Below are positions 1-64,000 of a stretch of DNA of 64,000 nucleotides, piece by piece. Position 1 is the stretch's first letter; each line of letters starts with the position of its first letter. Where the stretch lies: contig NZ_PVZC01000001.1 of assembly GCF_003002095.1 (NCBI RefSeq), positions 868,001 through 932,000 of the forward strand, in the 5' to 3' direction. Source of the stretch: Allonocardiopsis opalescens (GTDB lineage Bacteria > Actinomycetota > Actinomycetes > Streptosporangiales > Streptosporangiaceae). The notes beneath the pieces are model-generated. The model saw nothing but the letters and a program-made list of their open reading frames with translations, was not told the origin of the DNA and searched no databases. Made by a program: the position numbers and the translations under genes.

Positions 1-696
1 GGGGGTGCCCAGCCGGGAGTCGACGGCGTAGTAGGAGGTGATCTGGTAGCCCCAGGAGCCGCCGAAGGGGTGCTGCGCCACCGGCATGAACTCGACATGG
101 GTGAAGCCGAGGTCGGTGACGTAGTCGACCAGCTGGTCGGCCAGCTCGCGGAAGCCCAGGCCCGGCCGCCACGACGCCAGGTGCACCTCGTAGACGCTCA
201 TCGGCTCGCGCACCCAGTCGCGCTTGGCGCGGGTCTCCAGCCAGTCGCCGTCGGTCCAGACGTGGCGCGAGGTGTACACCCGGGAGGCGGTCCTGGGCGG
301 CTCCTCGGCCGCGAAGGCGAGGGGGTCGGCCTTGTCCTTCCACTCGCCGTCGGCGCCGTGCACCCGGTACTTGTACAGCGATCCGTCGCCGATGCCGGGC
401 ACGAACAGCTCCCAGACGCCACCGCCGCGGTGGCTCATGGCGTGGCGGTCGCCGTTCCAGTAGTTGAAGTCGCCGATGACCTGAACCGCGCGGGCGTTGG
501 GCGCCCACACCGCGAAGGAGGTGCCGACGGGCGCGCCCGCGGAGTCGGTGCGCACGTGCGCGCCCAGGACGCGCCACAGCTGCTCGTGGCGGCCCTCGCC
601 GAGCAGGTGGAGGTCGAGGTCGCCCAGCAGCGAGGGGGGCGGCCCAGGCTCGCCCCCCGGCTCGCCGGGCCATCCGTCCGCGACGATCCGGCCCAT
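1..696 (-). CDS. glgB: 1,4-alpha-glucan branching enzyme, N-terminal part (cut by window edge)
   Basis: Only the first 232 residues lie in the window; the reading frame is open to base 1. The protein introduces alpha-1,6 branches into alpha-glucan. Visible are the family's N-terminal modules: a CBM48-type beta-sandwich ([19 protein letters not shown] around residues 50-70, then SLYKYRV) and the start of the GH13 domain with [16 protein letters not shown] near the left edge. The ATG at 696-694 follows a GGAGGA ribosome site, which decides the start. In Streptomyces-type genomes glgB usually follows the trehalose synthase/maltokinase genes; here it is separated from mak by about 8 kb. The catalytic domain lies outside the window. 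Confidence 0.95.
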
Positions 697-1112
697 CGTG
701 TCCTCCGCATCTCGAAGCACCTGTACGTCTCCGCCTTCCCACCGGGGCGCCCGCCCGTGACGAACAACCTACGGGAGAGCGGGGCGCCTGGAGGGGCGGA
801 CCACGCGGGACGTCCGCAGTGCGTTCGGTCCGCGGCGCCCGGGGGTCGCGGGCGCCGCCGACAGGCGGTGGGGGAGGGAGACCCTCTCGGCTACGCCCTG
901 CCCGATCGGGCGCGGAACATGTCCGGCCGCGGCGGTACGAGTGGTGCGGAGCGGGCCGGGAAAATGCGGATACGGTGATGTCTGGTCCGGCTGATCACAT
1001 CAGTGCTTTCCGGTGCCCTTCGTCCGGGTCGGCGGCCGGCCGCCACCGGGACGGACGGCGCGCCGCCGACCCCGAGGGGCCGGACGACCAGCGAGACGAA
1101 AGGCACGCGTGG
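697..1112. other. Intergenic region between divergent glgB and phosphatase genes
   Basis: This 416-bp gap must hold promoters for both divergent genes, but no textbook -35/-10 pair stands out. A 9-bp hairpin (GCGGCGCCC at 832-840, complement at 850-858) and a 6-bp inverted repeat TGATGT/ACATCA (976-981 and 997-1002) are visible. The long plus-strand open frame starting at 819 has no ribosome site and is better explained as the non-coding upstream part of the phosphatase frame. Confidence 0.5.
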
Positions 1113-1877
1113 ATGACCGTCACGGAAGAACTCGACAGCCGACGCCACCTACCGCTGGCCGGTACCTACAACGTGCGCGACGTCGGCGGCTACCCTGTCC
1201 TCGGCGGCGGCCGGACCAGGTGGCGGACGCTGCTGCGCTCCGACGCGCTGCACCGGCTGGACGGCGCGGGCCGGGCCGCCCTCGCCGACATCGGCGTGCG
1301 CACCGTGCTGGACCTGCGTGAGGCGGTGGAGCGCGACCACGCCCCCGACGCCCTCGACGGCCTCGGCGCGCGCGAGCTGCACGTGCCGATCTTCAACGAC
1401 CCCCCGGGGCGGCCGGCCGCCTTCACCCCCGAACTGGCCCACCTGTACCGGCTGCTCGTCGACGACTGCGCGCCGCGCCTGGCCGCCGCCGTGGCCGCCC
1501 TGGCCGACGCCGACGCCTTCCCCGCCGTCGTGCACTGCACGGCGGGCAAGGACCGCACCGGCCTGGTGGTCGCCTTCGCCCTGTCCGTCGCCGGGGTGCC
1601 CGACGACATCGTGGCCGCCGACTACCAGCTCACCGAGCAGTTCCTCGGCGAGCCCTTCTTCGCCGAGTCCCGCTCCCGGCTGCTGCGCTACGGGGTGGGC
1701 GAGGACGAGATGGAGACCCTGCGCTCCATCCACCTCGACGCCCCCGCCCAGCTGCTGCTGGAGGTGCTGACCCGGATGCGCGCCGAGCACGGCGACGTGG
1801 CCGGGTACCTGCGCGGCAACGGCGTCACCGACGCGCAGATCGAGGTGCTGCGCACCGCCCTGGTCGAGCCCGCCTGA
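1113..1877 (+). CDS. Tyrosine-protein phosphatase (PTP-like, cysteine-based)
   Basis: 254 residues. The P-loop HCTAGKDRTG at residues 141-150 fits the HCX5R signature, with Cys142 as nucleophile and Arg148 binding phosphate. The N-terminal segment TYNVRDVGGYP is typical of the Y_phosphatase3 family of bacterial tyrosine/lipid phosphatases. The frame is open further upstream, but the ATG at 1113 is preceded by AAAGG and begins where family similarity begins. It is cytoplasmic, with no signal peptide. It converges with the peptidase genes downstream through a hairpin terminator. The substrate cannot be told from sequence; phosphotyrosine protein or phosphoinositide are the family options. Confidence 0.9.
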   Translation: MTVTEELDSRRHLPLAGTYNVRDVGGYPVLGGGRTRWRTLLRSDALHRLDGAGRAALADIGVRTVLDLREAVERDHAPDALDGLGARELHVPIFNDPPGRPAAFTPELAHLYRLLVDDCAPRLAAAVAALADADAFPAVVHCTAGKDRTGLVVAFALSVAGVPDDIVAADYQLTEQFLGEPFFAESRSRLLRYGVGEDEMETLRSIHLDAPAQLLLEVLTRMRAEHGDVAGYLRGNGVTDAQIEVLRTALVEPA

Positions 1878-1883
1878 GCGCAC

Positions 1884-1924
1884 GCGGCGGCGGGCCGGGG
1901 CTTCGCGCCCCGGTCCGCCGCCGC
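1884..1924. terminator. Bidirectional hairpin terminator
   Basis: GCGGCGGCGG-G-CCGGGGC pairs with its complement across a 5-nt TTCGC loop, a 17-bp GC stem with one G-T pair and no T-tract. It sits exactly between two convergent genes (phosphatase stop 1877, peptidase stop 1932), so it can serve both. Confidence 0.75.
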
Positions 1925-1931
1925 GCCGGCG

Positions 1932-4900
1932 TCAGCGCACCGTGTAGGCGTCGGTGACGGTCTGCTCGACGGTGTTGCCCTCGCCGTCGGCCGCGGCGGC
2001 GCGCAGCGACACCGCGCCGCTCCTGGGGTTGCGCACCTGCGCCGCCCAGTGCCCGCCGTAGCGGCGCACCCGCAGGTCCTGCCAGGTCTCGCCGCCGTCG
2101 GTGGACGCCTGGAGGCTCAGCTCGGCCGGCACGTAGGACCCGGCCGGGCTGTGCGGATGGACGTGCACCCGGGTCATACCGCCCGCCCTGGCCCGGTTGC
2201 GCTCGTCCAGGCCCTCGGGCGCGAGGGTCAGGCCGATCGTGGGCAGCTCGGCCTGGCCTCCGGGCACGCTCGCCGAGCGGAAGCCCCACTCCACCTGGAC
2301 CTGCGGCGAGACCTCGCCGGGCCCGGCCGTCTCGCGGGCCGCCTCCACCGCGACGGTGTAGGCGGCCTCCTCGGGCGGCACCTGGAGTTCCTGCACGTCG
2401 ACCGGGCCCGACACCAGGGTCTCGCCGTCGCGGGTGACGGTCATCTCGCCGTCGGCCAGGACCGGGAAGGCGAGTGCGCCGTCAGCGGGGACGAACAGGT
2501 TCGGAGCCGGATCGAGCACGAGCGTGTCGTCCACGCGCAGGCCCACCCAGACCCGGCTGGACGGGCCGAGGGCGGCGGTGTTCAGCTCCAGCGGCGCCGC
2601 CTGCCCGGCCTCGGGCAGGTCGATCGGCTCGCCGAAGGCTTCGTAGGCGAACCAGTCCGACTCCGGCAGGTACCCGTAGCCGTAGAGCGGGCTCCAGACT
2701 CCCGGAGTGAGGCCCACCTCCACCGTCGCGGGCGCGGCCGTCAGATAGCCGGCGCTGCCTCCCAGCCCCGCCGCCGAGGCGAAGCCGAGCAGGCCCTCCT
2801 GATCCGCGGCGCCGTGGCTGCGCAAGGTGGCGTCGGTCCGCGCCAGGCTCGCGCTCCGCAGGTCGAGCGCGGGCGACTCGGGCAGGCCGCCGGAGTACGC
2901 GGCGACCGCCGAGGAGAGCCGGGTGATCGGCTCACCGGGTCCGGCGTCGGTGAGGTCCGCGCCGAGTACGGCCTCAAGGCCGGCCACCTCCGCCGGGGCC
3001 ACGGCGGGCTCGACTCCGCCCCAGCCCATGCCGACGACGCCGTCCACGACGAACTCGGCCCGGCCGCTGCCGACGCTCAGGCCGTCGCCGGGGTCGCGCA
3101 GCAGCTCCACCGGCTCGGCCGTCGCGGCGTCCAGTTCGACGGTCAGCGGCTCGTCGCCGACGGTCAGCTCCCGGGCGAGGTAGGCGAGGCGCGTCAGGCC
3201 GCTGTCGCCGACGCCCTGGTCGAAGTAGGCGAGGATCGTGTAGTCGCCCTGTTCGAGCCGGCGGGTGGCCGGTCCGGCCTCCGTCTCGTAGACGTCGACG
3301 ACCCGCGGGTCCTCGCCCCCGCGGATCGCCAGCAGGGTGACCGGCGCCGGCTCGCCGTCGGCCCCGAGCGCCTCGAAGGTCACGTCGGCGCTCGGGGGCT
3401 CGGCGTAGACCGCCAGCGGGGTGGCGACCGTACCGCCCGCGTGGGTGGCGGTCAGCCGGGCGTCGAGGGGCCCGGGTTCGATGCCCGCGGGCACGGTGAC
3501 CGCGACGGTGGTGCTCGCCGTGCCGCCGGCCGGCACGGTCAGGGCGGTGTCGGCGACGGTGAACAGCTCGGCGCCGGCGCCGGTGACGGCCAGCTCCAGG
3601 GTCAGCTCGGTGTCGCCGCGGTTGGTGTAGGTCAGGGTGTGCTCGTCGCTCTCGGGCTCGTCGTGCGGCCACAGCGCGGCCGACGACAGCGCGGCGGCGT
3701 CCGGCACCACCTGGGCGGCGATCGCGTCCGGGACGCTCACCCGGCCCGCGCCCTGCTCGTAGGCGGTCAGGCCCTCGGTCGGCACGGCCGTGGCGGCCAG
3801 GGTGTTCTTCAGGGCGCCGCCGTCCCAGTCGGGGTGCCGCTGGGCGAGCAGGGCCGCGGCGCCGGCGACGTGCGGGGCGGCCATGGAGGTGCCCGAGCCA
3901 GCCATGTGGCCGTCGGTGTTCGCCTCCGCGGCGACGATGTCCACGCCGGGGGCGGTGATCTCGGGCTTGATCGCGTAGTCGCCGGTGCGCGGGCCGCGGC
4001 TGGAGAAGTCGGCCAGCCGGTCGTCCCGGTCGACCGCGCCCACGGTCAGCGCCGCGTCGGCGGTGCCGGGGCTGCCCACGGTCTGGGCGCCGTCGCCGCT
4101 GTTGCCGGCCGCGATCACGAACAGGGCGCCGGTCTGCTCGCTCAGCTCGTCGACGGCCAGCTCCAGCGGGTCGACCCCGGCGCCGTCGGTGCCGCCGAGG
4201 CTCATGTTGACGATGTCGGCCTCGGCCGCCGCCCACTCCATCCCGGCGATGATGCCCGACTCCGAGCCGAAGCCGCTGTCGTCGAGCACCTTGCCGGAGA
4301 CGATCGTGGCGCCCGGCGCGACGCCGGTGTAGCCGCCCTCGCCGGTGCCGGCGATGGTGGAGGCGACGTGGGTGCCGTGCCCGTTGAGGTCGTCGGCCGA
4401 CTCCGCGTCGGTGAAGTTCTCCTCGGCCGCCACCTGCCCGGCCAGCTCGGGGTGCTCGGCGTCCACCCCGGTGTCCAGCACCGCCACGGTGACGCCCTCG
4501 CCGGTGTACCCGGCCTCCCAGGCTTCCGGCGCGCCGATCTGCGGGACGCTGTGCTCCAGGTACGCCTGCCTGACGCCGTCCAGCCAGATCCGCTCGGCGC
4601 CCGCGGCGAGCAGCCCGGCCTGGGCGCCCTCGCCGGTGCCGTCGCTCGCCCCGGCCAGGTCGGCCCAGAAGGCGGCGGCCTCGCCCTTGTCCACCGAGGC
4701 GGTGGTCAGCCCGGCGTCGGGCAGCACCTCCACCGCCGAGAGCCCGGCCAGCCCGGGGGCCTCGGCGGGGGATTCGTTGCGCAGGATCAGCGGCACGTCG
4801 CCGCGGCCGGCGTCGTGGTAGCCCCACTCCACCAGCTGGGTGACGTCGAAGAGCCGCTCGTCCACCCGGCCCGAGGCCACGGCCTCGACGGCGTCGGAGG

Positions 4901-5198
4901 GCAGCACCACGATGTGGCCGTCGGGCCGCCGCCGGGTCTGGAAGCCGACCCGCTCGCGCCCCTCGGCCGGCCGCACCCGCACGGACGGGGCGCCGTCGCC
5001 GGCGGCCGGGCCGATGAGCACGCGGTCGCCGGTCACCAGGGTGACCTGGCTCGCCCCCCGCTCGGCCGCCGCGGCGGCGGGAGCCGGCTCGGCCCCCGCC
5101 GGGACGGCGGCCAGCGCCGCCGCCAGGACGGCCGCGGCGGTGGCCGCCCCGGCCCGCCGGGCGGCGGCCCGGCCCCGTCGTCTCCATGAATGCGTCAA
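1932..5198 (-). CDS. Secreted S8 (subtilisin-like) serine peptidase, downstream copy
   Basis: 1088 residues. An Arg-rich n-region and an Ala/Leu core (residues 1-37) form a Sec-type signal peptide, followed by a propeptide (about 48-225) and the S8 domain with Asp242 (AVLDTGVD), His274 (GHGTHVAS), oxyanion Asn366 (AAGN) and Ser438 (GTSMAAPHVAG). A C-terminal region of about 600 residues looks like beta-sandwich repeats, ending in a QTVTDAYTVR tail. The TTG at 5198 is chosen because GGAG lies 8 nt upstream; the same frame runs on to 8552 only by chance. It is a tandem paralog of the next gene, 56 bp downstream of it and probably cotranscribed. Confidence 0.9.
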   Translation of the reverse strand: MTHSWRRRGRAAARRAGAATAAAVLAAALAAVPAGAEPAPAAAAAERGASQVTLVTGDRVLIGPAAGDGAPSVRVRPAEGRERVGFQTRRRPDGHIVVLPSDAVEAVASGRVDERLFDVTQLVEWGYHDAGRGDVPLILRNESPAEAPGLAGLSAVEVLPDAGLTTASVDKGEAAAFWADLAGASDGTGEGAQAGLLAAGAERIWLDGVRQAYLEHSVPQIGAPEAWEAGYTGEGVTVAVLDTGVDAEHPELAGQVAAEENFTDAESADDLNGHGTHVASTIAGTGEGGYTGVAPGATIVSGKVLDDSGFGSESGIIAGMEWAAAEADIVNMSLGGTDGAGVDPLELAVDELSEQTGALFVIAAGNSGDGAQTVGSPGTADAALTVGAVDRDDRLADFSSRGPRTGDYAIKPEITAPGVDIVAAEANTDGHMAGSGTSMAAPHVAGAAALLAQRHPDWDGGALKNTLAATAVPTEGLTAYEQGAGRVSVPDAIAAQVVPDAAALSSAALWPHDEPESDEHTLTYTNRGDTELTLELAVTGAGAELFTVADTALTVPAGGTASTTVAVTVPAGIEPGPLDARLTATHAGGTVATPLAVYAEPPSADVTFEALGADGEPAPVTLLAIRGGEDPRVVDVYETEAGPATRRLEQGDYTILAYFDQGVGDSGLTRLAYLARELTVGDEPLTVELDAATAEPVELLRDPGDGLSVGSGRAEFVVDGVVGMGWGGVEPAVAPAEVAGLEAVLGADLTDAGPGEPITRLSSAVAAYSGGLPESPALDLRSASLARTDATLRSHGAADQEGLLGFASAAGLGGSAGYLTAAPATVEVGLTPGVWSPLYGYGYLPESDWFAYEAFGEPIDLPEAGQAAPLELNTAALGPSSRVWVGLRVDDTLVLDPAPNLFVPADGALAFPVLADGEMTVTRDGETLVSGPVDVQELQVPPEEAAYTVAVEAARETAGPGEVSPQVQVEWGFRSASVPGGQAELPTIGLTLAPEGLDERNRARAGGMTRVHVHPHSPAGSYVPAELSLQASTDGGETWQDLRVRRYGGHWAAQVRNPRSGAVSLRAAAADGEGNTVEQTVTDAYTVR

Positions 5199-5254
5199 CA
5201 GGATCTCCGCTTCTGTCGGTTCATCGGATCCGGGCGGCCGCGGGGGCGGGGCGG

Positions 5255-8200
5255 TCAGCCCACGGTGTAGGCATCGGTGACGGTGGTGCGCACGATGGCG
5301 CCGGCGGTGTCGGAGGCGGTGGCGCGCAGCGAGACCGTGCCGGAGGCCGGATTGGCGATCTCGCCGGCCCAGTGGCCGCCGTACGGGCGCAGCTGCAGCC
5401 CGCTCCAGCTCGCCCCGCCGTCGGTGGAGACCTCCACCATCAGCGCCTCGGCCGCCACGGCTCCGGCGGCGTTCTCCAGGTGGACGTGGAGCAGGGTGGT
5501 GGGCGCGGTGGCGCGGTTGCGATCGTCCAGGCCGGTCGGCGCGAGCACCGCGTTGAGGTTGGGCAGCGGCTCGGGCTCGGGGCCGGCCACCCGCCCGGAG
5601 GTGAAGACCCACCCCACCTGGACGCGCGGCGAGATCTCGCCCGGCTCGGCCTGGAGGCGGGCCGCCTCGGCGGTGACGGTGTACTCGGCCGCCTCCGCCG
5701 GCACCTCGATCTCGTAGGCGCCGATCGGGCCGGTCGCCAGGACCTCGCCGCCGCGCGCCACCGTGACCAGGCCCTCGGTGAGCTCCGGCAGCCCGTAGAC
5801 GGCGTCGGGGCTGACGAACAGGCTCCGGTAGGGGTCGACGGTCATCACGTCGCCCAGCCGGGTGCCGGCCGGGCCGCTGGGCCCGAGCGCGGCGTGGTTC
5901 AGCTCCAGCGCGGCCGGGCCGGGCCCGGCGAACTCCACCGGCCGCCCGGTGGACTCGAACTGGTGGTGGCCCTCCTCGGGCAGGTACTGGTAGCCGTAGC
6001 CCGGCACCCAGGAGCCGGGGGAGACGCCGACCGCCACCGAGCCCGGCGCCGTGACGGGGTAGACGCCGGCGGTCAGGAAGAAGTCGACGTCGGGCGCCAT
6101 GAACAGGCCGGCGCTCTGCCCGGCGGCGCCGTGGCTGCGCACCAGGGTGTCGACCCGGGCCAGCGAGGCGCTGCGCAGGTCGAGCACGGGGCCGGCCGGG
6201 ATGCCGTCCATGCGGGTGCCGTAGACCGAGCGCAGCCAGGTGATCGGCTCCACGGTGTCGGGGTCGAGGTCGCTGCTCTCGTGGCCGTAGAAGGTGTCCA
6301 GGCCCTCCAGGCGGGTGGGGCTGAGCGAGGTGACGAAGCCGTTCCAGGTGCTCATGAACGACTCGCCGATGTTCAGCGAGATCTGGGTGCCGTAGGGCTC
6401 GGCGGGCGGCTCGTCGGTCAGGTACCGCACCGGCTGGGCGGCGGTGTGGTCCAGGGAGACAGAGACGGGCTGGTCGGTGACGGTCACGCCCTCGCCCGCC
6501 AGCGCGAGCGGGAAGCGCGGCTCCTGGCCGGGGTCGGTGACCAGGCTGCCGACGATCAGGTACTCCCCGGCCGGCACCCGCCGGGTGACCGGCCCCGGCT
6601 CGCTGGAGAAGACCTGCACGAAGTAGGGCTCCTCGCCCTCGGCGCCCTGGCGGACCGCGGTGGCGCTGACCGGCGCCGGGTTCCCCTCGGTGTCGGTCAT
6701 CTCGAAGGTGATGTCGGCGCTGCGCGGCTCGACGTAGCCGCCCAGCGCGGTGGCGACGGCGCCGCCGGCGTGGGTGGCGGTCAGCCGCGCGCCGTGGTGG
6801 CCGGGCTCGGTGCCGGCCGGCGCGGTGATGGTGACGGTGGTGCTCGCGGTGCCGCCGGCCGGGACGGTGAGGGTGGTGTCGGCGACGGTGAACAGGCCCT
6901 CGGCCCCGGAGCCGGTGACCGCCAGTTCGAGGGTCACGTCGGTCTCGCCGTGGTTGGCGTAGGACAGGGTGTGCTCGTCGGCCTCGCCGTCGCCGTGCGG
7001 CCAGCTCAGCGCACCCGACAGCGAGGGGGCGTCGGGTACGACGGCGGCGGCGAGCGCCCGCGCCGCGTCGATGCGGCCGGCGCCCTGCTCGTAGACGGTC
7101 TGCTCGCCGGCCGGCACGGCGGTGGCGGCCAGCGCGTTCCTGAGTTCGGCGCCGTCCCAGCCGGTGCGGCGCTGCGCCAGCAGCGCGGCGGCCCCGGCGA
7201 CGTGCGGGGCGGCCATGGAGGTGCCCGAGCCGGCCATGTGGCCGCCGGTGTTCGCCTCCGCGGCGACGATCTCCACACCCGGCGCGGTCACGTCGGGCTT
7301 GACGGCGTGGTCGCCGTCGCGCGGCCCGCGCCCCGAGAAGGGGGCGAGGCGGTCGCCGCGGTCGACGGCGCCGACGGCCAGCGCCGCGTCGGCGCTGGCG
7401 GGGGAGTCGACCGTGCCGGCGCCGGCCGCGCCGCCGTTGCCGGCCGCGACCACGAACAGGGCGCCGGTGGACTCGCTCAGCTCCGCCACGGCCAGTTCGA
7501 GGGGGTCGACGCCCTCGTCGTCGGTGCCGCCCAGGCTCATGTTCACCACGTCGGCATTGGCCGCCGCCCACTCCATGCCGGCGATGATCTCCGACTCGCT
7601 GCCGTAGCCGTCGTCGTCGAGCACCTTGCCGGAGATGAGCGAGGCGCCGGGGGCGACGCCGGGCGCCCCGGCGGCGGCGCCGGTGCCGGCGATGGTCGAG
7701 GCGACGTGGGTGCCGTGCCCGTTGAGGTCGTCGGCCGAGGCGGTGGCGGTGAAGTTCTCCTCGGCGGCGACCTGCCCGGCCAGGTCGGGGTGCTCGGCGT
7801 CCACTCCGGTGTCGAGCACGGCGACGGTGACGCCCTGGCCGGTGTAGCCGGCCTCCCAGGCGGCCGGGGCGCCGACCTGCGGCACGCTGTGCTCCAGCGC
7901 GGCCTGCGCGCGGCCGTCCAGCCAGATCCGCTCGGCGCCGGAGCCGAGCGCGGCCCGCTCCGGGCCGCCGCCCGAGGCGGAGGCGGTGACCTCGGCCCAG
8001 AAGGCGGCGGCGTCGTCCTTGTCGACGGAGGCGGCGGTCAGCCCGGTGCGCGGCAGGAGGGTCACCCCGCCGATCGAGCCGTAGGAGGGAGGGGTGTCGG
8101 CCGCGGTGTTGCCGAAGACCAGCGGTACGTCGTCGCGGCCGGCGTCGCCGTAGCCCCACTCGGCCAGCCGGGTGAGGTCGAACAGCCGCTCGTCGACCAG

Positions 8201-8506
8201 GCCCGCCGCGACCAGGCCGAGCGCGTCGGCCGGGATCGCGGTGACGCGGCCGTCGGGGCGGCGCTGCACCTGGTAGCCGATGTGCTCGCGGCCCTCGGCG
8301 CGCTGGATGCGCACATCGGCGCCGGCGCCGGGGCCGAGGGTGAGGGTGTCGCCGGTGATCAGGGTGATGCGGGTGGACTCGCCCGGTGGGCCCTCGCCGC
8401 CCGCCGGCGGCGAGGCGGCCGCGCCGGCCCCGGCCGAGGTGAGCACGGACAGGGCGAGTGTGAGCGCCGTGAGAGTCGCGGCCACCCGTCGCATGCCTGG
8501 GCGCAT
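5255..8506 (-). CDS. Secreted S8 (subtilisin-like) serine peptidase, upstream copy
   Basis: 1083 residues. Signal peptide at residues 1-31 (basic MRPGMRR, then a hydrophobic Ala/Leu run). The propeptide contains RITLITGDT and an RREGRE-like region also found in the paralog. The peptidase domain has Asp232, His264, Asn357 and Ser430, all in canonical motifs. The long C-terminal part repeats the layout of the downstream copy and ends in VTDAYTVG. The ATG at 8506 is used; a second ATG at 8494 (MRRVAAT) is possible. The two genes share residues along their whole length, so they arose by tandem duplication of the complete gene. Predicted extracellular protease; substrates unknown. Confidence 0.92.
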   Translation of the reverse strand: MRPGMRRVAATLTALTLALSVLTSAGAGAAASPPAGGEGPPGESTRITLITGDTLTLGPGAGADVRIQRAEGREHIGYQVQRRPDGRVTAIPADALGLVAAGLVDERLFDLTRLAEWGYGDAGRDDVPLVFGNTAADTPPSYGSIGGVTLLPRTGLTAASVDKDDAAAFWAEVTASASGGGPERAALGSGAERIWLDGRAQAALEHSVPQVGAPAAWEAGYTGQGVTVAVLDTGVDAEHPDLAGQVAAEENFTATASADDLNGHGTHVASTIAGTGAAAGAPGVAPGASLISGKVLDDDGYGSESEIIAGMEWAAANADVVNMSLGGTDDEGVDPLELAVAELSESTGALFVVAAGNGGAAGAGTVDSPASADAALAVGAVDRGDRLAPFSGRGPRDGDHAVKPDVTAPGVEIVAAEANTGGHMAGSGTSMAAPHVAGAAALLAQRRTGWDGAELRNALAATAVPAGEQTVYEQGAGRIDAARALAAAVVPDAPSLSGALSWPHGDGEADEHTLSYANHGETDVTLELAVTGSGAEGLFTVADTTLTVPAGGTASTTVTITAPAGTEPGHHGARLTATHAGGAVATALGGYVEPRSADITFEMTDTEGNPAPVSATAVRQGAEGEEPYFVQVFSSEPGPVTRRVPAGEYLIVGSLVTDPGQEPRFPLALAGEGVTVTDQPVSVSLDHTAAQPVRYLTDEPPAEPYGTQISLNIGESFMSTWNGFVTSLSPTRLEGLDTFYGHESSDLDPDTVEPITWLRSVYGTRMDGIPAGPVLDLRSASLARVDTLVRSHGAAGQSAGLFMAPDVDFFLTAGVYPVTAPGSVAVGVSPGSWVPGYGYQYLPEEGHHQFESTGRPVEFAGPGPAALELNHAALGPSGPAGTRLGDVMTVDPYRSLFVSPDAVYGLPELTEGLVTVARGGEVLATGPIGAYEIEVPAEAAEYTVTAEAARLQAEPGEISPRVQVGWVFTSGRVAGPEPEPLPNLNAVLAPTGLDDRNRATAPTTLLHVHLENAAGAVAAEALMVEVSTDGGASWSGLQLRPYGGHWAGEIANPASGTVSLRATASDTAGAIVRTTVTDAYTVG

Positions 8507-8689
8507 CGCTAACCCCGATCTTCAGTTGGCATCGCTGGGACGGAGCGGGCAAGCCCCTCTATTAACACCCGCACCATGGCGCAATGGAACTAATTGACCG
8601 CAATGGGTCACATCGGCGCCCGAGTTACGGTTTTTGGACATCCGGTACCACCCGGTCGGCGCGACCGGGATCAGCGGGAGCGGAGCGGC
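8507..8689 (-). promoter_or_regulatory. Intergenic region with mak terminator hairpin and peptidase promoter
   Basis: A perfect 8-bp stem, CCCGGTCG with complement and a 3-nt loop (8651-8669), follows the mak stop and probably ends the glgE-treS-mak transcript. Closer to the peptidase start, the minus strand has an AT-rich GTTAATAGAGG patch (about 8560) that could be a -10 region. That assignment is weak. Confidence 0.4.
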
Positions 8690-10069
8690 TCAGCCCACCA
8701 GGGCGGCGATGGAGCTGAGCGGGATGCCCAGCCACGACGGGCGGTTGTGCGCCTCGTACATGACCTCGTAGACGGCCTTGTCGAACTCGAAGGCGCGCAG
8801 CACCGCCTGGTGCGCCATCGGGTCGGTGCCGCCCGCGGCGGCGTAGCCGGCGCAGAAGGCGGTCCGGTTGTGCTGCGCCCACTCGCGGGCCGGGGCGGCC
8901 AGCTCCTCGGCGTAGGGGTGGCCGACGAGCTGGTAGCGGGCGGCGTAGTCGAAGGACCTGAGCATCCCGGCCACGTCGCGCAGCGGGTTGGACAGCTGGG
9001 TCCGCTCCGGCACCGGCTTGGCCGGCTCGCCCTCGAAGTCCAGCAGCACCCAGCCCGCATCGGTGCGCACCACCTGGCCGAGGTGGTAGTCGCCGTGCAC
9101 CCGCTGCACCGGCATCGGCTCGTCCAGCTCGGTGAGCGCCTTGAACGCGGCGCGCAGGCCGTCGGTGTAGGGCGCCAGGCCGGGCACCGAGGCGGCGGCG
9201 CGGGTCAGCCGCTGGTTCATCGAGTCGGCCAGCTCGGCGAGTTCGGCGTCGCCGACGGTGCCGGTCGGCAGCGCCTCGGCCAGCTTGCGGTGCACCGCGG
9301 CCGTGGCCGCGCCCAGCCGCGCCGCCTCCCCGGCGAAGTCGCCCCCTGCCTGCCCGGGCGGCAGATCGGGGGTGGAGTAGAGGTCGCGCACGCTGGTGGC
9401 GGCGAGCAGCCAGCCGTCGGTGGCGCTGACCAGGAACTGCTGCAGCAGCGCGCAGGTGGTCGGAGTGCCGGCCACCGAGCCCTCGATCCAGCCGAACGGG
9501 CGCGCCACGTAGGGCGAGCCGCGCTCCGACAGCACCGAGGTCAGCTCCAGGTCGGGGTTGAGCCCCGGCCACAGCCGCCGGAACACCTTGAGCACGTAGG
9601 CGTCCCCGAACATCAGCGAGGTGTTGGACTGCTCCCCGCTGATGACAAGGCTGGTGTGGCCGGTGTCGATCTCGACACCGGCGATGTGCCGCAGCCGCAG
9701 CCCGCCCAGGTCGGCGCCGGCGGCCAGCCCGGCCAGCAGCGCCGAGGTCAGCTCGGCGTCGTGCAGCGCGTCGTAGACCTGCACCGGTCCGGTGCCGGCG
9801 GAGCCGCCGGCACCGGGGGTGTACCCGCCGAGGGACGCGTGGCGCAACCGGTCCGGCAGCTCCTCGCCGCCGCGCAGCCCGAGGAGCACCTGGTAGCGGT
9901 CGACCCCGGAGTCCTGCCGGACCGCCACGACCAGGTGCCGCAGCTCGGGATCGCCGGGGACCAGCACCGACTCCGCCTCAAGGGTGACGCCGGTTATCGG
10001 GCTGCCCTTCCCCGCGAACCAGCGCTGCTGAGGTAGCCAGTGCGCCAGGAGCTCCTCAAGCGTGTGCAT
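8690..10069 (-). CDS. mak: Maltokinase (ATP:maltose 1-phosphotransferase)
   Basis: 459 residues, the usual length of Mak/Pep2. It phosphorylates maltose to maltose-1-phosphate, the substrate of GlgE. N-terminal RWFAGKG (residues 16-22) is characteristic of the family, and the aminoglycoside-phosphotransferase-like fold carries HGDYHLGQ (catalytic Asp327) and LLDFEGEP (metal-binding Asp344). The gene is separate from treS, not fused, and starts 21 bp after the treS stop, consistent with one glgE-treS-mak transcript. Confidence 0.95.
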   Translation of the reverse strand: MHTLEELLAHWLPQQRWFAGKGSPITGVTLEAESVLVPGDPELRHLVVAVRQDSGVDRYQVLLGLRGGEELPDRLRHASLGGYTPGAGGSAGTGPVQVYDALHDAELTSALLAGLAAGADLGGLRLRHIAGVEIDTGHTSLVISGEQSNTSLMFGDAYVLKVFRRLWPGLNPDLELTSVLSERGSPYVARPFGWIEGSVAGTPTTCALLQQFLVSATDGWLLAATSVRDLYSTPDLPPGQAGGDFAGEAARLGAATAAVHRKLAEALPTGTVGDAELAELADSMNQRLTRAAASVPGLAPYTDGLRAAFKALTELDEPMPVQRVHGDYHLGQVVRTDAGWVLLDFEGEPAKPVPERTQLSNPLRDVAGMLRSFDYAARYQLVGHPYAEELAAPAREWAQHNRTAFCAGYAAAGGTDPMAHQAVLRAFEFDKAVYEVMYEAHNRPSWLGIPLSSIAALVG

Positions 10070-10090
10070 GAACCGCTATACCGCCCTGTT

Positions 10091-11899
<1,809 letters not shown>

Positions 11900-11964
11900 G
11901 ATAGGTCTCCACCAAGCTCTCAATAGCTCGTGACCCGCCGGGGCCGCGGTTGCGCGCGGCCCGG

Positions 11965-13929
<1,965 letters not shown>

Positions 13930-14434
13930 CGGGGCCCACCGTAATGCCGGGAGTCGGTCCGCCGCCGCACTAATCCGAAAAGATGATCTTCATTGGCGCG
14001 GGCAGGGCCACATGCGGCCGCGCGCAGGGCGGGAGCATCGATGGATCGCGGGCGACGGCTGGTTCTGGTCGAGTGTTTCCCCCCATGCTCACCGCTATGC
14101 GGGACCGTGGCGATAACCGGTGGGAAAACGTGGAGTGTGGCCATTGCCACACCGGGGCGAACCGGCGTGCAGCGGACACCCCATTCGGTGACACTCGGGC
14201 GGTAACCGTGCGTATCGGGCGTGTCCGGGATCTTGTACCGGCCGGGCGGCGCGACGCGCCCGCCGCCGCGGCCGCTTCGCGAGGGGCCACCGAGGTCGCC
14301 GAACGGCGCGGCCGCCCCGCCAAACCCGCCGCGCCCCGCCGGATCCGGCCGCGGCGCGCCGCCCGCCGCGGGCCCGCCCCCGGCGCGTGCGTTCCGTGTG
14401 CGCGCGGCCCCCGGACCTACTACTCTCGCGGTGC
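13930..14434. promoter_or_regulatory. Divergent glgE/glgP control region
   Basis: 505 bp with no convincing coding content. It should carry promoters for both directions. The clearest feature is the inverted repeat GTGTGGC-CATT-GCCACAC (14135-14152), which is symmetric enough to be an operator or a hairpin. The stretch 14221-14400 is extremely GC-rich. I could not identify a known MalR/LacI-type box. Confidence 0.45.
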
Positions 14435-17029
14435 GTGAAGGCCATCAGCAGGTTCACCGTGCGCACCGTCCTCCCCGAGCCGCTCGCCCCGCTGGGAGAG
14501 CTGGCCGCCAACCTCCGTTGGGTCTGGGACGCCCAGACCCGCGCCGTGTTCGCCGCCGTGGACGAGCGGATCTGGGAAGCCGTCGACGGCGACCCGGTCC
14601 GGCTGCTCGGCGAGGTCTCCGTGGAGCGGCTGAACGACCTCCGCGACGACGCCGCGTTCCTCCGCCGCCTCGGCGACGCCGCCGAGTCGCTGCGCACCTA
14701 CCTGACGCAGCCCCGGTGGTACCAGTCCCTGGAGGGCGCCCCGGCCGGCATCGCCTACTTCTCGGCCGAGTACGGCATCACCTCCGCGCTGCCGCAGTAC
14801 TCCGGCGGCCTGGGCATCCTGGCCGGCGACCACCTCAAGACCGCCAGCGACCTCGGCGTGCCGGTCATCGGCGTCGGCCTGCTCTACCGCCACGGCTACT
14901 TCTCGCAGAGCCTGTCGCGCGAGGGCTGGCAGCTGGAGCGCTACCCGACGATGGACCCCGGCGGCTCGCCGATGAGCCAGCTGCGCGAGGCCGACGGCAG
15001 CCCCGTCCGCGTCGAGCTGCGGCTGCCCGGCGACCGCACCCTCGTCGCCCACGTGTGGAAGGCGCAGGTCGGCCGGGTGCCGCTGCTGCTGCTCGACGCC
15101 GGCCACGAGGGCAACGACCCCGCGCTGCGCGACGTCACCGACCGCCTCTACGGCGGCACCACCGACCACCGCCTGCGCCAGGAGCTGCTGCTGGGCGTCG
15201 GCGGCGTGCGGGCGGTGCGCGCCTACTGCAGGATCACCGGCGCCCCCGAGCCCGAGGTCTTCCACATGAACGAGGGCCACGCCGGCTTCCTCGGCCTCGA
15301 GCGCATCAGGGAGTTCGTCACCGAGCGCGGCCTGTCCTTCGAGGAGGCGCTGGAGGCGGCGCGGGCCGGCACCGTGTTCACCACCCACACCCCGGTGCCC
15401 GCCGGCATCGACCGCTTCCCGCGCGGCCTGGTCCTCAGCCACTTCACCGGCGACGGCACCGTCCCCGACATCCCGGTCGAGCGGATCATGGCGCTGGGCA
15501 CCGAGGACTACCCGGGCGGGGACCCCGAGCTGTTCAACATGGCCGTCATGGGCATGCGGCTGGCCCAGCGGGTGAACGGCGTCAGCCTGCTGCACGGCGC
15601 GGTGAGCCGGCGGATGTTCCACGGCCTGTGGCCGGGCTTCGACCTCGACGAGGTGCCGATCACCTCCGTCACCAACGGCGTGCACGCCGCCACCTGGGTC
15701 GCCGACGAGGCGATGGAGCTGGCCCAGCGCACCGCCGACCCCCGCGAGCTGGCGCAGTCGCGCGGCTGGGAGCAGGTCCGTGAGGTCTCCGAGAAGGACC
15801 TGTGGGACATGCGCCGCACCCTGCGCCAGCGCCTGGTGCTGGAGGCGCGCAGGCGGCTGCGGGCCTCGTGGAAGCAGCGCGGCGCTACCGACGCCGAGCT
15901 CGGCTGGATCGACGACGCCCTCGACCCCGACGTGCTGACCATCGGCTTCGCCCGCCGGGTGCCCTCCTACAAGCGGCTCACCCTGATGCTGCGCGACCGC
16001 GACCGCCTCAAGGCGATGCTGCTGCACCCCGAGCGCCCGATCCAGCTGGTGATCGCCGGCAAGGCCCACCCGGCCGACGAGGGCGGCAAGCGGCTGATCC
16101 AGGAGATCGTCCGCTTCAGCGACGACCCCGAGGTGCGGCACCGCATCGTCTTCCTGCCCGACTACGACATGGCGCTGGCCCGGGTGCTGGTGCAGGGCGC
16201 CGACGTCTGGCTGAACAACCCGCTGCGCCCGCTGGAGGCCTGCGGCACCTCCGGGATGAAGGTCGCCCTCAACGGCGGCCTGAACCTGTCCATCCTGGAC
16301 GGCTGGTGGGACGAGTGGTTCGACGGCTCCAACGGCTGGGCCATCCCGTCCGCCGACGGCATCGACGACCCCGACCGCCGCGACGCCCTGGAGGCGTCCG
16401 CGCTCTACGACCTGGTCGGCGAGCAGGTCGCCGAGCTGTTCTACGACCGCGACGGCGGCAACCTCCCCAGCCGCTGGCTGGAGATGGTCAAGCACACCCT
16501 GGCCTCCCTCGGCCCCAAGGTGCTGGCCACCCGGATGCTGCGCGACTACGTCTCGGAGCTGTACGGCCCCGCGGCCGAGTCCGCCCGCCGCCTCACCGGC
16601 CCCGACACCGCGCCGGTGCGCGAGCTGGCCGCCTGGAAGCAGCGGGTCGTCGACGCCTGGCCCGGCGTGCGCATCGAGCACGTCGAGGTCGCGGGCGTGG
16701 ACGCGCCGCAGGTCGGCGAGCGGGCCGAGGTGCACGCCTCGGTGCGGCTCGGCGGGCTGAGCACCGACGACGTCAGCGTCGAGGCGGTCTTCGGCCGGGT
16801 CGGCGAGGGCGACGGCCTGGTGAAGCCGGCCAGGGTCGCGCTGGAGCCGGTGCGCACCGACGACTCCGCCGTCACCTTCGCCGGGGAGATGACCCTCGAC
16901 CGCGCGGGCGCCTTCGGCTACACCGTGCGGGTGGTGCCCCGGCACGAGCTGCTCAGCGGCCCGGCCGAACTCGGCCTGGTGGCCTACCCCGAGGAGCCCG
17001 CGGGCATGCTCAACGGCAACCTGCGCTAG
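14435..17029 (+). CDS. glgP: Alpha-glucan (maltodextrin) phosphorylase
   Basis: 864 residues from the GTG at 14435, chosen because family similarity (VRTVLPEPLAPLGELAANLRWVWD, the DUF3417-type N-terminus) starts there. The frame is open upstream, but no good ribosome site marks any start. It releases glucose-1-phosphate from alpha-glucan ends. The GT35 domain includes FSAEYGI, HMNEGHAGFL, TTHTPVPAGIDRF and EACGTSGMK with the PLP-binding lysine at residue 609. It diverges from glgE, so synthesis and breakdown genes share one control region. Confidence 0.93.
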   Translation: MKAISRFTVRTVLPEPLAPLGELAANLRWVWDAQTRAVFAAVDERIWEAVDGDPVRLLGEVSVERLNDLRDDAAFLRRLGDAAESLRTYLTQPRWYQSLEGAPAGIAYFSAEYGITSALPQYSGGLGILAGDHLKTASDLGVPVIGVGLLYRHGYFSQSLSREGWQLERYPTMDPGGSPMSQLREADGSPVRVELRLPGDRTLVAHVWKAQVGRVPLLLLDAGHEGNDPALRDVTDRLYGGTTDHRLRQELLLGVGGVRAVRAYCRITGAPEPEVFHMNEGHAGFLGLERIREFVTERGLSFEEALEAARAGTVFTTHTPVPAGIDRFPRGLVLSHFTGDGTVPDIPVERIMALGTEDYPGGDPELFNMAVMGMRLAQRVNGVSLLHGAVSRRMFHGLWPGFDLDEVPITSVTNGVHAATWVADEAMELAQRTADPRELAQSRGWEQVREVSEKDLWDMRRTLRQRLVLEARRRLRASWKQRGATDAELGWIDDALDPDVLTIGFARRVPSYKRLTLMLRDRDRLKAMLLHPERPIQLVIAGKAHPADEGGKRLIQEIVRFSDDPEVRHRIVFLPDYDMALARVLVQGADVWLNNPLRPLEACGTSGMKVALNGGLNLSILDGWWDEWFDGSNGWAIPSADGIDDPDRRDALEASALYDLVGEQVAELFYDRDGGNLPSRWLEMVKHTLASLGPKVLATRMLRDYVSELYGPAAESARRLTGPDTAPVRELAAWKQRVVDAWPGVRIEHVEVAGVDAPQVGERAEVHASVRLGGLSTDDVSVEAVFGRVGEGDGLVKPARVALEPVRTDDSAVTFAGEMTLDRAGAFGYTVRVVPRHELLSGPAELGLVAYPEEPAGMLNGNLR

Positions 17030-17036
17030 CGGCCTG

Positions 17037-17070
17037 GCGCGCGGCGGCGGGTCCGGCCCGCCGCCGCGCG
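17037..17070 (+). terminator. Hairpin terminator after glgP
   Basis: CGCGCGGCGGCGGG (17038-17051) and its exact complement (17057-17070) form a 14-bp stem with a TCCGG loop, starting 8 nt after the stop codon. There is no T-run, as is common for terminators in high-GC actinobacteria. Confidence 0.75.
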
Positions 17071-17150
17071 GACTCCGGGGCGATCCGGTCTACGCTGGAC
17101 CCGGCCGCCGGGTCCGGCGGCCGCCGTTGGCGAGCGGGAGCGAGGGAACC

Positions 17151-17930
17151 GTGGGCGAGTTCGTACGTGTCGAGACCGAGGGCGCCGTCGCCACGATCCG
17201 GCTGGACCGGCCCAAGATGAACGCGCTCAACGCCCAGGTGCAGGAGGAGATCGGCGCCGCCGCCGAGCAGGTCTCCGCCGACGCCTCCGTGCGCGCCGCG
17301 GTCCTCTACGGCGGCGAGCGGGTCTTCGCCGCGGGCGCCGACATCAAGGAGATGGCCGGCATGGGCTACGCCGAGATGGCGGCGCACTCCCGGCGGCTGC
17401 AGGACGCGTTCACCGCCGTCGCCCGCATCCCCAAGCCCGTCATCGCGGCCGTCACCGGCTACGCGCTCGGCGGCGGCTGCGAGCTGGCGCTGTGCGCCGA
17501 CTTCCGGGTGGTCGCCGAAGACGCCAGGCTCGGCCAGCCCGAGATCCTGCTCGGCATCATCCCCGGCGCCGGCGGCACCCAGCGGCTGCCCCGGCTGATC
17601 GGCCCGGCCCGCGCCAAGGACCTGATCTTCAGCGGCCGCCACGTCGACGCGGCCGAGGCGCTGCGGATCGGCCTGGCCGACGCGGTCGTCCCGGCCGAGG
17701 AGGTGTACCCGGCCGCGCTCGCCTGGGCGCGCCGCTACGCCGAGGGCCCCGCGCTGGCGCTGCGGGCGGCCAAGCAGGCCGTCGACAGCGGCCTGGAGAC
17801 CGAGCTGGCCACCGGACTGGAGATCGAGCGGCTGCACTTCGCCGGACTGTTCGGCACCGCGGACCAGAAGGCGGGCATGCGCTCCTTCATGGAGCACGGC
17901 CCCGGCAAGGCGAGCTTCACCGGCCGCTGA
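17151..17930 (+). CDS. Enoyl-CoA hydratase/isomerase family protein
   Basis: 259 residues from the GTG at 17151, preceded by GAGGGA; a TTG at 17127 is less likely. Crotonase fold: AAGADIKEMAGM forms part of the oxyanion hole, ALGGGCELAL is the CoA-binding helix motif, and EILLGIIPGAGGTQRLPRLIG contains the catalytic Glu region of true 2-enoyl-CoA hydratases. It probably acts in fatty-acid or amino-acid beta-oxidation. It is monocistronic or paired with the next gene 77 bp downstream, which is unrelated in function. Confidence 0.9.
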   Translation: MGEFVRVETEGAVATIRLDRPKMNALNAQVQEEIGAAAEQVSADASVRAAVLYGGERVFAAGADIKEMAGMGYAEMAAHSRRLQDAFTAVARIPKPVIAAVTGYALGGGCELALCADFRVVAEDARLGQPEILLGIIPGAGGTQRLPRLIGPARAKDLIFSGRHVDAAEALRIGLADAVVPAEEVYPAALAWARRYAEGPALALRAAKQAVDSGLETELATGLEIERLHFAGLFGTADQKAGMRSFMEHGPGKASFTGR

Positions 17931-18007
17931 GCCGCGCCCGCCGCGGCACGGACGCCCGGCGCGGCGGCGCATACGACACATCGCACCGAAGGCGAGGGAG
18001 CCCGACC

Positions 18008-18565
18008 GTGTGGGGACTCGACACGCATCCGGCCGCCGAGCGCGCCGACCTGCTGGCGCCGCCCGTCGCCGCCGCGGTCGCGGCGTGGAAGTCGGCCACG
18101 CCCCGCGAGCGGCTGCTGGTCGCGCCGATCGACCCGGAGCTGGCCGACACGGCGCGGTTCTGCGCCGCCTACGGCGTACCGCCGGCCGCCTCGGCCAACT
18201 GCGTGGTGGTGGCGGCCAGACGTGGCGGTGAGACCCGGCTCGCGGCCGTGGTCGTGCTGGCCACCACCCGCGCCGACGTCAACGGCGCCGTGCGCCGGCG
18301 CCTGGACGCCCGCAAGGCGTCCTTCGCGCCGCAGGACGCCGCCGTCGCCGAGACGGGCATGGCCTACGGCGGCATCACCCCGGTGGGCCTGCCGGCCGGA
18401 TGGCCGATCCTGGTCGACGCCGCGGCCGCCGCCGAGCCCGAGGTGGTCGTCGGCAGCGGGCTGCGCTCCTCCAAGCTCGTCCTGCCCGGCGCCGCGCTGG
18501 CCGAGCTGCCCGGCGCCGAGGTGGTCGAGGGCCTGGCCCGCCCGGCGCCCGAAGCGGCGGGCTGA
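18008..18565 (+). CDS. YbaK/EbsC-type aminoacyl-tRNA deacylase family protein
   Basis: 185 residues from the GTG at 18008 (GGGAG upstream). The central segment SANCVVVAARRGGETRLAAVV followed by KASFAPQ and GGITPVGLP matches the YbaK/ProX fold, whose members hydrolyse mischarged Cys- or Ala-tRNA(Pro). The lysine in RKASFA corresponds to the catalytic lysine position in the family. The exact tRNA substrate cannot be deduced. Alone on its strand; no operon partner is obvious. Confidence 0.82.
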   Translation: MWGLDTHPAAERADLLAPPVAAAVAAWKSATPRERLLVAPIDPELADTARFCAAYGVPPAASANCVVVAARRGGETRLAAVVVLATTRADVNGAVRRRLDARKASFAPQDAAVAETGMAYGGITPVGLPAGWPILVDAAAAAEPEVVVGSGLRSSKLVLPGAALAELPGAEVVEGLARPAPEAAG

Positions 18566-18816
18566 GCGCGGCCGCCCGGTCACCGGGCGTCCGATCGGCT
18601 CCCTTGCTCCCTTATGTGTCGTTAGGCTGTGACGGGAACCGGAGCGGCCCCGGCGGGGTCTCATCCGCGGTGCGGCGCCGGTCCTGCCGGTCGTCCGTGC
18701 CGACGGAACGCATCGTCCGGCGGCCGGGTCTCCACGGCCGGTAGAGTGCGGAATTCGCACGTGGTCGTGGGGTACGAGGCACGAAGGCTGATGGGAACGA
18801 AGGTGGCGGGACTCTC

Positions 18817-21159
18817 ATGATGGCGCGCGCAGGCCGGTCCGACGACAACGGGCTGCCCGACCGCATCGGCCCCTACCGCATCGGCAGGCGCCTGGGCGAG
18901 GGCGGCATGGGCAAGGTGCACCTCGCCACCGACGCCTCGGGCCGGGAAGTGGCGATCAAGGTCCTCAAGGCCCACGTCGCCGGCGACAAGGGCGCGCGCA
19001 GACGGCTGGAGCGCGAAGTCCAGAGCATGCGGCGGGTGCACAGCAGGCACATCGCCGAGATCCTGGACGCAGACGTCAACGGCGACCTCCCCTACGTCGT
19101 CACCCAGTTCATCTCCGGGCCCACCCTCGAGGACGCCGTCCAGGACACCGGCCCGCTCAAGGGCGACGAACTGGTCCGCGTCGCCGCCGGCCTGGCCCGC
19201 GCGCTGGACGCCATCCACTCCGCCGACGTGGTGCACCGCGACATCAAGCCCGGCAACGTCATCCTGTCCGACGGCGAGGCGGTGCTGATCGACTTCGGCA
19301 TCGCCCACATCGTCGACGCCACCCGCCTCACCCAGACCGGTACCTTCGTCGGCACGCCCGGCTACCTCGCCCCTGAGGTCATCGAGGGCACCGACGAGGT
19401 CGGCCAGGCGGGCGACATCCACGCCTGGGCCGCCACCGTCGCCTACGCCGCGCAGGGCGAGTCCCCCTTCGGCGTCGGCCGCTTCGAAACGATCTTCAAC
19501 CGCATCCTGACCAGCAAGTTCAACCTGTTCGGGGTGCCGTCGAACCTGGAGCCGATCGTGCGGGCGTCGCTGAGCCGCGACCCCGCGGCCCGGCCCACCA
19601 CCGGCGACCTGCTCCGGGAGCTGGCCGCCCTGGGCGGAGGCGCGCGCAGCGCCCCCGCCGCCGCGCACGGCTCGGCACGCTTCCCCACCGGCGCGGACTT
19701 CCCGACGGCGGGTGCCGCCGGAGCCGCCGCGGGCGTGGCCGGAGCGGCCGGGATCGCCGCCGCGGGTGCGGCCGGGATGGCCGCGGCGGGTGCGGCCGGG
19801 ACGGCCGCGGCCGCCGGCGCGGCCAAGGCGGCCGAACCGATGTGGCCCGGCGCGGCCGCGCCGTCCGGTCCGAGCGCCTCGGCCGCCGAACCGCGCTGGC
19901 CCGGCGCCGCGCCGCCGGCCCCGGCCCGGTCGGAGCCGGCCGCCGAGGCGCCCGACGAGCCCACCCTGGCGGTCCGCCCGCAGGCGGGCCCGGACGCCAC
20001 CGTCGCGCTGCCGCCGTCGGGCACCGCCGTGATCCCGCCGCACCGCGGCGAGCTGGGCGGCCCGGAGTCCACCACCACCGCGATGCAGCCCTCCGACGAC
20101 CCCGGCCCCGCCGACCAGGGCTCCGGCCCGCAGCGCGGCTTCCCCACCTCGGGCGGCTCGCCGTACCAGACCTACACGATCAACCCCGAGGACTACGCCG
20201 ACATCCTGACCCCGGTGGGCCAGGAGCGGTCCTCGCGCCCGTCCTCGTCCTACTCGGGCGAGACCACCTCCATCGCGCCGGCGCCCGACCAGACCAGCGT
20301 GGGCGACTACGGCACCCACGGCGGCGATGACGAGGGCGACGACTCCGAGACCTCCTCGGGGCTGCTCAGCCGGATCCCGGTGCTCAAGGACCGCGTCGGC
20401 CGGCCGGTGCTGGCGGGCTGGCTGCTGGCCATGCTGGTCGGCCTGACCCTGATGCTGCCCGCCGTGGGCTTCCTGATCGCGCTGGGCGTCTCGGTCGTCT
20501 CGCGCGCTCTGCACAACCCCAAGGGCGAGATCCAGGCCGCCGCCTACCAGCGCCGGTACGGCGGGTACCCGCCGCCGTCGAGCTCGGGGTCCGACCGGCT
20601 CACCCGCATCCTCACCCTGCCGTGGGCGCTGCTGGTGGCGGTGGCGCGCACCCTGATCACGGCCTTCGTGCTGTTCCTGGTCTTCTTGCTGGTCACCTGG
20701 ATCGGCGGCGTCTTCATCTTCAACGAGACCAACCCCGACCGGCTCGGCGGCTTCATCCTGACCTTCGTGGTGATCGGCCTCTTCCTGGAACCGGGCGCCC
20801 GCCCGGTGCGCAGCTCGGTGTCGAACCTGCTCACCCGGGTCACCCCGAAGAGCACCTCGCGCTGGATCACCGGCGCGGTGGTCGGCCTGCTGGCGGTCTT
20901 CCTGATCACCTTCGGCATCGACCAGGCGCCGGTGTGGAGCCCGATGACGGCGCCGAGCGCCATGTTCGCCGGCGGCGAGGAGGAGCCCGACCCCCAGCGC
21001 CCCGCCGAGGAGCAGCGCGAGGAGGAGCCGCCGGCCGAGGAGGAGCAGCCCCCGGCCGGGGACGGCCAGGGCGGCGACGGCGGCGGCCTGCTCGACCCGC
21101 TGCTCGGTCCGATCCAGGACCAGGTCGAGCAGTGGGTCCCCTTCCTCGGCGGCAACTAG
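18817..21159 (+). CDS. Membrane-anchored Ser/Thr protein kinase
   Basis: 780 residues. The Hanks-type kinase domain is at about 18-275: glycine loop GEGGMGKV (27-34), Lys48, HRDIKPGN with catalytic Asp142, and DFG at 159-161. It is followed by an Ala/Gly-rich then Pro/Ser-rich low-complexity linker (about 285-505), four predicted membrane helices (about 527-715, for example VLAGWLLAMLVGLTLMLP) and an acidic, Pro/Glu-rich C-terminal tail ending in VEQWVPFLGGN. There are no PASTA repeats, so the sensor part is the membrane bundle. Two adjacent ATG codons begin at 18817. Target proteins unknown. Confidence 0.9.
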   Translation: MMARAGRSDDNGLPDRIGPYRIGRRLGEGGMGKVHLATDASGREVAIKVLKAHVAGDKGARRRLEREVQSMRRVHSRHIAEILDADVNGDLPYVVTQFISGPTLEDAVQDTGPLKGDELVRVAAGLARALDAIHSADVVHRDIKPGNVILSDGEAVLIDFGIAHIVDATRLTQTGTFVGTPGYLAPEVIEGTDEVGQAGDIHAWAATVAYAAQGESPFGVGRFETIFNRILTSKFNLFGVPSNLEPIVRASLSRDPAARPTTGDLLRELAALGGGARSAPAAAHGSARFPTGADFPTAGAAGAAAGVAGAAGIAAAGAAGMAAAGAAGTAAAAGAAKAAEPMWPGAAAPSGPSASAAEPRWPGAAPPAPARSEPAAEAPDEPTLAVRPQAGPDATVALPPSGTAVIPPHRGELGGPESTTTAMQPSDDPGPADQGSGPQRGFPTSGGSPYQTYTINPEDYADILTPVGQERSSRPSSSYSGETTSIAPAPDQTSVGDYGTHGGDDEGDDSETSSGLLSRIPVLKDRVGRPVLAGWLLAMLVGLTLMLPAVGFLIALGVSVVSRALHNPKGEIQAAAYQRRYGGYPPPSSSGSDRLTRILTLPWALLVAVARTLITAFVLFLVFLLVTWIGGVFIFNETNPDRLGGFILTFVVIGLFLEPGARPVRSSVSNLLTRVTPKSTSRWITGAVVGLLAVFLITFGIDQAPVWSPMTAPSAMFAGGEEEPDPQRPAEEQREEEPPAEEEQPPAGDGQGGDGGGLLDPLLGPIQDQVEQWVPFLGGN
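19711..19830 (+). repeat. Ala/Gly minisatellite inside the kinase gene
   Basis: The linker encodes repeated AAAGAAG-type units. Two 24-bp units (19756-19779 and 19780-19803) differ at only two bases, and more degenerate copies flank them. Such tracts can change length by slippage, so linker length may vary between strains. Confidence 0.7.
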
Positions 21160-21415
21160 CCGTCCCGGTGCCGGGCGGCGCGCCGACCGGCCGGGACCGG
21201 CATCACAGGGGGCCGGGTGGACCGACCGCGGCTACCCGTGAGTAACATCAGGGGTGTGGCGAGCCGCCGGGCCGCCCGGGAGCTGCCGCGTGCGGCGCGG
21301 TGCCCGTCCGGACGGACCGGCTGGCAAGCTGGTGGACCATGGACGTACCCGTCCCGCGCCGGTGGCGCGCACAGCGGCAGAGTGCAGGGAGGTCGGCCGA
21401 CCGGCCGTGAACAGC

Positions 21416-22195
21416 ATGAACATTGTCGTACTGGTCAAGCAGGTGCCGGACACGGCGACGGAGCGGAAGCTGAGTGCGGCTGACAGCACCTTGGACCGCG
21501 CCTCCGCCGACGGCGTCATCAACGAGCTGGACGAATACGCCATCGAGGAGGGCCTGCGGCTGAAGGAGGCGCACGGCGGCGAGGTCACCATCCTGACCAT
21601 GGGCCCCGACCAGGCGTCGGACTCCATCCGCAAGGCGCTGTCCATGGGCGCGGACAAGGCTGTGCACCTGGTCGACGACGCCCTGCACGGCTCCGACGCC
21701 GTGCAGACGTCCTACGCGCTCGCGCAGGTGCTCAAGAAGATCGGCTTCGACCTGGCCGTGCTGGGCTCGGAGTCCACCGACGCGCGCACCGGCGTGCTCG
21801 CGGCGGCGCTGGCCGAGCGGCTGGGCGTCCCGCAGCTCTCGCTGGCGAGCAAGGTCGAGATCGACGGCTCCACCGTGCGGATCCAGCGCATCACCGACTA
21901 CGGCTACGACCGGGTCGAGGGCTCGCTGCCCGCCGTGCTCTCGGTGGTGGAGAAGATCAACGAGCCGCGCTACCCCTCCTTCAAGGGGATCATGGCGGCC
22001 AAGAAGAAGCCGGTGGAGAAGCTCTCCCTGGCCGATGCCGGGATCGACCCCGCGCTGGTCGGGCTGGCCGGCGCCACCACCCAGGTGGTGGACTTCGCCG
22101 ACGCCCCGCCCCGCGAGGCCGGCACCGTGGTCAAGGACGAGGGCGACGGCGGAGCGAAGCTCGCCGAGTTCCTCGCCGCGAAGAAGTTCGTCTAG
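21416..22195 (+). CDS. etfB: Electron transfer flavoprotein, beta subunit
   Basis: 259 residues from the ATG at 21416; an in-frame GTG at 21407 (MNSMNIVV) is nearer the GGGAGG at 21387 and is a real alternative. It begins NIVVLVKQVPDTATERK and has NELDEYAIEEGLRLKE and the AMP-binding beta-subunit core. With EtfA it forms the FAD heterodimer that takes electrons from acyl-CoA dehydrogenases and passes them to ETF-quinone oxidoreductase. etfA follows after 17 bp. Confidence 0.93.
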   Translation: MNIVVLVKQVPDTATERKLSAADSTLDRASADGVINELDEYAIEEGLRLKEAHGGEVTILTMGPDQASDSIRKALSMGADKAVHLVDDALHGSDAVQTSYALAQVLKKIGFDLAVLGSESTDARTGVLAAALAERLGVPQLSLASKVEIDGSTVRIQRITDYGYDRVEGSLPAVLSVVEKINEPRYPSFKGIMAAKKKPVEKLSLADAGIDPALVGLAGATTQVVDFADAPPREAGTVVKDEGDGGAKLAEFLAAKKFV

Positions 22196-22212
22196 GACGG
22201 GAGGGAATCGGT

Positions 22213-23160
22213 ATGGGCGAGATCCTGGTCCTCGTCGACCACATCGACGGCGAGGTCAAGAAGGCCGGCCTGGAGCTGCTGACCCTGGCGCGCTCGCTCG
22301 GCGAGCCCTCGGCGGTCTGGATCGGCGAGGGCCTCGACGCCGGGCGGCCGGTGCTGGCCGAGCACGGCGCCGCGAAGGTGTACGCGGCCGACGCCGCGCT
22401 GAACGAGTACGTCACCGCGCCGCGCGCCGAGCTGCTGGCCCGGCTGGTGGCCGACAAGGCGCCCGCCGCGGTGCTGGTCAGCGCCACCCCCGAGAACAAG
22501 GAGGTGGCCGGCCGGCTGGCGGTCAGGCTCGGCTCCGGTGTGCTCACCGACGTCGTCGCCGTCGACGCCGACCTGGTCGCCGAGCACTCCATCTTCGGCG
22601 GCGCGATGCGCAGCCGCTCCAAGGTGGCCTCGGGCACGCCGGTCATCGCGGTGCGGCCCAACTCGGTGGCGGTGCAGCCGTCCCCGGCCGCGGCCGAGGT
22701 GGAGCAGGTCGCCGTCGAGCTGTCCGAGGCCGCCAAGGGCGCCCGGGTGCTGGAGCGGGTCGTCCAGGAGAAGGGCGAGCGGCCGGAGCTGACCGAGGCG
22801 GGCATCGTGGTCTCCGGCGGGCGCGGCGTGGGCAACGCCGAGAACTTCGCTGTCATCGAGCGGCTGGCCGACTCCCTGGGCGCCGCCGTGGGCGCCTCGC
22901 GGGCCGCCACCGACGCCGGCTGGTACCCGCACGCCTTCCAGGTCGGCCAGACCGGCAAGACGGTCGCCCCGCAGCTGTACGTGGCGGTGGGCATCTCCGG
23001 CGCCATCCAGCACCGGGCCGGCATGCAGACCTCGAAGACGATCGTCGCGGTGAACAAGGACGCCGAGGCGCCCATCTTCGACCTGGTCGACTACGGGGTC
23101 GTCGGCGACCTCTTCCAGGTGGTGCCCCAGCTCACCGAGGAGATCGAGAAGCGCAAGTAG
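22213..23160 (+). CDS. etfA: Electron transfer flavoprotein, alpha subunit
   Basis: 315 residues. It begins MGEILVLVDHIDGEVKKAGLE; the C-terminal FAD-binding domain shows VSGGRGVG, GASRAATDAGW, VGQTGKTVAPQLYVAVGISGAIQH and VAVNKDAEAPIF. The ribosome site GGGAGGGA lies 9 nt before the ATG. It is the second gene of the etfBA operon, ended by a strong hairpin 15 bp after the stop. Confidence 0.95.
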   Translation: MGEILVLVDHIDGEVKKAGLELLTLARSLGEPSAVWIGEGLDAGRPVLAEHGAAKVYAADAALNEYVTAPRAELLARLVADKAPAAVLVSATPENKEVAGRLAVRLGSGVLTDVVAVDADLVAEHSIFGGAMRSRSKVASGTPVIAVRPNSVAVQPSPAAAEVEQVAVELSEAAKGARVLERVVQEKGERPELTEAGIVVSGGRGVGNAENFAVIERLADSLGAAVGASRAATDAGWYPHAFQVGQTGKTVAPQLYVAVGISGAIQHRAGMQTSKTIVAVNKDAEAPIFDLVDYGVVGDLFQVVPQLTEEIEKRK

Positions 23161-23175
23161 CGCGGACGCGCGTGC

Positions 23176-23209
23176 CGAGGGGCCGCTCCCGGACGGGAGC
23201 GGCCCCTCG
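23176..23209. terminator. Bidirectional terminator, etfA / anti-sigma gene
   Basis: A perfect 15-bp inverted repeat, CGAGGGGCCGCTCCC with its complement around a GGAC loop, placed between two convergent genes (stops at 23160 and 23234). Confidence 0.85.
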
Positions 23210-23233
23210 CCGTTCCTGCGGCCGGCCCGGCGC

Positions 23234-24184
23234 TCAGCCGTGCTGGTCCTCCTCGTTCACCCACAGCAGCACGACGCCGCCCGCGAGCGTGGCCACGTCG
23301 TTGACGTACCAGTCGTCGGTGACCTCGCCGGCCTCGATCGCCTCGTTCTCCGCGTCGAACATCCCGCGCAGCTCATAGGTCCAGCCGTGCGACTCGACGG
23401 TCTCCCGCGCCTCGCCCAGCGTCATGCCGTACAGGCTGTTCAGCACCTCCCGCTGCTCGGGGGTGACGATGGGCGCGTCGCCGGGGTTCGCGTCGCTCTC
23501 GAAGCCCTCGGCGCCCTCGGGGGCGCCCTCGCCGCCCTCCTCGGCGGTGGCGGCGCGGCCGAAGACGACGTGCGCGTAGCTGTCGAACTCCTCGGGGATG
23601 CGCAGGCCGACGTCGCACGGGCCGATACCGCCGCCGTACTCGGAGCCGCACTCGCCCGGCGCCTCGATGATCTCGATGCTCCGGCCGCCGCCGACGTCGC
23701 CCGTCTCCATGAAGACGATGGTGCCGACGCTCGACGGCTCGACCGGGGCCAGGCTCAGCTCGATGTCGTAGCCGGCCGCGGCCAGTTCCTCGGTGAAGCG
23801 CTCGGTGTCGGCCAGCGGGTCGACCACCCGCACCTCGACGTAGTCGCCGTCCTCGGTGATCTCCAGCGCCTGCGCGGGGGCCGGGCCGACCGGCACCGGG
23901 ATCGGCGCCGTTCCGGGATCGGCCGGGGGCAGCAGCATGGTCGCGCCGAACGCGCCGGCGGTCAGCGCGGCCGCGGCGGGCACGGCGATCAGCAGCCGCC
24001 GCCGCCACGGTGAGGGCCGCCGCTGGGGCACGTCGGGCGCGGTCCCGGGACGCGGGGTGTCGATGATCATGGTGCGCAGCTCCTGGGCCACGTCCCCTTC
24101 GGGGTCGGCGGCGGCGATGGCGGTGTGGGTGCGGTACGGGGCGAGCAGGGCGACCAGGCGGTCCTGGTCGTCTCGGGACGTCAT
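23234..24184 (-). CDS. Membrane protein paired with ECF sigma factor (putative anti-sigma)
   Basis: 316 residues: an N-terminal cytoplasmic part (1-60, DDQDRLVALLAPYR and DVAQELRTMI), one membrane helix (about 63-86) and a C-terminal extracytoplasmic domain rich in Asp/Glu/Gly with two cysteines (ECGSEYGGGIGPCDVG) and a PASTA-like end (MTLGEARETVESHGWTYELR). It starts 13 bp after the sigma-factor stop. That coupling and topology suggest a regulator of the sigma factor, but no zinc-finger anti-sigma HXXXCXXC motif is present, so the assignment is by position. Confidence 0.7.
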   Translation of the reverse strand: MTSRDDQDRLVALLAPYRTHTAIAAADPEGDVAQELRTMIIDTPRPGTAPDVPQRRPSPWRRRLLIAVPAAAALTAGAFGATMLLPPADPGTAPIPVPVGPAPAQALEITEDGDYVEVRVVDPLADTERFTEELAAAGYDIELSLAPVEPSSVGTIVFMETGDVGGGRSIEIIEAPGECGSEYGGGIGPCDVGLRIPEEFDSYAHVVFGRAATAEEGGEGAPEGAEGFESDANPGDAPIVTPEQREVLNSLYGMTLGEARETVESHGWTYELRGMFDAENEAIEAGEVTDDWYVNDVATLAGGVVLLWVNEEDQHG

Positions 24185-24197
24185 GGCGGTTGCCTCC

Positions 24198-24773
24198 TCA
24201 GGTGGTCACGGACGAGGCGGTGCGAGCGGCGGGCAGGCCGTCGGCCGCCACGCCCGCCGCGCGCAGCGCCTTGGCGAAGCGGCGCCGGGCGCGGTGCAGC
24301 CGGATCCGGGCGGCGTTGGCCGAGCAGCCGAGCGCGACGGCGAGGCCGGCGGAGTCCAGTCCCTCCCAGGCGACCAGCCGCAGCAGCTCCTGGTCGCCGT
24401 CGTGCAGCGAGCGGAAGACCCGGCCGATCTCGGCCAGCTCCCCGGTCGCGGCATCGGCCTCGACGACGGGGTGCCGCGCCAGTTCGGCGCCGAGCCGGGC
24501 GGCCAGGTCGCCGTGGCGCCGCGCGCCGCGGCGGTGGTTGGCCAGCACCCGGCGGGCGACGCCGAACAGCCACGGCCGCGCCTGGTCCCCGGGCGGGACG
24601 TCGCCGATGCGGTGCCAGGCGGTCAGGAAGGTGTCGGCGACGACGTCGGCCGCCTCCTGCGGCTGAGAGGTGCGGCGCAGCGCGTAGCCGAGGATGTCCC
24701 GGTAGCACGCGGTGTACAGGGCGTCGAAGCGGGCGGCCGGGTCGCTTCGCGGCGAGGGGGCGGCGCGGGCCAA
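24198..24773 (-). CDS. ECF-type RNA polymerase sigma factor
   Basis: 191 residues from the TTG at 24773, preceded at ideal distance by GAAGGAG; the in-frame ATG at 24899 would add 42 Pro/Arg-rich residues and lies in the promoter of the divergent cysteine desulfurase gene, so I reject it. Region 2 is at about 15-80 (ALYTACYRDILGYALRRT, AADVVADTFLTAWHRI) and region 4 at about 115-170 (LRLVAWEGLDSAGLAVALGCSANAARIRLHRARRRF). It forms a two-gene unit with the membrane protein that follows. Confidence 0.88.
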   Translation of the reverse strand: MARAAPSPRSDPAARFDALYTACYRDILGYALRRTSQPQEAADVVADTFLTAWHRIGDVPPGDQARPWLFGVARRVLANHRRGARRHGDLAARLGAELARHPVVEADAATGELAEIGRVFRSLHDGDQELLRLVAWEGLDSAGLAVALGCSANAARIRLHRARRRFAKALRAAGVAADGLPAARTASSVTT

Positions 24774-24913
24774 GGCTTCTCCTTCGGTCGGTCGGAGGGA
24801 GGGCCGCGCCCCGGGGCGCGTGGCGGGCGTCGAGGAGGGCGGCCTGTGCCCCGTACATGTCCGGCGGGGCGGCCGCGTTTCACCCCGATCCGCCGACATA
24901 TCCTGGGCGCATC

Positions 24914-26095
24914 ATGGCTTACCTGGACCACGCCGCCACCACCCCGATGCGGGCCGAGGCGGTCGCCGCGATGACGGCCGAGCTGAACCGGCTCGGCAAC
25001 CCGTCCTCCCTGCACGCCGCCGGGCGGGCCGCCCGGCGCGTGGTGGAGGAGGCCCGCGAGGCCGTCGCCGAGGCCGTCGGCGCCCGGCCCGGCGACGTCG
25101 TGTTCACCAGCGGCGGCACCGAGGCCGACAACCTCGCGGTCAAGGGGCTGTACTGGTCGCGCCGGGCCGCCGAGCCCGCGCGGCGCCGCGTCCTGGTCGG
25201 CGCGGCCGAGCACCACGCCGTGCTGGACGCCGCGCACTGGCTGGCCGAGCACGAGGGCGCCGTCGTGGAGGAGCTGCCCGTCGACCGGCTCGGCCGGACC
25301 TCACCCGAGGTGCTGGCCGCCGCGATCGAGCGCGCCCCCGGCGAGGTCGCCGTCGTGTCGGTGATGTGGGCCAACAACGAGATCGGCACCGTCCAGCCCG
25401 TCCACGAGCTGGCCGCCGTCGCCCGCCGGCACGGAGTGCCCTTCCACACCGACGCCGTGCAGGCCGTCGGCCGGCTGCCGGTCGACTTCGCCGCCAGCGG
25501 CGCCGCCGCGCTCAGCCTCACCGCGCACAAGCTCGGCGGCCCCGTCGGCATCGGCGCGCTGCTGCTGGACCGCGGGATCGACCCCGTGCCGGTGCTGCAC
25601 GGCGGCGGGCAGGAGCGCGACGTGCGCTCGGGCACCCTGCCCACCGCGCTGCTGGCCGGCTTCGCCGCCGCGGTACGGCTCGCGGTGGCCGAGCGGGCCG
25701 AACAGGCCCGGCGGCTGCGCGCGCTGAGCGCCGCGCTGCTGGACGGGGTGCGCGCGGCCGTGCCCGACGCCGAGCTCAACGGCGACCCCGAGCCGGGCGA
25801 CGCCCACCGCCTGCCCGGCAATGTGCACCTGTCGTTCCCGGGCTGCGAGGGAGACGCGCTGCTGATGCTGCTGGACGCCCAGGGCATCGCCTGCTCCACC
25901 GGCTCCGCCTGCTCGGCCGGGGTCACCCAGGCCAGCCACGTGCTGCTGGCCATGGGCGCCGACCCCGACACCGCGCGCGGCTCGCTGCGGTTCAGCCTCG
26001 GCCACGGCTCCACCGAGGCCGAGGTGGCGGAGCTGGCCGCGGCGATCGGGCCGGCCGTGGCCAGGGCGCGCCGCGCCGCGGCCGCGCGCACCTGA
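24914..26095 (+). CDS. Cysteine desulfurase (class V aminotransferase family)
   Basis: 393 residues. A PLP enzyme that moves sulfur from cysteine onto an active-site cysteine as persulfide. Signatures: YLDHAATTP at the start, TSGGTEADNLA, AAEHHAVLD, PLP lysine 206 in LTAHKLGGP, and the nucleophile Cys333 in STGSACSAG. ATG at 24914; there is no good ribosome site, so translation may be from a short or leaderless transcript. With mnmA nearby it is the likely sulfur donor for tRNA 2-thiouridine, as inferred from the conserved pairing of such genes. Confidence 0.93.
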   Translation: MAYLDHAATTPMRAEAVAAMTAELNRLGNPSSLHAAGRAARRVVEEAREAVAEAVGARPGDVVFTSGGTEADNLAVKGLYWSRRAAEPARRRVLVGAAEHHAVLDAAHWLAEHEGAVVEELPVDRLGRTSPEVLAAAIERAPGEVAVVSVMWANNEIGTVQPVHELAAVARRHGVPFHTDAVQAVGRLPVDFAASGAAALSLTAHKLGGPVGIGALLLDRGIDPVPVLHGGGQERDVRSGTLPTALLAGFAAAVRLAVAERAEQARRLRALSAALLDGVRAAVPDAELNGDPEPGDAHRLPGNVHLSFPGCEGDALLMLLDAQGIACSTGSACSAGVTQASHVLLAMGADPDTARGSLRFSLGHGSTEAEVAELAAAIGPAVARARRAAAART

Positions 26096-26107
26096 GCCGT
26101 CCGGGGG

Positions 26108-27160
26108 TCACTTCACGTACGGGGCGAGCGCGCGCCACTCCGGGTCCAGGAAGCCCGCCACCTTGGCGCGGCCCTCGCTCCACTGCGAGGCGAGCTTCTC
26201 CAGTCGCTCCACCACGTCGGACGCGGGGTCGCAGTACAGCCGGAGCACCTGGCTGCCGTTGCCGGTCTGGTAGAACACCAGCGCGCCGTCCTCGCCCGCC
26301 TCCGCCTCCAGCGCGGCCCGGAATGCCTCCAGGGCGGCGGCCGAGCCGCCCGCGGGCAGGCCGTCGCGGCCCGACTCCGCGTAGGGCACCTGCACGGTGA
26401 CGTGCAGGTCGTGAACGGGGAAGTCGCGGCGGCGCAGCGGGAAGCGCAGCGCCACCAGCACCGACTTTCCCAGCGGGGTGCGGCCCTGGCCGCTGCGCCA
26501 CGGCCCGCCGAGCATCCCGGCCAGCTGCTCGACGACCGACGGCAGGCTCGCGGCGGGCACCGGGTCCACCGGCGGCGCCTCCGCGCCGCGCACCGCGCCC
26601 AGCCAGCGCGCCGCGGTGTCCTCGCCCAGTGCCAGCGCCATGACGTGCGCCGCGATGGCGTCGCGGACCTCCTCGGGCAGGAAGGCGAAGTCGGGGTGGT
26701 AGACGGAGCCGTCGATGCGGTCGCCGTTCACCCGGACCGCCACCCGGGTGTGGCTCAGGTCGAGTTCGTGGCCGTCCCAGTCCAGGGCGCCGGCCAGCCG
26801 CTCGGGAGCGGGCGGCCGGGAGGCGTGGAAGGTCCAGCCCTCGGTGGCGGGGGCGGAGCGCCGCCAGCGCTCGGTGGCGGCGCGCAGCGCGTCGTCGCCG
26901 CCGGGGCTGAGCACCAGGCGGTGGCCCTCGCCGCCGTCTGCGGGATCGACCTCCCAGGCCAGCCCGGGGTGGATGCGGTGCACGCGCTCGGTGAGCTCGT
27001 CGGCCAGCGGACCGGCGAAGCCGTGCGCGGGCGCGGCGTCGGGCTCCCGGTCGGCCAGCGCGCGGGAGACGTCGGCGTGGCGGGCGGACCACCAGGCCCA
27101 GAACTCGGCGATCGCCGCGGAGGCGTCGGGCGCCGGCTTCCGCCGACGGAACAGACCCAT
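26108..27160 (-). CDS. Conserved hypothetical protein
   Basis: 350 residues from the ATG at 27160 (MGLFRRRKPAPD; GGAAGG about 10 nt upstream). No signal peptide or membrane helix. A mixed alpha/beta sequence with AIAEFWAWWSARHADVSRAL near the N-terminus, LDWDGHELDLSHTRVAVRVNGDRIDGSVYHPDF in the middle, and a C-terminal half with VLVALRFPLRRRDFPVHDLHVTVQVPY. I do not recognise a catalytic motif. It lies convergent between cysteine desulfurase and divergent from mnmA; the context suggests a conserved actinobacterial gene with no known function. Confidence 0.75.
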   Translation of the reverse strand: MGLFRRRKPAPDASAAIAEFWAWWSARHADVSRALADREPDAAPAHGFAGPLADELTERVHRIHPGLAWEVDPADGGEGHRLVLSPGGDDALRAATERWRRSAPATEGWTFHASRPPAPERLAGALDWDGHELDLSHTRVAVRVNGDRIDGSVYHPDFAFLPEEVRDAIAAHVMALALGEDTAARWLGAVRGAEAPPVDPVPAASLPSVVEQLAGMLGGPWRSGQGRTPLGKSVLVALRFPLRRRDFPVHDLHVTVQVPYAESGRDGLPAGGSAAALEAFRAALEAEAGEDGALVFYQTGNGSQVLRLYCDPASDVVERLEKLASQWSEGRAKVAGFLDPEWRALAPYVK

Positions 27161-27333
27161 GATCGGATGACCTTCCTGTCCGGATCCTCGTCCAGTCCCT
27201 GGCCGATCCGGCCAGGGTACGGCGTCGGCGCCCCCGGCGGAGCCGGCCGGGTGAAACGGTGGCAGCGGGCGACCGGTGAAACCCGAAAACGGCGTCGGCG
27301 GCGGAGCGGGCACGACATACCCTGGGAGATGCT

Positions 27334-28479
27334 ATGTCGAACTCACCGGTGACCCCCACCCCGCCGCCCGCGCGGCCGCTGCGCGTACTCGCCGCCATGT
27401 CCGGCGGCGTCGACTCCGCCGTGGCCGCGGCCCGCGCCGCCGAGGCCGGGCACGACGTGGTCGGCGTGCACCTGGCGCTGTCCAAGAACCCCTCCTCGTA
27501 CCGCACCGGCGCGCGCGGCTGCTGCACCGTCGAGGACTCCCGCGACGCCCGCCGCGCCGCCGACGCCATCGGCATCCCGTTCTACGTCTGGGACATGGCC
27601 GAGGAGTTCGACCGCGACGTGGTGCGCGACTTCGTCAGCGAGTACGCCGCCGGGCGCACCCCCAACCCGTGCCTGCGCTGCAATGAGAAGATCAAGTTCG
27701 CGGCGGTACTTGACCGCGCGGTCGCGCTCGGCTTCGACGCCGTCTGCACCGGCCACCACGCCCGGCTGCTCGGCGGCGTGCTGCACCGCAGCGTCGACAC
27801 CGCCAAGGACCAGTCCTACGTGCTCGCGGTGCTGCGCCCCGACCAGCTGGCGCGGGCGATGTTCCCGCTCGGCGACGTCACCAAGGACGAGGTCAGGCGC
27901 GAGGCGGCGCGGCGCGGCCTGGCCGTGGCCGACAAGCCCGACAGCCACGACGTCTGCTTCATCGCCGACGGCGACACCGCCGGCTTCCTCGGCCGCCGCC
28001 TCGGCTCGGCCCCCGGCCCGGTGGTCGACGCCTCCGGCGAGGTCGTCGGGCGCCACGACGGCGCCTACGCCTACACGGTGGGGCAGCGGCGCGGCCTGAA
28101 CCTCGGCGGCGGCACCGTCGACCGCCGCTACGTGCTGTCCATCGAGCCGGTCAGCAACACCGTGCGGGTCGGCCCGGCCGAGGCGCTGGACGTCGACGAG
28201 ATCACCGCGGAGCGGCCGGTGTGGTCGGGCGGCCCGGCGCCGTCGGAGCCGGTCCGGTGCCAGGTGCAGCTGCGCGCCCACGGCGAGGTGCACCCCTGCA
28301 CCGCCCGGCTCGACGGCGGGCTGCTGCGCATCCGGCTCGACGCGCCCGCGCGGGGGGTGGCCGCCGGGCAGGCGGCCGTGCTCTACGACGAGGCGACCGG
28401 CACCGCCGTGCTCGGCTCGGGCACCATCAGCGCCACCCGGAGCGCGCGGGCCGAACCGGCCTCCTCGCCCGCGATGTGA
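27334..28479 (+). CDS. mnmA: tRNA-specific 2-thiouridylase
   Basis: 381 residues. It thiolates U34 of Glu, Gln and Lys tRNAs using sulfur relayed from cysteine desulfurase. The PP-loop is [26 protein letters not shown] carries the nucleophile cysteine, [10 protein letters not shown] the persulfide cysteine, and DQSYVLAVL and [10 protein letters not shown] are family hallmarks. ATG at 27334 with GGGAG just upstream. A GCCTVED segment replaces the shorter loop of the E. coli enzyme, as in other actinobacteria. Confidence 0.95.
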
Positions 28480-28630
28480 GCTTCGCCCTTTTCGTCCCGA
28501 ATGCCGGTGTCGGCGGAAGTTAGGTAAGGCATATCATCATTGGCATGCTGCCAGGTGGGCCGGACCGGCCGTGCGGGACCGCGGGCGGCCGCGGCCCCGG
28601 CACCGCCGCCCGCCGTGCGGGGCGGGCGTG

Positions 28631-29149
28631 ATGGACGAGTACCCCTTCCTCGCCGGGCTGCCGTTCTGGGTGGTCTACCTGTCGCTGTTCGGAATCGTCT
28701 TCGCCCGCGCGCAGGCCACCTACTGGATCGGCCGCGCCGCGGCGGCGGGGCTGCACCGCTCGCGCCTGGGCGGCCGGATCGAGGGGGGCAGGCTGGGCCG
28801 CGCCGAGCGGATCATCGGCCGCTTCGGCCCGCCCGCGGTCACCCTCTCCTTCATGACCGTCGGCATCCAGACCGCGGTGAACGCCACCGCGGGCGCGATG
28901 CGGATGCCCTTCGGTCGCTACCTGCTCGCCCTGGTCCCCGGCTGCCTGATCTGGGCCGGCATCTACAGCACCGTGGGCATGGCCGCGCTGTGGGCCTGGC
29001 TGCGGCTGCTCGCCGGCTCGCCCGCGGGCGCCGCCGCCGTGGCGGCCGCCGCGGCCGCGGCCGTCGCCGCCGCGGTGTGGTGGCGCATCGCCCGGCGCCG
29101 CCGCGCCCGCGCCGAACCCGAGCGCGAGCCGGTACCGCCCGCGCGCTGA
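28631..29149 (+). CDS. DedA-family membrane protein
   Basis: 172 residues from the ATG at 28631. Several membrane segments (FWVVYLSLFGIVFARAQATYWIG at 12-34, YLLALVPGCLIWAGIYSTVGM, and an Ala-rich helix at about 140-157). The FGPPAVTLSFMTVG and NATAGAMRMPFGRYL region matches the VTT/SNARE-associated core of DedA proteins, which are implicated in lipid flipping and membrane homeostasis. It is shorter than typical DedA and ends in a basic tail. Upstream there is an incomplete iron-box-like sequence (see findings). Confidence 0.75.
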   Translation: MDEYPFLAGLPFWVVYLSLFGIVFARAQATYWIGRAAAAGLHRSRLGGRIEGGRLGRAERIIGRFGPPAVTLSFMTVGIQTAVNATAGAMRMPFGRYLLALVPGCLIWAGIYSTVGMAALWAWLRLLAGSPAGAAAVAAAAAAAVAAAVWWRIARRRRARAEPEREPVPPAR

Positions 29150-29204
29150 GCGCCCCGCCCCGCGGCACGCCGCCGCACCCGCGCACGCTCTAAGCTGTGG
29201 CCTC

Positions 29205-30248
29205 GTGAGCGAGCAGCGCGAATACCCCTGGGGCCCGGCCGCCGCGACCGGTGTGGGCTCCCTGCCGGGCGAGGACCCCGCCGAGGCGGTCCGGATCGTC
29301 TTCGGCGAGCTGCCCGAGCTGCCGCACCTCCCCGAACTGCCCGCCCGCGGCGTCGGCGCCGACATGGTCGGGCGCACCGCGGGCATGCTGGTGGAGATCC
29401 CGGTCGAGGTGCGCCCGTCGGGCTGGCGGGTCGCCGACCGCCCCGGCCGCGACCTCGCCCGCGCCGCCTCCCACCTCGGCCGCGACCTCGACGCCCTCGA
29501 AGAGCACGCCGGCACCTACACCGGCCCGATGAAGATCCAGGTCGCGGGCGTGTGGACGCTGGCCGCCACCGTCGAGGGGCGCTCCGGCGACCGCCTGCTC
29601 GCCGACGGCGGCGCCGTGCGCGACCTCGCCGCCTCACTGGCCGAGGGCGTGGCCGCCCACATCGAGCGGGTCCGCCGCCGGGTGCCCGGCGCCCGGCTTC
29701 TGGTCCAGGTCGACGAACCCGCGCTGCCCGGCGTACTGGCCGGCACGGTCCCCACGGCCAGCGGCTTCGGCCGGCTGCGCGCCGTGCCGGAGCCCGATGC
29801 CGAGGACGCGCTGCGCACCCTGCTCGACGCCGTCCGCGCGGCCGGCGCCGCGCCCGCCGTGCACTGCTGCGCGCCCGGCGCCCCCATCGGGCTGCTGCGC
29901 GGGGCCGGCGCCGACGCCCTCTCCCTGGACCTGTCGCTGGTGCGGCGCGCCGACTACGACGCCATCGGCGCCGCCGTGGAGGCCGGCACCGGCTTCCTCC
30001 TCGGCGTCTTCCCTGGTACGGACGGTGGCGACACTCGCGTGCGCACCGCGGATTTGTCAGACCCGGCGGCTAACGTCTCAGTCATCCGGGAGTTGTGGCG
30101 CCGGCTCGGCTTCGCGCCCGACCAGCTCGCCCGGGCCGTGGCGGTCACCCCGGCCTGCGGGCTGGCCGGGGCGTCGCCCGGCCGCGCCCGCGCCGTGCTC
30201 GCCGCCTGCGTGCGGGGGGCGCGCGCGCTGCGCGACGCCCCGGAGTAG
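29205..30248 (+). CDS. MetE C-terminal-like (cobalamin-independent methionine synthase family) protein
   Basis: 347 residues from the GTG at 29205. The sequence matches only the catalytic C-terminal barrel of B12-independent methionine synthase: TGVGSLPGEDP at the start, VQVDEPALPGVLAG, VHCCAPGAP (His and Cys zinc-ligand positions) and VTPACGLAG (third cysteine ligand). Actinobacteria carry this stand-alone form next to ligA. A methyltransferase or demethylase on a thiol is likely; true methionine synthase activity is not proven by sequence. Confidence 0.82.
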   Translation: MSEQREYPWGPAAATGVGSLPGEDPAEAVRIVFGELPELPHLPELPARGVGADMVGRTAGMLVEIPVEVRPSGWRVADRPGRDLARAASHLGRDLDALEEHAGTYTGPMKIQVAGVWTLAATVEGRSGDRLLADGGAVRDLAASLAEGVAAHIERVRRRVPGARLLVQVDEPALPGVLAGTVPTASGFGRLRAVPEPDAEDALRTLLDAVRAAGAAPAVHCCAPGAPIGLLRGAGADALSLDLSLVRRADYDAIGAAVEAGTGFLLGVFPGTDGGDTRVRTADLSDPAANVSVIRELWRRLGFAPDQLARAVAVTPACGLAGASPGRARAVLAACVRGARALRDAPE

Positions 30249-30275
30249 CCGGCGGCCCGAGGTATGTGGGGGTAG

Positions 30276-32468
<2,193 letters not shown>

Positions 32469-32718
32469 GATTCGGGGCACCCCTTTTCACGTAGGGCAAC
32501 TGATCGGCCACCTCTGGTCATTCCACTGCCTAAACTGGACATACGGGTCCAATGATCCCGGATGTCGCGTGAACTAGTGGTAACACAAAGTGTGGAAGCA
32601 ACCGCGAGGGGTCGGCCGGCCCCTGGCGAACGCGGCTCTCCTCCCCGCCCCGGAGAACTCCGTGGGAGAACCGCCCACCGGCCCCAGCCGGGGCCTTCCC
32701 CAGAGCGCCGAGGACGTG
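32469..32718 (+). promoter_or_regulatory. Leader region of the first GGDEF-EAL gene
   Basis: 250 bp with lower GC than the surroundings, suitable for a promoter. Visible are TGGAC-ATACGG-GTCCA (about 32534-32549), a short inverted repeat next to a CCTAAACT patch. An in-frame GTG at 32590 could start a protein 43 residues longer. No exact promoter can be named. Confidence 0.4.
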
Positions 32719-34791
32719 ATGAAGGAGCCCAAGGACCCCCGGGACATCACTCCCCGGATCGGGTCGCCGCTGTGGATGTACCTGGCCGCGGCCACCACCG
32801 CGGGCTGCGCGCTGCTAGGCGTGTCTCTGGCCGGACTGGGCTGGGCCGGCTTCGAGAACCTGCTGATCAAGCCACTGATCTGGACCATCACCTGCCTGGT
32901 GATCCTCGGCGAGCTGCGGCCGATCGTCACCTCCACCGGGGGCTCGGGCGGCGAGTCCAGCGGCGCCCCGACCTCCACCCCGTTCTCGTTCGCGCTGCTG
33001 CTCTACTACGGCCTGCCCGCCGCCGCCCTCGTTCAGGCCTTCGCCACCCTCACCGCCGGGGTGGCGCGGCGGCACTCCTGGCACCGCACCCTGTTCAACG
33101 TCGCCCAGTACACCCTCAGCCTGGCCGTGGCGGCCTCGGCCATCGCGCTGATGTACCCCGGCGGCCCGCCGAGCCCCTGGGTGCCCACCGGCGGTGAGCT
33201 GCCGATCGTGGCGGCCGCCGCCACCGGCTACTTCGTGCTGAACTCCCTGCTGGTCGGCTCGGCCGTCGCCCTGCACGAGCGCGCCTCGCTGCGGCGGGTG
33301 CTGCGCAAGGAGATCGGCCCGCAGTTCCTGGTCACCGGCGCCCTGCTCAGCCTCGCGCCGCTGGTCGTCGTGGTGATGGACCACTCCCTGCTGCTGGTGC
33401 CGCTCTTCCTGCTGCCGCTGATCGCCGTCTACGCCAGCGCATCGGTCTCCGTCAAGCGCGAGCACCAGGCCAACCACGACGAGCTGACCGGGCTGGCCAA
33501 CCGCAAGTACCTCATCCACCGGGTGCAGGAGGCGCTCGCCGACGCGCAGGCCGGCACCCGGCGCGTCGGCCTGATGCTGCTGGACCTGGACCGGTTCAAG
33601 GAGGTCAACGACACCCTCGGCCACCCCACCGGCGACCGCCTGCTGCAGATCATGGCGCAGCGCCTCACCCACAGCGTCCGCCCCGGCGACCTGGTGGCGC
33701 GGCTGGGCGGCGACGAGTTCGCGGTGCTGCTGCCCTCGGTGCGCGACGGCGCCGCCGCCCGCGAGGTGGCGGCCCGGCTGCGGGTGGCCCTCGCCGAACC
33801 GGTGCGGCTGGACGGCATGTCCTTCGACCTGGAGGCCAGCATCGGGATCGCGCTCTACCCCGACCACGCCCCCGACTTCGAGATGATCATGCAGCGCGCC
33901 GACGTCGCGATGTACGTCGCCAAGGAGTCGCGCACCGGCGTGGAGATGTACGTCGCCGACAAGGACCGCAACTCCGCCGACCGCCTCGCCCTCTTCGGCG
34001 AGCTGCGCCGCGGCGTCGCCGACGGCGAGGTCGAGCTGTACTACCAGCCCAAGGTGGGGCTGCGCGACGGCCAGGTGCTCGGCGTGGAGGCGCTGGCGCG
34101 CTGGCGCCACCCCGAGCGCGGCCTGCTGCTGCCCAGCGACTTCGTGGCGATGGCCGAGCGCTCCTACCTGATGCGCACCTTCACCGAGCACGTCGTCGGC
34201 CAGGCGCTGCGCCAGGCGGCCGCCTGGCACCGCGCCGGGCTGCGGGTGCCCGTCGCGGTGAACGTCTCCGGCCGCGACCTCCTCGACACCGACCTGCTCG
34301 ACACCGTCCGCACCGGCCTGCTGGAGCACCGGCTGCGCCCGCAGACCCTCCAGATCGAGATCTCCGAGACCGCGCTGGCCGAGGACTCCGCCGCGGCCCG
34401 CGAGACCCTCAGCGAGCTGGCCGCGATGGGCGTGGGCATCGTCGTGGACGACCTGGCCGGCGGCTACGTGCTGCTCGAACGGCACCGGCTGCCGCCGCTG
34501 GTGGAGGTAAAGATCGACACCGCGGTGATCCGGCGCGCCGACCGCAGCCACGCCGACCAGCTGATCATCCGCTCCATCGTGGAGATCATCCAGGCCCTGG
34601 GGGTGCGCTCGGTCGCCGAGGGCGTCGAGAACGAGCCCACCGCCGAGATCCTGCGCATCGCCGGCTGCGACGCCGCCCAGGGCTGGCACTTCGCCAAACC
34701 CATGCCCGCCGACCTCGCCACCGAGTGGCTGCGCGGCGCCATCGGCTCCACCCCCGTCCCGGCCATGCGCGACGGCGAGATCCGGCCCTGA
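32719..34791 (+). CDS. Membrane GGDEF-EAL protein (c-di-GMP synthesis/degradation)
   Basis: 690 residues from the ATG at 32719 (GAGG 5 nt upstream); a GTG at 32590 is an alternative. The first 240 residues hold six or seven membrane helices. GGDEF is intact at 330-334 with an RxxD inhibitory site at 321-324 exactly five residues before it. The EAL domain is intact at 457-459 with the metal and catalytic residues (VVDDLAGG, EVKID, AEGVEN); DDLAGG replaces the usual DDFGTG. Both activities are possible. Position between ligA and gatC matches the RmdB-type gene of Streptomyces (from memory), which controls development. Confidence 0.92.
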   Translation: MKEPKDPRDITPRIGSPLWMYLAAATTAGCALLGVSLAGLGWAGFENLLIKPLIWTITCLVILGELRPIVTSTGGSGGESSGAPTSTPFSFALLLYYGLPAAALVQAFATLTAGVARRHSWHRTLFNVAQYTLSLAVAASAIALMYPGGPPSPWVPTGGELPIVAAAATGYFVLNSLLVGSAVALHERASLRRVLRKEIGPQFLVTGALLSLAPLVVVVMDHSLLLVPLFLLPLIAVYASASVSVKREHQANHDELTGLANRKYLIHRVQEALADAQAGTRRVGLMLLDLDRFKEVNDTLGHPTGDRLLQIMAQRLTHSVRPGDLVARLGGDEFAVLLPSVRDGAAAREVAARLRVALAEPVRLDGMSFDLEASIGIALYPDHAPDFEMIMQRADVAMYVAKESRTGVEMYVADKDRNSADRLALFGELRRGVADGEVELYYQPKVGLRDGQVLGVEALARWRHPERGLLLPSDFVAMAERSYLMRTFTEHVVGQALRQAAAWHRAGLRVPVAVNVSGRDLLDTDLLDTVRTGLLEHRLRPQTLQIEISETALAEDSAAARETLSELAAMGVGIVVDDLAGGYVLLERHRLPPLVEVKIDTAVIRRADRSHADQLIIRSIVEIIQALGVRSVAEGVENEPTAEILRIAGCDAAQGWHFAKPMPADLATEWLRGAIGSTPVPAMRDGEIRP

Positions 34792-34796
34792 GCCGC

Positions 34797-34818
34797 CCGG
34801 CCGGCGGCCGCCGGCCGG
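34797..34818 (+). terminator. Palindromic terminator-like hairpin
   Basis: CCGGCCGGCGG followed directly by CCGCCGGCCGG forms a 22-bp perfect palindrome 5 bp after the GGDEF-EAL stop codon. Likely a terminator between that gene and gatC. Confidence 0.6.
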
Positions 34819-34913
34819 CCGAGGCGGGGAGAGGGGCGCGGCCGAGGTCCTAGGATGGCGACTAGGCCCTGTGGTCCACCCGGTCCGCCCGTACGCCCAG
34901 AAACGGTTCCCCT

Positions 34914-35210
34914 ATGTCCGCCATCACCCGCGACGAGGTCGCCCACCTCGCCCGGCTGTCCCGGCTGGCGCTCGGCCCCGAGGAGCTCGACGCCCTCGCC
35001 GGCCAGCTCGACGAGATCATCTCGGCCGTCGCCCAGGTGCAGGACGCCGCCTCGGCCGACGTCCCGCCGACCTCCCACGCCCTGCCGCTGACCAACGTGT
35101 TCCGGCCCGACGAGGTGCGGCCGCCGCTGGGCGTGGCCGAAGCACTGGACCAGGCACCCGCCGCCGAGGACGACCGCTTCCGCGTCCCGCGCATCCTGGA
35201 CGAGGAGTAG
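34914..35210 (+). CDS. gatC: Asp/Glu-tRNA amidotransferase subunit C
   Basis: 98 residues, the usual length. [22 protein letters not shown] and the C-terminal [16 protein letters not shown] are typical. GatC is the structural clamp between GatA and GatB in the amidotransferase that turns Glu-tRNA(Gln) and Asp-tRNA(Asn) into Gln- and Asn-tRNA. It overlaps nothing and is followed after 4 bp by gatA. A TAGGAT at 34851 is a possible -10 element; no ribosome site is clear. Confidence 0.93.
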
Positions 35211-35214
35211 TCCT

Positions 35215-36717
<1,503 letters not shown>

Positions 36718-36753
36718 CGTGAGGGCTCCGACCCCGGCTCAGAAAGCGGCGGC

Positions 36754-37827
36754 ATGATCACCCGCATCGAGATCGACGGCTTCAAGTCCTTTCTGGACTT
36801 CACCCTCGACGTGCCGCCGTTTCTGGCCCTGGTCGGCTCCAACGCGGGCGGGAAGTCGAACCTGTTCGACGCGCTGGGGTGTCTCGCGGACCTCCAGACG
36901 GTTGAGCTTGACGCCGTCCTGGCCGCACGCCGCGGCCGTCCGCGCGAGTTGTTCCACTGGGACAGCGAGCGGCGGCCGGTGGAAGAGTTCACCATCAAGG
37001 CCGATGTCCTTGTCGATTCCCGAGTGGACGGCGTATGGCAGCGGTCACCCGCCTTCGTTCAGGGAATAATCGGTCTGAACGTCACGAACCAGGCCGACAG
37101 CATCTCACTCATCGGCATGGAGCCGGAATCCGGTTGGTCGCCGTCCTCCACATGGCGGTGGTGCACGCCGGAACCGATGGAGATGCGGAAAGCCGCCCCG
37201 GCCGCAGACCGATACGCACTGCGCGAGAACGGGTCCAACCTGGCGGCGGTGCTAGGCCGGATGCGCGACTCCCAAGCGTTCAAGGACTTGGTCGTCGATC
37301 TCGTCGCGCTCGTCCCCGGGGTCACCGGCGTCGAGCCGGTTCTTGACGAGCGCGACCAGGAATGGTCGTTCGACGTGGTGTTCAGCGGCCAGGGAGCTAT
37401 CCCGGCGACCCTCGTCTCCGACGGCACCCTGCGCATCATCGCCCTGCTCGCCGCCCTGTACGATCCCGACCACCCCGGCGTGCTGCTGATCGAGGAGATC
37501 GAGAACGGCCTGCACCCCGGGCGGATCGCCGAACTGCTGCGGCGGATCGCGCGTCGCGTCACCGACCTGTCCGACCCGGCGTCGGCGGAAGAGCCGCTGC
37601 GCCAGGTCGTCCTCACCAGCCACTCGCCCGTGGTGGTCGGCGAACTGGTACGCGAGCGCCCCGGCTCCGTCGTCTTCCTGGACACCGTGACACGCGTCCA
37701 GCCGGGCGGTCCGACCTCCCGGATCACCCGCGCCCGCCCGGTGCGGGACGCGGGCGAGCCCGGCACCTATGTCTCGCCGCGCGAGGTGAGCCGCTACCTG
37801 GGCACCGTCCGGCAGGACGCCCAGTGA
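36754..37827 (+). CDS. ABC-type AAA ATPase (AAA_21/SMC-like), putative defence component
   Basis: 357 residues. N-terminal ITRIEIDGFKSF and the Walker A GSNAGGKSN (28-36) are those of RecF/SMC-like single-domain ATPases. The signature-like LVSDGTLR is at 220-227, Walker B LLIEEIE at 244-250 and the H-loop TSHS at 288-291; the coiled-coil of SMC proteins is absent and replaced by about 170 residues. It begins 36 bp after gatA and its stop overlaps the start of the next gene. Base composition in 36900-37350 is less GC-rich than the neighbours, suggesting transfer. Known relatives are ATPase halves of two-gene phage-defence pairs; function here is inferred. Confidence 0.85.
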   Translation: MITRIEIDGFKSFLDFTLDVPPFLALVGSNAGGKSNLFDALGCLADLQTVELDAVLAARRGRPRELFHWDSERRPVEEFTIKADVLVDSRVDGVWQRSPAFVQGIIGLNVTNQADSISLIGMEPESGWSPSSTWRWCTPEPMEMRKAAPAADRYALRENGSNLAAVLGRMRDSQAFKDLVVDLVALVPGVTGVEPVLDERDQEWSFDVVFSGQGAIPATLVSDGTLRIIALLAALYDPDHPGVLLIEEIENGLHPGRIAELLRRIARRVTDLSDPASAEEPLRQVVLTSHSPVVVGELVRERPGSVVFLDTVTRVQPGGPTSRITRARPVRDAGEPGTYVSPREVSRYLGTVRQDAQ

Positions 37828-38390
37828 CCCGCTTGCTGATCCCGGGTCTGCTGGCGGAAGGCGCCTCCGACGAACTCTTCCTCGGCCGCGTCATCGTGCG
37901 GCAACTCCGGCGCTCCACCCAGGCATCGGCCCGCTGCGAGGTCGACGTGGGCGATGTGGCGCTGTCCGATCTGCACACCGTCGCGGACGGCGAGCGGGTG
38001 GCACAGGCCGCCGCGGAACTGGCGGCCGAGTGCCACGTGCTCTTCGTCCACCACGACCACCGCGAACGCGGCAAGGCCGACCGGCTGCTCGAACGCCTCA
38101 CGGAACTGGGCGTCGGCTGCCCCGCCGTGCCGCTGATCCCGAAGCGCGAGACCGAGGCGTGGCTGCTCGCCGATCCGGCGGCGTGGACCGGAATCGGGGG
38201 AGCGAACCGGCAGCTGCTTCCGGCGCGGTCCGCGGACGCCGAGCGGGTGCACGACCCCAAGGCACTGCTGGAGCGGATCGTGCCCCGGCGTCGGGCCGTC
38301 GATGAGTGCCTGGAACTACTGGGCGAGACGACGGACCTGGAGGTCCTGGACCGGCTGCCCGCCTACCGGGCGTGGGTCGAGCGGACCTAG
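37824..38390 (+). CDS. TOPRIM/DUF4276-like protein, partner of the ATPase
   Basis: 188 residues from the GTG at 37824; start and upstream stop overlap as GTGA, so translation is coupled. LLAEGASDELFL (Glu12, Asp16) matches the acidic first motif of TOPRIM folds, VLFVHHDHRERG (Asp78) the second acidic region, and IPKRETEAWLLADP (Glu109, Glu111, Asp117) is characteristic of DUF4276-type proteins. A metal-dependent nuclease activity would fit; it is not demonstrated. Acting with the ATPase as an effector/sensor pair is the simplest reading. Confidence 0.8.
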   Translation: MTRLLIPGLLAEGASDELFLGRVIVRQLRRSTQASARCEVDVGDVALSDLHTVADGERVAQAAAELAAECHVLFVHHDHRERGKADRLLERLTELGVGCPAVPLIPKRETEAWLLADPAAWTGIGGANRQLLPARSADAERVHDPKALLERIVPRRRAVDECLELLGETTDLEVLDRLPAYRAWVERT

Positions 38391-38446
38391 GCCGCCCTCG
38401 CTGATCTGCGCTACCTGTAGCGGAGTCGCGTCCCGCACACGAAGAA

Positions 38447-38482
38447 CCGGCCCCGGCGATCCTCTCGGATCGCCGGGGCCGG
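38447..38482. terminator. Strong bidirectional terminator
   Basis: A perfect 16-bp inverted repeat, CCGGCCCCGGCGATCC and complement with a TCTC loop, between the convergent TOPRIM-like gene (stop 38390) and thioester-protein gene (stop 38509). Confidence 0.88.
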
Positions 38483-38508
38483 CCGGTGTGTCAGGCCCTA
38501 AGGACCGG

Positions 38509-39738
38509 TCAGCTGTCGGCGTCGAGGCCGGCGGCCGCGGCGCGGCGCTTGCGGGCGATCATCATCGCGGCACCGCCGCCACCGATCAGCAGGGCCGCCA
38601 CGGCGGCCAGGATGCCGATCTGCGAGCCGGTGACGGGGAGGTCGTCGTCATCGGACGGCGGGGCGGGGGTGTCGCTGGGGGTCGGGCTCGGGGTCTCGCT
38701 CGGGGTGTCGCTGGGCGAGGGGCTCGGGCTCGGGGTGTCGCTCGGGCTCGGGCTGGGGCTGGGAGCCGGGGCGTCGTCCCAAGTGACGGAGACCGACGCC
38801 TGGGCGGTGATGTTGGTGGTCTGGGCCAGGATCAGGGTCTGGGTCCAGGTGTCCTCGTTGTTCGGGTCGTAGTTCGCGCTGCGGAAGATACGGCCCAGGT
38901 TCGCGGTGGCGCTCACCTCGCCGCTGACGGTGGCGGCGCCGGCCTCGGTGCCCTCGGGGACACGCACGGCGAAGGTGCCGCCGTTGGCGACGGCGGAGGC
39001 GGCCGCGCCGTCCACGATCACCTCGACGCCCTCGGCGCCCTCGACGGTCAGCGGGACCTCGTCGGCGGTGGTGGCGACGGTGAACTCACCGATGTCGGAG
39101 CCGGCGGTGCCCTCGGCGGTGGCCGGGGTGATGCTCAGCGAGGCGGTGGGCTCGCCGCCGCTGGGCAGGCCCGTGTTGGCCTCGCCGGTGAGGTACTCGT
39201 ACAGGGCGATCACGCCGGCGTCATTGCCCTCGGCCAGGTCGCGGCCGTCGGCGAAGTGCCAGATCGCGGCCTGGGTGGCGCCGATGACCTGCTCGAGGGT
39301 CAGGCTGTCGGTGCCCGCCGCCTCGGCGATGGCGCCCAGGTCGTCGACGGTCGGGTAGGAGTTCTGCAGGATCCAGTGGACGCGGTCGGCGTTGGCCTCG
39401 AAGTCCGGGTTCTGCGGGTGGTCGCCCCAGCTGCCCTCGACGTAGGGCACCTCGGTGTTGGTGTTCTGGTTGATGTCGATGCAGTACGCCTCGACCACCG
39501 TGCCGTCGGACAGCTCCAGCTGGAACAGGTGGGTGGCGTAGTCGGCCTCGCCGCCGAAGTTGACGTCGGTGCCGGGGGTGGTGCTCTCCAGCAGGTCGCC
39601 GGTGACACCGGCGGGCGGGGGCTCTTCGTCGGCCATGGCAGGGGCGGCCAGCCCGGCGCCCAGGAACAGAGCCGTGGCCGTGGCGGCAAGCGTGGTCGCC
39701 ACGCGCCGCAGGCCACCTCGGGGGGAAACAGAACGCAT
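38509..39738 (-). CDS. Sortase-anchored surface protein with thioester domain
   Basis: 409 residues. Signal peptide 1-36 (cleavage near APAMA-DEE). A thioester domain has Cys86 (VEAYCIDINQ) and Gln156 (IGATQAAIWHF), the pair expected to form an internal Cys-Gln thioester able to attach covalently to host or substrate amines. It is followed by a beta-rich stalk, a Pro/Ser/Thr/Asp linker, the sorting signal LPVTG (367-371), a membrane helix and a basic tail. ATG at 39738, with TGAGGA upstream. Role as adhesin or cell-surface tether is inferred from the family. Confidence 0.9.
   Translation of the reverse strand: MRSVSPRGGLRRVATTLAATATALFLGAGLAAPAMADEEPPPAGVTGDLLESTTPGTDVNFGGEADYATHLFQLELSDGTVVEAYCIDINQNTNTEVPYVEGSWGDHPQNPDFEANADRVHWILQNSYPTVDDLGAIAEAAGTDSLTLEQVIGATQAAIWHFADGRDLAEGNDAGVIALYEYLTGEANTGLPSGGEPTASLSITPATAEGTAGSDIGEFTVATTADEVPLTVEGAEGVEVIVDGAAASAVANGGTFAVRVPEGTEAGAATVSGEVSATANLGRIFRSANYDPNNEDTWTQTLILAQTTNITAQASVSVTWDDAPAPSPSPSPSDTPSPSPSPSDTPSETPSPTPSDTPAPPSDDDDLPVTGSQIGILAAVAALLIGGGGAAMMIARKRRAAAAGLDADS
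38640..38780 (-). repeat. Pro/Ser/Thr/Asp tandem repeat tract
   Basis: The DNA repeats a 6-bp GGGCTC/GGTGTC-type motif that encodes SPSPSPSD-TPS units, a cell-wall-spanning linker next to the LPVTG signal. Repeat number is likely to vary between strains. Confidence 0.75.
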
Positions 39739-40151
39739 TGAGTCAGTCCTCAGGAGGGGGTGGACAGTGGACCGGCGCCCGGCCCGGGAACGGGTCGTCA
39801 GCCAGGCGCAGTAGCCTTCCGCGAGATCGAGGTGAATCGTTCATCGCCTGCCGCTGTTCGGGCCTGTCGCGGAGTAGCGCGCGTCCTCCGGGGAGTGACG
39901 CGGCGCCCTGCGAACATTACTGCTTCGGCTCTGGCGGGAAGAGCGAAGCTCAGGAGAAAAACCGACACCAGTGGTAACAAGTTGGAATACTTCGCGAACC
40001 GTCACTGATCCGTTCCGCACCGTCACGCCGGGTCCGCGCATGGTCACGCCCCCACCGCGTCCTCGATACCCTGGGGGAGCGGCGGCGCGACCGGTGACCC
40101 CCGGTCGGCGCGGCCACCCCCACCAGGCTGGAGAAGGGCTGGATTGTCGGC
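39739..40151. promoter_or_regulatory. Divergent control region, thioester protein / gatB
   Basis: 413 bp with no supported gene. It has an AT-richer core (39920-40000) and two identical 8-bp direct repeats, ACCGTCAC, at 39998-40005 and 40019-40026, whose starts are 21 bp apart, so they face the same side of the helix. The sequence ATACCCTGGG at 40066-40075 resembles a -10 element for gatB. A 6-bp hairpin GACCGG-CCGGTC lies near 40090. The regulator is unknown. Confidence 0.45.
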
Positions 40152-41660
40152 ATGGCTGACACGGTGTCGCTGATGAAGTACGACGAGGCGCTGACCCGGT
40201 TCGAGCCGGTCCTCGGCCTGGAGACCCACGTCGAGCTGGGCACGGCGGCGAAGATGTTCTGCGGCTGCCCCACCGGCTTCGGCGCCGCCCCCAACACCCA
40301 GGTGTGCCCGGTCTGCCTGGCGCTGCCCGGCGCGCTGCCGGTGGCCAACGCCTCCGCGATCGAGCGCACCATCCGGATCGGCCTGGCGCTGAACTGCTCC
40401 ATCGCCGAGTGGTGCCGCTTCGCCCGGAAGAACTACTTCTATCCGGACATGCCGAAGAACTACCAGATCTCCCAGTACGACGAGCCGCTGTGCACCGACG
40501 GCCACCTCGACGTCGAGGTGGAGGGCCGCAGCTTCCGCGTCGGCATCGAGCGGGTGCACCTGGAGGAGGACACCGGCAAGTCGCTGCACGTCGGCGGCGC
40601 CACCGGCCGCATCCACGGCGCCGACCACTCCCTGGTCGACTACAACCGCGCCGGCATCCCGCTGGTCGAGATCGTCACCCGGCCTATCGAGGGCACCGGC
40701 GAGCTGGCCCCGCTGGTGGCGCGCGCCTACGTCACCGAGCTGCGCGACCTGCTGCGCGCCCTCGACGTCTCCGACGTGCGCATGGAGCAGGGCTCGCTGC
40801 GCTGCGACGTGAACGTCTCGCTGATGGAGCGCGGCGCCTCGCAGTGGGGCACCAGGACCGAGACCAAGAACGTCAACTCGCTGCGCTCGGTGGAGCGCGC
40901 GGTGCGGCACGAGATCGAGCGGCAGGCCGCCGTGCTCGCCGACGGCGGGCGCGTCGTCCAGGAGACCCGGCACTTCCAGGAGAACACCGGCACCACCGCC
41001 CAGGGCCGCAGCAAGGAGGAGGCGCAGGACTACCGCTACTTCCCCGAGCCCGACCTGGTGCCGATCGCGCCCGCGCGCGACTGGGTCGAGGAGCTGCGCG
41101 CCGGCCTGCCCGAGCTGCCCGCCGCGCGCCGCGCCCGCGTGCAGCGCGAGTGGGGGCTGTCCGAGCTCGAACTGCGCGACCTGGTGAACGCCGAGGCGCT
41201 CGACCTGGTCGAGGAGACGGTCGCGGCCGGCGCCACCTCGGGCGACGCCCGCAAGTGGTGGCTGAACGAGCTGTCGCGGCGCGCCACCGCGGCCGAGGTC
41301 GCCCTGGCCGAGCTGCCGATCACCCCGGCCCAGGTGGCGCGGGTCGCCGCCCTGGTCGCCGAGGGCTCCCTCAACGACAAGCTGGCCCGGCAGGTCATCG
41401 AGGGCGTGCTGGCCGGCGAGGGCGAGCCCGACGCCGTGGTCGAGAGCCGGGGCCTGCGCGTGGTGAGCGACGACTCCGCGCTGGGCGCCGCCGTCGACGA
41501 CGCCATCGCCGCCAACCCCCAGATCGCCGAGAAGGTCCGCTCCGGCAAGGTCGCCGCCGCCGGCGCGCTGGTCGGCGCGGTCATGAAGGCGACCCGCGGA
41601 CAGGCCGACGCCGGCCGCGCCCGCGCCCTCATCCTGGAGCGCCTGGGCGTCCAGGGCTGA
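40152..41660 (+). CDS. gatB: Asp/Glu-tRNA amidotransferase subunit B
   Basis: 502 residues. It binds the tRNA acceptor end and phosphorylates Glu- or Asp-tRNA. Signatures: [63 protein letters not shown] and the C-terminal YqeY-like helical domain with [15 protein letters not shown] and [12 protein letters not shown]. The ATG at 40152 is used; GGAGAAGG is about 14 nt upstream, rather far. Separated from gatCA by about 3.4 kb holding accessory genes. Confidence 0.96.
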
Positions 41661-41690
41661 TCGGGCCGCGGTGCGGGCGCCGGCCCGCCC

Positions 41691-42806
41691 CTACTCCGTC
41701 AGCGGGATCTCCAGCACCCGGTCGTCGTCGCCGGCGGGCTCGCCGCGGCCGTCGCGGTTGCTGGTGGTGACCCACAGCGCCGCGCCGCCGTCCACGGCGG
41801 CGACGGCGCGCAGCCGGCCGTACTCGCCGGTGAGCAGCGCCTCCGGCGCGCCCGCCTCGCCGCCGGAGACCGGCACCCGCCACAGCCGCTCGCCGCGCAG
41901 CGCCGCCACCCACAGCGAGCCGCCCGCGTACGCGGCGCCGCTCGGCGACGCCTCGTCGGTGGTCCAGGTCAGCAGCGGGTCCACGAAGTCACCGCCGCCG
42001 CCCGCGCCCTCCACCTCCGGCCAGCCGTAGTTGCCGCCCGGCTCGATCAGGTTCACCTCGTCGTAGGCGTCCTGCCCGAACTCGATGCCGTACAGGCGGC
42101 CCTCGGGGTCGAAGGCCAGGCCCTGCACATTGCGGTGGCCGTAGCTGTACACGAGGGTGTCGAACGGATTGCCGGGCGCCGGCTCGCCCTCGGGCGTCAT
42201 CCGCAGGATCTTGCCGCCGAGCGAGCCGGTGTCCTGCGCGAGCGCGCGGTCCCCGGCGTCGCCGGTGCCGGCGTACAACAGGCCGTCGGGGCCGAAGGCG
42301 AGCCGCCCGCCGTTGTGGTTGGCGCCGCGGGGGATGCCGGTGACCAGCTCCTCCTGCTCGCCGAGGGTGCCGTCCGAGTAGGGCATCCGGACGATCCTGT
42401 TGTCCTCGGCGGCGGTGTGGTAGGCGTACACGTGGTCGCCGTCGGCGAAGTCGGCCGGGACGGCCAGGCCGAGCAGCCCGCCCTCGCCCTCCGGCCGCAC
42501 CCCCTCGACCGTGCCCGCCTCGCTGACCGAGCCCGACGGCTCCACCAGCAGCACCCGGGCCGAGCCGCGCTCGGACACCAGCGCCGAGCCGTCGGGCAGC
42601 GGCGCCACCGACCACGGCACGTCCAGCCCGGTGGCCACGTCACGGGGCTCACCCGGCACGGCGACCGCCTCGGCGGCCGAGCCGGACGCCGAGGGCGGCG
42701 CCGCGCTCGGCACCCGCGGTTCGCCGGGCGGCTGGGCGCCCCCGCAGCCGGCCAGCGGCAGTGCGGCGCACAGCAGCAGGGCCGTCGCCGTCCGGTACCT
42801 CGCCAC
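41691..42806 (-). CDS. Lipoprotein PQQ-dependent-type sugar (glucose/sorbosone) dehydrogenase
   Basis: 371 residues from the GTG at 42806, which has GGAGG at ideal spacing; upstream in-frame codons lie in Arg-rich non-coding sequence. Lipobox LPLAGC with Cys21, so the protein is anchored outside the membrane. The beta-propeller shows GLDVPWSVAPLPDGSALVSER, NHNGGRLAFGPDGLLYAGTGDAG and GHRNVQGLAFDPEGRLYGIEFGQD, hallmarks of the soluble aldose/sorbosone dehydrogenase family that uses PQQ and calcium. Substrate unknown. Confidence 0.9.
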   Translation of the reverse strand: MARYRTATALLLCAALPLAGCGGAQPPGEPRVPSAAPPSASGSAAEAVAVPGEPRDVATGLDVPWSVAPLPDGSALVSERGSARVLLVEPSGSVSEAGTVEGVRPEGEGGLLGLAVPADFADGDHVYAYHTAAEDNRIVRMPYSDGTLGEQEELVTGIPRGANHNGGRLAFGPDGLLYAGTGDAGDRALAQDTGSLGGKILRMTPEGEPAPGNPFDTLVYSYGHRNVQGLAFDPEGRLYGIEFGQDAYDEVNLIEPGGNYGWPEVEGAGGGGDFVDPLLTWTTDEASPSGAAYAGGSLWVAALRGERLWRVPVSGGEAGAPEALLTGEYGRLRAVAAVDGGAALWVTTSNRDGRGEPAGDDDRVLEIPLTE

Positions 42807-43147
42807 CGCCGCCTCCACCCGCCGGGACGCGCCCGGCCGTCGCACCTGCCATCGCGGACCGCGGCCCCGGCGCACCGGGACCGCACCGCCCTGCCGCGTC
42901 AACGCGCGGCCGGGCACCAAGGTGCCTTCCCGCCCTCGCGGCCGCCACGCCACTTGTATGATTCAAACGAATTGGCATACCCCAACAAGTCCACACGTAT
43001 GCGGATAAACCGCCAGCGGTCGCCCCCATTTCGACGCCTGCTCTCAAGCGCAGCTCAATCACGCCGTGACCTAGCGGACCTACAGTGGGTAACGCCCGAG
43101 TACGTGCCGAGAGAGGGCGAGGTGGCCGCCTGCGGTGCGGCGTGCGG
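42807..43147. promoter_or_regulatory. Divergent control region, sugar dehydrogenase / second GGDEF-EAL gene
   Basis: 341 bp. An island of low GC at 42950-43010 contains TTGTATGATTCAAACGAATT and a split inverted repeat ACTTGT/ACAAGT. It is the likely location of promoters for both directions, but no single start site can be assigned. A GTG at 43085 in frame with the plus-strand gene is an alternative start. Confidence 0.45.
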
Positions 43148-45811
43148 ATGGCGATCTGGCAACGAAACCCCTGGTTGGGGCCGGGCCTGGTGCTCGTGCT
43201 CGGCCTGGGCTACGCGCTGGGCGCCGTCTGGCTGTGGCCCGGTAGCCCCACCGAGTGGGCCGTCGCCGCCGCCGCGATGATCGCCGCCGGCACCCTCGGC
43301 TACGCGGGACGGGTCCTCAGCAACCGCCCCATTCCGCGCCTCCTCGGCTACGCCGCCCTCGCCTGGTTCCTCGGCGCCGCCCTCGACCTCATCCTGCGCG
43401 GGCTGTTCGGCACCACCAACGTCCCGCTCACCTTCGGCGACCTCTTCGCGCTGATCGCCGTCGCGCTGTTCTGGTACGGCATCATCCGGCTGGCCCCGCC
43501 GCCGCGTGGCCTGAAGCCGCGGCTGCGCCACATCGCCGACACCTATGTCTGCGCGTCCTCGCTGTTCGTGGTGGTGTGGGTGCTGTGGCTGCAGCCGCTG
43601 CACGCCGCCTCGGGCGAGTCCTGGTCCACCTTCGCGCTGGTCCTCGTGCTGCCGGTGCTCGACATCTTCGTGCTGTGCGGGGTGGCGCCGCTGGTCGTCA
43701 CCGCCCCCCGCGGCCAGCGCCGGCTCGCCGCCACCTCCTGGGCCGCCTTCGCCGTCATCTCCGCCGCCGACCTGCTCGGCACCTTCACCCAGATGACGGG
43801 CGTGCCCGCCCTGGGCGGCGCCGAGTCGCCGCTGCGCGTCGTCGCCTTCGCGCTGCTGGCCTACCTGCCGGTGCTCGCGGTGCACCGCGTCGGCTCCGGC
43901 CACAGCCGCATCACCGGCCGCGGCCTGTACCGCTTCGCCCCCGAACTGGCGGCCGCCGGCATGGTGGCGGTCGCCACCTGCGTGCTGGCCGTGCACGCCA
44001 CCCGCAGCCCCGCACCGCTCGCGCCGGTGCTGCCCCTGGTCGCGGGCTCCGTCATCGCGCTGCTGCTGCTGCGCATGCTCGGCCTGATGGCCGACAACTT
44101 CGTGCTGCGGCGCTCCGTCGCCACCTGGGAGCGGCACTTCCACGCCCTGGCCGAGAGCACCGGCGACGTCATCCTCATCATCGACGCCGAGGGCGTCGTC
44201 CACTACGCCAGCCCCGGCTCGGCGGAGTCCTACGGCTACCGGCGCGAGGCCATCGTCGGCCGCCCCGTCGAGGGCATCCTGCACCCCGAGGACCTGCCCC
44301 GCACCGCCGCCGCGCTCGCCGCCTTCCGCCGCGGCGACAGCAGCGGGGTGCGGCTGCGCACCCGGGTGGCCGCCGCCGACGGCACCTGGCGGCACACCGA
44401 GTCCACCACCACCCGCTACCAGCGGCCCGGTGAGCCCGAGCGGCTGCTGGTGGCCGTCCGCGACATCACGGCGCAGGTGTCGCTGCAGGAGCAGCTGGAG
44501 CACCTCACCTTCCACGACGGCGTCACCGCGCTGCCCAACCGCGCCTACCTGGAGGAGCGCACCCGCGAGATCGTCACCCGCGGGGCCGGGGGCCACGCCG
44601 CCGCGATCTTCCTCGACCTCGACGGCTTCACCGCCGTGAACGACTCCGCGGGCCACGCCGCCGGCGACCTCCTGCTCACCCGGGTGGCGCGGCGGCTGCG
44701 CGCCGCCGTACCCCCCGGCGACACCCTCGCCCGCTGGGGCGGCGACGAGTTCGCGGTGCTGATCGAGAACGTCCTGGACGCCAAGTCCGTGGTCGACCTC
44801 GCCGACCGGCTGGCCGGCGAGGTCTCCCGCGAGCCCTTCCAGGTCGGCGACACCGAGATCGCGCTGTCGGCCAGCGTCGGGGTGGCCTTCGCCGACGAGA
44901 ACCTGGACAGCAGCGCCGAGCTGCTGCGCAACGCCGACGTGGCCATGGCCCGCGCCAAGGACGCCGGCGGCGGCCAGGTGGAGCTGTTCGCCAGCCACAT
45001 GCACGCCGACGTCGTCCGCCGCCTCGAACTCCAGAGCGAGCTGCGCCGCGCGCTGGCCGACGGCGACTTCACCCTGGAGTACCAGCCGATCGTCGACCTG
45101 GCCGGCTCCCAGGTGCTGGGGGTCGAGGCGCTGCTGCGCTGGTGGCGCGACGGCGTGCTGGTGCCGCCCGACTCCTTCATCGGCCCGGCCGAGGAGTCCG
45201 GCCTCATCGTGGAGCTGGGCGCGTGGACGATGCGCGAGGCCTTCCGCACGGTGGTGGCCTGCCGGGCGTCCTCCTGGGACATCGGCCTGTCGGTGAACCT
45301 CTCGGCGCGGCAGATCCGCAGCCCCCGCTTCGTCGAGGACGTCGCGGAGATGCTGGCCGAGGCGGGCCTGCCGCCCGACCGGCTCACCCTGGAGGTCACC
45401 GAGGAGATGCTGGTGGAGGAGGCGGCCGAGACCGTGCCCCGGCTGCGCGCCCTGCGCGAGCTGGGCGTCCGGCTGGCCATCGACGACTTCGGCACCGGCT
45501 ACGCCTCCCTCGTCTACCTGCGCCAGCTCCCCGTCGACGCGATCAAGATCGACCCCTCGTTCACGGCCGCCCTCGGCGACGACCAGACCGTCACCCGGCT
45601 GACCCGCACCATCGTCCGCCTCGGCCAGGACCTCGGCATGACCGTGGTCGCCGAGGGCATCGAGCGCCCCGAGCAGCTCGACCTCCTCCGCGAGATGGGC
45701 TGCGCCCACGGCCAGGGCTTCCTGGTGGCCCGGCCGATGAGCGCCGCGGGCGTCGCCGCCCTCGCCGAGGAGCGGGCCGGGCGCCTGTCGGTGGCGGGCA
45801 CGGACGCGTGA
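43148..45811 (+). CDS. Membrane PAS-GGDEF-EAL protein (c-di-GMP turnover)
   Basis: 887 residues from the ATG at 43148 (start uncertain; GTG 43142 and 43085 are in frame and none has a good ribosome site). About ten membrane helices span residues 10-315, then a PAS domain (about 325-445: VILIIDAEGVVHYASPGSAESYGY), GGDEF at 531-535 without the RxxD inhibitory site, and EAL at 660-662 with all catalytic motifs (VTEEML, IDDFGTGYASL, KIDPSF, AEGIE). Probably bifunctional or PDE-dominant. It lies directly before the ilv operon, as does a GGDEF-EAL gene in Streptomyces (from memory). Confidence 0.9.
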   Translation: MAIWQRNPWLGPGLVLVLGLGYALGAVWLWPGSPTEWAVAAAAMIAAGTLGYAGRVLSNRPIPRLLGYAALAWFLGAALDLILRGLFGTTNVPLTFGDLFALIAVALFWYGIIRLAPPPRGLKPRLRHIADTYVCASSLFVVVWVLWLQPLHAASGESWSTFALVLVLPVLDIFVLCGVAPLVVTAPRGQRRLAATSWAAFAVISAADLLGTFTQMTGVPALGGAESPLRVVAFALLAYLPVLAVHRVGSGHSRITGRGLYRFAPELAAAGMVAVATCVLAVHATRSPAPLAPVLPLVAGSVIALLLLRMLGLMADNFVLRRSVATWERHFHALAESTGDVILIIDAEGVVHYASPGSAESYGYRREAIVGRPVEGILHPEDLPRTAAALAAFRRGDSSGVRLRTRVAAADGTWRHTESTTTRYQRPGEPERLLVAVRDITAQVSLQEQLEHLTFHDGVTALPNRAYLEERTREIVTRGAGGHAAAIFLDLDGFTAVNDSAGHAAGDLLLTRVARRLRAAVPPGDTLARWGGDEFAVLIENVLDAKSVVDLADRLAGEVSREPFQVGDTEIALSASVGVAFADENLDSSAELLRNADVAMARAKDAGGGQVELFASHMHADVVRRLELQSELRRALADGDFTLEYQPIVDLAGSQVLGVEALLRWWRDGVLVPPDSFIGPAEESGLIVELGAWTMREAFRTVVACRASSWDIGLSVNLSARQIRSPRFVEDVAEMLAEAGLPPDRLTLEVTEEMLVEEAAETVPRLRALRELGVRLAIDDFGTGYASLVYLRQLPVDAIKIDPSFTAALGDDQTVTRLTRTIVRLGQDLGMTVVAEGIERPEQLDLLREMGCAHGQGFLVARPMSAAGVAALAEERAGRLSVAGTDA

Positions 45812-45937
45812 GCCCCACCCGGCGCGGACCCGCGGCCTCCTCCGACGGCTCCGCCATGGCTGCATGCCGAACATCACTGTCCCACATGCCGAGACGTTTT
45901 CCGGGTTCGTTTGGGACTTGCAGCTGAGGGGCGTATC

Positions 45938-45997
45938 GTGAGGCACGTGCATGGCAAGCTTTTCATTCTCGTACTTGGTCGGCGCGCAGCCAGCTGA
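45938..45997 (+). CDS. Branched-chain leader peptide of the ilvBNC attenuator
   Basis: A 19-codon frame, MRHVHGKLFILVLGRRAAS, starting at a GTG with GAGGGG 6 nt upstream. It holds four consecutive regulatory codons, Ile-Leu-Val-Leu, written ATT CTC GTA CTT; three of these are rare in this genome. It lies 20 bp before a hairpin with a T-tract and just before ilvB. Ribosome stalling when Ile-, Leu- or Val-tRNA is short would let transcription pass. Attenuation of ilv genes is established in Actinobacteria such as Corynebacterium. Confidence 0.9.
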   Translation: MRHVHGKLFILVLGRRAAS

Positions 45998-46017
45998 CCG
46001 AGTCTGTTCTGCGCGCT

Positions 46018-46049
46018 CCCTCCAACCGCCCCGCGGTGGAGGGTTTTTT
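46018..46049 (+). terminator. Attenuator (Rho-independent terminator) before ilvB
   Basis: CCCTCCA, one bulged A, CCGC, loop CCC, GCGG, TGGAGGG, then six T (46044-46049). The 11-bp stem with U-tract is a textbook intrinsic terminator, unlike the T-less hairpins elsewhere in the window. It sits between the leader peptide stop (45997) and ilvB (46104). An alternative antiterminator pairing involving the leader region was not worked out. Confidence 0.93.
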
Positions 46050-46103
46050 GTTGCCAAGTGACGCATGACCCCCGCCCCCACCAACCCACCGAAGGATCGA
46101 GTG

Positions 46104-47870
46104 ATGACCGAGCGGATGACCGGAGCTCAATCGCTCATCAGGTCGCTGGAGCACGTCGGCGTCGACGTCGTGTTCGGAATTCCCGGCGGCGCCATCCTGC
46201 CCGCCTACGACCCCCTGCTCGACTCCACCCAGGTCCGCCATGTACTCATGCGGCACGAGCAGGGCGCCGGCCACGCCGCGCAGGGGTACGCCTACGCCAC
46301 CGGCCGTCCCGGCGTGTGCGTGGCGACCAGCGGCCCCGGCGCCACCAACCTGGTGACCCCGATCGCGGACGCCTACATGGACTCGGTGCCGCTCGTCGCG
46401 ATCACCGGGCAGGTCGCCACCCCCCTGATCGGCACCGACGGCTTCCAGGAGGCCGACATCTGCGGCATCACGATGCCGATCACCAAGCACAACTTCCTGG
46501 TCAAGGAGGCCGCCGAGATCCCGGCCCGGATCGCCGAGGCCTTCCACATCGCCTCCACCGGGCGGCCCGGGCCCGTGCTGGTCGACATCGCCAAGGACGC
46601 GCTGCAGGCGGCCACCTCCTTCAGCTGGCCGCAGGCGCTCGACCTGCCCGGGTACCGGCCGGTCACCCGTCCGCACGCCAAGCAGGTCCGCGAGGCGGCC
46701 CGGCTGATCTGCGAACGGCGCCGCCCGGTGCTCTACGTCGGCGGCGGCGTGCTGAAGGCCGGCGCCAGCCAGGAGCTGCGGGTGCTCGCCGAACTGACCG
46801 GCCTGCCCGTCGTCACCACCCTGATGGCCCGCGGCACCTTCCCCGACAGCCACCCCCAGCACCTGGGCATGCCCGGTATGCACGGCACCGTCGCCGCGGT
46901 GGGGGCGCTGCAGAAGTCCGACCTGATCATCGCGCTCGGCGCCCGCTTCGACGACCGCGTCACCGGCCAGCTGAGCACCTTCGCGCCCGACGCGGCGATC
47001 GTGCACGCCGACATCGACCCGGCCGAGATCTCCAAGAACCGGCACGCCGACGTCCCCATCGTCGGCGACTGCCGCGAGGTCATCGCCGACCTGGTCGTCG
47101 CCGTCCAGGCCGAGCACGCCGCCGGCAACCGCGGCGACTACGCCGCCTGGTGGTCCACCCTCGGCCGACTGCGCGACACCTACCCGCTCGGCTACGACGA
47201 GCCCGACGACGGCAGCCTGTCGCCGCAGCACGTCATCAAGCGGATCGGCGAGATCGCCGGACCCGACGCCCGCTACGTCGCCGGCGTCGGCCAGCACCAG
47301 ATGTGGGCCGCCCAGTTCATCTCCTACGAGAACCCCGGCACCTTCATGAACTCCGGCGGTGCCGGCACCATGGGCTTCGCGGTCCCGGCCGCGCTGGGCG
47401 CCAAGACGGCGCTGCCCGGCACCACCGTGTGGGCCATCGACGGCGACGGCTGCTTCCAGATGACCAACCAGGAGCTCGCCACCTGCGCGATCGAGGGCAT
47501 CCCGATCAAGGTCGCCGTCATCAACAACGGCAGCCTCGGCATGGTCCGCCAGTGGCAGACCCTCTTCTACGAGGGCCGCTACTCCAACACCGACCTGCAC
47601 ACCGTGCCGCGGCCGGCAGGCCGCAACGTGCGGATTCCCGACTTCGCCAAGCTCGCCGAGGCGTACGGTTGTGTCGGGATGCGCTGCGAGCGGCCCGAGG
47701 ACGTCACCACCACCATCGAGAAGGCGATGGCCATCGACGACCAGCCGGTGGTGATCGACTTCGTGGTGCACGCCGACGCCATGGTCTGGCCGATGGTCGC
47801 GGCCGGCACCAGCAACGACCAGATCCAGTACGCGCGCGACATGGCGCCGGTCTGGGACGACGAGGAGTAG
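46104..47870 (+). CDS. ilvB: Acetolactate synthase, large (catalytic) subunit
   Basis: 588 residues from the ATG at 46104 (GAAGGA upstream; GTG 46101 and ATG 46065 are in frame). It condenses pyruvate with pyruvate or 2-ketobutyrate, the first step of Val/Leu/Ile synthesis. TPP enzyme motifs: [18 protein letters not shown] with catalytic Glu, [23 protein letters not shown] region [18 protein letters not shown], and the TPP-Mg motif [15 protein letters not shown]...INN. ilvN follows after 9 bp. Confidence 0.96.
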
Positions 47871-47879
47871 GAACGTCCG

Positions 47880-48404
47880 ATGACTCTGCACACCCTGTCG
47901 GTTCTGGTCGAGAACAAGCCGGGCGTCCTCGCCCGCGCGTCGGCGCTGTTCTCCCGGCGCGGCTTCAACATCCACTCGCTCGCGGTGGGACCCACCGAGT
48001 ACGAGGGCATCTCGCGCATCACCATCGTGGTCAACTGCGACAGCCACCCCCTGGAGCAGGTGACCAAGCAGCTCAACAAGCTGGTCAACGTCATCAAGAT
48101 CGTCGAGATGGAGCCGCAGTCCTCCGTGCGGCGCGAGCTGCTGCTGGTCAAGGTCAAGGCCGACGCCGAAACCCGGTCGCACGTCCTGGAGACCGTCCAG
48201 CTGTTCCGGGCCAAGGTCGTGGACGTCGCGTCCGAGGCCGTCACCGTCGAAGCGACCGGCAACCCCGAGAAGCTCGACGCCCTGGTCCGCGTCCTGGAAC
48301 CGTTCGGCATCAAGGAGCTGGTCAAGTCCGGCGTGGTCGCGCTCAGCCGCGGCTCCCGCTCGATCACCGACCGCTCGCTGCGCGTCCTGGACCGCAGCGC
48401 CTGA
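47880..48404 (+). CDS. ilvN: Acetolactate synthase, small (regulatory) subunit
   Basis: 174 residues. The N-terminal ACT domain (LSVLVENKPGVLARASALFSRRGFNIHSLAVG) binds valine for feedback inhibition, and a C-terminal domain (KVVDVASEAVTVEATGNPEKLDALVRVLEPFGIKELVKSG) completes the family form. The ribosome site GGAG lies in the end of ilvB. It is the second gene of ilvBNC; the gap to ilvC holds tandem hairpin repeats. Confidence 0.95.
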   Translation: MTLHTLSVLVENKPGVLARASALFSRRGFNIHSLAVGPTEYEGISRITIVVNCDSHPLEQVTKQLNKLVNVIKIVEMEPQSSVRRELLLVKVKADAETRSHVLETVQLFRAKVVDVASEAVTVEATGNPEKLDALVRVLEPFGIKELVKSGVVALSRGSRSITDRSLRVLDRSA

Positions 48405-49745
<1,341 letters not shown>

Positions 49746-49776
49746 GGAGGCCCGGAACCGGTTCTGGCCAACGGTC

Positions 49777-49808
49777 GTCGGGCGCGCACCCATGGGTGCG
49801 CGCCCGAC
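49777..49808. terminator. Bidirectional terminator after ilvC
   Basis: GTCGGGCGCGCACCC and its exact complement separated by two bases (AT), a 15-bp perfect inverted repeat, between ilvC and the convergent small gene at 49861. Confidence 0.85.
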
Positions 49809-49860
49809 CCGTGCTCCCGGTCGGCGCACGGTGGGACCGCCTCGGGAGCCGGGTGAGGTG

Positions 49861-50304
49861 TCAGTACGGATACCGTTCCGACCGTCGGATCGCTCGGTCC
49901 AGGAACTCGTCCAGGCCGGTGCCGGCCTGTTGCTCGTCGATGATGAGTTCGATCAGGAGTTCCACGAACGTGCGGGCGAACTGATCGGAACTCAAACCCG
50001 CGACCGCTTCACCGTCACCGAGCGCTCCGCGCAACACGCGCTCGGCGGTGAGCGGATCGATCGCTCCGGCCCTGGACGGGTCACGGGCGCGTACCCGCGC
50101 CACGTAGGAGACGAGGTCCGCTCCTGACCAGGTCCGCCCGAAGCGGCGTTCAGCGGCATCCCGCAACGCGCTCACGAGGAGCACCTTGAGTCCTGGAGGC
50201 GAACCGCTCTCCGGGAGCCGGTCATGCAGCCGATCCAAGGGCTCAAGATCACCCGTGAGAATCGAACGAAGAGCCGCAATGTCTTCGGCGGTCACGGCAA
50301 CCAC
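49861..50304 (-). CDS. Small helical protein, HerA-cluster (paralog 1)
   Basis: 147 residues from the GTG at 50304. Predicted mostly helical and acidic, no signal or membrane segment. It shares the layout of the next gene: AEDIAALRSILTGDLEPLDRLHDRL, then AAERRFGRTWSGADLVSYVARVRARD, PLTAERVLRGALGDG and a final LLIELIIDEQQAGTGLDEFLDRA helix. The stop of the upstream paralog is 4 bp before its start, so they are cotranscribed. I do not know a function for this family; presence as a pair behind a HerA ATPase is the main clue. Confidence 0.75.
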   Translation of the reverse strand: MVAVTAEDIAALRSILTGDLEPLDRLHDRLPESGSPPGLKVLLVSALRDAAERRFGRTWSGADLVSYVARVRARDPSRAGAIDPLTAERVLRGALGDGEAVAGLSSDQFARTFVELLIELIIDEQQAGTGLDEFLDRAIRRSERYPY

Positions 50305-50308
50305 GAAG

Positions 50309-50770
50309 TCACTGTTCCTGTTCTCGGCCCAGCCAGTTGTCGGCGAGTTGCCGAACGTCGGCCAGGAACGAGTCCAGTTCGGCTCCGCTCATCCCTTCTT
50401 CCTGGACCACCCTCCCCAGCACCCTCGTCTGCGCACTGACCATGGTCTTGGTGTCGATCTCGTCGACCGGAACGTCCTCCCCGAGGGAATGGCGGATGAG
50501 CAGCTCGGCAGCGTGAGGGTCCACGTCCTCGGCGGCTGCGTCGGACTGTGCGCGCAGACGGCCGACGAAGTCGATGATGTCGGCATACTCGTACCCCGTC
50601 GAGAACTTCCGGTCGACGGCCTCGAAGAAGCCCGCGGCGATCAGAGCCGTGTAGCCGTCCTGGGCGGCGCGTCGATCGAGCCGGTCGAACAACCCTCGAT
50701 ACTTCTCGACCTCACCGGAGAGGAGGGCACGAAGAGTGGCAAGCTGTTCATCGGTCACTGCCAAGGCCAT
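50309..50770 (-). CDS. Small helical protein, HerA-cluster (paralog 2)
   Basis: 153 residues from the ATG at 50770. TDEQLATLRALLSGEVEKYRGLFDRL, AVDRKFSTGYEYADIIDFVGRLRAQ, PHAAELLIRHSLGED and GMSGAELDSFLADVRQLAD align with the blocks of its neighbour, so the two arose by duplication and diverged. Its start lies 16 bp inside the end of the preceding disordered-protein gene, indicating translational coupling. Soluble, helical, function unknown. Confidence 0.75.
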   Translation of the reverse strand: MALAVTDEQLATLRALLSGEVEKYRGLFDRLDRRAAQDGYTALIAAGFFEAVDRKFSTGYEYADIIDFVGRLRAQSDAAAEDVDPHAAELLIRHSLGEDVPVDEIDTKTMVSAQTRVLGRVVQEEGMSGAELDSFLADVRQLADNWLGREQEQ

Positions 50771-51822
50771 TGCACTCTCTTTATCGTTTCGGCGAACTTG
50801 TTCCGGCCCCAGATAAGCAGCTGTGCTGTTCCGAGAGAAGCGACGAACAACGCGGAGGTGGCGTCTCCGCCATCTATGCCGTGTTGCGGGGGCGGCGCGG
50901 GATCTGATCCCGGGACCCTCGTTTCGGGGTGGCCGGTCGGCGATGGGGCTTCAAGATCGACGACCATACGGTCCCCGGTCGCGCTGGTGGCATCGAGAGC
51001 GTCCTCGCCGCGACGAAAGGCGGTCCTCAACGCCCGTTCGCTTCGGGAGCGCTTGTCGCCGTGCATGTCGGCCAACTCTTGACCCGTGGGCGGGCGCTCA
51101 GGTCTCAGCGGATCACTGATGTTCTGGAGGCCGGCGTCGCCGGGCTGGGTCGGGTCTCCTGAGGGTGCCGGATCGGCGCGATACCGCGTCCCTTCGCCAT
51201 TCGCGCTTTCGTCGTCTGACGACGCGAGCCGTTCGACCGACGACGGCTGAGCCGGCTGGTCGGGCTCGTCGAAGGGCTCCGGGGACTCGGCCGGGGAGCG
51301 GCGGAGCGTCGTCGGGTCCGATTCGGGCGCGGCGGCGGTCGCGCGGCGGTCAGCGCTCCACACTCCTTCGGGCCTTTCGGCGGGATCGGGTGCGGTGTCA
51401 GCCGGGTCGGGAGACCTCGGTGCGTCACTGTCCGACTCGGCGGTCCGGCCCGGGCCGCCACGGAACTCCGCGGCCGGCCATGCGACCGGTGGCTGCTCGG
51501 ACGGAGACGGCGGACCGTAGATCTCTGCCGAGATGTCGTGCCAGCTCGGGCCGGAGGCGCGTTCCGAAGCGGCCGTCCGGGTGCCGGGCCAGTCCGAATG
51601 GACGTCGTCGGCTGGTGGCGCGTCGTCCTCGGGCAGGTCCCAGTCGCCGGGGGAGTCGTCCCAGGAGTCGAAGGCCGCCTCCAGGGCGGCGCGGTTGCGG
51701 CGGCCGAGGTCGGAGTCGGGGGCGCCGAGGGCGGCGTCCATGGTGCGGGGGCGGTCGGGGGCGCCGGACGGGCGGTCGCCGCTGTCGTGGGCGGGGCGCA
51801 GGATCCGGTCCATCGCGTTCAC
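50755..51822 (-). CDS. Acidic disordered protein with C-terminal hydrophobic tail
   Basis: 355 residues from the GTG at 51822, which has GGAGG 6 nt upstream; ATG 51813 (MDRILRP) is an alternative. Residues about 20-290 are Pro/Ser/Asp/Glu-rich and look unstructured (for example DAPRSPDPADTAPDPAERPEG). A basic amphipathic stretch (KRSRSERALRTAFRRGEDAL) and a C-terminal hydrophobic segment (ATSALFVASLGTAQLLIWG) before NKFAETIKRVQWPWQ follow. It may be membrane-associated at the tail. It begins 85 bp after the HerA gene. No recognisable domain. Confidence 0.7.
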   Translation of the reverse strand: MNAMDRILRPAHDSGDRPSGAPDRPRTMDAALGAPDSDLGRRNRAALEAAFDSWDDSPGDWDLPEDDAPPADDVHSDWPGTRTAASERASGPSWHDISAEIYGPPSPSEQPPVAWPAAEFRGGPGRTAESDSDAPRSPDPADTAPDPAERPEGVWSADRRATAAAPESDPTTLRRSPAESPEPFDEPDQPAQPSSVERLASSDDESANGEGTRYRADPAPSGDPTQPGDAGLQNISDPLRPERPPTGQELADMHGDKRSRSERALRTAFRRGEDALDATSATGDRMVVDLEAPSPTGHPETRVPGSDPAPPPQHGIDGGDATSALFVASLGTAQLLIWGRNKFAETIKRVQWPWQ

Positions 51823-51907
51823 CGCACACCTCCGTGCCCGACGTGTGCTGACCACTTTCCCACGCGGCGGGTGGCGGCGCCATGCCGTTGGGCGCGGCCG
51901 TATCCGG

Positions 51908-54676
51908 TCATGGGTGCACCAGGTCCCACAGGGTCGGGATGCGCAGGACCCAGCGGCACTGGGTGTGCTTGGCGAGGACCATGGTGCCCGCCGTGTAGGT
52001 GCCGTCGGGGGCGAGGCGTTCGGTGTCGGCCACGGCGGGGGTGTCGAGGTCGGAGCCGAAGAGCGCGGCGCGGATCTCGGCGGCGGTGGCGGCGGTCAGG
52101 CGGGGGCGCCGCCCGGCCTGTACTGCGCGGACCAGTTCGGCCATCGGCGCCGTGACCCAGGCCGTGCCGGGGTCGCTGCCGACGAGGCCGTGGCGGTGGG
52201 CGGTGACGGCGACGGTGCGGGCGAGGTCGGCGGGGTCGCCGATGCGGCGCAGGGCGTCGGTGCGGCGGGTCACCGCCTGGTCGACGAGCGCCGCGACCAG
52301 GGGGGCGCGGAGGCGTACGTCCAGGCGCCTGAGCAGGTTGTGCACGATGGGCGGGCGGGAGGGCAGCGGATTGCCGGTCAGGTGGCCCATGATCAGGATC
52401 TCCGTCCACAGCCGGAGCCAGGCGCCGGCGTCCGTGGCCGCCGTGGCGGCGAGTTCCGCGAAGCGGAGCTCGCGGAGGGTGCACGGGCCGCCGGGGGCCG
52501 TGACGCAGGGGCAGGACGGGCTGTGCACCTGCGCGATCGGCGGGGTCGGGGACGGGGTGACGGCCTCGCGGCCTTCGCCGAGGGGGATCTGGACGCGCAG
52601 CGGCCGGTCCATGCCGTCGGTGAAGACGGCGGCCTGGCCGGGGCGCAGCGAGACGACCTGCCTGGACTGGTCCTCGTCGAGGTTCATGGCGGAGCCGACC
52701 AGCTCGCGGTCGTCGGCGGCCGGCAGCCGGTGCACGATCTTGCAGGCGGTGTTCTTGACGACGTCGGGGATGAGCTTGGCGGGGATCTGCTCGGCGACGA
52801 CGATGCCGGTGCCGTAGGCGCGGATCTCGGCCAGCAGTGACGCGAACAGCTCCACGGCGTGGGCGGCGGGGGAGCCCTCGCCCCGGTTGCGGAGCAGGCG
52901 GTGCGCCTCCTCGATCACCAGGACGTGCCGCAGGCCGCCGCGGGTGCCGGCCCGGGCGCGCAGCCGCAGGTGCTCGACGATCCGGATGATGAGCAGGCCC
53001 ATCAGGAAGGCCTTGTCCTCGTCGGAGGCGATGTCCTCGATCTGCAGCACCACGTTGCGCTCCAGCAGCTCGGCCACGCTCACGGGGTGGCCGCCCTCGA
53101 AGAAGCGACCGGCCGAGCCGGTGCGCAGTGAGCGGATGCGCACGTCGACGAAGCCGGTGACGTTGGCGGCGATCTCCGGCCCGTAGCCCACCTCGGCCAC
53201 GGTCGCCAGCGCCGTCGCCTGCAGCTGCGCCAGGGTCGGCACGGTCGGCACGGTGCCGGCCACCAGCGGTCCCGAGGTGACGGTGTCCCAGCCGTTCGCC
53301 CGGTAGACCTCCTGGAGGGCCTGGGCGATGATCTGCGGGAAGGGCTCCTGGGCGTCGAACGCGGCCAGGAACAGCGCCCGCACCAGGTCGATGTGCGCCT
53401 GCACCGGGTAGCCGGGCTCGGGCGCCAGCGGATTGACCGACACCGGCACGGCGTCGGTGTCGGACGGATTGATCACGGTGAGCCGGCCGAGGGGCCCCTC
53501 GACGCCGGCCAGCCGCCCGCCCATCGCCGCGTACTCCGACTTGGCCGGCTCGATCGCCAGCCACGGCACCCCGCCCCTGGCCAGCTGCTCCAGCAGGTGC
53601 CGCACGGTCTGCGACTTGCCGCCGCCGGTCGCGCCGGTGACGAAGGTGTGCCGGTTCAGGGTGTCGCGGGAGACGGTGAACGGGCCGACGGGCCGGTCGA
53701 GCCCGTCCAGGATCGCGCCGAGGCCGAGCCGGTCGCCGGCCGCGCCGCCGGCCTGGCCTTCGCCCTCGTTGGTCACGTCGAAGTGCCCCGACTCCGTCAC
53801 CCGCAGCCCGGGCACCTCCCGCCGCGCCACCCCCACCAGCGCCGGCACCACCCCGGCGGTGGCGGTGAACGGGACCGCGAAGCCGCCCGGGTCGGCCGCC
53901 GGCTCGCGCAGCGCCACGGCCCGGTCCAGGGGGAGCCCCTGCAGCCCGGTGCGGAGCCGGTAGCCGTGCCCGCCCGGCTCCACGGAGCCGGTGAGCACGG
54001 GGGCGAGGCGGGCCAGCCGGTCGGGCGAGTCCGCGCCCACCAGGACGCGGATCCGCCACAGCCCGCCGTCGGCGAAGCGGTCGAGTTCGGCCAGCCGCCG
54101 CTCGGCCGCCTCGACGTCGAAGCGGGCCGTCGCCGAGCGGTCCGAGCGCAGCCGCAGGTGGGAGAGCCGGTCCTGCACCTCGGCGCGGACCGCGTCCAGA
54201 TCGCCGCCGGGCTCGGCCAGCACGAGCCAGGCGAAGCGCTCGGCGATCAGCGCCGTCAGCGACAGCTCGAACAGCGATGGCCGCCGCGCCTCCTCGGCGG
54301 ACCGGTCCGCTCCGTCCTCCACCAGCGGCGGCGCGGGCCGGCCCGCGCACACGCCCCACACCAGCCCGTCGAGCAGGCCGTCCAATCCCTCCGTGCCCTC
54401 GGTGAGTGGGTGGCCCCGGGACTCGGTGGGGAAGAGCAGGTTCAGCTCTGCGCCGCCGGGAGTCGCGGGCGCCGCGACGGGTCCGGCGTTGGTGACCAGC
54501 CGCAGCGCGGCGCCGCCGCCGGGCGACACCCAGCCCGACACCAGCGGACGGTCCCGGCGCGCCGCGGTCAGCGCCGCCGGGAGCACGGAGACGAAGTCGC
54601 CCTCCACCGAGGCGGCCCGCGCGGGCGCGGCGACCGACGCGACCCGGAACCACGGTCCCCACAGGCGTGACAGCAC
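51908..54676 (-). CDS. HerA/FtsK-like hexameric ATPase (DUF87-type)
   Basis: 922 residues from the GTG at 54676; the true start is uncertain because the frame stays open to 54913, over the start of the divergent VOC gene. Walker A GATGGGKSQT is at about 348-357, the HerA-type Walker B VLVIEEAHRLL at about 587-597, and IVVAEQIPAKLIPDV after it. About 340 residues of unrecognised N-terminal domain precede the motor, and a cysteine cluster, CPCVTAPGGPC, follows it. HerA relatives pump or unwind DNA and appear in repair and phage-defence systems; here it heads a four-gene unit of unknown role. Confidence 0.87.
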   Translation of the reverse strand: MLSRLWGPWFRVASVAAPARAASVEGDFVSVLPAALTAARRDRPLVSGWVSPGGGAALRLVTNAGPVAAPATPGGAELNLLFPTESRGHPLTEGTEGLDGLLDGLVWGVCAGRPAPPLVEDGADRSAEEARRPSLFELSLTALIAERFAWLVLAEPGGDLDAVRAEVQDRLSHLRLRSDRSATARFDVEAAERRLAELDRFADGGLWRIRVLVGADSPDRLARLAPVLTGSVEPGGHGYRLRTGLQGLPLDRAVALREPAADPGGFAVPFTATAGVVPALVGVARREVPGLRVTESGHFDVTNEGEGQAGGAAGDRLGLGAILDGLDRPVGPFTVSRDTLNRHTFVTGATGGGKSQTVRHLLEQLARGGVPWLAIEPAKSEYAAMGGRLAGVEGPLGRLTVINPSDTDAVPVSVNPLAPEPGYPVQAHIDLVRALFLAAFDAQEPFPQIIAQALQEVYRANGWDTVTSGPLVAGTVPTVPTLAQLQATALATVAEVGYGPEIAANVTGFVDVRIRSLRTGSAGRFFEGGHPVSVAELLERNVVLQIEDIASDEDKAFLMGLLIIRIVEHLRLRARAGTRGGLRHVLVIEEAHRLLRNRGEGSPAAHAVELFASLLAEIRAYGTGIVVAEQIPAKLIPDVVKNTACKIVHRLPAADDRELVGSAMNLDEDQSRQVVSLRPGQAAVFTDGMDRPLRVQIPLGEGREAVTPSPTPPIAQVHSPSCPCVTAPGGPCTLRELRFAELAATAATDAGAWLRLWTEILIMGHLTGNPLPSRPPIVHNLLRRLDVRLRAPLVAALVDQAVTRRTDALRRIGDPADLARTVAVTAHRHGLVGSDPGTAWVTAPMAELVRAVQAGRRPRLTAATAAEIRAALFGSDLDTPAVADTERLAPDGTYTAGTMVLAKHTQCRWVLRIPTLWDLVHP

Positions 54677-54858
54677 GCGGTAGGCATACCACTCCGCGCC
54701 GGGCGGTGTCAGCCCGGGCCCGGCGGGCGCCGTTCCCCGGGGGGCGGCAGGCGGGGGCGCGCGGGACCGCAACGGAGAAGAAGCACCGGCGCGACCTGCA
54801 CCGATACGCTCGCGGTGCGCGGCTGGAGCAGCCGCGGCGACCCTGAGCGGAGGTAGCG

Positions 54859-55242
54859 ATGATCTCGCGGATTCACTCGACGACCGTGCTGGTGCGCGAC
54901 CAGGAGGAGGCACTGGCCTTCTACGTCGGGAAGCTGGGCTGGGAGAAGCGGGCCGACAACTCCTTCGGCGAGGGGAGCCGCTGGCTCACGGTGGCCCCTC
55001 CCGGCGCCGCCACCGAACTCGTCCTCGGCATGGCGGCCGACTACGGCAGGCCCGAGGGCACGGTGAGCAGCGACTGCGGCATCTCGCTGGTCACTCCCGA
55101 CATCGACGCCGCCTACGCGGAGCTGTCGGCCAAGGGCGTGCGGTTCCGGCAGGCACCGGAGCCGATGCCGTGGGGAGCCAAGGCGACCTGGCTGAGCGAC
55201 CCGGACGGCAACACCTTCTTCCTGAGCGAGGAGAGGGACTGA
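54859..55242 (+). CDS. VOC (glyoxalase/bleomycin-resistance-type) protein
   Basis: 127 residues from the ATG at 54859, preceded by GGAGG. Two beta-alpha-beta-beta-beta modules: STTVLVRDQEEALAFYVGKLGWEKR and VTPDIDAAYAELSAKGVRF to SDPDGNTFFLSEE. Such proteins bind a metal and act as dioxygenases, isomerases or drug-binding proteins; activity cannot be chosen here. It diverges from the HerA cluster. Confidence 0.85.
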   Translation: MISRIHSTTVLVRDQEEALAFYVGKLGWEKRADNSFGEGSRWLTVAPPGAATELVLGMAADYGRPEGTVSSDCGISLVTPDIDAAYAELSAKGVRFRQAPEPMPWGAKATWLSDPDGNTFFLSEERD

Positions 55243-55267
55243 GGCGCACGGGGCCGCGCCGCCGGCC

Positions 55268-56371
55268 TCAGCCGGCGGGATAGCGCTCCCGGTCGGCGGG
55301 GTCCTCCCAGGGCGGCGGCGGGGATCCCGCGCCGAAGCGGCGGGCGAAGTCGTCGGCGATGCGCAGCACGGTGTCGCGGCCCTCGACGGCCCGGGCCAGC
55401 TCGCCGGGGAGCGCCGCCTCGCCGTGCAGCACGCCGAGGATGTTCCCGCAGATGGCGCCGGTGGAGTCGCTGTCGCCGGAGTGGGTCACGGCGAGCGCGA
55501 GCGCGTCGAGCACCTCGTCGGGACCGGGGTGGGCGAGGGCGGCGTAGACGGCGATGGCCAGCGCCTCGTGGCCGACCCAGCCGCCGCCCAGCCGCTCGAC
55601 GACCTCGGCAGACGGGGGGTGGGCGGTGGCCTTGCGGCCGGCCAGCAGGGCGAGCGTGGTCTCCTCGTGGCCGGGGTGACGGGCCAGTTCGGCGATGGCG
55701 GCCGCCACGGCGAGTTCGATCGAGTCGCAGTGCGCCAGCCGGTGCACGATCACGGCGAAGGCGCCGGCCGGCAGGGTTCCGCAGGGGTGGCCGTGGGTGA
55801 GCGCCGCGCACCGTTCGGCGATCGTGAAGACCTCGCTCTCGGACCGCGAGGGGAGCAGCCCGACCGGCGCCACCCGCATCACCCCGCCGCAGCCCATGCT
55901 GGTGTTCGCCGCCCGCCCCGGTTCCGCGCCGCCGCGGCGCAGGGTGAGCGCGTCCAGGCAGGTGGTGCCGGGTGCGCGCCGCGCGTACAGCCAGGTCTCG
56001 CCCTGCAGCCAGCCGTCGCGCTCGCCGGTGGGCAGCGGGTGGGTCTGGGTGTCGAGCCAGCGCTGGTAGGCGCGGTCGACGCACGGCACCGCGTCGCAGC
56101 CGGAGCCGGCGGGGCGGGCGGCCCGGATCAGGCCCTCGGCGGTGAAGAGGGTGAGCTGGGTGTCGTCGGTGATCGCGCCGCCCTCCCGACCGTAGGCGGG
56201 CAGGAAGCGGCGGACTCCGGCGCCGCCGTGGGCGGCCCGGATCTGGGCGAGCGCGCGGAACTCCACCGGGGCGCCGAGGGCGTCGCCGACGGCACCGCCC
56301 AGCAGGCAGCCGCGGACCCGAGACCGGTACCGCTCTCGCCGGGAGGGGGGATGCGCGGGGGAAGGGGTCAT
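55268..56371 (-). CDS. ADP-ribosylglycohydrolase family protein
   Basis: 367 residues. GCLLGGAVGDALGAPVEF at the start, the metal-binding TDDTQL (AITDDTQLTLF) and THSGDSDSTGAICGNILG near residue 300 are the two magnesium-binding motifs of ARH/DraG-type hydrolases, which remove ADP-ribose from proteins or nucleic acids. ATG at 56371; GGAG lies very close (2-3 nt), so a slightly later start cannot be excluded. Single gene; convergent with the VOC gene upstream and divergent from the one downstream. Confidence 0.92.
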   Translation of the reverse strand: MTPSPAHPPSRRERYRSRVRGCLLGGAVGDALGAPVEFRALAQIRAAHGGAGVRRFLPAYGREGGAITDDTQLTLFTAEGLIRAARPAGSGCDAVPCVDRAYQRWLDTQTHPLPTGERDGWLQGETWLYARRAPGTTCLDALTLRRGGAEPGRAANTSMGCGGVMRVAPVGLLPSRSESEVFTIAERCAALTHGHPCGTLPAGAFAVIVHRLAHCDSIELAVAAAIAELARHPGHEETTLALLAGRKATAHPPSAEVVERLGGGWVGHEALAIAVYAALAHPGPDEVLDALALAVTHSGDSDSTGAICGNILGVLHGEAALPGELARAVEGRDTVLRIADDFARRFGAGSPPPPWEDPADRERYPAG

Positions 56372-56593
56372 CGCTCCTCGTTCCTCGTCTCTCGCCGCTG
56401 GGGCGCTTCGCCGGGGAGTCCCGGGCTTCGGTCAATTCGGTGCCAATTCACCGGCAAGGCCGTGTCGGAGCGGGTGGGTGCGCCGGCGGTGCCTCATATC
56501 GTCAATGTGACGATTTTAGGGCGCGCCGACGCCGCGCACCGCCCATACCAGCGAACACGTGCCGGGACCGCCCGGCCGAAGGAGGCCACGGCC

Positions 56594-56971
56594 ATGAGCG
56601 ACCCTGTTGTGCACTTCGAACTCCCGGCCGACGACGTGGACCGGGCGCAGCGCTTCTACCAGCAGGTGTTCGGCTGGACCACCACACCGATGCCGGAGTT
56701 CGACTACGTCATGCTCGGCACCGCCCCGACCGGCCCCGACGGCGTCCCCAGCGACCCGGGCGCGATCAACGGCGGCATGACCCCGCGGCGCGGCCCGGTG
56801 TCGGTGCCCGTCGTCACCGTCCAGGTCGACGACATCGACGCGGCCCTGCGGCGCGTCGAGCAGGGCGGCGGCCGGGTGGTGGAGGGCAGGCGGCCCGTGG
56901 GCGACATGGGCTTCACCGCCTACATCGCCGACTCCGAGGGCAACACGGTGGGCCTCTGGCAGAACCCGTGA
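56594..56971 (+). CDS. VOC family protein (glyoxalase-like)
   Basis: 125 residues from the ATG at 56594, with GGAGG 8 nt upstream. VVHFELPADDVDRAQRFYQQVFGWTTTPMPEFDYVML and VTVQVDDIDAALRRVEQGGGRVV to YIADSEGNTVGLWQNP are VOC modules of the short single-fold type. Not closely related to the VOC gene at 54859. Convergent with btuD. Confidence 0.87.
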   Translation: MSDPVVHFELPADDVDRAQRFYQQVFGWTTTPMPEFDYVMLGTAPTGPDGVPSDPGAINGGMTPRRGPVSVPVVTVQVDDIDAALRRVEQGGGRVVEGRRPVGDMGFTAYIADSEGNTVGLWQNP

Positions 56972-56995
56972 CCGCCGCGGACGCGACCGCCCGGC

Positions 56996-58072
56996 TCAGG
57001 GCCGCGGCGGGCGCGCCTCGGCGGCCCAGCGGGTGAGGGCGCCGAGGGTGGGGTGATGCTCGACGGCGCCGTCCAGTTCGGTGCGGTAGCCGTCGGGGCC
57101 GGCCGCGACGGCGAGGTCGGCCGGGCCGGTGTCACCGGAGGCGCGCGGCCGCCAGCCGGCCCGCTCCAGCGCGCGGCGCAGCAGCGGCGCCAGGTCGGCG
57201 GGCGCGTCGACGGCCGCGGTGCCGCGGCGCTCGCCGCGCACGGTGAAGACTCCGGCGCCGGGTTCGAACACCAGGTCGTCGCCGGTGAACACCGTGCCGA
57301 CCAGGCCGGCGGCGGTGAGCTCCTCCGGGGTGCCGGTATGCAGCCGCCCGGCGTGGTCGAGCAGCCAGACCGTGTCGGCCACGCGCAGCGCGAGTTCGAG
57401 GTCGTGGGTGGAGGCGACCACCACGACCCCCTGCTCGCGGGCGAGCCGGCGCAGCAGCCCGGTGAGCGCGACCCGCGCCGACACGTCGAGGAAGGCGGTC
57501 GGCTCGTCCAGCAGGATCGCCGAGGGCTGCTGGGCCAGCGCGCGGGCGGTGAACAGGCGCTGCCGCTCGCCGTCGGAGCACTCCGCCACCCGGCGGCCGG
57601 CGAGGTGCGCGGCGTCCATCGCGCCCAGCGCCCAGCGCACGACCACGTGGTCGGCGGCGGTGAGCCGGCCGGTGTAGCCGGTGTGCGGGTGGCGGCCGAG
57701 GGCGACCAGCTCGCCCCCGGTCAGCAGCCCCGGCACCTCGCGCTCGGTGAGGACCACCGCGAGCCGGCGGGCCCGCTCGTCGGGGTCCGCGGCGGCCAGG
57801 TCGACGCCGTCGAGCCGGGCGGTGCCGTCCAGCGGCGGCTGGAGCCCGGCCAGGGTGCGCAGCAGGGTGGACTTGCCGGTGCCGTTCGGCCCCAGCAGCA
57901 CGGTGAACTCGCCGCGCCGCGCGGTGGCCGTCAGGCCGCTGAGCACCGGCTGGACCGCCCGGCGGCCGAACCGGCGCCGCGCGTACCCGACCGCCAGCCC
58001 GCTGAGCGCGAAGCCGCCCGTGTCGTCCGCCCCCGCACTACCAGCCGGCGGGGCGGCGCCGCTACCGCTCAT
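56996..58072 (-). CDS. btuD: ABC transporter ATPase, BtuD-type (vitamin B12 importer)
   Basis: 358 residues from the ATG at 58072 (GGAGGG 6 nt upstream). Walker A LLGPNGTGKST, a variant signature ECSDGERQR in place of LSGGQ, Walker B AILLDEPTAFLD and H-loop ASTHD. A C-terminal extension of about 100 residues (RRGTAAVDAPADLAPLLRRALERAGW) is unusual for this family. It is the third gene after the riboswitch, behind btuF and btuC, and so most likely imports corrinoid. Confidence 0.88.
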   Translation of the reverse strand: MSGSGAAPPAGSAGADDTGGFALSGLAVGYARRRFGRRAVQPVLSGLTATARRGEFTVLLGPNGTGKSTLLRTLAGLQPPLDGTARLDGVDLAAADPDERARRLAVVLTEREVPGLLTGGELVALGRHPHTGYTGRLTAADHVVVRWALGAMDAAHLAGRRVAECSDGERQRLFTARALAQQPSAILLDEPTAFLDVSARVALTGLLRRLAREQGVVVVASTHDLELALRVADTVWLLDHAGRLHTGTPEELTAAGLVGTVFTGDDLVFEPGAGVFTVRGERRGTAAVDAPADLAPLLRRALERAGWRPRASGDTGPADLAVAAGPDGYRTELDGAVEHHPTLGALTRWAAEARPPRP

Positions 58073-58334
58073 CCACAGCCCTCCGCTCCGGTCCGGAGTT
58101 CTGCACAGCCCTCCGCCCGCCCCGGCCGGGCGCACGCCAGGGCACGAGGATGGGTATAGGGGGTGCCCCCCCAGGGCGGGAGGGGTGGGGGTGTGAGGGT
58201 GGCGGACATGACCGCGCGGACCATAGGGGGACCGGTCGTAGGGGTGCCCTCCGCGGCGGCGCCGGCCACACGGCCCTCGTGCGCAAGGCGGTCCGCCCCG
58301 GCGGCGCCGCCCGCACCGCTCGCGGCCGCGGCGC

Positions 58335-59390
58335 TCACAGTGCCGCCCCGCGGAGGGCGCCGCGGCTGCGGACCAGCACGACGATGACGATCGGGGCGCC
58401 CAGCAGGGCGGTGACCGCGTTGAGGGGGAGGATGCCGGTCTCCGGCGCCTGGGCGGCGATACCGCACAGCAGGGCGGCCGCCGCGCCGAGCAGCACGGTC
58501 GCCGGGGCGAGCACCCGGTGGTCGGCGGTGCCCGAGGCGATCCTGGCCAGGTGCGGCACGGCCAGGCCGAGGAAGGCGACCGGGCCGCAGAACGCGGTCA
58601 CGCTTCCGGCCAGCAGCGCGGCCGAGGCCATCGTCAGCATCCGGGTGCGGCGCACCCGCACCCCCATGGTGCGGGCGTAGTTCTCGCCCAGCAGCAGCGC
58701 GTTCAGCGACTTCACCCCGGCCAGCGCCAGCAGCAGCGCCGCCAGCGCCACGGGCGCGAACAGCCGCAGGTCGAGCCAGGTGGTCGCGGCGAAGGTGCCC
58801 AGCCCCCAGTTGATGAACTGCTGCGCGGCCTGCGGGTTCGTATAGACGAGCAGCACGCTGATCACGGACGTCACCCCGGAGCCGACCATCACGCCGATCA
58901 CCAGCAGCGTGACCACCGACCGGACCCACCGCGACAGCACCAGCACGATCGCCAGCACCAGCGCCGCCCCCAGCGACGCGGCCACCACGATCCCGGTCCG
59001 GCCCAGCCCGGCCAGCCCCGCGGTGAAGCCGCCCACCGCGACCCCGCCCGCACCGGTCACCACCAGCGCCACCCCGAGGCTCGCCCCCGCACTGACCCCG
59101 AGGATGTACGGCTCCGCCAGCGGATTGCGGAACAGCGTCTGCATCTGCAGGCCCGCCATCCCCAGCGCCGCCCCGGCCAGCACGGCGGTGAGCGCGCGCG
59201 GCAGCCGCACGCTCCACATCACGGCCTCGGCCCGCGGCTCCGCCACCGGCAGCCCGAACAGCGCCCGCACCGCCTGGTCGACGGGCAGCGGCGTCGAGCC
59301 CAGGCACAGCGCCGCCAGGAAGACCGCCACCACGGCCACCGACACCGAACCGAACAGCAGCGGCAGCCGCCACGCCGGCCCGTCCCTCAC
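58335..59390 (-). CDS. btuC: FecCD/BtuC-type permease of the corrinoid importer
   Basis: 351 residues from the GTG at 59390. About ten membrane helices with the family blocks RLPRALTAVLAGAALGMAGLQMQTLFRNPLAEPYILGVSAGAS, FINWGLGTFA and FCGPVAFLGLAVPHLAR. It is separated by 241 bp from btuF, with a strong hairpin in the gap, and by 262 bp from btuD. The family also includes siderophore permeases; the riboswitch argues for corrinoid. Confidence 0.9.
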   Translation of the reverse strand: MRDGPAWRLPLLFGSVSVAVVAVFLAALCLGSTPLPVDQAVRALFGLPVAEPRAEAVMWSVRLPRALTAVLAGAALGMAGLQMQTLFRNPLAEPYILGVSAGASLGVALVVTGAGGVAVGGFTAGLAGLGRTGIVVAASLGAALVLAIVLVLSRWVRSVVTLLVIGVMVGSGVTSVISVLLVYTNPQAAQQFINWGLGTFAATTWLDLRLFAPVALAALLLALAGVKSLNALLLGENYARTMGVRVRRTRMLTMASAALLAGSVTAFCGPVAFLGLAVPHLARIASGTADHRVLAPATVLLGAAAALLCGIAAQAPETGILPLNAVTALLGAPIVIVVLVRSRGALRGAAL

Positions 59391-59576
59391 CGCGACCGCC
59401 CGCGCTCGCGCCCGGCCGCTCCGCGCCCGGGACGGCGGGCTTCGTTAGGCGCCGGAACGGACGGACGCGGCGCGGCCGCGCCGGCGGCCGGCGACTCGTC
59501 GCGCCGGTTCGCCGACGGGCGGCCGCCGGACCGGCCGGACGCGCCCACGGGCCCCACCGGGCGCGCACCGCCCGGA

Positions 59577-59608
59577 CCCGTGCCGCCGGACGCGGCCGGC
59601 GGCACGGG
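59577..59608 (-). terminator. Hairpin between btuF and btuC
   Basis: A perfect 13-bp stem, CCCGTGCCGCCGG with complement, around a 6-nt loop, starting about 24 nt after the btuF stop. It may end part of the transcripts or protect the btuF mRNA end, giving more binding protein than permease. Confidence 0.7.
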
Positions 59609-59631
59609 TGGGCGAAGGGACGGCGCGGACC

Positions 59632-60897
59632 TCACTCGGAGAGCCGCTGGTAGAACTGCGGCTCGTGCTCGGGGAGGACGTCGGGGTGCAGGATGGAGAC
59701 GAGGTCGGCGAGCAGCACCTCGGGGTGCACGGAGCCGCGCTCGAAGACGTCGTTGCCGCCGGTGGCGTTCAGCGCCCGGTTGGACGACCACACCTCGCCG
59801 CTCTCGAAGGCGGCGAACTCCGCATAGCGCTCGTCGGCGGCGCTCACATCGGCCAGCGAGGTCCACTCATTGGCCGTGGCGAGCCACACCTCGGCGTCCT
59901 GCGCGCCGGTGAGCACCTCTTCCAGGTCGAGTTCGACATTGCCGGTGCCCTCGGTGTCGGCCCAGGCGTAGGAGCCGCCGGCGTCCTGGATGAGGCGGCC
60001 CATGTAGCTGTCGCCCTGCGGAACCGTCCAGACGCCCTCGAACATCTGGCCGGGCAGCGCCTGGACGGGCTCGGCATCGGCGACCAGCGCGGCGGTCTCC
60101 TGGTACTCGGCCTCGACGGCGTCGAAGATCTCGGCCGCCTGCGCCTCGGTGCCGGTGAGCGCCGCGGTGAACTTGATCCACTCGGCCCGGCCGAGCGGGT
60201 TCTGCTCCAGGTACTCGGCATGCGCCAGCACGGGCACGCCCGCGTCGCGCAGCACGGAGTAGCCGGGGTCCTCGACGCCCGCGCTGAGCAGCACCTCGGG
60301 CGCCGCCTCCACGACGGCGTCGGTGTCGGTCTGGCCGGTGGGGGCGAACTCGGCGAGCTCCCCGGCGTCCAGCCGCTCCCTGACCTGGGGGTCGGACACG
60401 TACGCGCCCGCCGCCACACCGGTGAGCGCGTCGAGGCTGCCCAGCTCCACCAGGGCGGGCAGCGGCGGGGTTGAGGCGGCGTAGACGCTGGTGACCGGCA
60501 CCTCGATCTGCGGCGCCTGCGCGAGTTCGCCCTCCAGCTCCGGCGCGGGGGTGCCGCAGCGCACCAGCACGTAGGTCTCGGGCGCGCCGCCGGGGAAGGG
60601 CTCGTTCACCGTGACCACCTGGTACGACGACTCGTACTCGATGGTGAAGTTGCTCGCGTGCCGCAGCTCGGACTTGTCCGGGAAGTAGTCGGTGCCGGGG
60701 TCGTAGGACTCCACGCAGCCCTCGGCCGCGGCGGCGGAGCCCCCGGAGCCCTCCGGCTCCGCGCCGCCCGCGCCGCAGCCGGCCAGCGCCAGCGCGAGCG
60801 CCGCGACGGCGGCCGGCACTCCGGCGCGCAGGGGTCCCGCGCGCCGCGCGGCGGGACGGAACGGGTCGAACAGGTCTACGGGCAGGCGTGCGGACAC
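59632..60897 (-). CDS. btuF: Corrinoid-binding lipoprotein (BtuF-type)
   Basis: 421 residues from the GTG at 60897 (GAGAGAGG upstream). A lipobox LALAGC near residue 41 anchors it outside the membrane. Periplasmic-binding-protein class III fold: IEVPVTSVYAASTPPLPALVELGSLDALTGV, EVLLSAGVEDPGYSVLRDAGVPVLAHAEYLEQNPLGRAEWIKF and the C-terminal lobe. It is the first gene after a cobalamin riboswitch, hence the B12 assignment; the fold alone would also allow siderophore or heme. Confidence 0.88.
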   Translation of the reverse strand: MSARLPVDLFDPFRPAARRAGPLRAGVPAAVAALALALAGCGAGGAEPEGSGGSAAAAEGCVESYDPGTDYFPDKSELRHASNFTIEYESSYQVVTVNEPFPGGAPETYVLVRCGTPAPELEGELAQAPQIEVPVTSVYAASTPPLPALVELGSLDALTGVAAGAYVSDPQVRERLDAGELAEFAPTGQTDTDAVVEAAPEVLLSAGVEDPGYSVLRDAGVPVLAHAEYLEQNPLGRAEWIKFTAALTGTEAQAAEIFDAVEAEYQETAALVADAEPVQALPGQMFEGVWTVPQGDSYMGRLIQDAGGSYAWADTEGTGNVELDLEEVLTGAQDAEVWLATANEWTSLADVSAADERYAEFAAFESGEVWSSNRALNATGGNDVFERGSVHPEVLLADLVSILHPDVLPEHEPQFYQRLSE

Positions 60898-60943
60898 GCG
60901 ACAACCGCCTCTCTCGGGGAGATCCGCCCCGGTTGACGAGGTG

Positions 60944-61085
60944 GCGATGGCACGAGTGTCCTGGCTCCGGGTCGCCGCTCGCCCCGCCTTCCCGCCCGGA
61001 TGGGCAGTGGCTCGCCGGGGTCCGCTCGCCGGTCACAGTGGCGGTACCGCGCCGGATTCGCACCGGCTTCCTCGTCCGCCATCGC
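60944..61085 (-). ncRNA. Cobalamin (B12) riboswitch
   Basis: On the minus strand the aptamer is closed by an 8-bp P1 helix, GCGATGGC (61085-61078) with GCCATCGC (60951-60944). Inside it are GGAAGCCGGTGCGAATCC, the CCGCCACTGTGACC core (61044-61031) and the B12-box AGCCAGGACAC (60966-60956). The 46 nt down to the btuF GTG can fold CGGGG-CCCCG or pair AACCG with CGGTT around the GAGAGAGG ribosome site, suggesting translational control: with B12 bound, btuF is off. Confidence 0.93.
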
Positions 61086-61499
61086 TGATTCGGTCCGATA
61101 CTCGCACACGCTGGATAAATGAGCCAATCGCGGAAACCTGCGGGTCCGAAGTGTCCGGGTGTCCGCACGGCCACTCATCTGTGGCCGTGTCGCTAGCCCG
61201 GGTCGGGGGGCATACCACCGCACAGTGGAGGGGAACGCGCCGCCGCCCCGCCGGCCGGCGCCCGCAGACCCCGGTAGGCCCGCTCCCCGCAATGGGGGTG
61301 GACCGCACCGCGCCGCTGACCCGACCAATGGCCAAGTGCGCGGGCCTACCGGGCCGCCCCGCCGGCGCGGGAACGCCGATTCGGCCCGACATTGCGCATC
61401 TGCCCGCCGGGCCGTCCGGCGGGGCGATAGCGTTCCCTCAGTCTCGTCATCTCGGTCCTTTTTCTGCACCGGGCCCTGTGTGCCCGAGGGAGTGAACGC
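61086..61499. promoter_or_regulatory. Region upstream of the riboswitch and of the small membrane-protein gene
   Basis: 414 bp without a supported gene. For the riboswitch transcript, TTGGCT, 18 bp, GAGTAT (minus strand, about 61126-61097) is a possible promoter. A 9-bp hairpin CACGGCCAC/GTGGCCGTG lies at 61166-61189. The rest (61240-61430) is GC-rich with no visible signal. Confidence 0.45.
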
Positions 61500-61976
61500 T
61501 TGGACGGCAACGGGGAGCGGCTGCGTTTCGCGTGCTCGCGCGGGCGTCGGCTCGCCATGCTGGTGGCGGCGGGAGTCCTGGCGGCGGCGGCCGTCGGTGC
61601 CGTGCTGCCGGGCTGGTACGCGGCCGCCGTACCGGCGGCCCTGGCCGCCGCGGGCCTGGGTGCGGCGGGCCTGCTGGCCCCGTCGCCGGTCCTTGAGGTC
61701 GATGGGGTGGAGTTCCGCTACACCCACGGCCGCTACCTGCTGCGCCGCCCCTTCGAGGAGATCGGCGCCTACCGGATCGTGCGCGGCCGCACCCGCTCGC
61801 TGGCGCTGTACGACTACCGGGGCCGCCCGATGGCCTTCCCGTCACTGAAGAACAGGCGCGCCACCCGCCCCTACCTGCCGCTGACCCGCGGCACCCGGGT
61901 GGCGGAGGTGGAACGCTTCATGGCGCTGGCCGGGATCGCGCCGCGCCACCAGATGCTGGCCGCCGACGGCGACTGA
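61500..61976 (+). CDS. Small membrane protein, PH-domain-like
   Basis: 158 residues from the TTG at 61500, with GGGAG at good spacing and no better start in frame. Two membrane helices (about 18-38 and 42-60) are followed by a cytoplasmic beta-rich part, VLEVDGVEFRYTHGRYLLRRPFEEIGAYRIVRGRTRSLALYDYRGRPMAFPSL, resembling bacterial PH-like membrane proteins. No catalytic motif; function unknown. Confidence 0.7.
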   Translation: MDGNGERLRFACSRGRRLAMLVAAGVLAAAAVGAVLPGWYAAAVPAALAAAGLGAAGLLAPSPVLEVDGVEFRYTHGRYLLRRPFEEIGAYRIVRGRTRSLALYDYRGRPMAFPSLKNRRATRPYLPLTRGTRVAEVERFMALAGIAPRHQMLAADGD

Positions 61977-61985
61977 GCACCGCGC

Positions 61986-62606
61986 TCAGGGCCGGCCCTC
62001 CACGAAGGGCCGCAGCCGCTCGCGCAGCTCGTCGGGGTCCGCGCTCTGCTCGACGCGCTCAGGCCGCTCGGACCGGTACGTCATGCGGTCGGGGCATCCC
62101 GATGTGCCCTCCAGTTCGAACTCGGCGACGAGTTCGCCGGTGCGCGCCTCGTACAGCCGGAAGTCGCGGGTGGTCCGCACCAGGGGGAGGCTCGTCACCT
62201 CGACGCCGTCGAATCCGGGCCGGTAGTCGCACCGCCCGACCGTGCCGCCGGCGATGACGTACTCGCACAGCACCAGCGGGGCGCGCTCCGGGGAGTCGCC
62301 CGCGTCCCACTCCTCGGGCAGCGGAGTGCCGCCTTCGTAGTAGTCGAGCGGGCCGCCGCCGGCGGGCCCGGCCAGCAGGTGGTGCACGACGGGGTGCGGC
62401 CCCGGCCCGGCGTACGCGTCGGCGCTGCCGGTGTACCGGGACGGGTGCTCTGCCGGCCCGCCTTCAGTGGTCAGCGGGCACGGGGCGAGCGGGAGGCGCC
62501 CGGGCAGCGCGGCCTCGACCGCGATCAGCCCGACCACGGCCAGCACCAGCCCGGCCAGCCCAAGCAGGGTGTAGCGCCAGGGGGGAAGTGGGATGAAGTC
62601 GAGCAC
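61986..62606 (-). CDS. Hypothetical membrane-anchored protein
   Basis: 206 residues from the GTG at 62606 (MLDFIPLPPWRY). One N-terminal membrane helix (about 12-33) and an extracytoplasmic domain with four cysteines (PLAPCPL, LVLCEY, GRCDY, SGCPD), which could form two disulfides. No family recognised. Convergent with the small membrane-protein gene 10 bp away. Confidence 0.7.
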   Translation of the reverse strand: MLDFIPLPPWRYTLLGLAGLVLAVVGLIAVEAALPGRLPLAPCPLTTEGGPAEHPSRYTGSADAYAGPGPHPVVHHLLAGPAGGGPLDYYEGGTPLPEEWDAGDSPERAPLVLCEYVIAGGTVGRCDYRPGFDGVEVTSLPLVRTTRDFRLYEARTGELVAEFELEGTSGCPDRMTYRSERPERVEQSADPDELRERLRPFVEGRP

Positions 62607-62701
62607 CGCGGCTCCCGGGCACGGAACGTGCCCCGACTATAGCGATCCGGCCGCCCCGCGCGGGCGGGCGCCCGGGCGGGGCGGCCTCGAACACCCCGCC
62701 C

Positions 62702-63034
62702 TCACAGCACGTCGTCGAGTTCCTGCGTCAGCCGCCGCTGGGACCGGGCGCCCACCATCGACCGCACCGGCTCGCCGCCGCGGAAGACCATCAGGGTGGG
62801 CATCGACAGCACACCGTAGGCGGCGGTCGTCACCGGATTGGCGTCCACGTCAATCTGCACCACCCGGAGCCGGTCCCGCTCCTGCTCGGCGACGGCGCTG
62901 AGCACCGGCGCCAGCTGGCGGCACGGCGGGCACCAGTCGGCGGTGAACTCCACCAGCACGGGGCCCTCGGCCGCCAGCACCTCGTCCGCGAAGTCCGCGT
63001 CGGTGACCTCGTCCACGCCCGCTGCCTTGATCAT
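62702..63034 (-). CDS. trxA: Thioredoxin
   Basis: 110 residues from the ATG at 63034 (GGAAGGA upstream). Canonical thioredoxin fold with TADWCPPCRQL (active-site Cys35 and Cys38; CPPC instead of CGPC) and MPTLMVFRGGEPV with cis-Pro. Its ATG overlaps the stop of the MerR gene as ATGA, so the two are coupled in translation. CPPC variants differ in redox potential from standard thioredoxin. Confidence 0.93.
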   Translation of the reverse strand: MIKAAGVDEVTDADFADEVLAAEGPVLVEFTADWCPPCRQLAPVLSAVAEQERDRLRVVQIDVDANPVTTAAYGVLSMPTLMVFRGGEPVRSMVGARSQRRLTQELDDVL

Positions 63035-63429
63035 GTTCGTCCTTCCAGTTCGCACCGCGGCACGGACGCTCCCTGCCGCCGCGACTCGGCCCGCACCAGT
63101 TCGGCCTCCACCCGCATCCGCACCGCCCGCAGCCGGTCCATGAGCGCGTCGATCTCGGCGAGCTTGCCGCGGTAGACGTCGAGGGAGTCGGGGCAGGAGT
63201 CGCCGGCCGGGTGGCCCGCCCGCAGGCAGTCCACGAACGGCCTGGTCTCCTCCAGTTCGAAGCCGAAGTCCTGGAGGGCGCGGATCTGCTGGACGAGCCG
63301 CAGCTCGCCGTCGCCGTACACGCGGTAGCCGTTCACCGCGCGGCGGGACTCCAGCAGCCCGCGCGACTCGTAGTACCGCAGGGTGCGGGTGCTGACGCCG
63401 GTCCGTTCCGCGAGTTCGCCGATGCGCAT
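63031..63429 (-). CDS. MerR-family transcriptional regulator, partner of thioredoxin
   Basis: 132 residues from the ATG at 63429. The winged helix-turn-helix MRIGELAERTGVSTRTLRYYESRGLLESRR is standard, followed by the long dimerisation helix. Cys68, Cys79 and Cys126 are possible redox or metal sensors; Cys68 and Cys79 (VDCLRAGHPAGDSCPDS) resemble sensing pairs of the family. With a coupled thioredoxin downstream and its own operator upstream, it probably controls the pair in response to thiol stress (inference). Confidence 0.9.
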   Translation of the reverse strand: MRIGELAERTGVSTRTLRYYESRGLLESRRAVNGYRVYGDGELRLVQQIRALQDFGFELEETRPFVDCLRAGHPAGDSCPDSLDVYRGKLAEIDALMDRLRAVRMRVEAELVRAESRRQGASVPRCELEGRT

Positions 63430-63436
63430 GGCACCG

Positions 63437-63467
63437 ACGCTAGACCTTGACGCCGACGTCAAGGCAA
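63437..63467 (-). promoter_or_regulatory. MerR operator and leaderless promoter
   Basis: Minus strand: -35 TTGCCT (63467-63462), 19 bp spacer, -10 TAGCGT (63442-63437). A 20-bp palindrome, CCTTGACGTCGGCGTCAAGG (63464-63445), lies mostly within that spacer. A 19-bp spacer with an operator there is the classic MerR-family arrangement. The -10 ends 7 nt before the ATG, so the mRNA is probably leaderless. Confidence 0.85.
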
Positions 63468-63481
63468 CAGGGCTGCGCGGG

Positions 63482-63967
63482 TCAGCCGGGCGACGCCTCC
63501 TCAGGCCCGGCCGGGTGGTCGACCTCGAACCACACCAGCCGCCCCAGCGGCAGCAGCTCGAAGCCCCAGCGGTCGGCCAGCGCCTCGACCAGGCCGATAC
63601 CCCGGCCGCCCTCGGCGTCGTCGGCGCGGGCGCCGCGCACGGGATGCGGCACGGAGTGCGGGCTGCCCTGGTCGCGGACCTCCACCCGGGACCAGCCGGG
63701 GGCGATGTGGACGATCACCACGAACTTGCCGCTGCCGACACCCGAGCGGGTGTGCACCAGCGCGTTGGTGACCAGTTCGCTGGTGAGCAGCACGGCGGTG
63801 TCGGTGACCGGGGCGGCGCCCAGGGCTCGGGCCACGAACCTGCGGGCGTGCTTGACCTGCCCGGCCAGCCCGGGGAAGCGGCGGCGCAGCCTGCGCACCC
63901 CGCCGGCGGCCGGGGGCGCGGAGGGCGGCTCGGCGCCGCCGCCCGCCGCGGCGCGCTCGCCGTTCAC
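63482..63967 (-). CDS. RsbW-like ATP-binding anti-sigma-factor-type protein
   Basis: 161 residues from the GTG at 63967. HATPase_c fold: N-box ELVTNALVHTRS, G1 VEVRDQGSP, G2 GGRGIGLVEALADRWG. Such actinobacterial proteins regulate sigma factors or anti-anti-sigma factors by phosphorylation, or act in developmental regulation. The first 25 residues are Ala/Pro/Gly-rich. No partner gene is inside the window, so a target cannot be named. Confidence 0.87.
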   Translation of the reverse strand: MNGERAAAGGGAEPPSAPPAAGGVRRLRRRFPGLAGQVKHARRFVARALGAAPVTDTAVLLTSELVTNALVHTRSGVGSGKFVVIVHIAPGWSRVEVRDQGSPHSVPHPVRGARADDAEGGRGIGLVEALADRWGFELLPLGRLVWFEVDHPAGPEEASPG

Positions 63968-64000
63968 CGGCGACGGGGACCGGCCGGCGGCCGACAGGGC

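What the first reader, a model, noticed from the sequence alone, without database searches (positions are those of the whole stretch)
49861..54676. HerA-centred four-gene cluster of unknown function
A large HerA/DUF87-type ATPase (Walker A GATGGGKSQT, Walker B VLVIEEAHRLL) with a long unrecognised N-terminal domain and a CPC...C cluster is followed on the same strand by a disordered acidic protein with a hydrophobic tail and two paralogous small helical proteins. The last three overlap or nearly touch (16-bp overlap, 4-bp gap), so they are one unit. HerA ATPases pair with effectors in several anti-phage systems, but none of these partners is a known nuclease or NADase family. This could be an undescribed DNA-handling or defence system.
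Basis: partly seen in the sequence, partly recalled or inferred. Interest (0 to 1): 0.75.

Follow-up and report, generated by a model that had tools for sequence, protein, structure and literature searches.

The report
Three-gene cassette with translocase-type ATPase
Four neighbouring genes in an actinobacterium belong to a patchily inherited system, apparently undescribed, in which a pump-type ATPase seems to work with multi-copy three-gene cassettes, seen here in only one bacterial family; what it does is still open.

Summary
The four genes are real and at the stated places. The large ATPase is a HerA/VirB4-type pump; its predicted structure aligns with VirB4 over residues 1-711, so the "unrecognised" N-terminus is probably VirB4-like. 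The other three (Acid, H1, H2) match no family searched. They form a cassette: H homologues were found in 46 of 341 genomes of the window's family and in 1 of 396 phylum-wide genomes (the window's own), with 11 matches, the most scored, in three genomes. H1 and H2 are two old subfamilies in fixed order. Elsewhere the cassette goes with a paralogous ATPase (HerA-B) and membrane partner (U650-B): 35 of 38 U650-B genomes carry H, against 11 of 303 others, and on a tree of one genus the two appear and disappear together. A membrane M48 peptidase joins in two genera. In the window's genome the only HerA gene is missing from its usual place between U650 and MurT-GatD and sits with the cassette instead. 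I infer a membrane translocase served by dispersed substrate/adaptor cassettes, analogous to type VII LXG-Lap loci; this is not shown. Defence and developmental DNA pumping remain open. Nine searches of the held library returned no paper describing it.

The parts
51908..54676 (-). HerA/VirB4-type ATPase, 922 aa, GTG start; the only match to this family in the genome
53606..53635 (-). Walker A GATGGGKSQT (residues 348-357)
   Evidence: coordinates derived from the codon numbering
52892..52924 (-). Walker B VLVIEEAHRLL (residues 585-595)
   Evidence: coordinates derived from the codon numbering
52481..52513 (-). Three-Cys cluster (C722, C724, C732); C722 and C732 are invariant in the 48-sequence alignment
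50755..51822 (-). Acid: low-complexity acidic protein with conserved C-terminal tail (tail model 50761-51099)
50309..50770 (-). H1: all-helical protein (predicted), first-position subfamily
49861..50304 (-). H2: paralogue of H1, second in order; in the tree it pairs with G020's H2 outside the main H2 clade
49777..49808 (.). Perfect 32-bp palindrome between convergent ilvC and H2, a plausible two-way transcription end
   Evidence: 0 expected by chance; role inferred; the terminator scan did not list it

Best explanation
The window holds a three-gene cassette (Acid-H1-H2) joined to a VirB4/HerA-type ATPase that has left the conserved U650-HerA-MurT-GatD setting. Shown by comparison: cassettes are a lineage-restricted, multi-copy, patchily inherited module that co-occurs with a paralogous ATPase (HerA-B) and its membrane partner U650-B, and on a tree of one genus appears and disappears together with them. 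In two genera a membrane M48 peptidase, and near many cassettes WhiJ/BldB-type regulators, join in. Inferred mechanism: the ATPase ring and membrane-anchored U650 form a translocase at the cytoplasmic membrane. Each cassette supplies one client, Acid, carried by its hydrophobic and basic C-terminal tail, and two cognate helical proteins, H1 and H2, that act as a heteromeric adaptor bringing Acid to the ATPase, as Lap1/Lap2 do for LXG proteins in type VIIb secretion. Where present, the M48 peptidase would trim the client at the membrane. What Acid does once moved is unknown; contact or competition between hyphae is my guess.
For: Co-occurrence: 35 of 38 U650-B genomes have H, 11 of 303 others (Fisher 1.4e-34); in genus g82 29 of 29 against 5 of 36 (1.7e-13). 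U650-A tree of 60 g82 genomes: G289 and G310 have both beside sisters with neither; G255 and G266 have neither inside a clade with both. H1 and H2 separate by position: 49 first and 48 second rows need 2 changes, about 33 in shuffles. HerA model aligns to VirB4 TrwK entries across residues 1 to 703-711 (497-560 residues, Z 11.6-13.9). HerA-B and U650-B are neighbours in 15 of 15 loci L220-L234. U650 has hydrophobic segments near its N-terminus. In 36 of 36 Acid tails the best 17-residue stretch (mean hydropathy 0.96-2.02) is followed by net positive charge, His counted. An M48 model hits 15 of 15 loci L220-L234; HExxH is present in 6 of 6 sequences printed; the gene was not found in four genomes lacking U650-B. 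HerA is missing from the MurT locus of the window genome. T7SSb precedent: PMC9600955, passages read.
Against: No secretion or interaction data. H1/H2 show no sequence or clear fold match to WXG100, Lap or anything else. Acid has no recognised toxin or enzyme domain. U650 as a degenerate ATPase is by eye only: profile comparisons found nothing. No VirB6/VirB8-like channel part was looked for or seen. Five g82 genomes (G268, G279, G292, G301, G313) and G000, G020, G026, G007, G029 carry H without U650-B, and G358 has only a distant U650 besides U650-A; the H matches of G292, G007 and G029 are weak (1.5e-4, 6.6e-6, 2.5e-4). Three U650-B genomes lack H (G017, G230, G361; the first two under 90% complete). 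The window genome gave no M48 match, nor did G309, which has U650-B and H. In the window genome U650 lies on another contig. The window's Acid lacks the N-terminal motif seen in 23 of 36. The bit cut-off for U650-B (98) was set after seeing the scores.
Confidence: 0.42

Rival explanations
1. Developmental DNA translocation: HerA pumps DNA at hyphal septa or spores (as FtsK/SffA-type motors do), and the cassettes, under WhiJ/BldB-type control, tune or block it.
For: HerA, VirB4 and FtsK motors share the core fold. XRE(DUF5753) genes lie within 6 kb of 29 of 62 cassettes, 22 of them downstream on the same strand, and HATPase genes near 21, against 1 and 0 of 31 control loci. In Streptomyces such loci control sporulation, and iosA, of unknown fold, is the output of one (PMC10294661, PMC4255298, passages read).
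Against: No H was found in 295 of 341 genomes of the family, so a core developmental role is unlikely. No such regulator was found within 6 kb of the window cassette. Regulator linkage is mainly in one genus.
Confidence: 0.22
2. Anti-phage or anti-plasmid system in which HerA is the motor and Acid-H1-H2 the sensor or effector.
For: HerA drives several defence systems (PDB titles); PADLOC HerA and mad8 profiles match. Patchy, multi-copy, low-GC3 genes (H median 0.725 against 0.90 for other genes in the loci) suit a conflict system. Some cassette neighbours match PADLOC models, two type I methylases strongly.
Against: No nuclease, NADase or other effector domain in Acid, H1 or H2. Most neighbour hits shown are helicases and kinases that need not be defence genes. 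The window's H1 has no match in plasmid or phage collections or viral contigs.
Confidence: 0.16
3. Cell-wall accessory: HerA and U650 serve peptidoglycan chemistry together with MurT-GatD, and the cassette is a modifier.
For: U650 lies directly upstream of HerA in 67 of 76 loci and MurT directly downstream in 47 of 78 (in the locus in 72 of 78).
Against: G007 has U650-MurT-GatD without HerA; seven more family genomes without a HerA match keep a U650 match (G006, G008, G010, G021, G023, G030, G035). No MurT lies near HerA-B in 15 of 15 loci L220-L234.
Confidence: 0.08
4. Not a system: HerA happened to land next to three unrelated genes.
For: None of the 80 HerA loci has the cassette.
Against: Same order in three further loci; genome-level co-occurrence of the cassette with HerA-B's partner U650-B.
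Confidence: 0.03

Closest known systems
VirB4 ATPases of type IV secretion (TrwK of R388)
   Same: Predicted fold aligns across residues 1-711, core with Walker A and B
   Different: Extra C-terminal region with Cys cluster; no type IV secretion neighbours recognised; partners of unknown families
HerA motors (HerA-NurA; Nezha Sir2-HerA; HerA-DUF4297)
   Same: Pfam HerA_C and DUF87 above cut-off; core fold Z about 13-19
   Different: No NurA, Sir2 or DUF4297 partner; NCBIfam anti-phage HerA score 41 against a cut-off of 800
CedD DNA-translocating ATPase
   Same: Best NCBIfam match of HerA, 61.7 bits
   Different: Far below its cut-off of 600 bits
T7SSb LXG-Lap1-Lap2 effector cassettes (PMC9600955, passages read)
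   Same: Works-like analogy: one client with two small helical cognate proteins and one pump-type ATPase
   Different: No Pfam match of any kind in H1/H2; client lacks a recognised toxin domain; H proteins are about 150 aa with seven predicted helices, not proteins of about 100 aa
WhiJ/BldB/AbaA paralogue loci of streptomycetes (PMC10294661, PMC4255298, passages read)
   Same: Many cassettes of genus g82 sit beside XRE-DUF5753, DUF397 and HATPase genes
   Different: Acid-H1-H2 not described in the passages read; regulators not found at the window cassette
MADS defence (PADLOC mad8)
   Same: Best PADLOC match of HerA, 66.6 bits
   Different: Acid, H1 and H2 match no PADLOC model up to E 1

Membership tests
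FtsK-HerA/VirB4 pumping ATPases | Walker A and B in a RecA-type core | tested here: met
VirB4 | VirB4-type N-terminal domain before the core | tested here: met
   Model aligned to TrwK entries across 1 to 703-711, 497-560 residues, rmsd 5.7-6.5, Z 11.6-13.9; model pLDDT 71 and the domain was not folded alone, so moderate strength
Canonical HerA | HAS-barrel N-terminal domain | tested here: inconclusive
   HerA structures align over roughly 265-360 residues, mainly the core; the domain was not tested alone
HerA-NurA, Nezha, HerA-DUF4297 | Partner nuclease or NADase encoded beside HerA | tested here: not met
   No such Pfam, NCBIfam or PADLOC hit for Acid, H1, H2
Type IV secretion system | VirD4 coupling protein and envelope channel subunits | tested here: inconclusive
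   TM-ATPase upstream of U650 at the MurT locus aligns weakly to HerA's P-loop (hhalign probability 30%); channel parts not searched for
T7SSb LXG cassettes | LXG client with DUF3130/DUF3958 or WXG100 partners | tested here: not met
   No Pfam match for Acid, H1, H2 or the 11 H members
WhiJ/BldB/AbaA loci | Adjacent XRE-DUF5753 and DUF397 genes | tested here: not met
   None found within 6 kb of the window cassette; XRE-DUF5753 near 29 of 62 cassettes overall
MADS | Full set of mad genes | not tested
   Only the four window proteins, and 82 cassette-neighbour proteins from other genomes, were scanned
M48 peptidases (the fifth part, in genera g82 and g59) | HExxH motif and Peptidase_M48 match | tested here: met
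   HELGH/HELSH in 6 of 6 sequences; Pfam 24.5 bits against cut-off 20.3 for the one tested

The most novel reading that the evidence does not exclude
A new class of membrane translocation system in actinobacteria: a VirB4/HerA-type motor with a membrane partner and an M48 peptidase, serving many dispersed, separately regulated cassettes, each with a disordered client and its own pair of helical adaptors. In the window's lineage the motor of the MurT-GatD locus itself has been captured by a cassette.
Probability: 0.3. Interest if true: 0.85.

Novelty: new variant of a known kind. Interest (0 to 1): 0.62.

Why it matters
It links a common but, as far as I found, uncharacterised VirB4/HerA ATPase locus of one large actinobacterial family to a lineage-specific set of cassettes, and gives concrete, testable partners: U650, Acid, H1, H2 and an M48 peptidase. 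If the translocase reading holds, a secretion-like system with many clients has been missed in these bacteria. If the developmental reading holds, it points to outputs of WhiJ/BldB-type switches, whose targets are poorly known.

Tried and rejected
Known-family explanation of H1, H2 and Acid: no Pfam or PADLOC hit up to E 1, no PHROGs hit up to 0.1, and in NCBIfam one FxSxx-COOH match for H1 at E 0.13, 12.5 bits against a cut-off of 28. PDB by sequence: best E 0.049 for the H profile, not credible. H1 model (pLDDT 78, two-sequence alignment): Foldseek best E 0.93 in PDB and 0.58 in viral models, VIA-align best Z 4.4, all within noise for helical proteins; no claim of a new fold follows. Mobile-element carriage: no match of the window's H1 in plasmids, phages or viral contigs. 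Defence island: of 221 neighbour genes called, 82 were scanned; hits were helicases, methylases and kinases in the 25 of 108 families shown. The matching control set from HerA-A loci was drawn but not scanned. U650 as a HerA-like pseudo-ATPase: profile comparison with HerA gave probability 0.1% and with the TM-ATPase 0.6%, so it stays a by-eye lead. The sigma-70 promoter scan found nothing.

Limits and rows dropped: one search scored at most 11 candidates per genome and at most 9, so copy numbers are lower bounds and absences rest on a first look. The 62 cassettes come from the loci I fetched, not from every match; L236 repeats one already in L178, and L129 and L226 hold weak or partial H hits. 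In one search one wrong-frame hit (L123) and frames of 160 residues or fewer were dropped. In one search the g82 tree uses 60 of 65 genomes (G258, G272, G287, G307 and G316 not fetched). Six g89 genomes with 70.6-86.8 bits to U650-B were counted as lacking it; with them the count is 36 of 44 with H against 10 of 297. Gene names such as ilvBNC, glyoxalase, gatA and gatB in the window are by eye from the translations, not from a tool.
Full report
What is there. HerA ends 85 bp before Acid. A perfect 32-bp palindrome (49777-49808) separates H2 from the convergent ilvC. The Walker motifs and a three-Cys cluster are present. Third-position GC is 0.97 for HerA, like its neighbours, but 0.80, 0.79 and 0.73 for Acid, H1 and H2. 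Low GC3 is a general trait of the cassette (H median 0.725, n = 116; median of other genes in the loci 0.90), so it does not by itself show a recent arrival here.

The ATPase. Pfam gives HerA_C and DUF87 above cut-off. An AlphaFold2 model from 48 sequences (pLDDT 71, pTM 0.66) finds VirB4, HerA, DndH and coupling proteins. The core matches DndH-C (Z 26.8), VirB4 4ag5 (Z 23.8) and HerA 4d2i (Z 18.9). Full-length VirB4 (TrwK) entries align across residues 1 to 703-711 with 497-560 residues (Z 11.6-13.9), against about 330-360 for most HerA structures. I read the N-terminus as VirB4-like, with moderate certainty.

Where HerA normally sits. A scan of genome contigs kept 80 loci of 191 relatives. 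Where there is enough sequence, a 650-700-residue protein (U650) lies directly upstream in 67 of 76; MurT lies directly downstream in 47 of 78 and somewhere in the locus in 72 of 78. None of the 80 has an H, Acid-tail or M48 hit (flanks up to 8 kb, some shorter). In the window's genome the corresponding locus reads TM-ATPase, U650, MurT, GatD with no HerA, U650 and MurT being about 110 bp apart, and the window HerA is the genome's only match. In the HerA tree the window gene falls beside this MurT-linked clade on a long branch, a place the program marks as unsure. HerA has therefore most likely moved; a third lineage is not excluded.

The cassette. A profile of 11 H proteins hit 46 of 341 genomes of the window's family and 1 of 396 phylum-wide genomes, the window's own. 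Three genomes gave 11 matches, the most that were scored, so true copy numbers may be higher. Of 62 cassettes in the loci I fetched, the Acid-tail model abuts H in 37; the rest may carry diverged tails. H proteins form 48 pairs, 14 singles and one triplet. On the tree, first- and second-position proteins separate with 2 changes against about 33 in shuffles; exceptions are the second-position proteins of the window, G020 and G011, which fall on the first-position side. This fits an obligate heteromeric pair duplicated as a unit. Acid is low-complexity and acidic. In 36 of 36 tails the most hydrophobic 17 residues (mean 0.96-2.02) are followed by net positive charge, and 23 of 36 carry an N-terminal motif SRx[EDH][YS], mostly within PPPDxPGxPGQPSRLES-like stretches, against 1.3 expected in shuffles. 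The window's Acid lacks that motif.

The link to the ATPase. The order HerA-Acid-H1-H2 occurs in the window, twice in G013 and once in G011. In other genomes the cassette lies beside a paralogous HerA-B and U650-B, or elsewhere in the genome. U650-B (98 bits or more) is in 38 of 341 genomes; 35 have H, against 11 of 303 without it (Fisher 1.4e-34). In genus g82 it is 29 of 29 against 5 of 36 (1.7e-13). Fisher tests ignore kinship, so I built a U650-A tree of 60 of the 65 g82 genomes. The 26 double-positive rows need 7 changes; G289 and G310 stand beside double-negative sisters, and G255 and G266 lack both inside a double-positive clade. In g82 no genome has U650-B without H; five have H without U650-B. 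Outside g82, G017, G230 and G361 have U650-B without H.

A fifth part. A membrane protein with Peptidase_M48 similarity and an HExxH motif lies at or near U650-B: its model hits 15 of 15 HerA-B loci L220-L234 and L174, L175, L176, L178 and L204 (six of these sequences made the model). It was found in G289, G310 and G274 and not in G285, G317, G266 and G255; nor was it found in G309, G000, G013, G011, G020 or G026.

Regulation. XRE-DUF5753 genes lie within 6 kb of 29 of 62 cassettes (22 downstream on the same strand), DUF397 genes near 27 and HATPase genes near 21; among 31 control loci round HerA the counts are 1, 1 and 0. These are the partners of WhiJ/BldB/AbaA loci, which bear on sporulation in Streptomyces (PMC10294661 and PMC4255298, passages read). 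The controls are HerA loci, not random loci, so the contrast is indicative. No such gene was found near the window cassette.

How it may work. The shown part is the association and its history. The inferred part is a membrane translocase (HerA ring plus membrane-anchored U650) served by cassettes, with H1-H2 as cognate adaptors for Acid, by analogy with Lap1/Lap2 and LXG proteins (PMC9600955, passages read). The alternatives, developmental DNA pumping and defence, use the same facts. I give the translocase reading 0.42.

Known or new. The ATPase belongs to a known superfamily. H1, H2 and Acid match no library searched, and nine literature searches returned no paper describing this combination. 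The parts have no names to search by, most papers were seen only as listings, and the library lacks most subscription journals, so this is weak evidence of absence. 'g82' is probably Actinomadura, since the HerA-A of G269 groups with Actinomadura latina; this is inference.

Noticed in passing
L219:7655-14020; same layout, with HerA, in L138, L142, L133: Conserved chromosomal set next to MurT-GatD: a multi-TM protein with a weak P-loop resemblance (TM-ATPase), U650 and usually HerA. I found no known function for it.
   Followed up: partly
L220-L234, L174, L175, L176, L178, L204: Membrane M48 peptidase (HELGH/HELSH where checked) convergent with or near U650-B in the HerA-B loci.
   Followed up: partly
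L134:1-8233 and L139:300-8692: Another HerA-like gene (about 1,120-1,140 aa) in two genomes, preceded by three similar-sized unknown genes in the same order; looks like a different conserved operon.
   Followed up: no
window 36754-38390: ATPase-like gene overlapping a small partner gene by 4 bp, between gatA-like and gatB-like genes; resembles two-gene OLD-type pairs by eye.
   Followed up: no
L129:915-4834 (G029): Several weak, partial H-family matches close together; possible distant relatives.
   Followed up: no
window HerA, C-terminus (51908-52200): The window HerA lacks residues that are nearly invariant in its relatives (alignment columns about 1124-1154 of A5), so its C-terminal region has diverged.
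   Followed up: no
L220, L221, L224, L225, L230 (site); L228, L174, L204 (other sites): HerA-B/U650-B/M48 share the same flanking genes in a group of g82 loci (12 loci by clustering) but have other flanks elsewhere, which suggests movement.
   Followed up: no
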